Part shown: in pieces, positions 1-41,960 of the stretch
How the letters are laid out: each line of letters starts with the position of its first letter
Position numbering within the stretch: position 1 is the stretch's first letter
Source of the DNA: Ignisphaera sp.
GTDB taxonomy: Archaea > Thermoproteota > Thermoprotei_A > Sulfolobales > Ignisphaeraceae
Direction of reading: 5' to 3'
NCBI GenBank assembly: GCA_020833345.1
Contig: JAJHQM010000006.1
Coordinates: 1 to 41,960 of the forward strand
Length of the DNA stretch: 41,960 nt
The notes under the pieces: model-generated
What the model was told of the DNA's origin: nothing
The model's database searches: none
The model's input: the letters and a program-made list of their open reading frames with translations, nothing else
Program-made: the position numbers and the translations under genes

Positions 1-828
1 CCTGTATTTGTAGATGTTGATTATAGGAGTTTTAATGTGAGTGTTGAAGAGGTTCTTAAGAGAGTTGAAGAGGGGAATGTCAAGGCTATAGTAGCTGTGC
101 ATCTTTTTGGACACCCAGCTGATATTAAAGCGCTTAGGGATATTGCAACAGATAAGAGAATTATTCTTGTGGAGGATGTTGCACAGGCTCACGGTGCAGA
201 GGCGTGGGGTAAAAAAGTTGGTAGCTTTGGTGATGCTGCTATATTTAGTTTTTACGCAACTAAAAACATGACCATGGGAGAAGGAGGAATAGTGGTATCC
301 AATAGTAAGTCAGTTATCGAAAAAGTAAAGTTACTGCGAAACCATGGTCAGGCTGCTAGGTATTTCCATATTGAGCTGGGATGGAATTTTAGAATAACTT
401 CTATTCAAGCTGCTCTTGGAAAAGCACAGCTAAAGAAACTAGATAAGTTGAATGAGCTTAGAAGACAAAACGCTAAGATCCTTTCAAATCTTCTTAGTAA
501 TGTCAGAGGTGTTGAGCTTCCTTATGAAGCTCCGTGGGCTAAACATGTTTATCATCTATATGCAATTAAATTAAGTTCTAGAAGTGAAAGAGACTGCACA
601 TTTAATTGCATGAGTTCTAAGGGCATTGAAGTTGGTATACATTATCCAATACCTCTGCATAAGCAGCCAATATTTCAGAAAATGGAATATGAAGAATGCT
701 GCCCTATAGCTACATTACTTAGTGAAAGAGAGCTAAGCCTTCCGGTTCATCCTAAGCTATGCGAAGAAGATTTAAAACATATTGCAACTTCACTTATTGA
801 ATGTTTAGAGACATGTAAAACGCAATAG
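1..828 (+). CDS. DegT/DnrJ/EryC1/StrS-family sugar aminotransferase (5' end outside window)
   Basis: The reading frame is open from base 1, so the ORF-track start at 37 is only an internal GTG; about 276 codons are visible, and 80-110 N-terminal residues are expected to lie upstream because the family is usually 360-390 aa. Family signatures visible are PVFVDVD at the window edge, VHLFGHPADI, EDVAQAHGA (PLP-ring contact Asp), the PLP-lysine motif YATKN (Lys codon at 262-264), GEGG, and LRNHGQ followed by WNFRITSIQAALG. These enzymes are fold-type I PLP transaminases that convert keto sugars of nucleotide-activated sugars to amino sugars, usually for surface glycans or protein glycosylation. 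The exact sugar substrate cannot be read from sequence. It converges with the AAA+ gene, 37 bases away, with a T-rich tract between them. Confidence 0.9.
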   Translation, partial: PVFVDVDYRSFNVSVEEVLKRVEEGNVKAIVAVHLFGHPADIKALRDIATDKRIILVEDVAQAHGAEAWGKKVGSFGDAAIFSFYATKNMTMGEGGIVVSNSKSVIEKVKLLRNHGQAARYFHIELGWNFRITSIQAALGKAQLKKLDKLNELRRQNAKILSNLLSNVRGVELPYEAPWAKHVYHLYAIKLSSRSERDCTFNCMSSKGIEVGIHYPIPLHKQPIFQKMEYEECCPIATLLSERELSLPVHPKLCEEDLKHIATSLIECLETCKTQ

Positions 829-865
829 CATATTTCTGCAATTTTCTATAACTAATCATCTCTTT

Positions 866-2320
866 TTAATATATCTCTGACTCGCTAGGAACATACTTAA
901 TTGTTACGCCCTGAAACTGCTCTCCAAACCATTTAAGTCTATCCTGAATAGCCTTTCTAATAGATTCGTTTATTGTGAATTGCTGTCGTGCCCATAGTAT
1001 TGAGTCTTCATCTACTTTTCCTTCACCCTTACTCGCAGCAAGTCTAACCAATGCGTCAATTTCTGCATGCGTAAACCATCTGGTGATGTTTGCTACCATT
1101 TCAGCTTTATCAGGCCCAAGTACTATGCCATACCTTTTTGCACTTCTTTGTGCAATGTACTTCCTAAATTCCCTATCCGGGTACCCCATTAGTACCACTA
1201 CATCTATTCTTCCTGGTCTTACAAGTGCTGGGTCAAGTATCTCTGGCGTATTCGTCGTAAGTATGACAAGCGGTCTGCGCTCTTCCTGCAGAAACCTTAA
1301 AAATATTGTTATCTCTGAGACATGAGTTTCATGAATAGCTATGTGTCTTCCTACAAGGAAGTCCACGTCATCTAAAAGAACTACTATATCCTTTCTCTTT
1401 CTAACACTAGCAAGAGTCTGCTCTAAGATCTTTTCCGTTAAGCCGTACCACATAGAACGATAGACGCTGGGCCTAAGCTCAACAAGCTTCATGTCTAATG
1501 CTGCAGCTATTGCTTCTGCTGTAACTGTTTTTCCAACACCTGGAGGACCTGTTATCAAAATTCCCTTAGGAGCGTAAAGTGCTTTAATAGATATGGGTTT
1601 TACAATTACAGTTTCTATACTATTCCTGAGTTTTAGAGGCATGTCACCTAAGCTCCACTGAGGCTCTTTTACAGGTATCTTAACTTTAAAGACTTCATTG
1701 AGTTCCGGGATTGTTATATCAATCACATTTAATTCTATTTTTGGCTGCAACTGAACAAAGATTGTATAAGCTCTCTGCGGGGGCAAGCTACTAAATTCTT
1801 CGCTAAACCTGTGAAGCTTATATGAAAGCAAGTTCCACGACATTTTATATAGCTGAGAGATTATGTGAAGACCCGACTTTCTATGAATATCCTTTACTAT
1901 ACCTATGAATATAGCGGGTTTTCTGCTAATGCCTTTCATGTCTTGCTTTGTAACTAATGCAACAGTGTTTAATTGCATAGCTCCTTCCTTTGATATACTC
2001 GCATAAGAAGCTATACATTGTGCATGTTGGTCATACTTCTGCAAGTAAAAAGGAATGGAGGTATATGTAAGCAGATATATTATGTAGCTTAACTCACTAT
2101 CATCAAACTTCTTTAAGTTCCTAATAGTTATCTTTTGCTTAATATTCACGCTAACAGGATTCTTTAAGTTTTTTGCAATAATATTAGCAAGACTTGCTAT
2201 CCTTACGCTGGGCTTCACTGGAATAGTCTCTACTATGAACGCCTTATACTTACTAAATTTAACTGGTGTAAATGTAACAACTTTAACATGCTCAATATTA
2301 TGACTCACTCTAAGAGCCAC
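866..2320 (-). CDS. AAA+ ATPase with an unrecognised N-terminal domain
   Basis: A 484-aa protein starting with GTG. Residues 1 to about 225 form a domain I do not recognise. The C-terminal half is a classical AAA module: Walker A GPPGVGKT (258-265), Walker B VVLLDDVD (about 313-320), sensor 1 TTN (355-357) and the arginine-finger/second-region motif ALVRPGR (365-371). The module resembles the FtsH/Cdc48/katanin clade, which remodels or unfolds proteins. The Walker B catalytic Glu is replaced by Asp (DD rather than DE), which could slow hydrolysis. No protease, helicase or MIT domain is visible. A TTTAAAA box about 29 bases upstream of the GTG fits a nearly leaderless transcript. The gene stands alone; the downstream gene converges. 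Function unknown beyond ATP-driven remodelling. Confidence 0.85.
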   Translation of the reverse strand: MALRVSHNIEHVKVVTFTPVKFSKYKAFIVETIPVKPSVRIASLANIIAKNLKNPVSVNIKQKITIRNLKKFDDSELSYIIYLLTYTSIPFYLQKYDQHAQCIASYASISKEGAMQLNTVALVTKQDMKGISRKPAIFIGIVKDIHRKSGLHIISQLYKMSWNLLSYKLHRFSEEFSSLPPQRAYTIFVQLQPKIELNVIDITIPELNEVFKVKIPVKEPQWSLGDMPLKLRNSIETVIVKPISIKALYAPKGILITGPPGVGKTVTAEAIAAALDMKLVELRPSVYRSMWYGLTEKILEQTLASVRKRKDIVVLLDDVDFLVGRHIAIHETHVSEITIFLRFLQEERRPLVILTTNTPEILDPALVRPGRIDVVVLMGYPDREFRKYIAQRSAKRYGIVLGPDKAEMVANITRWFTHAEIDALVRLAASKGEGKVDEDSILWARQQFTINESIRKAIQDRLKWFGEQFQGVTIKYVPSESEIY

Positions 2321-2345
2321 CAGTGCTGGGCTTTGCGGGAAAAAG

Positions 2346-2352
2346 TTTAAAA
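2346..2352 (-). promoter_or_regulatory. TATA box for the AAA+ ATPase gene
   Basis: TTTTAAA on the minus strand, centred about 29 bases upstream of the GTG start at 2320, the usual archaeal spacing for a leaderless or very short-leader mRNA. It lies within the short gap after the stop of the tes-like gene. Confidence 0.45.
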
Positions 2353-2411
2353 TTCATTGCGAAATTATGGTGTCACAGACTTGCAAATAAGTAAAGATGT
2401 TTTCACCTTAC

Positions 2412-4250
2412 TCATACCAGTGATTTTGGATAAAACTCCTTTAACTTATTCATTACGGGCTTATAAAATCTTTGGTAGGGCTCCCCCCTTACCATTTTTT
2501 CTATAAGCTCCTTTGTTCTTACATACTTCTGCCCTTGTATTGCCTTTTCACCATGTTTCTTGATGTACTCCTCTAGCGGAACCCCATAGGTTTTTTGCGG
2601 AGTGTCTCTGTATATGTCGTTTAGAATATTAAAGGCGCAGAAAGGTATTATCCTGCCATCTGGTAATGCATAGTGTATAACGCATCTCATAACCCTCTCA
2701 ACATCATAATTCCATTCGTCCATGAAGTGCATCATTCCTATAAATAGAAACCTGTAGTGGAATTTCCCTAGAGCATCATAGTTCCTATGTATGAATATGT
2801 CCAAGAGTATAGATCTGAGCTCTTTCTTAAGTTCGTCAGGCACGTTTTCCCATAAGATGAACTTGCTTAGTATTGTCATTATGGATGACATTCCTAAGAA
2901 CTTAACTAAGAGTTTTGGCCTGTTTCTTAATGCCTCATATTTCTTATCTAAATACTCTAAAAGGCCGTAGGCGTCCACAAGCCTTGTTATGGGTATGAAC
3001 TTAACATCTCCATTAACTTTCTTAATGTACACATAAGTCGCTGCACCGCATACTGTGTGCGTTGTGAATTCAGCTCTTTTTGAAGGATCTAATAGCTCAA
3101 GAAACCTGGCTATAGGCACTGCTGCTCCTACAGGAAACCAGTCATCCTTTGTTATCTCTCCCTCGAGCTGTTTTTCAAGCTTCTCTATAACGTCTGGGAT
3201 TGTTATTCTGTACTTTGCTCTGTCTTGCTTACGCATCATACCTACTAGGCTGACAGGCTGAAAATTAATAGCCCTGACGATATCTATGTTATAAGCAGCA
3301 AGCTTAACTATGTCCCCAAGCTCATGATCATTAACCCCCCTTATGACTGTAGGCACAAAAACCACGCTAGTCATGCTGGAAGCCCTAAATACCTCAAAGA
3401 TGTATGGTATCTCCCAGTGGTTCTTGGGGTTGGTCTCAGGAGTTACACCATCAAAACTCAAGTACACAGTATTTACACCTGCTTTTCTTAAGCTCTTTGC
3501 ATATTCAATAGCTTTTGCAAAATCTTCCATGTAAAGCTGTGCGAATTTAATTCCATGCGTATTAAGCTGTATGTGCCTTACACCCACCTCCCTCAATGCC
3601 ATAACAATGTCTATCAAATCCTCTCTAAGCGTAGGCTCTCCTCCAGTAAGCTGTACAGCTACAACAACTCCCGGCTGTTTTTTAACAGCTTCAACCATTT
3701 TCTTTATTTCTTCAATTGTAGGCTCATAAACATAGCCAGCCCTTTCAGCATAGTAGAAACAGTACCAGCAGCTTAGATCACACCTATTTGTAGCAACAAT
3801 GTTTAGTAGTGCTGTATGTGATTTGTGTAATGAGCAAAGCCCGCAGCTGTAGGGGCAGGGTGCAGTAGCTGCTGTATATATGTGACCTGGTCCACGACCT
3901 TCATAATTAAACCTCTCAAATTTTCTAAACATTTCTGCATCTCCAAAGTATATCTCTTCTATTTCCCCATGTTCAGGGCACTGCCTCTTTATATACAATT
4001 TATTTTCTCTTTCAATAACAACAGCTGGAAGTAGCCTAAAGCAGTATGGGCATAGGGATGATGTGTATCTTACTATTTTTTCACCTTCATTTACTTTAGG
4101 AAGCGGCCCGCCGAAAGGAATACTCCTCTTACCTACATAGATAACGTGCTTCTCCTTGTCAACAACAGCTACAGTAATTGGCTTCTCCATAGACAATAGC
4201 TGTACACCAGAAAGTTCTTCAGGATGAGGCAGTATATAACGCTTTCGCAT
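2412..4250 (-). CDS. tes: Radical SAM protein, tetraether lipid synthase (Tes) family
   Basis: From the ATG at 4250 the protein has 612 aa. It matches the layout of the Tes/MJ0619 family, which couples biphytanyl tails of archaeal diether lipids into GDGT tetraethers at the membrane. Visible motifs: N-terminal CPYC (67-70) and CPEHG (91) typical of its extra metal site, CPYSCGLC (132-139), the radical SAM CxxxCxxC at 157, 161 and 164 (CDLSCWYC), GGEPT SAM-contact motif, and FDGVTPE. The ORF track starts 21 codons earlier at a TTG abutting the divergent gene; I prefer ATG 4250 because TTAAAAAA lies about 25 bases upstream. Family assignment is strong; Tes activity itself, rather than another C-C coupling in lipids, is inferred. 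Divergent from the TGT-like gene. Confidence 0.82.
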   Translation of the reverse strand: MRKRYILPHPEELSGVQLLSMEKPITVAVVDKEKHVIYVGKRSIPFGGPLPKVNEGEKIVRYTSSLCPYCFRLLPAVVIERENKLYIKRQCPEHGEIEEIYFGDAEMFRKFERFNYEGRGPGHIYTAATAPCPYSCGLCSLHKSHTALLNIVATNRCDLSCWYCFYYAERAGYVYEPTIEEIKKMVEAVKKQPGVVVAVQLTGGEPTLREDLIDIVMALREVGVRHIQLNTHGIKFAQLYMEDFAKAIEYAKSLRKAGVNTVYLSFDGVTPETNPKNHWEIPYIFEVFRASSMTSVVFVPTVIRGVNDHELGDIVKLAAYNIDIVRAINFQPVSLVGMMRKQDRAKYRITIPDVIEKLEKQLEGEITKDDWFPVGAAVPIARFLELLDPSKRAEFTTHTVCGAATYVYIKKVNGDVKFIPITRLVDAYGLLEYLDKKYEALRNRPKLLVKFLGMSSIMTILSKFILWENVPDELKKELRSILLDIFIHRNYDALGKFHYRFLFIGMMHFMDEWNYDVERVMRCVIHYALPDGRIIPFCAFNILNDIYRDTPQKTYGVPLEEYIKKHGEKAIQGQKYVRTKELIEKMVRGEPYQRFYKPVMNKLKEFYPKSLV

Positions 4251-4268
4251 TTTTGCAAATATCAATTC

Positions 4269-4276
4269 TTTTTTAA
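4269..4276 (-). promoter_or_regulatory. TATA-like box for the tes-like gene
   Basis: TTAAAAAA on the minus strand, about 19 to 26 bases upstream of the ATG at 4250. It lies inside the longer TTG-started ORF, which argues that the ATG is the true start and the mRNA is nearly leaderless. Confidence 0.4.
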
Positions 4277-4319
4277 GGTGAGAGCCTAAAGAGTCTCCAA
4301 TATTATAAAGCAATTCAAT

Positions 4320-5300
4320 GTGGTGTTACAACTGCCTCCAGAAATAATTTTTGGAGTTCCTGACACAATGATAAAGATCTGGGAGTACATGCCTGACATA
4401 AAGATAATGATTAATAGCATTAGATGGAAGTGGAGTAGGCCTGCCGTAAAGGCTGTATGGGTTGATTCAGGAGGGTATCAGGTAATGACTAAGGGGCTGA
4501 AGATTAGCGTAGATGATGTTGTTGAAAGGTACAAGAAAATCGATGGGGATTACTACATGTCGCTTGATATCCCACCAAACATGTTCTGCAAAACATCGAA
4601 GGAACTTGTCATTGAGAATATTAAGAATTTTGAGTATCTCTACACAAAGCTAGAGAAAAACATAGTACCAGTAATTCACTGCTACAATAGCTCTTTAGTT
4701 CTAGATGCCATTGATGTGTATAAAAGCTATGGGGTAAAGGTAATTGCCTATGGGGGTGCTGTGCCGCCCTCTCTTGCAAAAGGGGGCAAGGGTAGTAGAA
4801 CAACTCCACTAATATCTCTAGCTATCATCACAAAGATTTTCAATGGCTATGTACATGTACTGGGACTTGGAGGTACATCTGTTCTATATACAGCTCTTAA
4901 AAACTTGGGAATAGCATCTCTAGACTCTACGTCATGGAGAGTGAAGGCTGCGTATGGCAAAGTCATAGTCCCCGGAAGGGGAGAGAGATACGTTGGAAAT
5001 GGAAGTGCTAGGTTTGGGAGAAAAGATTTACATTTAGAGGATCTTAACATACTGGTAAAAGCACTTGAAGAAACAAGATTTCCACAAATAGATAAAGTAG
5101 AAATGTTATTAAAGTCATTCAGGGGAAGAGCTTTAATCAATGCATGGATAGTTAAGCACTATCCTCATGTATTAGAGGAAACAAATGGATATGCATGGTT
5201 AGTAAACTTTTCAGAAAAACTTGGCAACATGAGCATAAACGACCTGATAACACTCTTGGACAAAAGATTCAAGAAGATGTGCAAATATGGAAATGCGTAA
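4320..5300 (+). CDS. Compact TGT-superfamily (tRNA-guanine transglycosylase-like) protein
   Basis: A 326-aa TIM-barrel protein of the queuine/archaeosine tRNA-ribosyltransferase superfamily. DSGGYQVM (Asp49) matches the base-recognition Asp loop of TGT, SLDIPP (Asp83) matches the second conserved Asp, and IASLDSTSW (Asp202) sits where the nucleophilic Asp is expected. LGLGG precedes it as in TGT. Against ordinary archaeal ArcTGT (about 500-650 aa) it lacks the C-terminal PUA-bearing region, and the CxCxxC...H zinc site after the nucleophile is absent: there are no cysteines between about residue 125 and the last ten residues. It may exchange a base in tRNA or in DNA (compare DpdA), but substrate is unknown. 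Start is GTG at 4320 or 4323. It converges with nrdJ, two bases apart. Confidence 0.72.
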   Translation: MVLQLPPEIIFGVPDTMIKIWEYMPDIKIMINSIRWKWSRPAVKAVWVDSGGYQVMTKGLKISVDDVVERYKKIDGDYYMSLDIPPNMFCKTSKELVIENIKNFEYLYTKLEKNIVPVIHCYNSSLVLDAIDVYKSYGVKVIAYGGAVPPSLAKGGKGSRTTPLISLAIITKIFNGYVHVLGLGGTSVLYTALKNLGIASLDSTSWRVKAAYGKVIVPGRGERYVGNGSARFGRKDLHLEDLNILVKALEETRFPQIDKVEMLLKSFRGRALINAWIVKHYPHVLEETNGYAWLVNFSEKLGNMSINDLITLLDKRFKKMCKYGNA

Positions 5301-5302
5301 CC

Positions 5303-7921
5303 TTAGTATTCACACACTTGGCATCCGCTATACGCTATATTCTCTATTGCTTCACTTATGCTACCCAATTGCGTTACGGTGAATGCTTTCTTTGCATTCT
5401 CCCTTGCAGGTTTTGCAAGCCTTGTTTCCTCAGCTTCTTTTTGTTGAATTTCTTGACTCATTTTAACCCCTACATATATAACTTGCTGAGCTTTTGATTT
5501 ATCTCTATACACCGTTACACCCTTGCAACCCAATGCCCAGGCTAAAATGTAGACTTCTCTCACATCATCTATTGATGCTTCAAATCTCATGTTTACAGTT
5601 TTTGAAACTCCTGCGCAAATCCATTGCTGCCACACAGCTTGGTGCAAAACATGCCACTTAGGCTCAATATCGTAAGCCGCTTTGAATAATTGTTTTAAGG
5701 TCTTCGGTATGTAAGGAATGCCTACCACACTACCCCTCTCAGCTATCAGTTTAATTATTTCCGGAGTATCAAGTTCATAACGTCTTAAATGCTCTAAGAA
5801 GAGTTTGTCAATTTCAATGAACGTACCTACACTAACATGCCTTTCAAATGCTACAGCAAACAAGGGTTCAATACTTGATGAAGTACCTGCAATGATACTT
5901 ATAGTGCCTGTAGGTGCGATACTCGTCAAAGCTCCATTCCTTAAACCAACTTCTCTTCTCAACTTTTCAACAGTATTCCAATCAACAGGTGGTCTCTCAT
6001 TAAGTAATTTCAAAACTTTTTCACTCGGTCTTAACACGATGTTTGCCTTTCTTAGTATTTCTTCTAAACTCTTAGCCGTTGTCCATGTTGGTCTATACTT
6101 TTCGGGATCATACGCTGGAAACACCCCTCTTTCTTTGGCCAGCTCTATGCTTGCAAGCGCTAAGTTATACTCAATCCACTCGGCTAGGTAATACGCTAAG
6201 TAAAGGGCATCAACACTGTCATAAGGTATTCCAAGCCTTATTAACATGTATGCCCAACCCATTACTCCAACACCTATTTTCCTAGACCTTTTAGCAGATT
6301 GTTCAAGTTGCGGTAAAGGCCACTTAGCTATGTCTATGACGTTGTCCATAAATCTCACAACAGCCTTTAAGTCTTCAGCTAACTGTTTCCATGCAATTCT
6401 AGGACTACCTTCGGAATCCATATAGACGTACTTTGCAAGGTTTATGCTTCCCAGGTTGCAGGATTCCCATGGCAAAAGCGGTTGTTCTCCACAGGGATTA
6501 GTAGCCGAGATTTTCCCGAGGTACCAAAGGGGGTGCCTATAGTTTATTGTATCTATGAAGAGAAGCCCTGGGTCTCCTGAATCCCAAGCATTCCTAATAA
6601 TTTTTTCAAATAACTTCTTAGCATCCACATAGCCTACAATAGCACCCCTATCCTCAGCTATTGCTAAAGCCTCATCAATCGCTATTATCAGTGACTCATC
6701 TAACCACACACTTCCGCCTCTAGCCTCTAGTTCATGCACTATGACCTCTTGTACCCACTCATCGCTTAAGTAGTGCCTTGCTCTTGTCATAGCATAGAAC
6801 TTGGAATCGTTGCCTAGATCAGGCCTTAAATTGGTTTTTCTTGGGTTTACTAAAGGTACTTTATCACTATTTAATACTGCTTCCATGAAGTAATCGTAAA
6901 CACCGACACTTATGTTAAAATTCTGCAAGTTAACATCCTTTAACCTTCCACTCTTAGCGTCAATAAATTTCTCTATATCTGGATGCCACACATGAAGCAC
7001 ACCCATGTTTGCCCCTCTTCTCTTACCACCTTGCTTTATTATATCAGTATTGACATCGAACATTTTCATAAATGAAAGAGGTCCGCTTGCAACGCCCCCA
7101 GTTGACGCTACTATGTCTCCTTGTGGTCTTAACTCTGAGAAATCAAAGCCTGTGCCACCACCCTGCTGAAATACTATGGCTTGAACCCTCACGGCATCGT
7201 ATATTCCCTCGCCCTCTGGAGTTACAATGGAGTCTCTAACTGGGATTACAAAGCATGCTGATAGAATGCCTAGCCTTGTTCCTGCATTCATTAGCGTTGG
7301 TGAATTGGGTAGGAATTTTAGGCTACTCATGAGCTCGTAAAACCTTTCCTCCCAGTACCTCACAACAGAAAGGCAGTTCTCGGGATCCTTTCCAGCTTGC
7401 TGACAATAGTAAAGCTCTGCTTGTGCAACAGCCCTAGCTACTCTCCTAAATAACATCTGCGGTGTTTCAGCAATTCTCATAGTATTTGGGTCTTTGAGCA
7501 GGTACCTGCTTGCAAGGACCTTAATTGCTGCAAAGGTTAGATTTAGATCTCGAGAATCTATGTCTATCTTCCTCCCCTTACCATATACATCCTTATAAAT
7601 TCTACCGAGCTCATACAATTTCGCCACTTCAAACCACTTCGGATCTTCAATGCCTTTAGTTATCATAATCCTTTCAACTCTTTCAGCAATTTCATTACTA
7701 TATACATTCTCAACATTTCTCAGCTCATTAGCAACTTCATTTGCTATAGCTAAAGCCTCTTCATCACTACATAGAGAGCCACATGAGGTCTTAATACTTC
7801 TAGCCAGCTTAGCAATGCTAAAGTGCTCCTTAGCACCACTCCTCTTAACAACTATAATACCTGCTAACCTCGCCTCCTGGGTGCTAGGCACCGGTAGTAT
7901 ATTATCATGCTGCTGTGTCAC
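5303..7921 (-). CDS. nrdJ: Adenosylcobalamin-dependent (class II) ribonucleoside-diphosphate reductase
   Basis: About 872 aa. It reduces ribonucleotides to deoxyribonucleotides using a B12-generated thiyl radical. In ORF-track numbering, an N-terminal ATP-cone ([10 protein letters not shown], 29-38) precedes the barrel; redox Cys226 (SACFV) and Cys491 (SCNLGS) flank the radical Cys480 in [16 protein letters not shown] and the [10 protein letters not shown] loop are present; the C-terminal CQVC pair (870/873) is the re-reducing arm. No separate beta subunit or tyrosyl-radical gene is nearby, as expected for class II. The ORF track starts at GTG 7930, but the Shine-Dalgarno GAGGTG overlaps that codon and is ideally spaced for GTG at 7921, which I chose. 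No intein. Convergent with the TGT-like gene. Confidence 0.95.
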
Positions 7922-8314
7922 TGTTACCACACCTCAGCAATTTCAATTATGCGTTAGCAAGTTAATATCTACAGCTCTAATCAAAACTTATAATATACAA
8001 GACTTAGCTCTAATTTCTTCCTTAATGCTGAAACAAGGATTCCTGGTGTGACTAGCTGAACTTCCTTTACTACTTTGCAATGCCATTAACTGTGACCAGG
8101 CATCTTTCTATTTTCTATGCATTTCATCTTCTTCAGAGTTACACGTAATCAAAGTGAGGTACTCCGAGGAAGATCGCATTTGAAAGTGAAGTGCAAGAGA
8201 CGCTAGCAAGGGCTGTACCTCGATATGTGTTATTGCTATGAAGCTCTCTAAATTTTATAGTTTTAATAAGGTATAAAGAGCTTGGTACAGAGAAGCGGCC
8301 TTGGCGCATTTATT
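7922..8314. other. Gene-free divergent gap with structured sequence
   Basis: About 390 bases between the divergently transcribed nrdJ and the three-gene operon. No credible ORF was seen; the ORFs listed here are tails of shadow frames or an upstream extension. For the minus strand CTTATAAT at about 7987-7994 is a possible nrdJ TATA box with a leader of about 40 bases. For the plus strand GTATAAAG at 8271-8278 fits the operon start at 8315. The middle holds a long hairpin (8126-8174) and an overlapping inverted pair GAGGTAC/GTACCTC (8156-8162 and 8215-8221). No C/D box sRNA or tRNA could be built here. Confidence 0.6.
8126..8174. ncRNA. Strong hairpin, possible small RNA or leader element (strand unknown)
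   Basis: The arms ATCTTCTTCAGAG (8126-8138) and CTCCGAGGAAGAT (8162-8174) pair over 13 positions with one G-U and one mismatch on either strand. The stem continues by TAC/GTA after a single bulged T, leaving a 16-nt loop. It is neither a recognised C/D RNA nor tRNA. An alternative pairing GAGGTAC with GTACCTC at 8215-8221 competes with the 3' arm. It could be an H/ACA-like RNA, a leader structure for either gene, or chance. Confidence 0.3.
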
Positions 8315-9124
8315 ATGGCTAAGAGAAAGAAGGAAGTGGAAAGCCCTGTTAAGGAAGTGAAAAAAGAGACTAAAAAGACTTCACCTAGCAGTAAGAGGAA
8401 AGCTGTTGATACAGAAGACTGGGTTTTAAGACATGCAGATGAATTGGTATCGCGACTTGGATTAGAATTTCTTAAGCTGAGTGCTGAGGAATACGTCTCT
8501 CTCTTAACAAAGATTGTAGATATGGTTCGAGGCGAGTCTGCAACAATTGATATTGATACTGTTGTTAGGAGAATTAAAAGAAACGTTGATAAGATATACC
8601 CCATGCTTGCTGCAACCTTACTTGAGCTAAGGACTTCTCTAGACGAAGAACAGCTAGAGTTCGTTGTTAACAATATTGGTGAAGCAGTATTAGCTTACGC
8701 ACCAAGGCTCTATAGCGAGGCTAGGAAGCTTGGGAGAGAAGATCTTATTGAAAAGCTTAGAAATACGTGGAGGCAGTATTGGGTTTTAAAGCGTTATCCC
8801 ATCCTTCCTGTTGCATGTCCTTATTGCAATTTTAACTCACTCATGCCAGATCTATCATGTGCTATATGTGGAGCTATAGTTTCCGAAAATGAATTAAAGT
8901 CATTTTTAAATTTCAAGGCTCTGCTAGAAGAATTCGCTTTGAAGGAACCCATAGAAAATGTGAAGAAGGCGTTGAGTTTTGGATATGTGTATGTAAATAG
9001 CCTTGGTATAAAGGTTCCAGGAGAGCATAGGGATGTGCTTGATATAGAGGTTTTATTAACGAGTAAGGATAAGGAGATTTTAATAGATAAGCTTAAGCAG
9101 CGTGAAGCTCAGCATGGTAATTGA
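8315..9124 (+). CDS. Conserved-type zinc-ribbon protein of unknown function
   Basis: I do not recognise this 269-aa protein. The track starts at a TTG at 8282; the ATG at 8315 (MAKRKKEVES) is preferred because a GTATAAAG box at 8271-8278 then gives a normal short leader. Residues 1-30 are lysine-rich and disordered-looking, a helical region follows (about 35-160), and a C4 zinc ribbon has Cys168, 171, 182 and 185 (CPYC and CAIC). The C-terminal part (about 195-265) looks globular. It is the first gene of a three-gene operon; its last 11 bases overlap the next ORF. The charged N-terminus plus zinc ribbon suggests nucleic-acid or ribosome contact, which is inference only. Confidence 0.75.
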   Translation: MAKRKKEVESPVKEVKKETKKTSPSSKRKAVDTEDWVLRHADELVSRLGLEFLKLSAEEYVSLLTKIVDMVRGESATIDIDTVVRRIKRNVDKIYPMLAATLLELRTSLDEEQLEFVVNNIGEAVLAYAPRLYSEARKLGREDLIEKLRNTWRQYWVLKRYPILPVACPYCNFNSLMPDLSCAICGAIVSENELKSFLNFKALLEEFALKEPIENVKKALSFGYVYVNSLGIKVPGEHRDVLDIEVLLTSKDKEILIDKLKQREAQHGN

Positions 9125-9470
9125 AGTAAAGAATAGTGAACAAGTTAACGAATACATAGCTAGAAATAGAATAGTGCTAGTAGCATTTTTAAACTCTCAA
9201 AGGATCGCGGAGAAAGGTTATGTAGTAAAACTCCTGAGCATTATAGAGGAGGAATCTATACCCACGATACGTACAGCTCTATATGTAAGACCTAGCAATT
9301 CTGAAGTTAACGCATCTATATCTCTTAATCTTTACCTAAATGGCACATGCGTATTTTCTCAAGAGGGGCTTTTTGGACATTTAGAAAACGACTTAATAGC
9401 TTTGAAGATGGGTATTAAGGAAGTTCTCAAAAATAAAATGATTCAAGTAAAGTTTGTAAAAAGAAGCTGA
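9114..9470 (+). CDS. Small protein, possibly a redox-dead thioredoxin-fold member
   Basis: 118 aa from ATG 9114 (the track starts at GTG 9102; both overlap the end of the previous gene, which implies translational coupling). The pattern IVLVAFLNSQ, then IRTALYV, then LNLYLNGTCVFSQEG and a C-terminal helix, resembles the beta-alpha-beta-alpha-beta-beta-alpha order of thioredoxins, with the knob before the last strands. The CxxC active site is missing and only one cysteine is present. The thioredoxin-fold reading is a weak pattern match, not a family hit. It is the second gene of the operon with the zinc-ribbon and Ncs6-like genes, seven bases before the latter's ATG. Confidence 0.65.
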   Translation: MVIEVKNSEQVNEYIARNRIVLVAFLNSQRIAEKGYVVKLLSIIEEESIPTIRTALYVRPSNSEVNASISLNLYLNGTCVFSQEGLFGHLENDLIALKMGIKEVLKNKMIQVKFVKRS

Positions 9471-9477
9471 TTTGAAT

Positions 9478-10359
9478 ATGATAAGCATAAATACAACACA
9501 GCCACTATGCACATCATGTAGAAAAAGAGTAGCTGTCTACAGGAGACTTACATCTGGCGAAAAGCTCTGTAGACTTTGCCTCTTTAGGAGTGTTGCTAAG
9601 CAAGTTAGAAAAACAATTCACTACTATAAGATGCTGAAGAAAAAAGAATCTGTGCTATACATCTTAAGGAGTGATGATATAGCACTATCTATAGAGGCCT
9701 TCGCCATAATTCACGCTGCAGCAAGGGATCTAGAGATGAGCTATAACATAATATGCCCTAGCAACATTGTAAACTGCAATGCTGTTGAAACACATATAAA
9801 GAACTTGGTTAAGGATGTGCCAATAAATGTTGTATTAACTCATCATAGCCTAGACGCTATCCCCAAGACATTTATTCACGCTCTAAAGTATGTAGAAGCA
9901 CTAGCAATAAAAATAGCTTTAGAGCGCAACTTAGGTACCATTTTAACACCTCTTTTTCGTGATGAAATGACCTTGTTATCTATATATGGTCTGCTAACAA
10001 CATCAAAAACAGTATTTGGAGAAGGACTACCTATAAAGCGTATTGGAGATGTTAAAGTAGTTAGGCCATTTTATCACGTTATTTCTACGGATGTAATGTA
10101 TTTGACAATAACCTCAGCACTGCGAGCCCTCGAGCCCCTCCATGAGCCATGTTTAAAGCTAACTATAGGTAGCGACAGGTTTATGGAAAAAGCAAGGAAA
10201 ACCTTGGCTAAATCTCCTGAGCTAATGTATTCTAGTGCTAAATCTGTTGAGCTTTTACAGAGCTTTATAACAGCAGGTTCAACACTATGCAAAGTGTGTG
10301 GCTCTTTCAGTAATAGAGAAGTTTGTGAGTATTGTGAAACTATTTTGAAATTTCTTTAA
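9478..10359 (+). CDS. Ncs6/TtuA-like protein lacking the PP-loop (pseudoenzyme)
   Basis: 293 aa from ATG 9478 (the track uses TTG 9472). Family scaffold: N-terminal zinc site Cys11/14/31/34 with CTSCRKRVAVYRR and LCRLCLFRSVAKQVRKTI, very like NcsA/TtuA tRNA 2-thiouridine synthases, and the matching C-terminal zinc site Cys271/274/283/286. The ATP-binding SGGKDS P-loop is replaced by RSDDI (about residues 64-68), and the middle CxxC and third Cys that hold the catalytic iron-sulfur cluster are gone (THHSLDAIP instead). Hence it should not adenylate or thiolate. It looks like a partner or regulatory paralog, comparable in logic to eukaryotic Ncs2/Ctu2. It is the last gene of the operon; the thermosome gene downstream has its own promoter. 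Confidence 0.75.
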   Translation: MISINTTQPLCTSCRKRVAVYRRLTSGEKLCRLCLFRSVAKQVRKTIHYYKMLKKKESVLYILRSDDIALSIEAFAIIHAAARDLEMSYNIICPSNIVNCNAVETHIKNLVKDVPINVVLTHHSLDAIPKTFIHALKYVEALAIKIALERNLGTILTPLFRDEMTLLSIYGLLTTSKTVFGEGLPIKRIGDVKVVRPFYHVISTDVMYLTITSALRALEPLHEPCLKLTIGSDRFMEKARKTLAKSPELMYSSAKSVELLQSFITAGSTLCKVCGSFSNREVCEYCETILKFL

Positions 10360-10392
10360 GAGCTCTGCTAGACGTGGAATTTTCATGAAAAC

Positions 10393-10400
10393 TTATATAG
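10393..10400 (+). promoter_or_regulatory. TATA box and Shine-Dalgarno of the thermosome gene
   Basis: TTATATAG at 10393-10400 predicts a transcript start near 10422. GGTGA at 10429-10433 lies directly upstream of the ATG at 10435. The gene therefore has a separate promoter from the operon before it. Confidence 0.55.
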
Positions 10401-10434
10401 AACCTCTTCTAAATACAGTCTTGACGTTGGTGAC

Positions 10435-12138
10435 ATGCCTATGGCAATGTATGGAATACCCGTGTTAATATTAAAGGAAGGAACATCAAGAACTCATGGA
10501 AGAGAGGCGCTCAGGGCCAACATCATGGCTGCAAGAATACTAGCTGAAATTCTGAGGACTAGCCTTGGGCCTAGGGGGTTAGACAAGATGCTTGTTGATA
10601 GCTTTGGCGACATAACTGTAACTAATGATGGTGCTACTATTGTTAAGGAAATGGAGGTACAGCACCCAGCAGCAAAACTCTTAGTTGAAGCCGCTAAAGC
10701 TGTTGATGCTGAAGTTGGTGATGGAACTACTTCTGCAGTTGTATTAGCGGGTGCATTACTTGATAAAGCGGAGCAGTTGCTTGACCAAGGCATTCACCCA
10801 ACAACGATAATTGAAGGATACAAGAAGGCTTTAACAAGGGCTTTAGAGATTCTTGATGACATTGGTGTAAAAGTTTATGTAGGTGATCTAAGCAAGCCTG
10901 AAGAGAGAGAGAAGACTAAGGCTGAGATAAAGAAAGCTCTGTACACGGCATTAGCAAGTAAATACATAGCGACTCCTGATGTACTTGATAAGCTAATGGA
11001 CATGGCAATAGAGGCTGCATTCAGAGTTGCAGAAAAGAGACCCGATGGTACTTATGATGTTAAGCTAGATATGGTTAAGATCGAGAAGAAGAGAGGTGGA
11101 AGCTTAGCAGATAGCATGCTTGTTTATGGAGTTGTTTTGGATAAGGAGGTTGTTCACCCGGCAATGCCTAGAAGAGTTGAGAATGCGAAAATAGCTTTAC
11201 TCGACGCTCCATTAGAAATAGAGAAGCCTGATATTACAGCAAAGATTAACATAACATCACCTGAACAAATAAGAGCTTATTTAGAGGAAGAAGCAAAGAT
11301 ACTTAGAGATATGGTTGAGAAGGTTGCTAGTGTTGGTGCTAATGTTGTAATTTGTCAAAAGGGTATTGATGATGTAGCGCAACACTACTTAGCTAAGAAG
11401 GGTATTATGGCTGTAAGAAGAGTTAAGAGAAGCGACATGGAGAAACTTGAAAAAGCTACTGGAGGAAGGATTGTAACGAGTATTAGAGACCTCACAGAAA
11501 AGGATCTAGGTGAGTGCGCACTTGTTGAAGAAAGGAGAGTAGGCAATGATAAAATGGTATTTGTAGAGAATTGTAGGAATCCGAGAGCCGTAACTATATT
11601 GCTTAGAGGTGCTAACGACATGTTACTTGATGAAGTTGAGAGAAGCTTAAACGATGCCTTAAACACTGTCAGAAATATCCTTCGAGATCCCAAGATAGCC
11701 TTTGGAGGTGGAGCAGCAGAAATTGAAGTAGCAATGAGGCTAAGAAAGTGGGCTGAAAGTGTTGGAGGTAGGGAGCAACTTGCAATATTAGCGTTTGCAG
11801 ATGCATTAGAGGAAATACCATCAGTGCTTGCCCAGACAGCTGGTATGGATATACTTGAAACGGTCATGGAGCTAAGGAAGCTCCATGCTGAAGGTAAGGC
11901 TGCTGCAGGTATAGATGTGCTAAATAGTAAGGTTACAGAGGATATAAGCAAACTAAATGTTATTGAACCTGTAATAGTAAAGAAACAGATACTAAAAAGC
12001 GCAACAGAAACAGCAACAACGATACTAAAGATAGATGATGTTATTGCAGCGGCCCCAAGGAAGGAGGAGAAGGGCAGGAAGGAGGAGAGGAAAGAAGAGG
12101 AGGAAGGCAAAGAGGCCAGGACCCCCTCTCTAGATTAA
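10435..12138 (+). CDS. thsA: Thermosome subunit (group II chaperonin)
   Basis: A 567-aa group II chaperonin subunit, the cytosolic ATP-driven folding chamber of archaea. Complete family features: [12 protein letters not shown] near the N-terminus, the ATP-site motif [20 protein letters not shown], the apical domain in the middle, and [14 protein letters not shown] plus AGMDILETV in the C-terminal equatorial domain. The C-terminus is a charged, Lys/Glu-rich tail ending TPSLD rather than the Gly/Met tail common in other chaperonins. Crenarchaea carry two or three paralogs (alpha, beta, gamma); which one this is cannot be decided here, so the symbol is generic. ATGs also occur at 10441 and 10447, but the SD GGTGA supports 10435. 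Confidence 0.95.
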
Positions 12139-12252
12139 GCATAACATCACTTCCTTAGCTATTTTCAAAATAACTTAAAATAACTTATAACTTAATTTCT
12201 AGTTTTTAAACCCTCTATAGTAACCTCTTATTATTCACCTTTGGTGCTTCTG

Positions 12253-12621
12253 ATGACAGTTAAAGAGCAAAAAGAGTCAATACTTGCAAGAACACTTCAA
12301 GAAATACGTATTGGTCCTAAAAGGCTTACAAAATATGAAAAAGCCCGCATTATAGCTGCAAGGGCATTACAATTAGCAGCCGGAGCTCCTCCTCTAATTG
12401 ATATTTCTAAGATAGAATCCAAAGATCCTATTGTCATAGCATATCTTGAGCTCTTAGCTGGAGTTTTACCGCTACTTATAAAGCGGGTAAAGCCAAATGG
12501 TGAGTATCAGCTCATACCAGTAAAGGTGTTAGTTGAAGTTGAAAAAGAAAAGATAAATAGGCTACAGGGTTTAGCAAAGGAGTTATTTGATGCGCATGAC
12601 ATTATGAAATATGTTATATAA
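12253..12621 (+). CDS. rpoK: DNA-directed RNA polymerase subunit K (Rpo6)
   Basis: Archaeal orthologue of eukaryotic RPB6, which helps assemble RNA polymerase and clamp the largest subunit. The diagnostic stretch is LTKYEKARIIAARALQLAAG with APPLIDI, followed by DPIVIAYLELLAGVLPLLIKR. Length (122 aa) is longer than the usual 80-100 aa because of a C-terminal extension of about 35 residues (VEVEKEKINRLQG onward). The ORF track begins at TTG 12241; GGTG at 12243-12246 is a Shine-Dalgarno spaced for ATG 12253, which I selected. The gene follows the thermosome gene after 114 bases and precedes topA. Confidence 0.92.
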   Translation: MTVKEQKESILARTLQEIRIGPKRLTKYEKARIIAARALQLAAGAPPLIDISKIESKDPIVIAYLELLAGVLPLLIKRVKPNGEYQLIPVKVLVEVEKEKINRLQGLAKELFDAHDIMKYVI

Positions 12622-12691
12622 TTTCAAATAAAAGGCTTAACTCTTTAATTTCTTTTAAATTATATAATGTTTCTAAGGGTTACATTAGTCT

Positions 12692-14770
12692 ATGCCTAGA
12701 TACGACAAGAGTACCATAAACATTAATGAACTGGGAAAGTACATTCTTGTTATTGCTGAAAAACCAAAAGCAGCGCAAAAGATTGCTGAAGCTCTTTCTG
12801 CTAGTAAAAAGTTAAAAATAAATGGGGTGCCTATATGGATTACTAACTGGAATGGTCTCACACATGTAATAGCACCAGCAGCAGGTCACTTATTTACTCT
12901 ATCTACTAACGATAGAGGTTACCCTACTTTCAATTTTATGTGGGTTCCCAGATATGTAGTTGATAGAAATGCAAGGTTCTCTAAGAAGTTTTTTGATGTA
13001 CTTAGGATGTTGTCTAGGTACGCCATAGGTTTTATTAATGCGTGTGACTATGATATTGAAGGCTCACTTATAGGCTTTATGATAATTAAGCAGTTTGGTG
13101 ATGTAAGAAATGCAAAGAGAGCAAAATTTTCTAGTCTTACATCACGTGAAATACAGAGGGCATTTCTCTACCTAGAAGACATTGATTATAACATGGTTGA
13201 AGCTGGCTACTGTAGGCATGTACTAGATTGGTTATGGGGTGTGAACATATCGAGAATGCTTATGGATTTTTATAGGAAAGTTTTTGGAAAAAACATTGTT
13301 TTAAGTGCTGGAAGAGTCCAGACCCCCACTTTAGCACATGCTGTTGACATTATCCTCTCCCGAAGATGGCATGTCCCAATACCCTATGCAGTTATAGATA
13401 TAAAGGTGAAACTTGGCGATAAAGTGGTTAAGTTAGAGTATAGTGATAAGCCGTTAGAGAGTTTAGAAACAGCAAGACGCATAGCTAATGAAATTAAGCA
13501 GAACCCCTATGCAATAGTAGAAAAAGTTGTAAGAAATATTAAAACAGTAGATCCTCCACATCCGTTCAACTTACCAGATTTGCAAGCAGAAGCATATAGA
13601 ATTTACAAGGTCTCACCTTATAAGACACAAAAAATAGCAGAAGAGCTGTACTTAGAGGCCTTAATAAGCTATCCTAGAACCAATAGCCAGAAATTGCCTA
13701 CATTACTTGACAACAAGGAAATACTAAACAAACTTGCTCTAAATATTGAATACCGTAAGCTTGTAAAGGAAATTTTAAATGAAACTGGAGGTGTACTAAA
13801 GCCAAACAATGGTCCTATGGACGACCCTGCACACCCAGCAATTTACCCAACTGGTGAAAAGCCAAAAGCTTTGAAGATTCTCCATAAAAAGATCTATGAT
13901 TTAATTGTGAGAAGATATATTGCAACATTTGCAAAACCATTAAGAGTGACTAATCTCACCCTTACCATTTCTGTTAATGGTTTACAATACACGCTGTCCA
14001 TAGCTAAGGTCCTTGAACCTGGCTGGCTTAAGTATTACCCATTTTTCTCATACAATGAGAACCAGTTTTTATTGGGATACGAGATTTTTGAAGGTATGAT
14101 GATACCGATAGAAGATTTTACTATAAGAGTCTATTTCACAAAGCCTGTACCGCCACCCACAAAAATTTCTTTACTTAAATGGATGGAGAGTGTGAATATT
14201 GGAACGGAGGCTACAAGAGCTGAAATAATTGAGCTTCTGTTTAGAAGAGGTTACGTGCTGTCTAAGTCAAGATCTATAGACGCTTCTGATGTAGGTTTGC
14301 TAGTAGTGCACTTACTTAGAAAGTACGTACAGGAGCTTGTAAGTATTGATCTTACAAGGAGTTTTGAAGAAAAACTCAGAGTTATTAGAAATGGCGAATT
14401 GAAGTGCGATGAGGTAATTAGGGAGGCTATAAAGGTATTAACAGAGCACATAAGCAATGTTACCGAACTAGAAAGAGATTTAGAGAGAGAGGTATTCAAA
14501 ATCATACCTATACAAAGTGCTTCGACAGAAAATCACTGCATAATATGCAAAAGAGCTGTAGATGAGAAGGGTTTCTGCATGTTTCATCATATTGCATATG
14601 AGAAAATCTTAAAAGGATATGAGAAGTGGAAGACATTCAATTTTAACTGGCATGAGTATCTCAGGAAGCTCATAAAATTAAAATCAACAGGCGTATATGT
14701 GAAGGAGGTTGCTGAGTATTTATTGAAAAATGCTTGTTTACCGTGTAATGAGCCCAGATATTTTAATTAA
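12692..14770 (+). CDS. topA: Type IA DNA topoisomerase
   Basis: 692 aa. It relaxes negative supercoils or decatenates DNA by cutting one strand and passing the other through. TOPRIM motif YILVIAEKPKAAQKIAEAL opens the protein and NACDYDIEGSLIG carries its acidic residues; LSAGRVQTPTLA follows; the catalytic tyrosine is Tyr327 in ISYPRTNS. A C-terminal zinc-finger-like cluster (CIICKR ... CMFHH, about 610-630) is followed by a helical tail typical of crenarchaeal enzymes. It is not reverse gyrase, as there is no helicase domain. Its last 33 bases overlap the 3' end of the convergent signal peptidase gene. Whether it is best called TopA or Top3 is a naming matter. Confidence 0.93.
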   Translation: MPRYDKSTININELGKYILVIAEKPKAAQKIAEALSASKKLKINGVPIWITNWNGLTHVIAPAAGHLFTLSTNDRGYPTFNFMWVPRYVVDRNARFSKKFFDVLRMLSRYAIGFINACDYDIEGSLIGFMIIKQFGDVRNAKRAKFSSLTSREIQRAFLYLEDIDYNMVEAGYCRHVLDWLWGVNISRMLMDFYRKVFGKNIVLSAGRVQTPTLAHAVDIILSRRWHVPIPYAVIDIKVKLGDKVVKLEYSDKPLESLETARRIANEIKQNPYAIVEKVVRNIKTVDPPHPFNLPDLQAEAYRIYKVSPYKTQKIAEELYLEALISYPRTNSQKLPTLLDNKEILNKLALNIEYRKLVKEILNETGGVLKPNNGPMDDPAHPAIYPTGEKPKALKILHKKIYDLIVRRYIATFAKPLRVTNLTLTISVNGLQYTLSIAKVLEPGWLKYYPFFSYNENQFLLGYEIFEGMMIPIEDFTIRVYFTKPVPPPTKISLLKWMESVNIGTEATRAEIIELLFRRGYVLSKSRSIDASDVGLLVVHLLRKYVQELVSIDLTRSFEEKLRVIRNGELKCDEVIREAIKVLTEHISNVTELERDLEREVFKIIPIQSASTENHCIICKRAVDEKGFCMFHHIAYEKILKGYEKWKTFNFNWHEYLRKLIKLKSTGVYVKEVAEYLLKNACLPCNEPRYFN

Positions 14771-15256
14771 TACCCCATCTAATTGAAGCGCCTTACCAGC
14801 TATATTAACTTCACTAATGCCTCTCATGGCATTTCCTACAACTCTTTTGATATTTAAATCGAATAACAAATAGCCTGTCTGTAAAATTGCTAGCTTTCCG
14901 GCAGGGCATTCAATACTACTTCTGTATGCTATAAATGTTACTTGGTCTAGAAACTGATTGTTGTCCCCCTTGGTCATGTACAACATTTTTCCGGAGCAAT
15001 TTATTATACCAATTACTCTGTGTATCACGTACTCCCCACGATCATTTTTAAAAATTACTACATCACCTAAGTTAATGTTTCTACTTGGCAAAATTATTAC
15101 TATATCTCCTTCATAGAGTAGCGGATTCATGCTATAGCCTTCTACCACTGCTATGACAATCTGCTTCCAGAAGTAATATGCAGCATTTGCATATATGAGA
15201 AGCAATACAAAGATTATTAGTATTGTTGATTCAATTGCTTTAATTAGCTTATTCAC
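14738..15256 (-). CDS. Signal peptidase I, archaeal/ER type (S26B)
   Basis: 172 aa. It cleaves signal peptides from exported proteins at the membrane. One N-terminal transmembrane segment (residues about 8-28, TILIIFVLLLIYA) is followed by catalytic Ser42 in EGYSMNPLLYEGD, His79 in YVIHRVIG (His replaces the bacterial Lys, as in ER and archaeal enzymes) and Asp98 in TKGDNN. The start is GTG; the stop codon TAG of the upstream zinc-ribbon gene shares one base with it, so translation is probably coupled. The 3' end overlaps topA by 33 bases on the opposite strand. Confidence 0.9.
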   Translation of the reverse strand: MNKLIKAIESTILIIFVLLLIYANAAYYFWKQIVIAVVEGYSMNPLLYEGDIVIILPSRNINLGDVVIFKNDRGEYVIHRVIGIINCSGKMLYMTKGDNNQFLDQVTFIAYRSSIECPAGKLAILQTGYLLFDLNIKRVVGNAMRGISEVNIAGKALQLDGVLIKISGLITR

Positions 15257-15579
15257 TACTCCTCTTCCTCACTAAGCTCAGATATGTCCAGCTCAATAAC
15301 GTTCTCAGTTCTAGAAGCTTCCTTTCTGCTTATCGTAAATGACTTCCTCCTCGCACCCTCAATCTCTATATCTTCACCCCCAACCTTCATCTTCGATACT
15401 ACCCCACGCCACTTAAAGCCGCAATTTGGACATTCAAACATACCCATTATTGTTACGGTGACCCTGCCTGCCGCATCAGGAAGTGGAGCAACTAACTGCC
15501 ATGTTTTTGTAGGCGATGTTACTGTAGTTCCACATTTAGGACACTTGTTAGAAGTCTTTTGAATATCTTTTTTCGGCAT
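15256..15579 (-). CDS. Small zinc-ribbon protein, crenarchaeal type
   Basis: 107 aa with Cys13/Cys16 (CPKC) and Cys50/Cys53 (CPNC) forming a zinc ribbon around a beta-rich segment (TWQLVAPLPDAAGRVTVTIMGMF), then GFKWRGVVSKMKVGG. A Ser/Arg-rich linker leads to an acidic tail (ELDISELSEEEE). The style resembles small transcription or ribosome-associated zinc ribbons, but I do not recognise a named family. ATG start at 15579, in an operon with signal peptidase through a one-base stop/start overlap. Divergent from enolase, so the 105-base gap carries both promoters. Confidence 0.78.
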   Translation of the reverse strand: MPKKDIQKTSNKCPKCGTTVTSPTKTWQLVAPLPDAAGRVTVTIMGMFECPNCGFKWRGVVSKMKVGGEDIEIEGARRKSFTISRKEASRTENVIELDISELSEEEE

Positions 15580-15669
15580 TTTTAGTCACACAAGTGCCTT
15601 TCTTCTTGCTAAATATAAATCTTATTAAACTACTGAAAACAATTTTAGCTTTGTGTTTATTAATCTTGC

Positions 15670-15676
15670 TGGAGGT
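15670..15676 (+). promoter_or_regulatory. Shine-Dalgarno of eno deciding the GTG start
   Basis: GGAGGTG, eight bases upstream of GTG 15685. The overlapping ATG at 15683 reads directly into a stop (ATGTGA), so the GTG is the working start. Confidence 0.6.
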
Positions 15677-15684
15677 GCCTTGAT

Positions 15685-16974
15685 GTGAATAACCCGTTCA
15701 TCATAAGAAATGTAGATGCGCTTCAGGTACTAGACTCGAGAGGAGATCCAACAGTAGAAGTAGTTATTGAAACAGTTGGAGGTGGTATTGGAAGAGCTAT
15801 AGCTCCTGCTGGTGCGTCTAAAGGAAGATACGAGGCGGTGGAGTTAAGGGATGGTGACCTATCCAGATTCAAAGGGAGAAGTGTTCTTAAAGCTGTCTCC
15901 AACGTCATTAACTATATTGGCCCCGCAATTCACGGAATGGATGTTAGAAGACAGAGAGAGATAGATAAGATAATGATTCAACTTGATAGTACGCTCAATA
16001 AATCGAGACTAGGTGCTAATGCTATACTTGCCACGAGTCTTGCTGTGGCAAAGGCTGCCGCTGATACGGCAAAAATGCCTCTCTTTCAGTACCTGGGGGG
16101 TATAAATGCGAGAACTCTGCCCATCCCAATGCTCAACATAATTAATGGCGGTGCTCATGCAGGAAACGAGCTTGCTGTTCAGGAATTCATGATAGTCCCC
16201 ATAGGGTTCGACACGTTCTCCGATGCTATTAGGGTTGCTGTTGAGATATACAAAGAGCTTAAATCTGTATTAAAGAGTAGATATGGAGCTAGCGCTGTCA
16301 ATGTTGGAGATGAAGGGGGTTATGCGCCTCCAATGAAATACGTAAGAGAAGCTATAGAGACGCTGAGAATAGCCATAAAGAGTAGCGGCTATGATTTAGA
16401 AAAGCAAGTTAGAATATCGCTCGATGCTGCTGCTACACAGTTCTATGACGAAGACAAGAAGGCATATAAAATAGATGGAAACATGCTTACAGAGGATAAG
16501 CTTATAGAGTACTGGAGGGATTTGGCCGCTGAATACAATTTACTAAGCATTGAAGATCCATTTTATGAAGAAAGCTTTGAGGCTTATGCTCAGCTTAAAA
16601 AAGAGTTGAAGGGTAGTGTTATTGTAATTGGCGATGACTTAATTGTAACAAATGTTACAAGGCTTTTGACAGCATTAAAGCAAGGCTCTGTCTCTGGTGT
16701 TATAGTTAAACCAAATCAAGTTGGAACTCTTTCTGAAACTCTAGATTTCATAGGTGTAGCAAAAGCTAATGGTATTTATACAATAATAAGTCATAGAAGT
16801 GGAGAGAGTGAAGATAATACAATAGCTCATATTGCTGTAGCTGTAAATGGTCCATTTATAAAGACAGGGGCACCTGCAAGAGGCGAGAGAACTGCGAAAT
16901 ATAATGAACTTCTAAGGATAGAAAGGTATCTGGGTGGAGAGGCTATATATGCTAGTAAAATTGTAAGCATTTAA
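15685..16974 (+). CDS. eno: Enolase (phosphopyruvate hydratase)
   Basis: 429 aa, full length. It interconverts 2-phosphoglycerate and phosphoenolpyruvate in the cytosol. Motifs: VLDSRGDPTVEV, the lid loop with GASKGRYEA, NGGAHAGNELAVQEFMIVP, VGDEGGYAPP, the metal ligands in SLDAAATQF, SIEDPFYEE and IGDDLIVTN, KPNQVGT, and ISHRSGESEDNTIAH. The GTG start is fixed by GGAGGTG. The product PEP links to pyruvate phosphate dikinase encoded 7 kb downstream. A C/D box sRNA on the opposite strand begins four bases after its stop codon. Confidence 0.97.
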   Translation: MNNPFIIRNVDALQVLDSRGDPTVEVVIETVGGGIGRAIAPAGASKGRYEAVELRDGDLSRFKGRSVLKAVSNVINYIGPAIHGMDVRRQREIDKIMIQLDSTLNKSRLGANAILATSLAVAKAAADTAKMPLFQYLGGINARTLPIPMLNIINGGAHAGNELAVQEFMIVPIGFDTFSDAIRVAVEIYKELKSVLKSRYGASAVNVGDEGGYAPPMKYVREAIETLRIAIKSSGYDLEKQVRISLDAAATQFYDEDKKAYKIDGNMLTEDKLIEYWRDLAAEYNLLSIEDPFYEESFEAYAQLKKELKGSVIVIGDDLIVTNVTRLLTALKQGSVSGVIVKPNQVGTLSETLDFIGVAKANGIYTIISHRSGESEDNTIAHIAVAVNGPFIKTGAPARGERTAKYNELLRIERYLGGEAIYASKIVSI

Positions 16975-16977
16975 ACA

Positions 16978-17042
16978 TCAGAACTGGGTTCTTCATCATA
17001 TTAAAATTTTAATATTTTCAGCAGCGCCTCGGGCCTCATCAT
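16978..17042 (-). ncRNA. C/D box sRNA with expanded D'-C' spacer
   Basis: On the minus strand: C box ATGATGA (17042-17036), a 14-nt guide, D' box CTGA (17021-17018), an 18-nt spacer, C' box ATGATGA (16999-16993), an 11-nt guide AGAACCCAGTT, and D box CTGA (16981-16978). All four boxes are perfect and in the right order. Counting five bases from the D box predicts 2'-O-methylation of the first G of a target containing CUGGGUUC, which resembles the conserved 23S rRNA peptidyl-transferase stretch around E. coli G2581 (from memory, to be checked). The spacer is an 18-base palindrome together with the start of C'. No clear terminal stem is visible. GTTAAAG near 17065 could be its TATA box. Confidence 0.75.
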
Positions 17043-17223
17043 ATAACGTGTGAAGTACAATAACTTTAACATACATCTGTTTGCCGTTAGGAAGCTAATA
17101 TTCTTTCAACATCCTTTTCATTCTTTAATTTGGTGAAGCTTTAATAGACGAAATGTACTTTGAATTAATTATGCACTTATCTAATCTAAAACCTAGGAAG
17201 CTAAGAGATTCTGGGTCTTATAC

Positions 17224-18390
17224 ATGGTAACGAATTTACCTGCTGAAGCTAAGGCTAAGTTCGTTAAGTACATGGAAGCTAAGACACCGGAAGAGAAACT
17301 AAAAGCCTTGGAGGAATTCCTTTCTGCTGTTCCTAAGCATAAAGGTACCGAAAACTTGGTTCGCTGGATTAGGAGAAGAATGGCTGAACTAAGAGAAGAA
17401 ATTGAAGAGAAGCAACGGAAAAGGGCCGGCAGTAGTGGGCTGCAGTTTTTTGTAGAGAAGGAGGGAGCCGCACAGGTAGTTCTCGTAGGATACACGAAAG
17501 TTGGAAAAAGTGCTTTATTAAAGTACTTAACAGGAGCTAAAGTTGAAATCTCAGACGCGCCTTACGCTACAAGGTTTCCTGTTGTAGGTATGATGCCATA
17601 CAAGGATATACAGTTTCAGCTTGTTGAAGCGCCATCCATAATACCTGAAGGCGGGGGTTGGAACACTAAGGTTGTAGGATTGATAAAGAATAGCGATGGC
17701 GTGATTATAGTTTTAGATGCTGCTAAGGATGCTGATTCGCAGTTAAATGGTTTGCTAAGTTTCTTAGAAGGCCATGGAGTCGTTTTAGAGAAACCCCGTG
17801 GTTACGTTGAGATTGAAAGAGCACCTTCTGGAGGAATTAGGGTGGTGAATTATGGAATATTAAAGTGCACTGAAGATAACATAGTTACACTTCTAAATAG
17901 CTATAGAATATATAATGCCATAGTTAAGGTATATGGAGAGGTAGATTTAGATGATGTTGAAAAAGCGCTTTTTGAAAGAATTGTATATAAACCTGCTATA
18001 GTCTTAGTCAATAAAGTAGACCTTATTACTGGTGAGCATGCTAAAACTCTGGAAAAGTACTTGTCCATGAAAATCCCCTTGCCATTGATGTTAGCCTCAG
18101 CTGTAAAAGGCTTTAACAAGGCTTACTTAGGTGAACTCCTCTTCAACATACTGAATATTATAAGAGTCTATACAAAACCTCCTACAGGCGAGCCTTCTTC
18201 AAAACCCCTAATACTAAAGAAAGGATCAACAGTACTAGATGTTGCAAAAGCTATACACAAAGACTTTGTAAAGAGGTTTGCATACGCAAGAATTTGGGGA
18301 AGGTCAGCAAAATATCCAGGACAAAGAGTTGGTTTAGATCATGTTCTCGATGATGGAGATATTGTTGAAATTGTACTTAAAAAATACTAA
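17224..18390 (+). CDS. DRG/Obg-like GTPase with TGS domain
   Basis: 388 aa. An N-terminal helical segment (1-75) precedes the G domain: G1 GYTKVGKS (89-96), G4 NKVD (263-266), G5 ASAVKG (about 291), and a C-terminal TGS domain (about 320-388: KKGSTVLDVAKAIH ... DHVLDDGDIVEIVLKK). The order matches the DRG family, which associates with ribosomes. The G3 motif, DxPG in DRGs, is EAPS here (QLVEAPSI), so the switch II Asp and Gly are both changed; G1 also differs from GFPSVGKS. GTP binding is likely, hydrolysis less certain. Stands between enolase and a small conserved gene, all on the plus strand. Confidence 0.88.
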   Translation: MVTNLPAEAKAKFVKYMEAKTPEEKLKALEEFLSAVPKHKGTENLVRWIRRRMAELREEIEEKQRKRAGSSGLQFFVEKEGAAQVVLVGYTKVGKSALLKYLTGAKVEISDAPYATRFPVVGMMPYKDIQFQLVEAPSIIPEGGGWNTKVVGLIKNSDGVIIVLDAAKDADSQLNGLLSFLEGHGVVLEKPRGYVEIERAPSGGIRVVNYGILKCTEDNIVTLLNSYRIYNAIVKVYGEVDLDDVEKALFERIVYKPAIVLVNKVDLITGEHAKTLEKYLSMKIPLPLMLASAVKGFNKAYLGELLFNILNIIRVYTKPPTGEPSSKPLILKKGSTVLDVAKAIHKDFVKRFAYARIWGRSAKYPGQRVGLDHVLDDGDIVEIVLKKY

Positions 18391-18458
18391 CACTATAGCT
18401 AACATAATAACTTAAAAATCTTACACAAACTACTCTGCTTTGCATTTAGGTGCATACT

Positions 18459-18770
18459 ATGGCTGTGAAAAAATTGATATTAGTTACAGCAAAACATTTG
18501 CCTCAACATAAATACTTTGAGAGCCTAGCTAAGCAACTATCTAAAGAGCTAAACGTGCCTTTAGATGTAATTGAAGAGGATTACATATTTGTGAATACCT
18601 ATGGCGAAAAAGATGAATTTGGAATGGCATGGTTACCGCAACTATTTGCTGAGATAGACGGTGAGATAAAGCCTATATTGACACGCTTACCAATTAATGA
18701 AAGGACACTTGATGTTGACCTAGAGAAGGCGAGAGCAGTAGCCCTAAGCACACTAAATGTAAAAGTATAG
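18459..18770 (+). CDS. Small hypothetical protein
   Basis: 103 aa from ATG 18459; the track begins at GTG 18450, but AGGTG at 18448-18452 is a Shine-Dalgarno well spaced for the ATG. I do not recognise the family. The protein looks like one compact alpha/beta domain: strand KKLILVTA, an amphipathic helix (FESLAKQLSKELN), strand PLDVIEEDY, a loop with FGMAWLPQLFAEIDGEIKPIL, and a C-terminal helix (LEKARAVALSTLN). No cysteines, so no metal site or redox function. Sits 68 bases after the GTPase gene with its own AT-rich promoter region (CTTAAAAATC near 18411), converging with the next gene. Confidence 0.7.
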   Translation: MAVKKLILVTAKHLPQHKYFESLAKQLSKELNVPLDVIEEDYIFVNTYGEKDEFGMAWLPQLFAEIDGEIKPILTRLPINERTLDVDLEKARAVALSTLNVKV

Positions 18771-18796
18771 TAATTGACTTCAGATTTTAATCAGCT

Positions 18797-19222
18797 CTAC
18801 TCTTCCTCTGTGTATTCTTTTTCCTCTTCTTCAGGTGTAGTAATGTTTTTAGCTAATTCCTCAAGCTTTTCCACACTATAGTTGTCTATATACGGAGCGA
18901 CAATGAAAATTTTTGAGTCAAATACACTATCATCTATCCACTCATTTTCAAAACTAATTAAATATACAGGTATTTCGAAAGACGCGTAATCTCCCTTTCT
19001 CTTAAGATTATATTGCGAGTAAAGCTCATACTGTTCCTTGCTAATGGGTAGCTTTACACTTATTTCCTGCTTATGCCTCATAATAATTAGGTCAGATTTT
19101 TGAGGATCCCACAACTCTAAAGCTTTAAGAACTACATCCTTGAGAACTTTGCTTAAATCTCCTTCAACAAGAGTTTTCTCTTTTATTTCACCTAGTTCAG
19201 CCCTCATAATAGTTACTTTCAC
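18797..19222 (-). CDS. Hypothetical protein with acidic C-terminal tail
   Basis: 141 aa, GTG start at 19222 (ATG at 19207 is an alternative). Residues 1 to about 125 look like a soluble alpha/beta domain (MRAELGEIKEKTL, a helix LKDVVLKALELWD, strands SDLIIMRH and SFEIPVYLISF). The last 14 residues are almost all acidic (EEEEKEYTEEE). I do not recognise the family. It lies two genes downstream of polB1 on the same strand, which invites comparison with small acidic-tailed PolB1-binding subunits of Sulfolobales, but I cannot show sequence similarity. Convergent with the small gene before it. Confidence 0.68.
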   Translation of the reverse strand: MKVTIMRAELGEIKEKTLVEGDLSKVLKDVVLKALELWDPQKSDLIIMRHKQEISVKLPISKEQYELYSQYNLKRKGDYASFEIPVYLISFENEWIDDSVFDSKIFIVAPYIDNYSVEKLEELAKNITTPEEEEKEYTEEE

Positions 19223-19283
19223 GCAGTATCACACTTAGGATGTTTTAGGTAAACTGATGCGGTAACACGCTTTTAAAACTATT

Positions 19284-19535
19284 TTAACCTGGTGGTAATA
19301 TTAATGAGATTGCTATAAACATAATACCTAGCATGAAGAGTACAAGACCCAGATACTTCACATTCATTCTCCAAAACGCTTTGAATAACTTTACTAAGCC
19401 TACAGTTACATAGTATATTATCACTATACCTATTAAAACTACGCCTAGCCATGCAAATACCCTTGCTAAAACGCTACCACTATTTAATACTACTGAAAAG
19501 TGACTTAGGATCTCAGATAGTGCTTCTACACCCAT
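19284..19535 (-). CDS. Small two-helix membrane protein
   Basis: 83 aa with two predicted transmembrane segments, about residues 25-50 (FAWLGVVLIGIVIIYYVTVGL) and 60-80 (YLGLVLFMLGIMFIAISLIL), joined by a short positively charged loop (KLFKAFWRMNVK). Positive-inside reasoning puts that loop in the cytoplasm. No signal peptidase site or known motif. ATG start at 19535; a TATA-rich element 35-40 bases upstream is shared with the divergent C/D sRNA. Function unknown. Confidence 0.68.
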   Translation of the reverse strand: MGVEALSEILSHFSVVLNSGSVLARVFAWLGVVLIGIVIIYYVTVGLVKLFKAFWRMNVKYLGLVLFMLGIMFIAISLILPPG

Positions 19536-19565
19536 TTTAAATACCCAAAAACTTTTGTAGCAAGT

Positions 19566-19580
19566 TTTATATAATAAAAG
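19566..19580. promoter_or_regulatory. Shared TATA element for C/D sRNA (+) and membrane protein gene (-)
   Basis: TTTATATAATAAAAG reads as a TATA box on both strands. On the plus strand its centre is about 26-30 bases before the sRNA C box region; on the minus strand it lies about 35-40 bases before the ATG at 19535. Confidence 0.45.
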
Positions 19581-19599
19581 TTGTGTGTCTCTTTACATA

Positions 19600-19653
19600 G
19601 CTATGATGAAGGTTAAAAGCGCTGAAAATATGATGAAGGCCCATAGCTGATAA
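19600..19653 (+). ncRNA. C/D box sRNA (2'-O-methylation guide)
   Basis: Perfect archaeal architecture: C box ATGATGA (19603-19609), 12-nt guide AGGTTAAAAGCG, D' box CTGA (19622-19625), 4-nt spacer, C' box ATGATGA (19630-19636), 10-nt guide AGGCCCATAG, D box CTGA (19647-19650). It would assemble with L7Ae, Nop5 and fibrillarin. The predicted targets are CGCUUUUAACCU (methylated at the U five bases from D') and CUAUGGGCCU (methylated at the first G); I did not identify them in rRNA or tRNA. The TATA element at 19566-19580 is correctly placed for a start near 19600. Ends are approximate. Confidence 0.85.
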
Positions 19654-19689
19654 GATGGTTCTACACTTTTGTTAAACATTAAATAAAGA

Positions 19690-22542
19690 TCAAGTTATTT
19701 TAGAGCTTCCTGCAATGTCTTCCCATGAGATGTTCAATGCTGTAAAGAGTTGTTCTAGTGAAGTTCTCATAGCTTCTAAGTATTTCTGAACATCTATTTC
19801 TGTTATCTTAGCTAGCTGTACGGGCTTTACACCTTCCTTGGACTTCACCTTAATGTATGCAACAACATCGCCTGCTGCCATTTGCATACCATATCTCTGC
19901 AACATTAATGCAGCCTTAACATGCTGAGGTGTACTCTTTTTGTACTCCGATAAAGATTTTGAAAGTGTTGTTTGAAATGCAACCTCATCTAATGTGAGAA
20001 GCCTATGCTTTAGTAAGAGATAGTGCTTTTCAAGCTCATTTCTTATCCTGCTTATAACCTTAAAAGCGTCCTCAGGTTCTTCTATTGTTGAAAGCTCTTT
20101 AAGTATGTATGCAAAAAGTTTCTTTATAAATTCAGGTGTGTTTCTCTTCTTACCAACCATACCCTTAACGTCTATTTCACCATTGGGTAACACGCCTACA
20201 TAATTCTTCTTTAGTGCAGGAAATGCCACAAATTTGTATGTCTTATCAACTTCTAGCTCAAGACCAAATGCTTCCTCAACCCATTTCCTCAATTCATTTA
20301 ATTTCTCCTCATCGGGATTCCACACAAATAACGAGTCTGTATCACCATATAGAACATGTAAACCTAACTCCAGGGCTTTATCCTTGGTAGCAGTTATTAC
20401 CTTTCTTCCAAGGGCAGTAACACTTTCTGCTACTGATGGAGCGTAGAATGAGAAGTTCTCAGCGCCAAACACTCCATAAGCTGCATTAATGAAGACCTTC
20501 ATAGCCCTCTGAACAACATCATACCAACTCCTTATGCTCTCATCAAGACTCTTATCCTTTGCCTTCTTCTTATACAACCTAACTCTGAAGTCCCTAAGTA
20601 ACCCAACAATAGTCGATGTTATACCAGGTCTATCAAGACACACTTGGTGTATTATTCTATTTTGTTCGTCAATAACGTTCTCTACTTTGTTACAGTTACC
20701 GGGCTCGGGATCAATGGTTTCATAACTAAGATTCCACTTCTTCATTATTGACGGATATAGTGAGGCGAAGTCTAATACAGTTACATTAAAGAATATTCCT
20801 TGTGGAGGCTCCATGACTATAGCTCCAGCGTATTTCTTCCCCTTTATTATAGCCTCTGTTACCTTCTTGCTCTTTAAACGAAGTATATCGTCTCTTCTAG
20901 GAATGAGGTATCCTCTCCTTCTATGCTCCCAGTAAAACAAATTCTTTATCCAAACAGAAACCGTAGAGCGTATTAAATCCTCAAGACCAAGCTTACTAAT
21001 ACGCATTAGCAATAGCATGAGCTTCCATACCAATTCATTTGAAAAAAGTGTTAATTCAAGAGTTATTTGAGCATCTCTCAAATTGTACTTAATAAGCTCT
21101 TCTAAACTTGTTTTGCTCAAATCTGTATCAAGCTGTACTTTGCCAATGCCGAGCAATGCTTGAGCAATTGCGTCTAAATTCGTTTCCTTATATTTAGATT
21201 CAAAAGCGTAGACTTGAATTGCTTTATTACTGAAGAACTTATATAAATCTATGTGTAGTGAATTTCTAAACTTCACCTCATACTCAACTCTATTGCCTTT
21301 AATAACCTTCCTAACCTCTATACCTAACAACTCTTTATCAATACCTAGTTTCAATGCTCTACCAAAGAGGTATCTAAAGTCAAAATTATCACCATTGAAC
21401 GATATGATTATGGGATATTGTTGTATTAAGTGCATAAAGTCTAGTATCATGCTTCTCTCATTATCATATATCTCAATTTCAGTGTCTTCCGCAGAGATCT
21501 TCTTATCTACCTTCAAACCCTCTCTATTTAGTACAAAGACTTTCTTCATTCCATCATTTGTAGCAATAGCTATGGCCATTATAGGATATTCTGCTGCCTC
21601 AGGTGATGGAACCCTTCCTTCAAACGGTGTGTAAACCTCTATATCAACAGCTACTCTCTTTGGAGAGAAACCTTTCGCTTCAAATAGTTTAGCGAAGTGC
21701 AACGCTATATCTATGTATTCCTTGGACTTCAGTTCCAGGCTTTTAGTCATATCCTCTAATAGTTTTTTCTCATCTATCCCAGCTTCTTCTACAAAGTTAG
21801 GCCCTGCTGTACTATAAGGTATGCCAGGTATGAGCCTGTTGTCGTAAATGTAGTTTATATGGTATCTTATGTCAGCTTCCCAAGCCTTAGCAACCTTGCT
21901 TCTCAGGTACCTTACAGCAAGAGGATCCTTTGTAACAATTTTTGTAAGGATTCTCTTAGTGTTGTAAAGCGTATCAAATTTTTCGACAAGTTCAACATGA
22001 TCAAAAGAGGTGTGTCCAATTATTTTCTTTATTACATTATCGCTTTGATTGCTAAACTTTTCAATAGGTATGTCAGTTAAGAAGTAGGGCTTATGACCAG
22101 TTCTATCATACAGAAAGAGAAGTTCGTGAGATTTTGGATCATAGAATATTAGTACTGCTTTCTTAGCGTCACCATCGTAATCCACTTGTAATAAATATGC
22201 TGAGTTAATGCTTTCCACAACACTTCTCTTTATGAGAAAAGGCTTTGCCATGGCATTGAGGTTCGTATTTGCTGGGACTAAGACCTTAATTATGGCGGTG
22301 TTTAGAACTTTGTATTCTACCTCTTTCACATCCTCACCAATAGCTTTAGCTATAGTTTGTGTAGAACCCTGTATGCGATCTGCTGATTCTCTTTGTTTAG
22401 ATGCCTCTACTACCTGAGCCTCCTTCACTTCATTGGATTGCTCAGATGCTTTAGAAGTTTCTAGAGTGCTTGCACTCTTTGACGTTGAGCTTTCACGCTT
22501 CATGAACTCTAGCAATGACTTGTTCTTGCTACTCTTCTTCAT
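19690..22542 (-). CDS. polB1: Replicative family-B DNA polymerase, PolB1/Dpo1 type
   Basis: 950 aa. A low-complexity Ser/Lys/Glu-rich N-terminal extension (1-70) precedes the uracil-sensing N-terminal domain (LLQVDYDGDAKKAVLIFYD, TGHKPYFL). The 3'-5' exonuclease is intact: Exo I VAVDIEVYTP (298-306), Exo II SFNGDNFDF, Exo III YNLRDAQ. Polymerase motifs are intact: A DFASLYPSIM, B KVFINAAYGVFG, C YGDTDS (about 731-736). The C-terminal KDGVKPVQ-like segment (KEGVKPVQLAKITEID) matches Sulfolobus Dpo1 closely. Motif SLLEFMKR at 9-16 resembles a PCNA-interacting peptide, which is inference. ATG start. An inverted repeat lies about 105 bases upstream. Confidence 0.96.
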   Translation of the reverse strand: MKKSSKNKSLLEFMKRESSTSKSASTLETSKASEQSNEVKEAQVVEASKQRESADRIQGSTQTIAKAIGEDVKEVEYKVLNTAIIKVLVPANTNLNAMAKPFLIKRSVVESINSAYLLQVDYDGDAKKAVLIFYDPKSHELLFLYDRTGHKPYFLTDIPIEKFSNQSDNVIKKIIGHTSFDHVELVEKFDTLYNTKRILTKIVTKDPLAVRYLRSKVAKAWEADIRYHINYIYDNRLIPGIPYSTAGPNFVEEAGIDEKKLLEDMTKSLELKSKEYIDIALHFAKLFEAKGFSPKRVAVDIEVYTPFEGRVPSPEAAEYPIMAIAIATNDGMKKVFVLNREGLKVDKKISAEDTEIEIYDNERSMILDFMHLIQQYPIIISFNGDNFDFRYLFGRALKLGIDKELLGIEVRKVIKGNRVEYEVKFRNSLHIDLYKFFSNKAIQVYAFESKYKETNLDAIAQALLGIGKVQLDTDLSKTSLEELIKYNLRDAQITLELTLFSNELVWKLMLLLMRISKLGLEDLIRSTVSVWIKNLFYWEHRRRGYLIPRRDDILRLKSKKVTEAIIKGKKYAGAIVMEPPQGIFFNVTVLDFASLYPSIMKKWNLSYETIDPEPGNCNKVENVIDEQNRIIHQVCLDRPGITSTIVGLLRDFRVRLYKKKAKDKSLDESIRSWYDVVQRAMKVFINAAYGVFGAENFSFYAPSVAESVTALGRKVITATKDKALELGLHVLYGDTDSLFVWNPDEEKLNELRKWVEEAFGLELEVDKTYKFVAFPALKKNYVGVLPNGEIDVKGMVGKKRNTPEFIKKLFAYILKELSTIEEPEDAFKVISRIRNELEKHYLLLKHRLLTLDEVAFQTTLSKSLSEYKKSTPQHVKAALMLQRYGMQMAAGDVVAYIKVKSKEGVKPVQLAKITEIDVQKYLEAMRTSLEQLFTALNISWEDIAGSSKIT

Positions 22543-22645
22543 TATAATACCCTTTATTGGTCATGAGATTAGCAAAGCACACAACATCTCTATTTTAAGT
22601 ACTATTCCATAATTAATTTATAAGTGTAGCTAGTCTAAAAAAGAA

Positions 22646-22676
22646 TTAATTCAAAAACTATTCTTAGTTGAATTAA
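22646..22676. repeat. Perfect 9-bp inverted repeat upstream of polB1
   Basis: TTAATTCAA (22646-22654) and TTGAATTAA (22668-22676) pair perfectly around a 13-base loop. It lies between the stop of the acyltransferase gene and the start of polB1, both on the minus strand, about 105 bases upstream of polB1. It may be a terminator-like hairpin or an operator. Confidence 0.5.
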
Positions 22677-22706
22677 CTGCATTAAAGTAGGCTTTAACAT
22701 GTATAT

Positions 22707-23468
22707 CTACCTCCATGGAAAAACGCCTACGAGTACTTCATATTCCATCTTCTTCTTATCGTACTCATCGCGTTTCATTACCGGCTTTGCTGGTACTCCA
22801 GCGACAACGGCATAAGGCTCAACACTTCTTGTTACAACAGATCCTGCTGCTATTACTGACCCCTTTCCTATTTTAATACCAGCAATTATTGTGCTGTTTG
22901 CACCTATTATTACATCATCTTCCACTACTGTTTCTACAATTCTTCTACTAGGCGGATACCTGTCATTAGTAAATACAACTCTAGGCGCTATAAATACTCT
23001 GGAACCTATTAACACTTTTGGTGGTATGTAAACAGCTGACTGTATTACTGTGTCATTTCCTATAGTTACATAACCATCTAGTATAGTGTAGGAACCTATC
23101 TTACACCTATTACCTATATTTACATTCTCTCTAATGAGCACATTATGACCCGTCTCACATCCATTGCCAATTGAGACTCCTTCATAAATTACCGTTCCGC
23201 GCCTAATGATACAGTTATCCCCAATAGAGCTCCCGCTACTCACTTTATCTAGCATTAAATGAAGTTCTATGCCTTCTTTCGCAACTCCTATATCTTCTAG
23301 CCTTTCCATTAACTTCACTATTTTATCTCTAGTGGGATAGCCTATCGTAACACTATCATCTATGTAAGATCTTGTACCTATCTTAGTAAGCCCATATATA
23401 CTCACATTATTACCAATAAGAACGCGCGGGCTCAGTACTACTCTTGAACCTATATACTGTTGCATCAT
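22707..23468 (-). CDS. Left-handed beta-helix (hexapeptide-repeat) acyltransferase
   Basis: 253 aa from ATG 23468; the track uses a TTG at 23486. Almost the whole chain is isoleucine/valine-gated hexapeptide repeats (VLIGNNVSI, ITIG-type turns: NCIIRRGTVI, NVNIGNRCKIGSYTILDGYVTIGND, DDVIIGANSTIIAGIKIGKGSVIAAGSVVTRSV) with the usual end AVVAGVPAKPV. Such proteins are trimeric acyl- or acetyltransferases, commonly acting on nucleotide sugars. A non-repeat insertion (about 50-85, IVKLMERLEDIG) probably helps bind substrate. Together with the DegT gene in this window, it hints at amino-sugar acetylation, though the two are 22 kb apart. Divergent from ppdK. Confidence 0.87.
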   Translation of the reverse strand: MMQQYIGSRVVLSPRVLIGNNVSIYGLTKIGTRSYIDDSVTIGYPTRDKIVKLMERLEDIGVAKEGIELHLMLDKVSSGSSIGDNCIIRRGTVIYEGVSIGNGCETGHNVLIRENVNIGNRCKIGSYTILDGYVTIGNDTVIQSAVYIPPKVLIGSRVFIAPRVVFTNDRYPPSRRIVETVVEDDVIIGANSTIIAGIKIGKGSVIAAGSVVTRSVEPYAVVAGVPAKPVMKRDEYDKKKMEYEVLVGVFPWR

Positions 23469-23567
23469 ACTCGCCTTGGCACACAATTGCTTAACTCAAA
23501 ACAACACAATAATATAAAAAACTTTATACTTTGGATAAATAATATTAAAAGCGAGGTGCTTACAGTC

Positions 23568-26423
23568 ATGCCAACAACAGTAAATAAGTATGTGTATCAA
23601 TTCGAAGAAGCTGATGAAAAGAATAAGAAACTGTTTGGAGGTAAAGGAGTAAGCTTAATACAGATGTCAAAGCTTGGGCTACCAGTACCACCAGGATTTA
23701 TAATAACTACAGATGCGTGTGTAGAGTTTTATACACCTAGAAAAGCTGAAATAGAAGAGCTTGAAACCGAGCTCTCAAAAAATCCCCCACCTGAAGTGAG
23801 GGACAAGGTAATTGAAAGAATCTGGAGTATTATAAACTCATTACAGCTACCTCCAGGGCTTTGGGAACAAGTAGTGGAACACATGAAAGTGCTTGAGCAG
23901 AAAAGTGGTAAGAGGTTTGGTAATCCGGAAAACCCACTGCTAGTTTCAGTGCGCAGCGGAGCTCCAATTTCAATGCCCGGCATGATGGACACAGTGCTAA
24001 ATCTTGGTCTTAATGACGATGTAGTTAGAGGGCTTGCAAAGCTTTCTGGTAATGAATGGTTTGCTTATGACGCATATAGGAGATTTATAAACATGTTTGG
24101 AAGAATTGTTCTAGGTATTGATGAAAGACACTTCAATGCGGTCTTTGAGGAGCTCAACGAGAGGTTCAAGAGGGAAGCTGAAGAGAAGTTTGTTGATGAG
24201 CTCAAGATTATCAGAGAGAAAATACCAATTTACATACCCAGATTAGATGCCCAACCACCAAGAGAACTTGCACCAAGGCTTTGGCAAAGGTCTGTAGAAT
24301 ACTTGAAGGAGCTTGTAGAGAAGTATAAAGATGTTATCAGGAAGTACTGGGGGGAGTTTCCACAAGATCCGTGGAAGCAATTAGAACTTGCAATTAAGGC
24401 TGTATTCAGGTCCTGGATGAATCCGAGAGCCATATTCTATAGGATAATGAATAAGATAACACCAGAAATGGCTCACTGCACTGCCGTAAATATAGTTACA
24501 ATGGTCTTTGGTAACATGGGTTGGGATAGTGGAACAGGCGTTGTATTTAGTAGAGATGTTGCAACAGGTGAAGATGTACTCTATGGGGAGTTCCTGCCAA
24601 ATGCTCAAGGAGAAGATGTTGTTGCTGGTGTGAGAACCCCCTACTCTGTAGCAGAACTTAAGAAAATATCACCAGAACTCTATGACCAGCTTTACAAAGC
24701 ATCAAAACTACTAGAGAAAGTCAATAAGGACGTGCAAGACATAGAGTTTACTGTTGAGAGAAGCAAGCTATACTTCCTGCAGTGCAGAGATGCCAAAATG
24801 ACCCCACTAGCAAGAGTTAAGACAGCTGTTGACATGGCTAAAGAAGGAATTTTATCAAAGGAAGAAGCTATACTAAAAGTGTCGCCGGAGCACGTCATAC
24901 AACTGCTATATCCAAGAATAGACCCTAAGGCCAAAGTAACACCAATAGCCAAAGGCTTACCGGCATCACCAGGTGCAGTTAGTGGTCAAGTAGTGTTTCA
25001 CCCTGATGATGCTGTAAGGTGGGCTAAGGAAGGTAAGAAGGTTGTGCTAGTGAGAACAGAGACAAAACCTGATGATGTTCACGGATTCTATGCTGCCGTA
25101 GGTATTTTAACAAGTAGAGGTGGTATGACAAGCCATGCAGCTGTTGTTGCAAGAGCTATTGGAAAAACTGCTGTAGTAGGCGCTGAAACCATTGAGGTGC
25201 ATGAAGAAGAAAAATACTTTAGAATAGGCAACCTTATTGTCAAAGAGGGGGACTGGATTACAATAGATGGCAATACTGGTAATGTTTACCTAGGTGTTGT
25301 CCCAACAGTAGAGGCGGGTCTTATACCAGAGCTCGCAGAGCTTTTAGAGTGGGCTGATAAAGTCAGGAGACTTGGTGTTAGAGCTAATGCTGATGTTCCT
25401 GCAGATGCTGAAATTGCTTTAAAGTTTGGTGCTGAGGGTATAGGGCTACTAAGAATAGAGAGAATGTTTAGAAAGCCTGAGAGATTAGAGTTATTACGTA
25501 AGGTTATTTTAGCCGAAAGCAGTGAAGATAGAGTCAAGTACCTTAAGCCGCTAGCAAAAATGATTAAGGAAGACTTTAAGGAGATATTTAAGATAATGAA
25601 TGGTAAACCTGTAATTGTAAGACTCATAGATCCACCACTTCACGAGTTCTTACCGAAACCAGAAGAGATTTTGAGAGAAATATACGAATTGAAGATGAGA
25701 GGATCTGATGAAAAGGTAATTAAAGAGAAGGAGTGGCTGTATAAGAGAGTGCTGGCACTGCAAGAGGCCAACCCAATGCTTGGACACAGAGGTGTAAGAG
25801 TGGGTATAACATATCCTGAATTCTACTACTACTTATCCACAGCCATACTTGAAGCAGCTGCAGAACTCAGGAAGGAGGGCTACAATCCTGTAATTGAAAT
25901 AATGATACCACAGGTAGCTGATGTTAATGAGATTAGGTATGCAAAGCAGAAGGCTATACTACCAGCTTTAGAAGACGTGAAGAAGAGGTATGGTATAGAG
26001 TTAGACATTAAAATAGGTACTATGGTTGAAACTGTAAGAGCATGCCTTACTATGGATGAAATAGCAAAGGAGGTAGACTTCATAAGCTTTGGAACAAATG
26101 ACTTAACACAAGCAACCTTTAGTTTCAGTAGAGATGATGCTGAAAATAAGTTCTTACCACTATACCTACAAGAAAAAATCATACCAGTTAATCCATTTGA
26201 AACCCTCGATATTAAAGGTGTTGGAAAGCTAATTGAAATGGCTGTTAGAATGGCTAAGAGTAACAATCCAAAAATAGAAATAGGGATTTGCGGAGAGCAT
26301 GGTGGTGACCCAACATCAATAATGTTCCTCCATAAGGTAGGACTTGACTATGTTAGTGCATCACCCTTTAGAGTGCCTGTAGCAAGGCTTGCTGCAGCTC
26401 AAGCTGCACTAAAGCAAGAGTAA
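23568..26423 (+). CDS. ppdK: Pyruvate, phosphate dikinase
   Basis: 951 aa from ATG 23568. The track's extra 36 codons are rejected: GAGGTG at 23553-23558 is a Shine-Dalgarno spaced nine bases from the ATG, and the PPDK start motif YVYQFEEAD follows directly. It interconverts pyruvate, ATP and phosphate with PEP, AMP and pyrophosphate. Nucleotide-binding domain: GGKGVSLIQMSKLGLPVPPGF and SVRSGAPISMPGMMDTVLNLGLND; phosphohistidine domain: GGMTSHAAVVARAIGKTAVVGAE (His about 523); C-terminal PEP/pyruvate barrel: GTNDLTQATFSFSRDDAE and Cys about 908 in GICGEHGGDP. The ISMPGMMDT signature separates it from PEP synthase. A T-rich terminator follows. Confidence 0.95.
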   Translation: MPTTVNKYVYQFEEADEKNKKLFGGKGVSLIQMSKLGLPVPPGFIITTDACVEFYTPRKAEIEELETELSKNPPPEVRDKVIERIWSIINSLQLPPGLWEQVVEHMKVLEQKSGKRFGNPENPLLVSVRSGAPISMPGMMDTVLNLGLNDDVVRGLAKLSGNEWFAYDAYRRFINMFGRIVLGIDERHFNAVFEELNERFKREAEEKFVDELKIIREKIPIYIPRLDAQPPRELAPRLWQRSVEYLKELVEKYKDVIRKYWGEFPQDPWKQLELAIKAVFRSWMNPRAIFYRIMNKITPEMAHCTAVNIVTMVFGNMGWDSGTGVVFSRDVATGEDVLYGEFLPNAQGEDVVAGVRTPYSVAELKKISPELYDQLYKASKLLEKVNKDVQDIEFTVERSKLYFLQCRDAKMTPLARVKTAVDMAKEGILSKEEAILKVSPEHVIQLLYPRIDPKAKVTPIAKGLPASPGAVSGQVVFHPDDAVRWAKEGKKVVLVRTETKPDDVHGFYAAVGILTSRGGMTSHAAVVARAIGKTAVVGAETIEVHEEEKYFRIGNLIVKEGDWITIDGNTGNVYLGVVPTVEAGLIPELAELLEWADKVRRLGVRANADVPADAEIALKFGAEGIGLLRIERMFRKPERLELLRKVILAESSEDRVKYLKPLAKMIKEDFKEIFKIMNGKPVIVRLIDPPLHEFLPKPEEILREIYELKMRGSDEKVIKEKEWLYKRVLALQEANPMLGHRGVRVGITYPEFYYYLSTAILEAAAELRKEGYNPVIEIMIPQVADVNEIRYAKQKAILPALEDVKKRYGIELDIKIGTMVETVRACLTMDEIAKEVDFISFGTNDLTQATFSFSRDDAENKFLPLYLQEKIIPVNPFETLDIKGVGKLIEMAVRMAKSNNPKIEIGICGEHGGDPTSIMFLHKVGLDYVSASPFRVPVARLAAAQAALKQE

Positions 26424-26487
26424 TTACTTAGTACGGATTGTATAGTGCTACCTTCATCTACGTTTATTCAAAGTAACACTAGTAAGC

Positions 26488-26498
26488 TTTTTTATTTT
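26488..26498 (+). terminator. Poly-T terminator after ppdK
   Basis: TTTTTTATTTT, 65 bases after the ppdK stop and before the cdc48 leader, the type of T-rich tract that ends archaeal transcripts without a hairpin. Confidence 0.45.
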
Positions 26499-26545
26499 GC
26501 TTTCCACAATACCTTACTGTATTTTAGTGAGAAGGTTTTATAGCT

Positions 26546-28756
26546 ATGTCAAAAAATGAAGTGATGTTAAGAGTTGAATCTGCTAAGCAACGCGATGTCG
26601 GCAAGAAAATCGCTAGAATTCCTAGGAAAACTTTTAAGGAACTAGGGATTGAGATTGGAGACTACATAGAAATTAGAAGTAATAAGGGTGTTACTGTTGC
26701 TCAGGCATGGCCTGCGTACCCTGAGGATGAAGGTTACGAGATTATAAGGATGGATGGATTTATGAGAGAGACTCTTGGTGTTAGTGTTGGAGATATTGTT
26801 GCTGTGAAAAAGGCTTACGCAGTTCCAGCACAAAGAGTCATTCTTGCGGCCGAAGAAACTGAATTTCTTGGAGCAGACTATGACCCAAGGTATAAAGAGT
26901 ACTTCACCAGGAACTTATCCCAATATCTAAAGAGAGAACTTCTGCAAAAACCCCTAGTTAGAGGAGACGTTGTTGTTCTTTCATATTTTGGTTACTTCGG
27001 AAATCCAATTAGACTAAGAGTCATCTCCACTACACCGGCACAAATAGTTTACGTAACTGAGACTACAGAAATTGCTGTGAGGCTAGAGCCTATCAGAGGT
27101 GCTCCTGCAGGTGTTCCAAGAGTCACTTGGGAGGATATAGGGGATCTAGAGGAGGTTAAAGAAAAAATTAGAGAGATAGTAGAGCTACCGTTGAAGCACC
27201 CAGAATTGTTTGAAAGGCTTGGTATAGAGCCACCAAAGGGGATACTACTCTATGGACCGCCAGGCTGCGGAAAAACACTACTAGCAAAGGCGCTAGCTAA
27301 TGAGACTGGAGCTTACTTTATAGCAATCAACGGCCCTGAAATAATGTCTAAGTACTATGGTGAATCAGAACAAAAGCTTAGGCAAATTTTTGAGGATGCG
27401 AGAAAGAATGCTCCAGCAATAATATTTATTGATGAGATTGATGCAATAGCTCCTAAGAGAGAGGAAGTAGTTGGTGAAGTTGAAAAGCGCGTAGTAGCGC
27501 AGCTTCTAGCATTAATGGATGGGTTAGAGGAGCGGGGTAAGGTTATAGTCATAGGAGCTACAAACAGACCCGATGCAATTGACCCTGCATTAAGGAGACC
27601 TGGAAGATTTGATAGAGAAATAGAAGTACCACCACCAGATAAGAAAGCGCGAAGAGAAATTCTAGCAGTTCACACGCGAAATGTGCCTCTAGCTGAGGAT
27701 ATTGATTTGGATAAGCTGGCTGAGATAACATATGGCTATACAGGTGCAGACCTTGCTGCATTGGTAAAGGAGGCTGCAATGAATGCTCTCAGAAGATTCT
27801 TAAAGGAGCATGCAATAGACCTTGATAAGCCAATACCTTCAGAACTTTTGCAGAAGCTAAAGGTGACAATGGCTGATTTCTATAAGGCTATGAGAAATGT
27901 TGCACCCTCACTGATGAGGGAAGTGCTCATAGAGGTACCGGAGATTCATTGGGATGATATAGGGGGCCTGGATCTTGTTAAGCAACAGCTAAGAGAAGCT
28001 GTTGAATGGCCTATAAAGTATCCACACATATTTGAGCAAATGGGTATCAGACCGCCAAAGGGAATACTACTCTATGGACCGCCAGGCTGCGGAAAAACAC
28101 TACTAGCAAAGGCAGCGGCTACTGAAAGCGGTGCTAACTTCATTGCTGTTAAGGGCCCTGAGGTACTCAGTAAGTGGGTTGGAGAGTCAGAGAAAGCTAT
28201 TAGAGAGATATTTAAAAGAGCTAGAAAAGCCGCTCCCGCGATAATTTTCTTTGATGAAATTGACGCAATAGCCCCTGTAAGGGGGCACGATGTTTCTGGT
28301 GTTACTGACAGAATAGTGAACCAGCTACTAACAGAAATGGATGGTATAGAGGCTCTCAGAGGTGTTGTTGTTATAGGGGCTACAAATAGGCCTGATTTAC
28401 TAGACCCTGCATTACTTAGACCTGGAAGATTTGATAGAATAATATATGTTCCACCACCAGACCTTAAAGCAAGGTACGAAATTCTAAAGATCCACACGAG
28501 GAAGATCCCGCTAGCTGAAGATGTAGATCTTGTTGAGCTGTCTAGAAAAACTGAGGGATATAGTGGAGCTGATTTAGAAGCGCTTGTTAGAGAAGCTGTC
28601 ATGCTGGCACTCAGAGAAGATATAAAGCCCAGGCCTATAGAATTCAAGTACTTCATCAAGGCTATGGAATATGTAAAGCCAAGCTTAACAAGAGAAAGAC
28701 TTGAGTCATATGAAAAGATTCAAGAGGAACTTGCAAAACGAATGCTCTATATGTAG
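26546..28756 (+). CDS. cdc48: Cdc48/VAT-type double-AAA unfoldase
   Basis: 736 aa. N-terminal double-psi beta-barrel and four-stranded lobe (1-190: [26 protein letters not shown]) lead to two AAA modules, D1 Walker A GPPGCGKT (237-244) and D2 Walker A GPPGCGKT (511-518), each with FIDEID or FFDEID Walker B and [10 protein letters not shown] / [10 protein letters not shown] arginine fingers. It threads and unfolds proteins in the cytosol. The C-terminus ends in LYM, which fits the HbYX motif used to dock on the 20S proteasome. The Walker A coding regions of D1 and D2 share 50 identical bases. ATG at 26546; expressed as a single gene. Confidence 0.95.
27242..27291 (+). repeat. 50-base tract identical to 28064-28113 (copy in D1)
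   Basis: First copy of an exact 50-base direct repeat covering the D1 Walker A coding sequence of cdc48, including every synonymous position. See finding. Confidence 0.9.
28064..28113 (+). repeat. 50-base tract identical to 27242-27291 (copy in D2)
   Basis: Second copy, in the D2 Walker A coding sequence. Flanking sequence diverges on both sides, with one further eight-base match just upstream. Confidence 0.9.
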
Positions 28757-28857
28757 CTATGCATTGGTAGATAATTAAAGTTAAAAGCTTGATAATGTTA
28801 CAGTACATTTACTCCTTTATAGTGTATAATATGGACTGCAACTAAAAGTATTGATCT

Positions 28858-31386
28858 ATGGTGGGACAAGGGTTTTTAACTATGTTGAAAAGAGAAGAGC
28901 TTTCAGTACTGCTTAAGGCTAAGCAGTATCGTCAATTTAGAAAAGAGTTTTTAAGTGAGCTTAGTAATGCATTGAATGGAAGGTATAGGCTTCTCCTTAT
29001 ACTAGCAGGGGATGATAGTAAAAAACAAGCTATTATGCTTTCAGATATACTCATAAATTTTTTCAAAAGATTTCTACAGGTAAAAGATTTCGCTAAGATA
29101 CTTTACATATATCATGACGAGTTTGATGATGCTAAGACTAGAGCAAGAACTGTTAAATCTATTGTAAATAAGTACACCAAGAAGAAAAAGATTGCTATTA
29201 AGATAGAATTTTCCGTGTATGAAACCTCTGAGAAATATCTTGGCACAACATATCAGGGACTAGTCATGGATTTAGTAAATAGCTTAAGACCCTTAGATGT
29301 GGGGAGACTTATAGGCATAGTTGAAGGCGGAGGTATAGTAGTTTTACTAACACCAAAATGGTCTGAATGGCATAACAGAAAAAACCTGTTTCAAATGTCT
29401 TTAGCAGTGCCTCAGCATCCAGAGCCAAGAAAAGTATTTGTAAGGTGGTTTAAAGAGATTACACTAAATTGTGATGGCGTCTTCGTATATGATGTTGATG
29501 CTGATGAAATAATTAAAATTGCCCCACCAAAATTGCAACCAATTGAGAGAACGAGCATTACGATTCCACATGAAACAGCCTTTCCTATAGAGCTTTACCG
29601 CCTTGCTTTAACACAAGACCAAGTAAAGGCAATAAAGTGCATCGAATCCCTTATAGAGCCTCCTCAAAAGCCTTACAAAAGGGCCACAGTAATATTAATA
29701 GCTGATAGAGGAAGGGGTAAGTCGTGTGCTATTGGAATAGCGCTAGCAGGTCTCATAAAGAGCCTCTTAGAGGTTAAGAATAAGTTAAGAATAGCTATTA
29801 CTGCCCCATCGCTAAGTAACGTCCAGTCACTAATGTTGTTAGCCACAAAAGCTCTTGATGTTGTACAATTGAAGTATAAAGAGTTAAAGAAAGGTGATAT
29901 GATTTACGAGATTAGAGGTGATAGGTTTAGCATAGAGTATTGGGAGCCTGCGGTAGTTCCTAAGCTAGATGTTGACATAGCTGTAGTTGATGAAGCTGCT
30001 GGAATACCTGTTCCATTACTACATAAGATTTGGATGAAATTTAAAAGAACAATTTTTGCTACAACAATACATGGTTACGAAGGCGCTGGAAGAGGTTTCT
30101 CTGTGCGATTTTTAAAGAGAATAAAAGAAGACAAAGAGACAATACTTACAATATACGAAATGGAAGAGCCTATAAGGTACTCAAGTGGAGATCCTGTTGA
30201 AAAATGGCAATTTAGAGTACTGCTACTCGATGCAGAGCCTGAAGAACTTGACGATATGGATTTAAAACTTATCGATGCAAAAGAATTTGTATACCTTAAA
30301 TTAGATCCAGAAGAGCTCTATAGATTAGATAATGAAAAGAAGCTGAGATCCCTATTTGGTATATATGTTCTTGCACACTATAGAAATGAGCCTGACGACC
30401 TTGCAATGATGGCTGACGCTCCACATCATAGCATAAGGGCTCTGGCTCTAAAGAATGACAAAATAATTGCAGCAGCTCAGCTAGCTGAAGAGGGCCCTAT
30501 CTCATCGGAATACCTACAGTCTCTATTGAGAGGAGGTAAGATTCCTGGAAACATAATTCCTGATAGACTGCTAAAGCATGGCAGACTCAATGAGATAGGA
30601 TCTGGTAGGGGATGGAGAATAGTCAGAATAGCTGTTCATCCAAGTGTGCAAGGAAGGGGCATAGGGTCGTTTCTTTTGCAAGAATTAGTAAAGGAGGCAA
30701 GTGAAAGGGGGTATGATTGGATTGGTAGTGGATTTGGAGCTACAGAAGAGTTATTAAGATTTTGGATAAGAAACGGCTTTATTCCATTACATATTTCACC
30801 TGATAGAAACCCTGTTAGTGCTGAGTATACTGTTTTAGTATTAAAACCATTGAATGATATGTGGCACAGAATTGTTGATATACTATATAGAGAATTTGTG
30901 ATAAAACTCTTGGAGAGCCTACATGATACATATAGAGACCTGGAGGTAGGTGTAGCATGGCAACTTTTAAAAGCCTATAACCTACGAGAGAGCTCTTGCA
31001 CAAAACCTGTACTTACACCAATTCAATTAGATAGATTGCTAAGCTATATCGAAGGACATATGACATATGAGTCGTGCTGCGACATAATAACAATTATTAT
31101 TAAGAGGTATTGGCAAAATAGTGATGAATGTAGAGTTTTATCACCATTTGAGGAAAAGCTTACAATACTTAAGGTTTTGCAGGGCTTGCCATGGGAAGTC
31201 TGTAGCGATATCCTTGGTAAGAGAAAAGCTGTTTTAATAGATGAGATGAGAGAAGTTGTGACTAAACTATTAGAGAGATATTTTGGTATTAGTAAGAAAA
31301 GCATTGACAGTTTTATAGGGCGTATAACTTTGGATTCTTATAAGCCTAGTAAAGTGGCTGGAGATGATGAGGAATGCAGTAGGTGA
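28858..31386 (+). CDS. tmcA: tRNA(Met) cytidine acetyltransferase, TmcA/NAT10 family
   Basis: 842 aa. It makes N4-acetylcytidine, in archaea widely in tRNA and rRNA, which stabilises RNA at high temperature. Domains in order: an N-terminal DUF1726-like domain (1-200, GIVEGGGIVVLLTP), an RNA helicase module with Walker A ADRGRGKS (about 282-289) and DEAA (377-381), the GNAT acetyltransferase with acetyl-CoA motif VHPSVQGRGIGSFLL (about 592), and a tRNA-binding tail. ATG 28858 lies about 30 bases after a TATA-like element (GTATAATAT), supporting a leaderless start; ATG at 28882 is the alternative. The next gene overlaps its stop (GTGA). Confidence 0.94.
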   Translation: MVGQGFLTMLKREELSVLLKAKQYRQFRKEFLSELSNALNGRYRLLLILAGDDSKKQAIMLSDILINFFKRFLQVKDFAKILYIYHDEFDDAKTRARTVKSIVNKYTKKKKIAIKIEFSVYETSEKYLGTTYQGLVMDLVNSLRPLDVGRLIGIVEGGGIVVLLTPKWSEWHNRKNLFQMSLAVPQHPEPRKVFVRWFKEITLNCDGVFVYDVDADEIIKIAPPKLQPIERTSITIPHETAFPIELYRLALTQDQVKAIKCIESLIEPPQKPYKRATVILIADRGRGKSCAIGIALAGLIKSLLEVKNKLRIAITAPSLSNVQSLMLLATKALDVVQLKYKELKKGDMIYEIRGDRFSIEYWEPAVVPKLDVDIAVVDEAAGIPVPLLHKIWMKFKRTIFATTIHGYEGAGRGFSVRFLKRIKEDKETILTIYEMEEPIRYSSGDPVEKWQFRVLLLDAEPEELDDMDLKLIDAKEFVYLKLDPEELYRLDNEKKLRSLFGIYVLAHYRNEPDDLAMMADAPHHSIRALALKNDKIIAAAQLAEEGPISSEYLQSLLRGGKIPGNIIPDRLLKHGRLNEIGSGRGWRIVRIAVHPSVQGRGIGSFLLQELVKEASERGYDWIGSGFGATEELLRFWIRNGFIPLHISPDRNPVSAEYTVLVLKPLNDMWHRIVDILYREFVIKLLESLHDTYRDLEVGVAWQLLKAYNLRESSCTKPVLTPIQLDRLLSYIEGHMTYESCCDIITIIIKRYWQNSDECRVLSPFEEKLTILKVLQGLPWEVCSDILGKRKAVLIDEMREVVTKLLERYFGISKKSIDSFIGRITLDSYKPSKVAGDDEECSR

Positions 31387-31781
31387 ATAAGATGGGCAGA
31401 CTGTCTTGGTCACAACTTGTAGCAGAAATAATGAGAAAAAGTGAGGATGTATATATGTATTGTTCTGCTTGTTCAAGTGCTACACAATGTGCAGAGCTTT
31501 TAGAAATGGTTACACCAATTGAGATAAAGATATTAGATGGTTGCTGCGCATGCCTTATTCAAATTCTTATAGAGGGTTTTACTGAACTTCCCACATTATT
31601 TATTCAGAGCATTAGTGAAGAAGATGAGGTTGTGTATATGTTAAGTGACGTTCTTTTAGATGTTTCAGAGAGTAGCATTACTATCATACCTAAGGAGAAA
31701 GTTACTGAATATTTAGAGTATCTGAAGGAATTCGATGAAGAAAAAGCTAAAAAAATAAAGCAATTTATAGAGTCTGTGTAA
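31383..31781 (+). CDS. Small cysteine-containing hypothetical protein coupled to tmcA
   Basis: 132 aa beginning at GTG 31383 (ATG 31392 is an alternative), overlapping the tmcA stop in a GTGA arrangement that implies translational coupling. I do not recognise the family. The first third holds Cys-rich motifs YCSAC, TQCAEL and GCCACL, possibly a metal-binding or disulfide-forming site. Strands near EIKILDGC and DEVVYML and a C-terminal helix rich in Lys/Glu (YLEYLKEFDEEKAKKIKQF) follow. Coupling to tmcA suggests a role in RNA modification or simple co-expression. It converges with the metallophosphoesterase gene, nine bases away. Confidence 0.68.
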   Translation: MNKMGRLSWSQLVAEIMRKSEDVYMYCSACSSATQCAELLEMVTPIEIKILDGCCACLIQILIEGFTELPTLFIQSISEEDEVVYMLSDVLLDVSESSITIIPKEKVTEYLEYLKEFDEEKAKKIKQFIESV

Positions 31782-31790
31782 ACATAAATA

Positions 31791-32480
31791 TTAAACATGC
31801 TTTAAAAATGCATTGATATGTTCATTTTCTAGAGTTGCAATACCGTAGAAGCCCATAGATATGGGGCCTGGATTTAATATAATTGTACTTTCTATTCTAT
31901 CTATGCATCTAGATTCGTGTACATGACCAGAAAATACTGCAAGAGGTTTGTAAAGTTCAATTATTTTTCTAATAGCTCTTGAGCCAATGTGCTCTCCACT
32001 AAAAGCCTTATCACACATTGTGCCATAAGGAGGAACATGCGTTACTAGCACAACTCTATTGCTTCTAGTTTTAAGATGAGATTCTGCGATTTTAGTAAGT
32101 CTTTCTTCAATAGTTTCTTCAGAATACTCAAGCAGTGTATTAAGTGGTGTTATAGTAGAACCTCCAAAGCCTATGAAGAAATAGCCTTGATACTCAGTAA
32201 CTTTTTCATGTAAATTTGTAAACATAGTTTCCTGTGCTTCAAACTCTATGTAGTGCTTTAGAATATCGATATTGCCTGGAACGCCCATAACTCTCTTAAT
32301 GTTATACTTTTTCGCAATGTCAGTTAAAGATCTAAGCATGTGTATTGTTTTATATGGGTATCTATAATGAGCAATGTCACCACAGTAAATAATAAAATCT
32401 ATCTTCTCCTCTTTCATCAATATACTCTCTATGTGCTCTAGCCTTCCATGAGCATCACTTATCACAAGAATGTTAATCAA
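31791..32480 (-). CDS. Metallophosphoesterase (calcineurin-like, YfcE/MJ0936 type)
   Basis: 229 aa. Two-metal phosphodiesterase motifs: ISDAHGRLE (Asp9, His11), IIYCGDIAHY, GVPGNID, VLVTHVPPYG and FSGHVHESR. Such enzymes hydrolyse phosphodiesters such as 2',3'-cyclic nucleotides or nucleotide second messengers; the natural substrate cannot be told here. Last gene of a five-gene operon. Its start is a TTG that overlaps the end of the MBL gene by eight bases; no ATG or GTG exists before the first catalytic motif, except a GTG inside it. Confidence 0.88.
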   Translation of the reverse strand: MINILVISDAHGRLEHIESILMKEEKIDFIIYCGDIAHYRYPYKTIHMLRSLTDIAKKYNIKRVMGVPGNIDILKHYIEFEAQETMFTNLHEKVTEYQGYFFIGFGGSTITPLNTLLEYSEETIEERLTKIAESHLKTRSNRVVLVTHVPPYGTMCDKAFSGEHIGSRAIRKIIELYKPLAVFSGHVHESRCIDRIESTIILNPGPISMGFYGIATLENEHINAFLKHV

Positions 32481-33402
32481 CTAACTCACCTTCATCACTA
32501 TGTCTCAACACATTTTTTAGCATATCTAAACCACTTTCATCTTCAGCTTTATATAAAGCTTTTCTGAAGGCTTCTAATGGACGCGGCTCTACTCCCATAA
32601 ACTCTGCCGCCGTCTTTATGTAAACATTTTGCGTCAATTTTATCTCTTTAATGAAATTTATGTAGTTCAAATCCCTAAATATGTGATGGTCTAAGATCAT
32701 CACTTTTAGATAGGTCTCGTTTCTATCTATAAATGCATTTAAGAATTTTATAGAATGCTTCAAATCCTCTTCATAAAATGAATAGCCTAAGAGGTATGTT
32801 GGGGGTCCATCTATAATTGCTATTTCTGGTTTACAAAAGCTGTTTAATCTCATGTGTTCTTCTGAAGACCCACCTTCAATATCTGATGTAAAGAGAAGTG
32901 AGGTGTCATCTTCTACACATATGCTAATAACATAACCTAGCCTACTGTCTCTTCCGTGAGGCAGCGGCAAGCTAAGCGATATTATTGTAGATCCCACCTT
33001 AAGGCTTTTACCATCAGCAATAATAATGCTTTCAGCAAACTTCTTTATGGTGTTAAGGTATCTATGGGCCCGCATCTTTTGTGAAAAATTTATATAGCTA
33101 TTGAAGTCCTTAATCAAAAACTTCTTTCCCTTAAAAACAGAGGGGTCTACAAATCTCCCTGGATCGTGGTGATCATAATGATAATGCGTTATTATTATGT
33201 ACTCAGAGTCCCTAACTAAATCCTCTATTTTGCTAAATGTTTTCAAAAGCCACTTAACTTCTAAAACATGAGGAGGTAAACCATATCTTCTCGGTGCTAA
33301 TGCAGCTGATGGGTCTATGAATATCGTCATATTTCTTGCTTGAATAAACGTAGCTTGTGATCTAACACCTAAACTTTCAAACCCAACAAGAATTACCTCC
33401 AT
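32473..33402 (-). CDS. MBL-fold metallohydrolase, UPF0282-like
   Basis: 309 aa from ATG 33402, three bases after the stop of the thioesterase gene; the track's longer start lies inside that gene. Metal-binding motif THYHYDHHDPGRF (His73, His75, Asp77, His78, His79) is close to the start, with the later Asp of LLFTSDIEGGSSEEH and His of ILDHHIF. The layout resembles the archaeal UPF0282 family of predicted metallohydrolases (reaction unknown). Operon context with DHH phosphoesterase, NucS and a metallophosphoesterase suggests nucleic-acid or nucleotide metabolism. Confidence 0.8.
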   Translation of the reverse strand: MEVILVGFESLGVRSQATFIQARNMTIFIDPSAALAPRRYGLPPHVLEVKWLLKTFSKIEDLVRDSEYIIITHYHYDHHDPGRFVDPSVFKGKKFLIKDFNSYINFSQKMRAHRYLNTIKKFAESIIIADGKSLKVGSTIISLSLPLPHGRDSRLGYVISICVEDDTSLLFTSDIEGGSSEEHMRLNSFCKPEIAIIDGPPTYLLGYSFYEEDLKHSIKFLNAFIDRNETYLKVMILDHHIFRDLNYINFIKEIKLTQNVYIKTAAEFMGVEPRPLEAFRKALYKAEDESGLDMLKNVLRHSDEGELVD

Positions 33403-33404
33403 GG

Positions 33405-33815
33405 TTATGCACTTTGCTCTACAATAAACATTGTTAATGCATTTGCTATTTCCTTGCCATGACATGTGATAGCTGTTTGAACATGTAATACTCTTTCCCC
33501 TTTACCAATGATGCAGGCCTTAAACTCTAGGTCCCCCAAAGTATCAGGCTGCGTAATGAAGTTTATAGTATGTGAAACCGCAACTAGGTACTCATCACTA
33601 AAAATTTGCATACGTGCAATGCTTTCTGCGGCAATAATTGATAACAACGCCAGTAGAGAGCCGTGGATATTGCCATACTGATCTATAAAATCCTGTGAAA
33701 TCTCATATACAAGTTCAACACAGTTACTCACTTTATCTTCCCTAAACTCCTTGGCCTTCAAAATTTCCCTAAAAATTGCTGGGGCTCCTTCAAGGGGGGT
33801 ATGAGCTTCCGCCAT
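33405..33815 (-). CDS. Hotdog-fold thioesterase, PaaI-like
   Basis: 136 aa single hotdog domain. NIHGSLLALLSIIAAESIAR matches the central helix of the PaaI/4HBT class, where Asn/Gly/His lie near the CoA thioester, though the usual catalytic Asp/Glu one turn later is not obvious (LLSIIAAE has a Glu). GAGGTGA about 11 bases upstream supports ATG 33815. It would hydrolyse acyl-CoA thioesters; substrate unknown. Third gene in an operon of nucleases, where it is functionally out of place. Confidence 0.82.
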   Translation of the reverse strand: MAEAHTPLEGAPAIFREILKAKEFREDKVSNCVELVYEISQDFIDQYGNIHGSLLALLSIIAAESIARMQIFSDEYLVAVSHTINFITQPDTLGDLEFKACIIGKGERVLHVQTAITCHGKEIANALTMFIVEQSA

Positions 33816-33857
33816 CCCTACTTCACCTCTAAACTCAACAAAACTACTATGTGTATA

Positions 33858-34622
33858 TTAATAAATATATTTATTTAGCGTATGCACCTGCCTAGAGCTA
33901 GCACCTGAAAACACTTTCTTAAGCTCCACAAATCTCATATTTTCCTTTAGAATGTGAGCAAGCGCTTCCTCAGTTATTGATGGAGCAACCAGAACTCCTA
34001 CAGCTTTGAATCCTTTTTCATGGTAAAACTCCACATACCTTTTTAACTGCAATACAGCTGCAACCCCTGCTTTCTCGTTTTTGACTTCAACTACTATTAG
34101 TGTTCCATCATCTTTCTTGAGTAGCACATCCACTTTGCCGTATGGAGTTGAAATATCTGTTCCAATTATCTTAGCGCCCTTCTCTATTACATCTGCATTC
34201 ATTGTTATTACCTTAACTATGTCAGCTTCTCTACCAACTACAACGAGACGTGTTGCAGTCAATCTACACACCCAGATAAAGTAAAGCTTACTAAATTCTA
34301 CTAGTAATTCCTCAGGGGGCTGCAATCTACGTGAAATAATAGAGAGGTTTCCATTCTTACATTCATATCGTGTTACTGATTTGGGTGGCTGCCAGTTCAA
34401 TGGCTCTACTTTTTGTGCTTCGTGAATAAGCAAGCTTCCATCAGGTTTCGCAATAAGTATTCTTAAACCATCTGGTGCATAGGAAGATGCTCTACCTACG
34501 TACTCTATGCTCATGTTACCGGCTATCACTATTACATACCTATTTTTTAATTCATTTAACCTCGCTACAAGGTCGTTGCAGAAGTTGTTTACATTTATGT
34601 TTATGCATTCCTCTGTTTGCAT
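33858..34622 (-). CDS. nucS: Endonuclease NucS (EndoMS)
   Basis: 254 aa from ATG 34622 (the track's TTG start is two codons earlier). N-terminal DNA-binding/dimer domain (1-115: SYAPDGLRILIAKPDGSLLIHEA) is joined to a RecB-like nuclease domain. Catalytic residues Asp165 (VDVLLKK), Glu179 and Lys181 (VVEVKNEK) form the D-ExK site; QLKRY follows as in RecB nucleases. NucS cuts both strands at mismatches and drives non-canonical mismatch repair in archaea lacking MutS/MutL; it also binds PCNA. A C-terminal PIP box was not confirmed. Start codon shares one base with the stop of the DHH gene (TAATG). Confidence 0.93.
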   Translation of the reverse strand: MQTEECININVNNFCNDLVARLNELKNRYVIVIAGNMSIEYVGRASSYAPDGLRILIAKPDGSLLIHEAQKVEPLNWQPPKSVTRYECKNGNLSIISRRLQPPEELLVEFSKLYFIWVCRLTATRLVVVGREADIVKVITMNADVIEKGAKIIGTDISTPYGKVDVLLKKDDGTLIVVEVKNEKAGVAAVLQLKRYVEFYHEKGFKAVGVLVAPSITEEALAHILKENMRFVELKKVFSGASSRQVHTLNKYIY

Positions 34623-35620
34623 TAACAATACCTTTTCTGAATAAATTCTTTTACAAGCTGTACAAGTTCAGGAAGTGTTTTGCTGGCTCTTATGGTTAAT
34701 GAGGCTGCCTCTTTATGCCCACCATATATTGCATTGAGCTCCTCTTTGTACTCACTTGCAAAAGCCTTGCAAAACTCTAGCGCCTTTCCATCTACAGACC
34801 TCGCAGTCACAACAAATTTTTTCTCCTCCTCCCTAATTAATAGCATTGGTATTTTGAATTTCTTTATAAACTCTGTTGACGCTATACCGAAAAGCCCTGC
34901 ATAAATCATTGATTCAGCAGCATTAAAAGCTGCTATACCCCAGTTGCACACCTTCTCAATTCTCTCTTCAATTCTCCTTAAAAGTGTTTGTAAAAGCCAC
35001 TTAGCCTTAGAGTACTTCTCATTGTATTCCTTAGAGTTCCAAAACTCAATACCCTTAACAATAGCCTCCACAGAGCCCTTAATTAAAGCTTCATTATTGG
35101 GCTCCACGGCTAATACAAGCTTTATCTTATCTGCCACGTCTCTTATATGCTCATCCTCTGCATACCCACCTTCGCAAACACTAGCAACTCTTACTAAAGC
35201 TTGCTCATACTCATTTAGATTTCGAATTAAATGTGAAGCTAAGACTTCAGGTGTTGATTGTACTTGCTTCCAGAAAACCTTTACATTGAGTTGAAGATTT
35301 CTTAGAGTATCAACAATAGGCGCAGAAGATAGGTGATGATCTACTACAACTACAGTTAGGCCCTTGATCTTTGAAAGATTTTTCAATAGCTCAACAATTT
35401 GTAATGATATTGCCAGGTCTAGTAACACAATAACTTCTATTCCTTCTTTCAAAATCTTTATAATTCTATCTAAGTCTTCATGAAGTCTCCACGGATGTGA
35501 ATATTTTAATAAAATTTTATCAGGAAAATAGTCAAGTAGAAAATGCCTTATGTAAAGTCCTGCGGATATAACACCATCGCAATCTCCATGATATATAACA
35601 GCAGATTTTACAGCCATCAT
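34622..35620 (-). CDS. DHH/DHHA1-family phosphoesterase (RecJ-like)
   Basis: 332 aa. HGDCDGVISA (Asp13, Asp15) and VVVDHHLSSAP (Asp94-His95-His96) form the dinuclear Mn site of DHH phosphoesterases, and GGHKEAASLTI near residue 297 is the DHHA1 substrate-binding motif. All catalytic residues are present, unlike inactive crenarchaeal RecJ/Cdc45-like GINS partners. The short length suggests a nanoRNase/exonuclease or single-strand exonuclease rather than the large GAN nuclease. The first gene of the minus-strand operon with NucS. Two ATGs (35620 and 35617) follow a short GGTG Shine-Dalgarno; either may be used. Confidence 0.88.
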   Translation of the reverse strand: MMAVKSAVIYHGDCDGVISAGLYIRHFLLDYFPDKILLKYSHPWRLHEDLDRIIKILKEGIEVIVLLDLAISLQIVELLKNLSKIKGLTVVVVDHHLSSAPIVDTLRNLQLNVKVFWKQVQSTPEVLASHLIRNLNEYEQALVRVASVCEGGYAEDEHIRDVADKIKLVLAVEPNNEALIKGSVEAIVKGIEFWNSKEYNEKYSKAKWLLQTLLRRIEERIEKVCNWGIAAFNAAESMIYAGLFGIASTEFIKKFKIPMLLIREEEKKFVVTARSVDGKALEFCKAFASEYKEELNAIYGGHKEAASLTIRASKTLPELVQLVKEFIQKRYC

Positions 35621-35753
35621 AACACCTAACTTGTAGCTCCTTAATGTAACGCCTCAAACCTTAATCTAATCTTAGTAAAGTAAATTTATAAGTAATTCAT
35701 AGCTTGTAAAATGTTGAAATACATGTAAAGTATTCGATAAGAATATAGCCTTA

Positions 35754-35790
35754 GTTAGACATTACACTACATAGAGTCTAACATTTAAAC
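35754..35790 (+). promoter_or_regulatory. taw1 promoter: inverted repeat abutting a TATA box
   Basis: GTTAGAC (35754-35760) and GTCTAAC (35776-35782) are perfectly inverted; the second arm abuts ATTTAAAC (35783-35790), a TATA-like box 15-22 bases before ATG 35805. This is the BRE position, where a regulator could assist or block TFB. Confidence 0.4.
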
Positions 35791-35804
35791 GCTTAGTGTT
35801 GTCT

Positions 35805-36848
35805 ATGGAGAGAATTGCTATAAACGCTGTTGTGCAAGCCTTTGAGGTCCTTAAGAAACAAAAGTATCACATAATTGGCTCACACAGTGCTGTAAAGAAG
35901 TGCTACTGGGTTCATAAAGCCCTTACAGAAAAAATGTTTTGTTACAAAGCTAAATTCTATGGAATAGAATCGCATCGCTGTATACAATTCTCACCCGCTA
36001 TCCTATGGTGCTGGAATTACTGTCTCCACTGCTGGCGCTACAGGTCTAGAGGTGGTGCCTGGTTTCAATTCCCTGACATTGTAGATGATCCGAGATTTTT
36101 AGTAGAAATGGCTGTGAAGGAACACAGAAGAACTGTAAGTGGTTATAGAAAGTATCCTAATGTAGACAAGAGGATGTATGAAGAGTCTTTAAACCCTAAA
36201 CATGTAGCTATAAGTTTGACCGGTGAGCCAACACTATATCCGCGATTAAGTGAACTTATAAGGGAGTTTCATAGAAGAGGCCTTACAACATTTCTTGTTA
36301 CAAGAGGAGTTAGACCAGAAGTTTTGGCAAATTTAGATGAAGAGCCTACGCAACTCTATGTATCGCTTGAGGCTTACAACTCAGAGAGCTACACTAAGTT
36401 CAATAACCCCGTATCTGACAACCTATGGAGGAAAACACTAGAGACCTTAGAGATCTTACCCAGCTTCTCAGCGCCAACGGTTATAAGAATAACCCTTATT
36501 AAAAGCTTTAACATGCATAAAGAAGCTGTAGAGTCCTGGGCAAAGCTTTTAAAAATAGCCCAGCCAACATTCATAGAAGTTAAGGCTTATATGCATATAG
36601 GAGCTTCAATAACAAGGCTTTCTAGAAGTGACATGCCTAGTCATACCGAGGTAAAAAGTATTGCTACATTACTTGCAGAAAAGCTTGGGTATAACCTTGT
36701 ATCAGAAAGCATTCCAAGCAGAGTTGTACTGCTCTCAACCTTAGACAAGCCAATTATAAGATATGGTAACCCCCCAATAACGTGGAGCGATGTTGATATA
36801 GGTGATGAAAATTCTGGAGAGTATGGGAATCTTAATGAAGCACCATAG
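35805..36848 (+). CDS. taw1: 4-demethylwyosine synthase Taw1 (radical SAM)
   Basis: 347 aa from ATG 35805; the track starts at GTG 35796. It builds the tricyclic imidazopurine of wyosine from m1G37 of tRNA-Phe and pyruvate. The first iron-sulfur cluster ligands are Cys33, Cys46 and Cys59, and the radical SAM CxxxCxxC is Cys69, Cys73 and Cys76 (WCWNYCLHCWR). LTGEPTLYPRLSELI is the SAM-contact GEP motif, LYVSLEA and the EVKAYMHIGAS segments are typical of Taw1. Followed 70 bases downstream by the beta-CASP gene. Confidence 0.94.
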   Translation: MERIAINAVVQAFEVLKKQKYHIIGSHSAVKKCYWVHKALTEKMFCYKAKFYGIESHRCIQFSPAILWCWNYCLHCWRYRSRGGAWFQFPDIVDDPRFLVEMAVKEHRRTVSGYRKYPNVDKRMYEESLNPKHVAISLTGEPTLYPRLSELIREFHRRGLTTFLVTRGVRPEVLANLDEEPTQLYVSLEAYNSESYTKFNNPVSDNLWRKTLETLEILPSFSAPTVIRITLIKSFNMHKEAVESWAKLLKIAQPTFIEVKAYMHIGASITRLSRSDMPSHTEVKSIATLLAEKLGYNLVSESIPSRVVLLSTLDKPIIRYGNPPITWSDVDIGDENSGEYGNLNEAP

Positions 36849-36859
36849 GTTTTATACCA

Positions 36860-36888
36860 CTTCGCTTTACAAACTATATAATGCGAAG
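36860..36888 (+). promoter_or_regulatory. Inverted repeat bracketing the TATA box of the beta-CASP gene
   Basis: CTTCGC (36860-36865) and GCGAAG (36883-36888) flank CTATATAA. The TATA centre is about 40 bases before ATG 36919, giving a short leader. A repressor binding this pair would cover the TATA box. Confidence 0.35.
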
Positions 36889-36918
36889 CTTAGAACAGTG
36901 CCTGCTTGCTGAAGCACC

Positions 36919-37932
36919 ATGTTATCAGAGTTTGCATGGATAGATAGAAATGGCGCTATAAGGGTATTTAAAAAACTTTGTATAGATGGGCATGCTAATG
37001 AGTGCATCATAAGAATTGTAACACATATTCATAGTGACCACACTCTTCATTTAGATAAAAGTATTGCATATTGCAAGCACATTGTAGGTACACCTATTAC
37101 CCTAGACATTTTAGAGGCATTAGGATACGGTGTTCCCAAGAATAAGAAGAGGACTCTGGAGTACGGCAAGGTAACGACTCTGGAAGAGTATGAGGTGAGG
37201 CTTGAGTATGCAGATCACATTCCAGGCACCGCACAGGTTGTTGTAGATCGCGAAGGGCTGGTAATAGCCTACACCAGTGACTTTAAAAATCCTGGTACAA
37301 AGACAAAGATTATTGAGCAGCCTCATGTTTTAATTATTGATGCTACTTATGGCAATCCTAAGCATGTTAGGGAGGCTGAAGACGTTGTGTGGAGTAAGTT
37401 TGTAGAGCTCTTAAGAAAGCTAATGATGCAAGGCTCTGTAGCTCTTTATGCATACTATGGTAAAGCTCAGGACGTCATGATCAAATTGAGAGAGTGGGGT
37501 ATTGATGCACCGTTTCTTCTCACTGCATCACAGTGGAGGGTGTATAAGATTATTGAGAGGTATGGATATAGGATTGAAGATGTCTTCCTCCTCGGGTCTA
37601 GGGAAGCTGAAGAGGTGAAGAAATCCGGGTGGTATTTGGAGATACGCCATACATCTGGTATTTCATTACGCAATAGCGATGCAAATTCGCACATAATTTT
37701 AACAGGAAGGTTATTGAAATCTATTGTAAAGGTGGATTCAGGTAATGTGTGGATTGTTGGTATAAGCGGTCATGCAGACTTCAATGACCTAGTGTATTAT
37801 GTAGACTTTTCAAGACCTGACTTACTTGTAGTAGACGGTTATAGAAGTGAGCATGCCCAAGCCTTTGCATCATACATTAAGGAGCATCTTGGAATACAAT
37901 CAGTTGTACTTCCAGTTGATATAACGACATAG
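36919..37932 (+). CDS. Beta-CASP-like MBL-fold nuclease
   Basis: 337 aa. THIHSDH (His36, His38, Asp40, His41) opens the metallo-beta-lactamase site; ADHIPGTAQV, AYTSDFKNPG and late SGHADFNDL supply the other metal ligands of CPSF/RNase J-like enzymes. A nucleic-acid-processing role (RNA 3'-end processing or 5'-3' exonuclease) is known for the family; here it is shorter than aCPSF1 and lacks KH domains, closer to aCPSF2-like or the DNA-ligase-associated group. Exact function is uncertain. ATG start; single gene after taw1. Confidence 0.82.
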   Translation: MLSEFAWIDRNGAIRVFKKLCIDGHANECIIRIVTHIHSDHTLHLDKSIAYCKHIVGTPITLDILEALGYGVPKNKKRTLEYGKVTTLEEYEVRLEYADHIPGTAQVVVDREGLVIAYTSDFKNPGTKTKIIEQPHVLIIDATYGNPKHVREAEDVVWSKFVELLRKLMMQGSVALYAYYGKAQDVMIKLREWGIDAPFLLTASQWRVYKIIERYGYRIEDVFLLGSREAEEVKKSGWYLEIRHTSGISLRNSDANSHIILTGRLLKSIVKVDSGNVWIVGISGHADFNDLVYYVDFSRPDLLVVDGYRSEHAQAFASYIKEHLGIQSVVLPVDITT

Positions 37933-37960
37933 AGTTGACATACCATAAGCTTATTTTAAA

Positions 37961-38009
37961 TTTATAAGAGTGGCTTACAAAAGTACAAATCAATACAGAG
38001 CCTTTGGTG
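37961..38009 (+). promoter_or_regulatory. rpl12 promoter and ribosome binding site
   Basis: TTTATAAG at 37961-37968 implies a start near 37990. GGTG at 38006-38009 lies seven bases before the ATG at 38017. Confidence 0.45.
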
Positions 38010-38016
38010 TTAAAGT

Positions 38017-38349
38017 ATGGAGTATGTTTACGCAGTACTCCTACTTCATACAGCAAAAAAGGATATCTCAGAAGATAATGTGAGGAAGGTTCTAGAAGCT
38101 GCAGGAGTAGCTGTAGATGACATTAGATTGAAAGCATTAGTCGCAGCAGTTAAGGAAATAAATATTGATGAGGTGCTGAAGTCCTCATTTGCCATGCCCG
38201 TTACTCCAGTAAGTGTACCTGCAACTACAACACCAGCTGCGGCTGAGCAGAAGGCTGCTCCGAAGGCTGAGGAGAAGAAAGAGGAGGAGAAGAAGGAAGG
38301 GGTATCGGAAGAGCAGCTAGCTGAAGGACTTGCAGCACTATTTGGATAG
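38017..38349 (+). CDS. rpl12: 50S ribosomal protein L12 (P1-type stalk protein)
   Basis: 110 aa. Archaeal/eukaryotic P1/P2-type stalk protein, several copies of which bind the uL10 stalk and recruit translation GTPases. N-terminal helical dimer domain ([28 protein letters not shown]), an Ala/Pro/Thr hinge, a Glu/Lys-rich acidic stretch, and the conserved factor-binding end [10 protein letters not shown]. Here rpl10 and rpl1 do not precede it, although they often do in archaea; alaS follows, as is common in Crenarchaeota. Confidence 0.95.
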
Positions 38350-38420
38350 CCACCAGAAATAATTGTTTTAGAGTGCATAGTCATAAAAGAAAATATTTTT
38401 AATTAACATAGCTCAAGATG

Positions 38421-38447
38421 CTATTATAACTTTGCAAATCTGCAAAG
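38421..38447 (+). promoter_or_regulatory. alaS TATA box followed by a perfect palindrome
   Basis: CTATTATAAC (38421-38430) fits a TATA box with a start near 38452. CTTTGCA (38430-38436) and TGCAAAG (38441-38447) are perfectly inverted around four bases, so the site lies between TATA and transcript start, a classical repressor position. Confidence 0.45.
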
Positions 38448-38463
38448 AGAAGTGAAAGTTATT

Positions 38464-41223
38464 ATGACAAAACCCATTAACGAGTCAATCTATGTTACAA
38501 AGATGTTTAGTGAAAAAGGGTATAAGAGAGCACAGTGTAATAGTTGCAAGGCTTATTTTTGGAGCATTGTGAGCAGAGAAAATTGCGAAGATGCACCTTG
38601 CGCCGATTACACGTTCTTCGATATCCCCGTTAAGAGAGCACTAAGTTATAGAGAGGTTAGAAATCTGTTTCTCGATTTCTTTAAGAAGAAAGGTCATGAA
38701 GTGATAGAGCCAAAGCCTGTTGTCGCTAGGTGGAGAGAAGATCTATACCTAACCATAGCCAGCATTGTCGTTTTTCAACCTCATGTTACCTCAGGAATTG
38801 TTGAGCCTCCTGCAAATCCCCTGGTGATAGCCCAGCCCTGCATAAGACTTGAAGATATAGATTCTGTGGGACTTACGTTAGGTAGGCATCTCACTAACTT
38901 CATTATGGGAGGGCACCATGCTTTTAACTATCCCAATAAATATGTGTACTGGGTTAATGAGACAGCAGAGTATGCAAAAGAGTTTTTTGTAGAAGAGCTT
39001 GGTGTGCCTGAGGAAGAACTTGTATTTAAGGAGTCGTGGTGGGAGGGTGGGGGTAACGCTGGGCCATCATTTGAAGTGGCTGTGGGAGGTCTTGAACTAG
39101 CAACGCTTGTTTTCATGATGTATAAAGTTGATGAGAGTGGCTATGTAGAACTTCCATTAAAGATAGTTGATACAGGTTATGGTATAGAGAGAATTGCCTG
39201 GTTTGTTCAGAAAACCCCTACAGCATTTCATGCTGTCTACGGAGACCTTGTAAGAGAATTCCATAGACTTCTTGACATTCCTGAACCTGATGAAGATATT
39301 CTTTATACAATGGTTAAAAAAGCTGGTAGATACAATCTTGCCAATGCAGAAGACTTCAATAAAGCTGTAGACATTGTTGCTAGTGAGTTGAAATTAGATA
39401 GTGTAGAGCTGAAGGAAGTGCTGAGGAGGGTATTTGACATTTATGCAATACTTGATCATACAAAAACCATAGCCCTTATGTTAGCTGATGGTGTAGTCCC
39501 TTCGAATAGTGGTGAAGGCTATTTAGCAAGGCTTGTCATAAGGAGAGCTCTAAGAAGATTAAGTAGACTAGGGGCTAGTGCAAGGTTAGGGGAACTAGTA
39601 AACAGGCAGATAAGTTTTTGGAGCGATATGTTCCCAAAAATGATGAAGCATAGACACATAATACTGGAGATTATTGAAATGGAAGAGGATAAGTTTAAAG
39701 AGGTGCTTTCTAAGGTATCAACAATTGCTACAAAGTACTCTACTAGGAGGAGCCCAAGTACCGAGGAGCTAATACAACTTTATGATTCGCAAGGAATACC
39801 TCCTGATGTACTTTCGCAAGAGCTTGAAAGGAGGTTTAATATCAAGCTTGAGATACCGCATAACTTTTACTCATTGGTAGCTTCACGTCATAGCAAACCT
39901 AAGGTTTTGAAGGAATTTGAAGAATTAGCAGTACCAAAAGATGTTATTGAATGGGCTAGTAAGATGCCTGAAACTAGGAAGCTATTTCACGAAGACCCAT
40001 ATATGAAGGTGTTTAAAGCTAAGGTGCTAGGTGTACATAGAAACTACGTGGTGTTAGATGCAACAGCTTTTTACCCTGAGGGTGGAGGTCAGCTTGGTGA
40101 TAGAGGGTATCTAAAATCTCAAGAAACTGCGTATAGAGTTATTGACACGAAGAAAGTTGGAAACGTTGTAATACATATTGTTGAAAATGGTGCGGGATTA
40201 AAGGAGGGTATGGAAGTTATTGGCGAAATTGATTGGAGTATTAGATATAGGAGGATGAGGCATCATACAGCTACACATATTCTACTTGGAGCACTTAGAC
40301 AGGTGCTGGGAGAGCATGTATGGCAAGCTGGTGCAGAAAAAACAGAGTCTAAGGCCAGGCTTGATGTAACGCACTACAAGGTGCCTTCAAGAGATGAAAT
40401 AGAGAGAATAGAAATACTTGCAAACAATGTAATAGACATGGGGCTGGACGTAAATATCACTTACATGCATAGAAATGATGCTGAGAAAAAATATGGATTT
40501 ACACTATACCAAGGCGGGGTGCCAATGACATCCGTAATTCGTGTTGTAGAGATACCACAGTGGGATGCTGAAGCATGTTTTGGTACACATGTTAGGAATA
40601 CTAGAGAGGTTGGTGTGTTAAAGATTATTAATGTGGATAAGATTGCTGATGGTGTTATAAGATTCGAATTTACTGCAGGAACAGCTACTGCAGACTATAT
40701 TAAGCATCTTGAGAGTAAAATTACAAGAATTGCAAGTATGCTAAATTCAAGCTTTGAAGATGTGGATAAGAGAGTTGAGGGAATAGCTAGAGAATTCGAG
40801 AATATGAGAAGTCTGCTTAAAAGCTATAGAGAATTCCATCAAAACATGTTGCTAGAGCAAATATTGAAGCACGCGGAAAATTTAGATAAGATCAAGCTTT
40901 ATACGCTAAAAACAGAGATGTACGATGAAGAGGTGCTAAAGAGTGTTATACTAAAAGCTATAAACATGATGCCAAACCTAGTACTCATAGCTTTACAACC
41001 AAAAGAGCAAAAGACTTTCCTTGAAATATCTCTAGGGCAAGAAGCAGTACAATACATAGATGCAAGAGATATTATAAAAGAACTTTCAAAACACGTAAGG
41101 ATAAAGGCTGGCGGGAAAAAAGACCATGTAACTGGTATGGTAGAGGGTATAGGAAAGGAGCTTGAAGACATTATTAGAGGAGCTATTAAAGGAATAATAG
41201 AATCCAAAATCAAACAAAAATAA
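38464..41223 (+). CDS. alaS: Alanyl-tRNA synthetase
   Basis: 919 aa from ATG 38464; the track's GTG at 38452 is possible as a leaderless start, because a TATA box lies 26 bases before it. Archaeal AlaRS layout: N-terminal Cys pairs (CNSCKAYF, CEDAPCADY), class II catalytic core (WREDLYLTIASIV, RLEDID, NAGPSFEVAVGGLELATLVFM, VDTGYGIERIAW), editing domain with zinc/active-site HHTATHILLG and CFGTHVRNT, and the C-Ala dimer domain ending with GGKKDHVTG. It charges tRNA-Ala and clears mischarged Ser or Gly. Adjacent rpl12 and tRNA-Arg. Confidence 0.96.
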   Translation: MTKPINESIYVTKMFSEKGYKRAQCNSCKAYFWSIVSRENCEDAPCADYTFFDIPVKRALSYREVRNLFLDFFKKKGHEVIEPKPVVARWREDLYLTIASIVVFQPHVTSGIVEPPANPLVIAQPCIRLEDIDSVGLTLGRHLTNFIMGGHHAFNYPNKYVYWVNETAEYAKEFFVEELGVPEEELVFKESWWEGGGNAGPSFEVAVGGLELATLVFMMYKVDESGYVELPLKIVDTGYGIERIAWFVQKTPTAFHAVYGDLVREFHRLLDIPEPDEDILYTMVKKAGRYNLANAEDFNKAVDIVASELKLDSVELKEVLRRVFDIYAILDHTKTIALMLADGVVPSNSGEGYLARLVIRRALRRLSRLGASARLGELVNRQISFWSDMFPKMMKHRHIILEIIEMEEDKFKEVLSKVSTIATKYSTRRSPSTEELIQLYDSQGIPPDVLSQELERRFNIKLEIPHNFYSLVASRHSKPKVLKEFEELAVPKDVIEWASKMPETRKLFHEDPYMKVFKAKVLGVHRNYVVLDATAFYPEGGGQLGDRGYLKSQETAYRVIDTKKVGNVVIHIVENGAGLKEGMEVIGEIDWSIRYRRMRHHTATHILLGALRQVLGEHVWQAGAEKTESKARLDVTHYKVPSRDEIERIEILANNVIDMGLDVNITYMHRNDAEKKYGFTLYQGGVPMTSVIRVVEIPQWDAEACFGTHVRNTREVGVLKIINVDKIADGVIRFEFTAGTATADYIKHLESKITRIASMLNSSFEDVDKRVEGIAREFENMRSLLKSYREFHQNMLLEQILKHAENLDKIKLYTLKTEMYDEEVLKSVILKAINMMPNLVLIALQPKEQKTFLEISLGQEAVQYIDARDIIKELSKHVRIKAGGKKDHVTGMVEGIGKELEDIIRGAIKGIIESKIKQK

Positions 41224-41271
41224 AAACCCTGCACAACAAATCACTTGTTAAGACCGCCACATAAATAAAAA

Positions 41272-41349
41272 GGGCCCGTAGCTCAGCCAGGAAAGAGCGC
41301 CGGCCTTCTAAGCCGGTGGTCCGGGGTTCAAATCCCCGCGGGCCCGCCA
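41272..41349 (+). tRNA. tRNA-Arg (anticodon UCU)
   Basis: Cloverleaf built by hand: acceptor GGGCCCG/CGGGCCC (41272-41278 and 41339-41345), D stem GCTC/GAGC, anticodon stem CCGGC/GCCGG with loop CTTCTAA (anticodon TCT, 41307-41309), T stem CGGGG/CCCCG with loop TTCAAAT, discriminator G at 41346 and an encoded CCA at 41347-41349. All stems pair perfectly. There is no intron. It reads AGA (and AGG by wobble) codons, very common in this AT-rich genome. The antisense ORF 41210-41401 is a shadow. Confidence 0.97.
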
Positions 41350-41487
41350 CACAATTGAATACTGAAGTAAATTTAGCTCTAATTCTTACGGCAACCTTCA
41401 AGATGCCACGTACATTAAACTGTTGAGAAATCTCCTCAGAACCTTAGCTGTTACCGTATATTTGTTGTACCTGTAACCTTTAAGACT

Positions 41488-41960
41488 ATGTATAAGATTA
41501 GGTATATATTAAATTTAATGAGCTCTGAATTCCCTATAGCGATAGTTGAGGAAGGTTGTGTTGCTGTTTTTAATTATGGCTCTTCAGATCAGAACAATAT
41601 AACAATAGAACTCTGTAGGAATAGACAGGCTGTTACTAAGATTCTTGAGACTTTTGATGACTCTTGTAAAGATAAGCATCTCATACTTGCAAAAACAGGA
41701 TGTAGACTTTGTGAGTAAAATACTTGACATCTAGAGAGGAAGCTATTCATACACTGAAGAGGAGATACAATAATCTAGTTTACTTAGAAGAGCCAAAATG
41801 CATCAATACATTTACAAAGTTTATCGAAAGTATAGGACTTAAGATCATATGATCAAGAAGTGTTATGTACCTAACTGAGGCACTTAAGGAAGGCACTGCT
41901 AGTTAGCTGGTATTCCTATTGTTGTCTTCAAAAATACATATGAATGGTTTAAGAAATACC
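41488..41960 (+). pseudogene. Probable decayed gene, reading frame broken several times (runs off window)
   Basis: The track's 76-aa ORF (41488-41718) ends at TAA right after a GCRLCE motif. The next frame continues plausibly as KYLTSREEAIHTLKRRY ... FIESIGLKII, hits TGA at 41850, continues with SRSVMYLTEALKEG to TAG at 41904, and another frame then gives GIPIVVFKNTYEWFKKY to the window end. The pieces read like one protein broken by two frameshifts and two stops; CxxC plus IPIVVF recalls a glutaredoxin-like redox fold, but that is weak. TATA-like GTATATTTG at 41457-41465 stands before ATG 41488. The alternatives are sequencing errors or a genuinely short 76-aa gene. Confidence 0.4.

Follow-up and report, generated by a model that had tools for sequence, protein, structure and literature searches.

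A PP-loop-less NcsA/TtuA-like protein of Thermoproteia co-occurs with one NcsA clade and may be its accessory subunit

Introduction

Archaeal NcsA has been described as a single, stand-alone protein that thiolates U34 as a homodimer, and heterodimerisation has been treated as a eukaryotic step (PMC10067955, PMC12645042). The [4Fe-4S] cluster cysteines of MmNcsA (PDB 6SCY) are C142, C145 and C233, and in the published model of the eukaryotic Ctu1/Ctu2 complex, Ctu2 sits at the second NcsA protomer; recombinant production of this complex has failed (PMC10067955). Ncs2/Ctu2 is NcsA-like, lacks the cluster cysteines, keeps its zinc sites and has an intact NcsA-type companion (PMC10067955), all of which it has in common with the archaeal protein described here. 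A sequence-only reading of the DNA studied here had likened that protein to the PP-loop-less partner of a eukaryotic Ncs6-Ncs2 pair. The likeness holds for the cysteines and the zinc sites, but Ncs2 is not cleanly PP-loop-less, since the loop of plant CTU2 is degraded to SGGxxS (PMC4014090), whereas it is erased in the archaeal protein. The silent-partner arrangement has so far been described only for the eukaryotic enzyme, and among openly licensed papers we found no account of a PP-loop-less archaeal NcsA homologue.

Results

The gene lies on the forward strand of the window, the whole stretch of 41,960 nucleotides of Ignisphaera sp. that was analysed. Its open reading frame (positions 9478 to 10359) was identified by the ORF call and homology searches as encoding a PP-loop-less NcsA/TtuA-like protein of 293 amino acids from an ATG start, or of 295 from an alternative TTG at 9472. 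Sequence inspection and alignment found all eight zinc ligands, namely those of an N-terminal site (C11-x2-C14 ... C31-x2-C34, positions 9508 to 9579), whose four cysteines are retained in 58-59 of 59 homologues, and of a C-terminal site (C271-x2-C274 ... C283-x2-C286, positions 10288 to 10335), retained in 43-45 of them. In the alignment with NcsA, the PP-loop SGGKDS is replaced by RSDDI (residues 64-68, positions 9667 to 9681), and the 59-member alignment contains no conserved counterpart of the MmNcsA cluster cysteines at any of the three positions; C225 of the window protein lies close to the third but is unconserved, being Ser in the nearest relative. The intact zinc sites, the altered loop and the missing catalytic cysteines claimed in the sequence-only reading were thus all borne out, and the intact NcsA that it proposed to search for is encoded elsewhere in the source genome (G000:C16), not adjoining the PP-loop-less gene. 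An intact TtuA-type protein is also encoded in this genome (G000:C14). The motif SPELMYSS (positions 10213 to 10236) is a signature of the family, with E248 present in 58/59 homologues and an aromatic residue or His at the position of Y251 in 57/59. The AlphaFold2 model of the window protein, built from an alignment of only two sequences (the window protein and L032), had a pLDDT of 40.

Taken alone, the window protein exceeded the curated cut-off of no Pfam or NCBIfam model, and its single-sequence phmmer match to MmNcsA was weak (9.8e-5). A profile of 25 homologues (A1) aligned over almost the full length with both MmNcsA (3.5e-17) and TtuA PH0300 (3e-16; PDB 5MKO), and in a profile-profile comparison with hhalign, profile A5 matched NcsA with 99.5% probability and an E value of 4e-23 over 273 columns. 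On these profile alignments, the window ORF is a full-length NcsA/TtuA homologue, well past chance. It shares both zinc modules with MmNcsA but lacks the PP-loop and the cluster cysteines, with a gap around the CxxC region; with TtuA it has the N-terminal LIM-like zinc domain and the overall alignment in common, and shows the same catalytic losses. In the tree, one long, supported branch divides the canonical from the PP-loop-less proteins.

Homologues were found in 13 of the 16 sampled families of the class Thermoproteia (labelled f1 to f16; genomes and loci bear G- and L-numbers), namely in f1-f5, f8, f10 and f11 within the order and in f12-f14 outside it; f7 and f9 have them only in isolated genomes. 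The f11 copy is diverged and shortened to 234-246 amino acids, falls outside the strict cut-off of profile A1, and occupies the syntenic site between the thermosome and zinc-ribbon genes. The PP-loop is gone in 59/59 aligned homologues, in which the cluster cysteines are likewise not conserved, while beyond the class every best-scoring match that was fetched retains SGGKDS. Given this loss across 13/16 families, the sequence comparison indicates that the gene is not a local degenerate copy, and the pseudoenzyme reading survives the comparison with orthologues, none of which retains the PP-loop within the class. The window protein is 72% identical to its orthologue in Ignisphaera sp. RSNS13 (L032), and the corresponding dN of 0.20 and dS of 1.16 (dN/dS ~0.17) point to purifying selection. 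Conservation in the family is highest in the zinc modules and in a basic segment that follows the first of them. A decaying, functionless copy might be suspected from the fast divergence of the family, from a few profile matches with stop codons and from a split frame in G072. However, the gene is intact across the class, its dN/dS is low and identical residues are lost in every member, so that we consider this explanation to be of almost negligible probability. The split gene (G072:C1:589147-589901) extends over two frames in a one-contig genome and reflects either recent decay or a sequencing error.

In the family of Ignisphaera, the gene follows a zinc-ribbon gene without Pfam or NCBIfam match (positions 8318 to 9124, with the ORF listed from a TTG at 8282) and a gene for a thioredoxin-fold protein without CxxC (9102 to 9470; the Pfam Thioredoxin model recognises an orthologue with 7e-8), and precedes a thermosome subunit gene (10435 to 12138), a syntenic marker throughout the class; all are transcribed in the same direction, on the forward strand in the window. 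Two dead enzyme folds, the CxxC-less thioredoxin fold and the NcsA-like pseudoenzyme, adjoin each other here. The tight operon that had been proposed is borne out in the window, where the stop codon of the upstream neighbour, at 9470, lies just before the PP-loop-less ORF, and it applies to this family but not to the others, in which the gene occupies the same site mostly on the strand opposite to its neighbours; the operon is therefore lineage-specific. The conserved site beside the thermosome gene and the shared direction in Ignisphaera's family could indicate a component acting with the zinc-ribbon protein, the cysteine-less thioredoxin and the thermosome. However, in 12 inspected genomes without the PP-loop-less gene (L182-L193), the zinc-ribbon gene was present in 12/12, and the thermosome and thioredoxin-like genes still lay beside it in 11/12. 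Since the neighbours persist in its absence, they do not explain its retention; together with the inverted orientation elsewhere, this led us to reject a functional link to the neighbours, which we regard as very improbable. The zinc-ribbon gene was found in 48/52 genomes searched and is missing from all four f8 genomes. A Urm1-like candidate near the f11 thermosome gene was dropped, as the ORFs concerned (65-68 amino acids) had no C-terminal GG.

The distribution of the PP-loop-less protein was compared with that of NcsA using profile A4, for which the NcsA type found in the source genome served as the basis. Among canonical proteins of the class, this profile scored that type at ~380-575 bits and other types below 280. 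In a manual tally of the per-genome tables of 122 genomes (completeness ≥90%, contamination ≤5%), including four f11 genomes settled separately (G081, G106, G111, G166), 87 encoded both the PP-loop-less protein and this NcsA type, 33 neither, two the PP-loop-less protein only (G187, G200) and none that NcsA only. Thus, 87 of the 89 near-complete genomes with the PP-loop-less protein also have this NcsA as a candidate catalytic partner, and another NcsA-like type is present in most genomes that lack the PP-loop-less protein. Shared ancestry inflates this raw table, given that f6, f7 and f9 supply most of the negatives. The exceptions within families are more telling, as G089 and G104 (f7) and G181 (f9) have retained both proteins, unlike most of their relatives, while G163 (f2), unlike its relatives, has neither and carries the NcsA-like type of f7 and f9. 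In a comparison of independent contrasts on a thermosome and zinc-ribbon tree, 3/3 contrasts on supported branches were concordant, a number too small for significance (sign test, p 0.25).

In the canonical tree, the co-occurring NcsAs form one clade, in which 33/34 members come from genomes with the PP-loop-less protein and the remaining one from an assembly that is 76% complete (G099). The f6 NcsAs branch next to this clade, though their genomes lack the PP-loop-less protein. The NcsA-like type of f7, f9, G163 and f13 forms a separate clade, and f13 (G200) is a clear counter-example, as it combines the PP-loop-less protein with this other type. At L224 and L227-L237 (f7, f9, f13, G163), this distinct NcsA/TtuA-like type replaces the usual NcsA, and its position in the tree suggests that it was exchanged among lineages or is an ancient paralogue. 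Distances of the PP-loop-less protein correlated more weakly with those of NcsA than with those of the neighbouring zinc-ribbon gene (16 genomes, saturated). The motif P-G-x-K-Y/F-S/T-x-x-R-S (YS..KS), which precedes the C-terminal zinc site, occurs in most stand-alone NcsAs, is partly kept in the PP-loop-less family and is lost in 34/34 co-occurring NcsAs; this pattern is only suggestive, since most f6, f15 and f16 NcsAs from genomes without the PP-loop-less protein have lost it as well. At two loci (L166 and L173, in G058 and G065), an otherwise canonical NcsA has the PP-loop SGGKDG instead of SGGKDS.

The homology to NcsA and TtuA alike, and the TtuA-type protein of the source genome, would also be compatible with a partner of a TtuA-type enzyme in U54 thiolation. 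TtuA-type genes did not co-vary with the PP-loop-less protein, however: they remain in genomes without it, and no TtuA-type match was obtained in several genomes with it, some of which consist of a single contig (G024, G065, G062). This disfavours TtuA as the partner, and we give this alternative very little weight.

Discussion

The PP-loop-less protein shows the same losses and retentions as Ctu2 and is distributed together with one NcsA type, which makes an accessory protomer the most economical reading. A silent partner subunit is made probable by the genomic co-occurrence with one type of working NcsA, and on the sequence evidence we have moderate confidence that the protein is a catalytically dead NcsA paralogue acting as an accessory subunit of an active NcsA. 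The ancestral NcsA would have been a homodimer, of which a duplicated copy in the Thermoproteia would have lost the ATP and [4Fe-4S] sites while keeping the fold and the zinc modules, and this dead copy would now substitute for one NcsA protomer. It may position the tRNA (or a sulfur carrier), with the active NcsA adenylating and thiolating U34. The new partner subunit suggested by the sequence-only reading has thus gained independent support from the co-distribution with one NcsA clade; the physical pairing itself, the positioning of the tRNA and U34 as the target are what we infer. Several observations count against such a subunit: the independent contrasts number only three, f13 combines the protein with the other NcsA type, its distances correlate less with NcsA than with the zinc-ribbon gene, the motif before the C-terminal zinc site has also disappeared from most f6, f15 and f16 NcsAs, the NcsA gene of the source genome lies elsewhere, and the fast-diverging family includes members in which the C-terminal zinc site is lost.

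Since the zinc modules, together with the basic stretch after the first one, are the best-conserved parts, the protein could instead have been repurposed as an independent RNA- or tRNA-binding protein outside any NcsA complex, its co-distribution with NcsA reflecting shared ancestry or a common pathway. The small number of independent contrasts and the combination found in f13 would fit such a role, but a free-standing protein would not be predicted to be gained or lost together with the NcsA type in isolated lineages, and we consider this explanation rather unlikely, if a serious one. The co-distribution would equally fit a protein that regulates the NcsA pathway or serves it as a sulfur-relay adaptor, docking, for example, a Urm1/SAMP-type carrier or its E1 without replacing a protomer. 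However, the retention of a full-length NcsA-like sequence speaks for dimerisation rather than for the evolution of a small adaptor, and no carrier gene was recognised adjoining the PP-loop-less gene; an adaptor therefore appears distinctly unlikely.

Returning to the accessory subunit, it plausibly works by analogy as Ncs2/Ctu2 does with Ncs6/Ctu1, and probably has a separate evolutionary origin. In contrast to Ctu2, which has extra regions, the archaeal protein has ~290 amino acids (~240 in f11), and it was found in one archaeal class only. None of 25 members matched the Pfam CTU2 model at E ≤0.5, although HMMER may miss very remote kin. The Ncs2/Ctu2-like character that had been proposed therefore stands as a description of a dead NcsA-like protein with zinc sites, but not as orthology: membership of the Ncs2/Ctu2 family is not established by this comparison, made by description and with the Pfam CTU2 model. 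We tentatively propose, at a little under even confidence, that a two-subunit NcsA, with an origin independent of eukaryotic Ncs6/Ncs2, operates in most Thermoproteia, and that in some lineages (f7, f9, G163) an NcsA-like type with a single subunit took its place, both parts being lost jointly.

The class-wide presence of a dead paralogue and its tie to a single NcsA clade suggest that the step to a heterodimer, hitherto considered eukaryotic, was taken separately in archaea. The accessory role would be testable in the tractable Sulfolobus, if the gene is present there as in f11, and the archaeal pair could serve as a soluble model of Ctu1/Ctu2.
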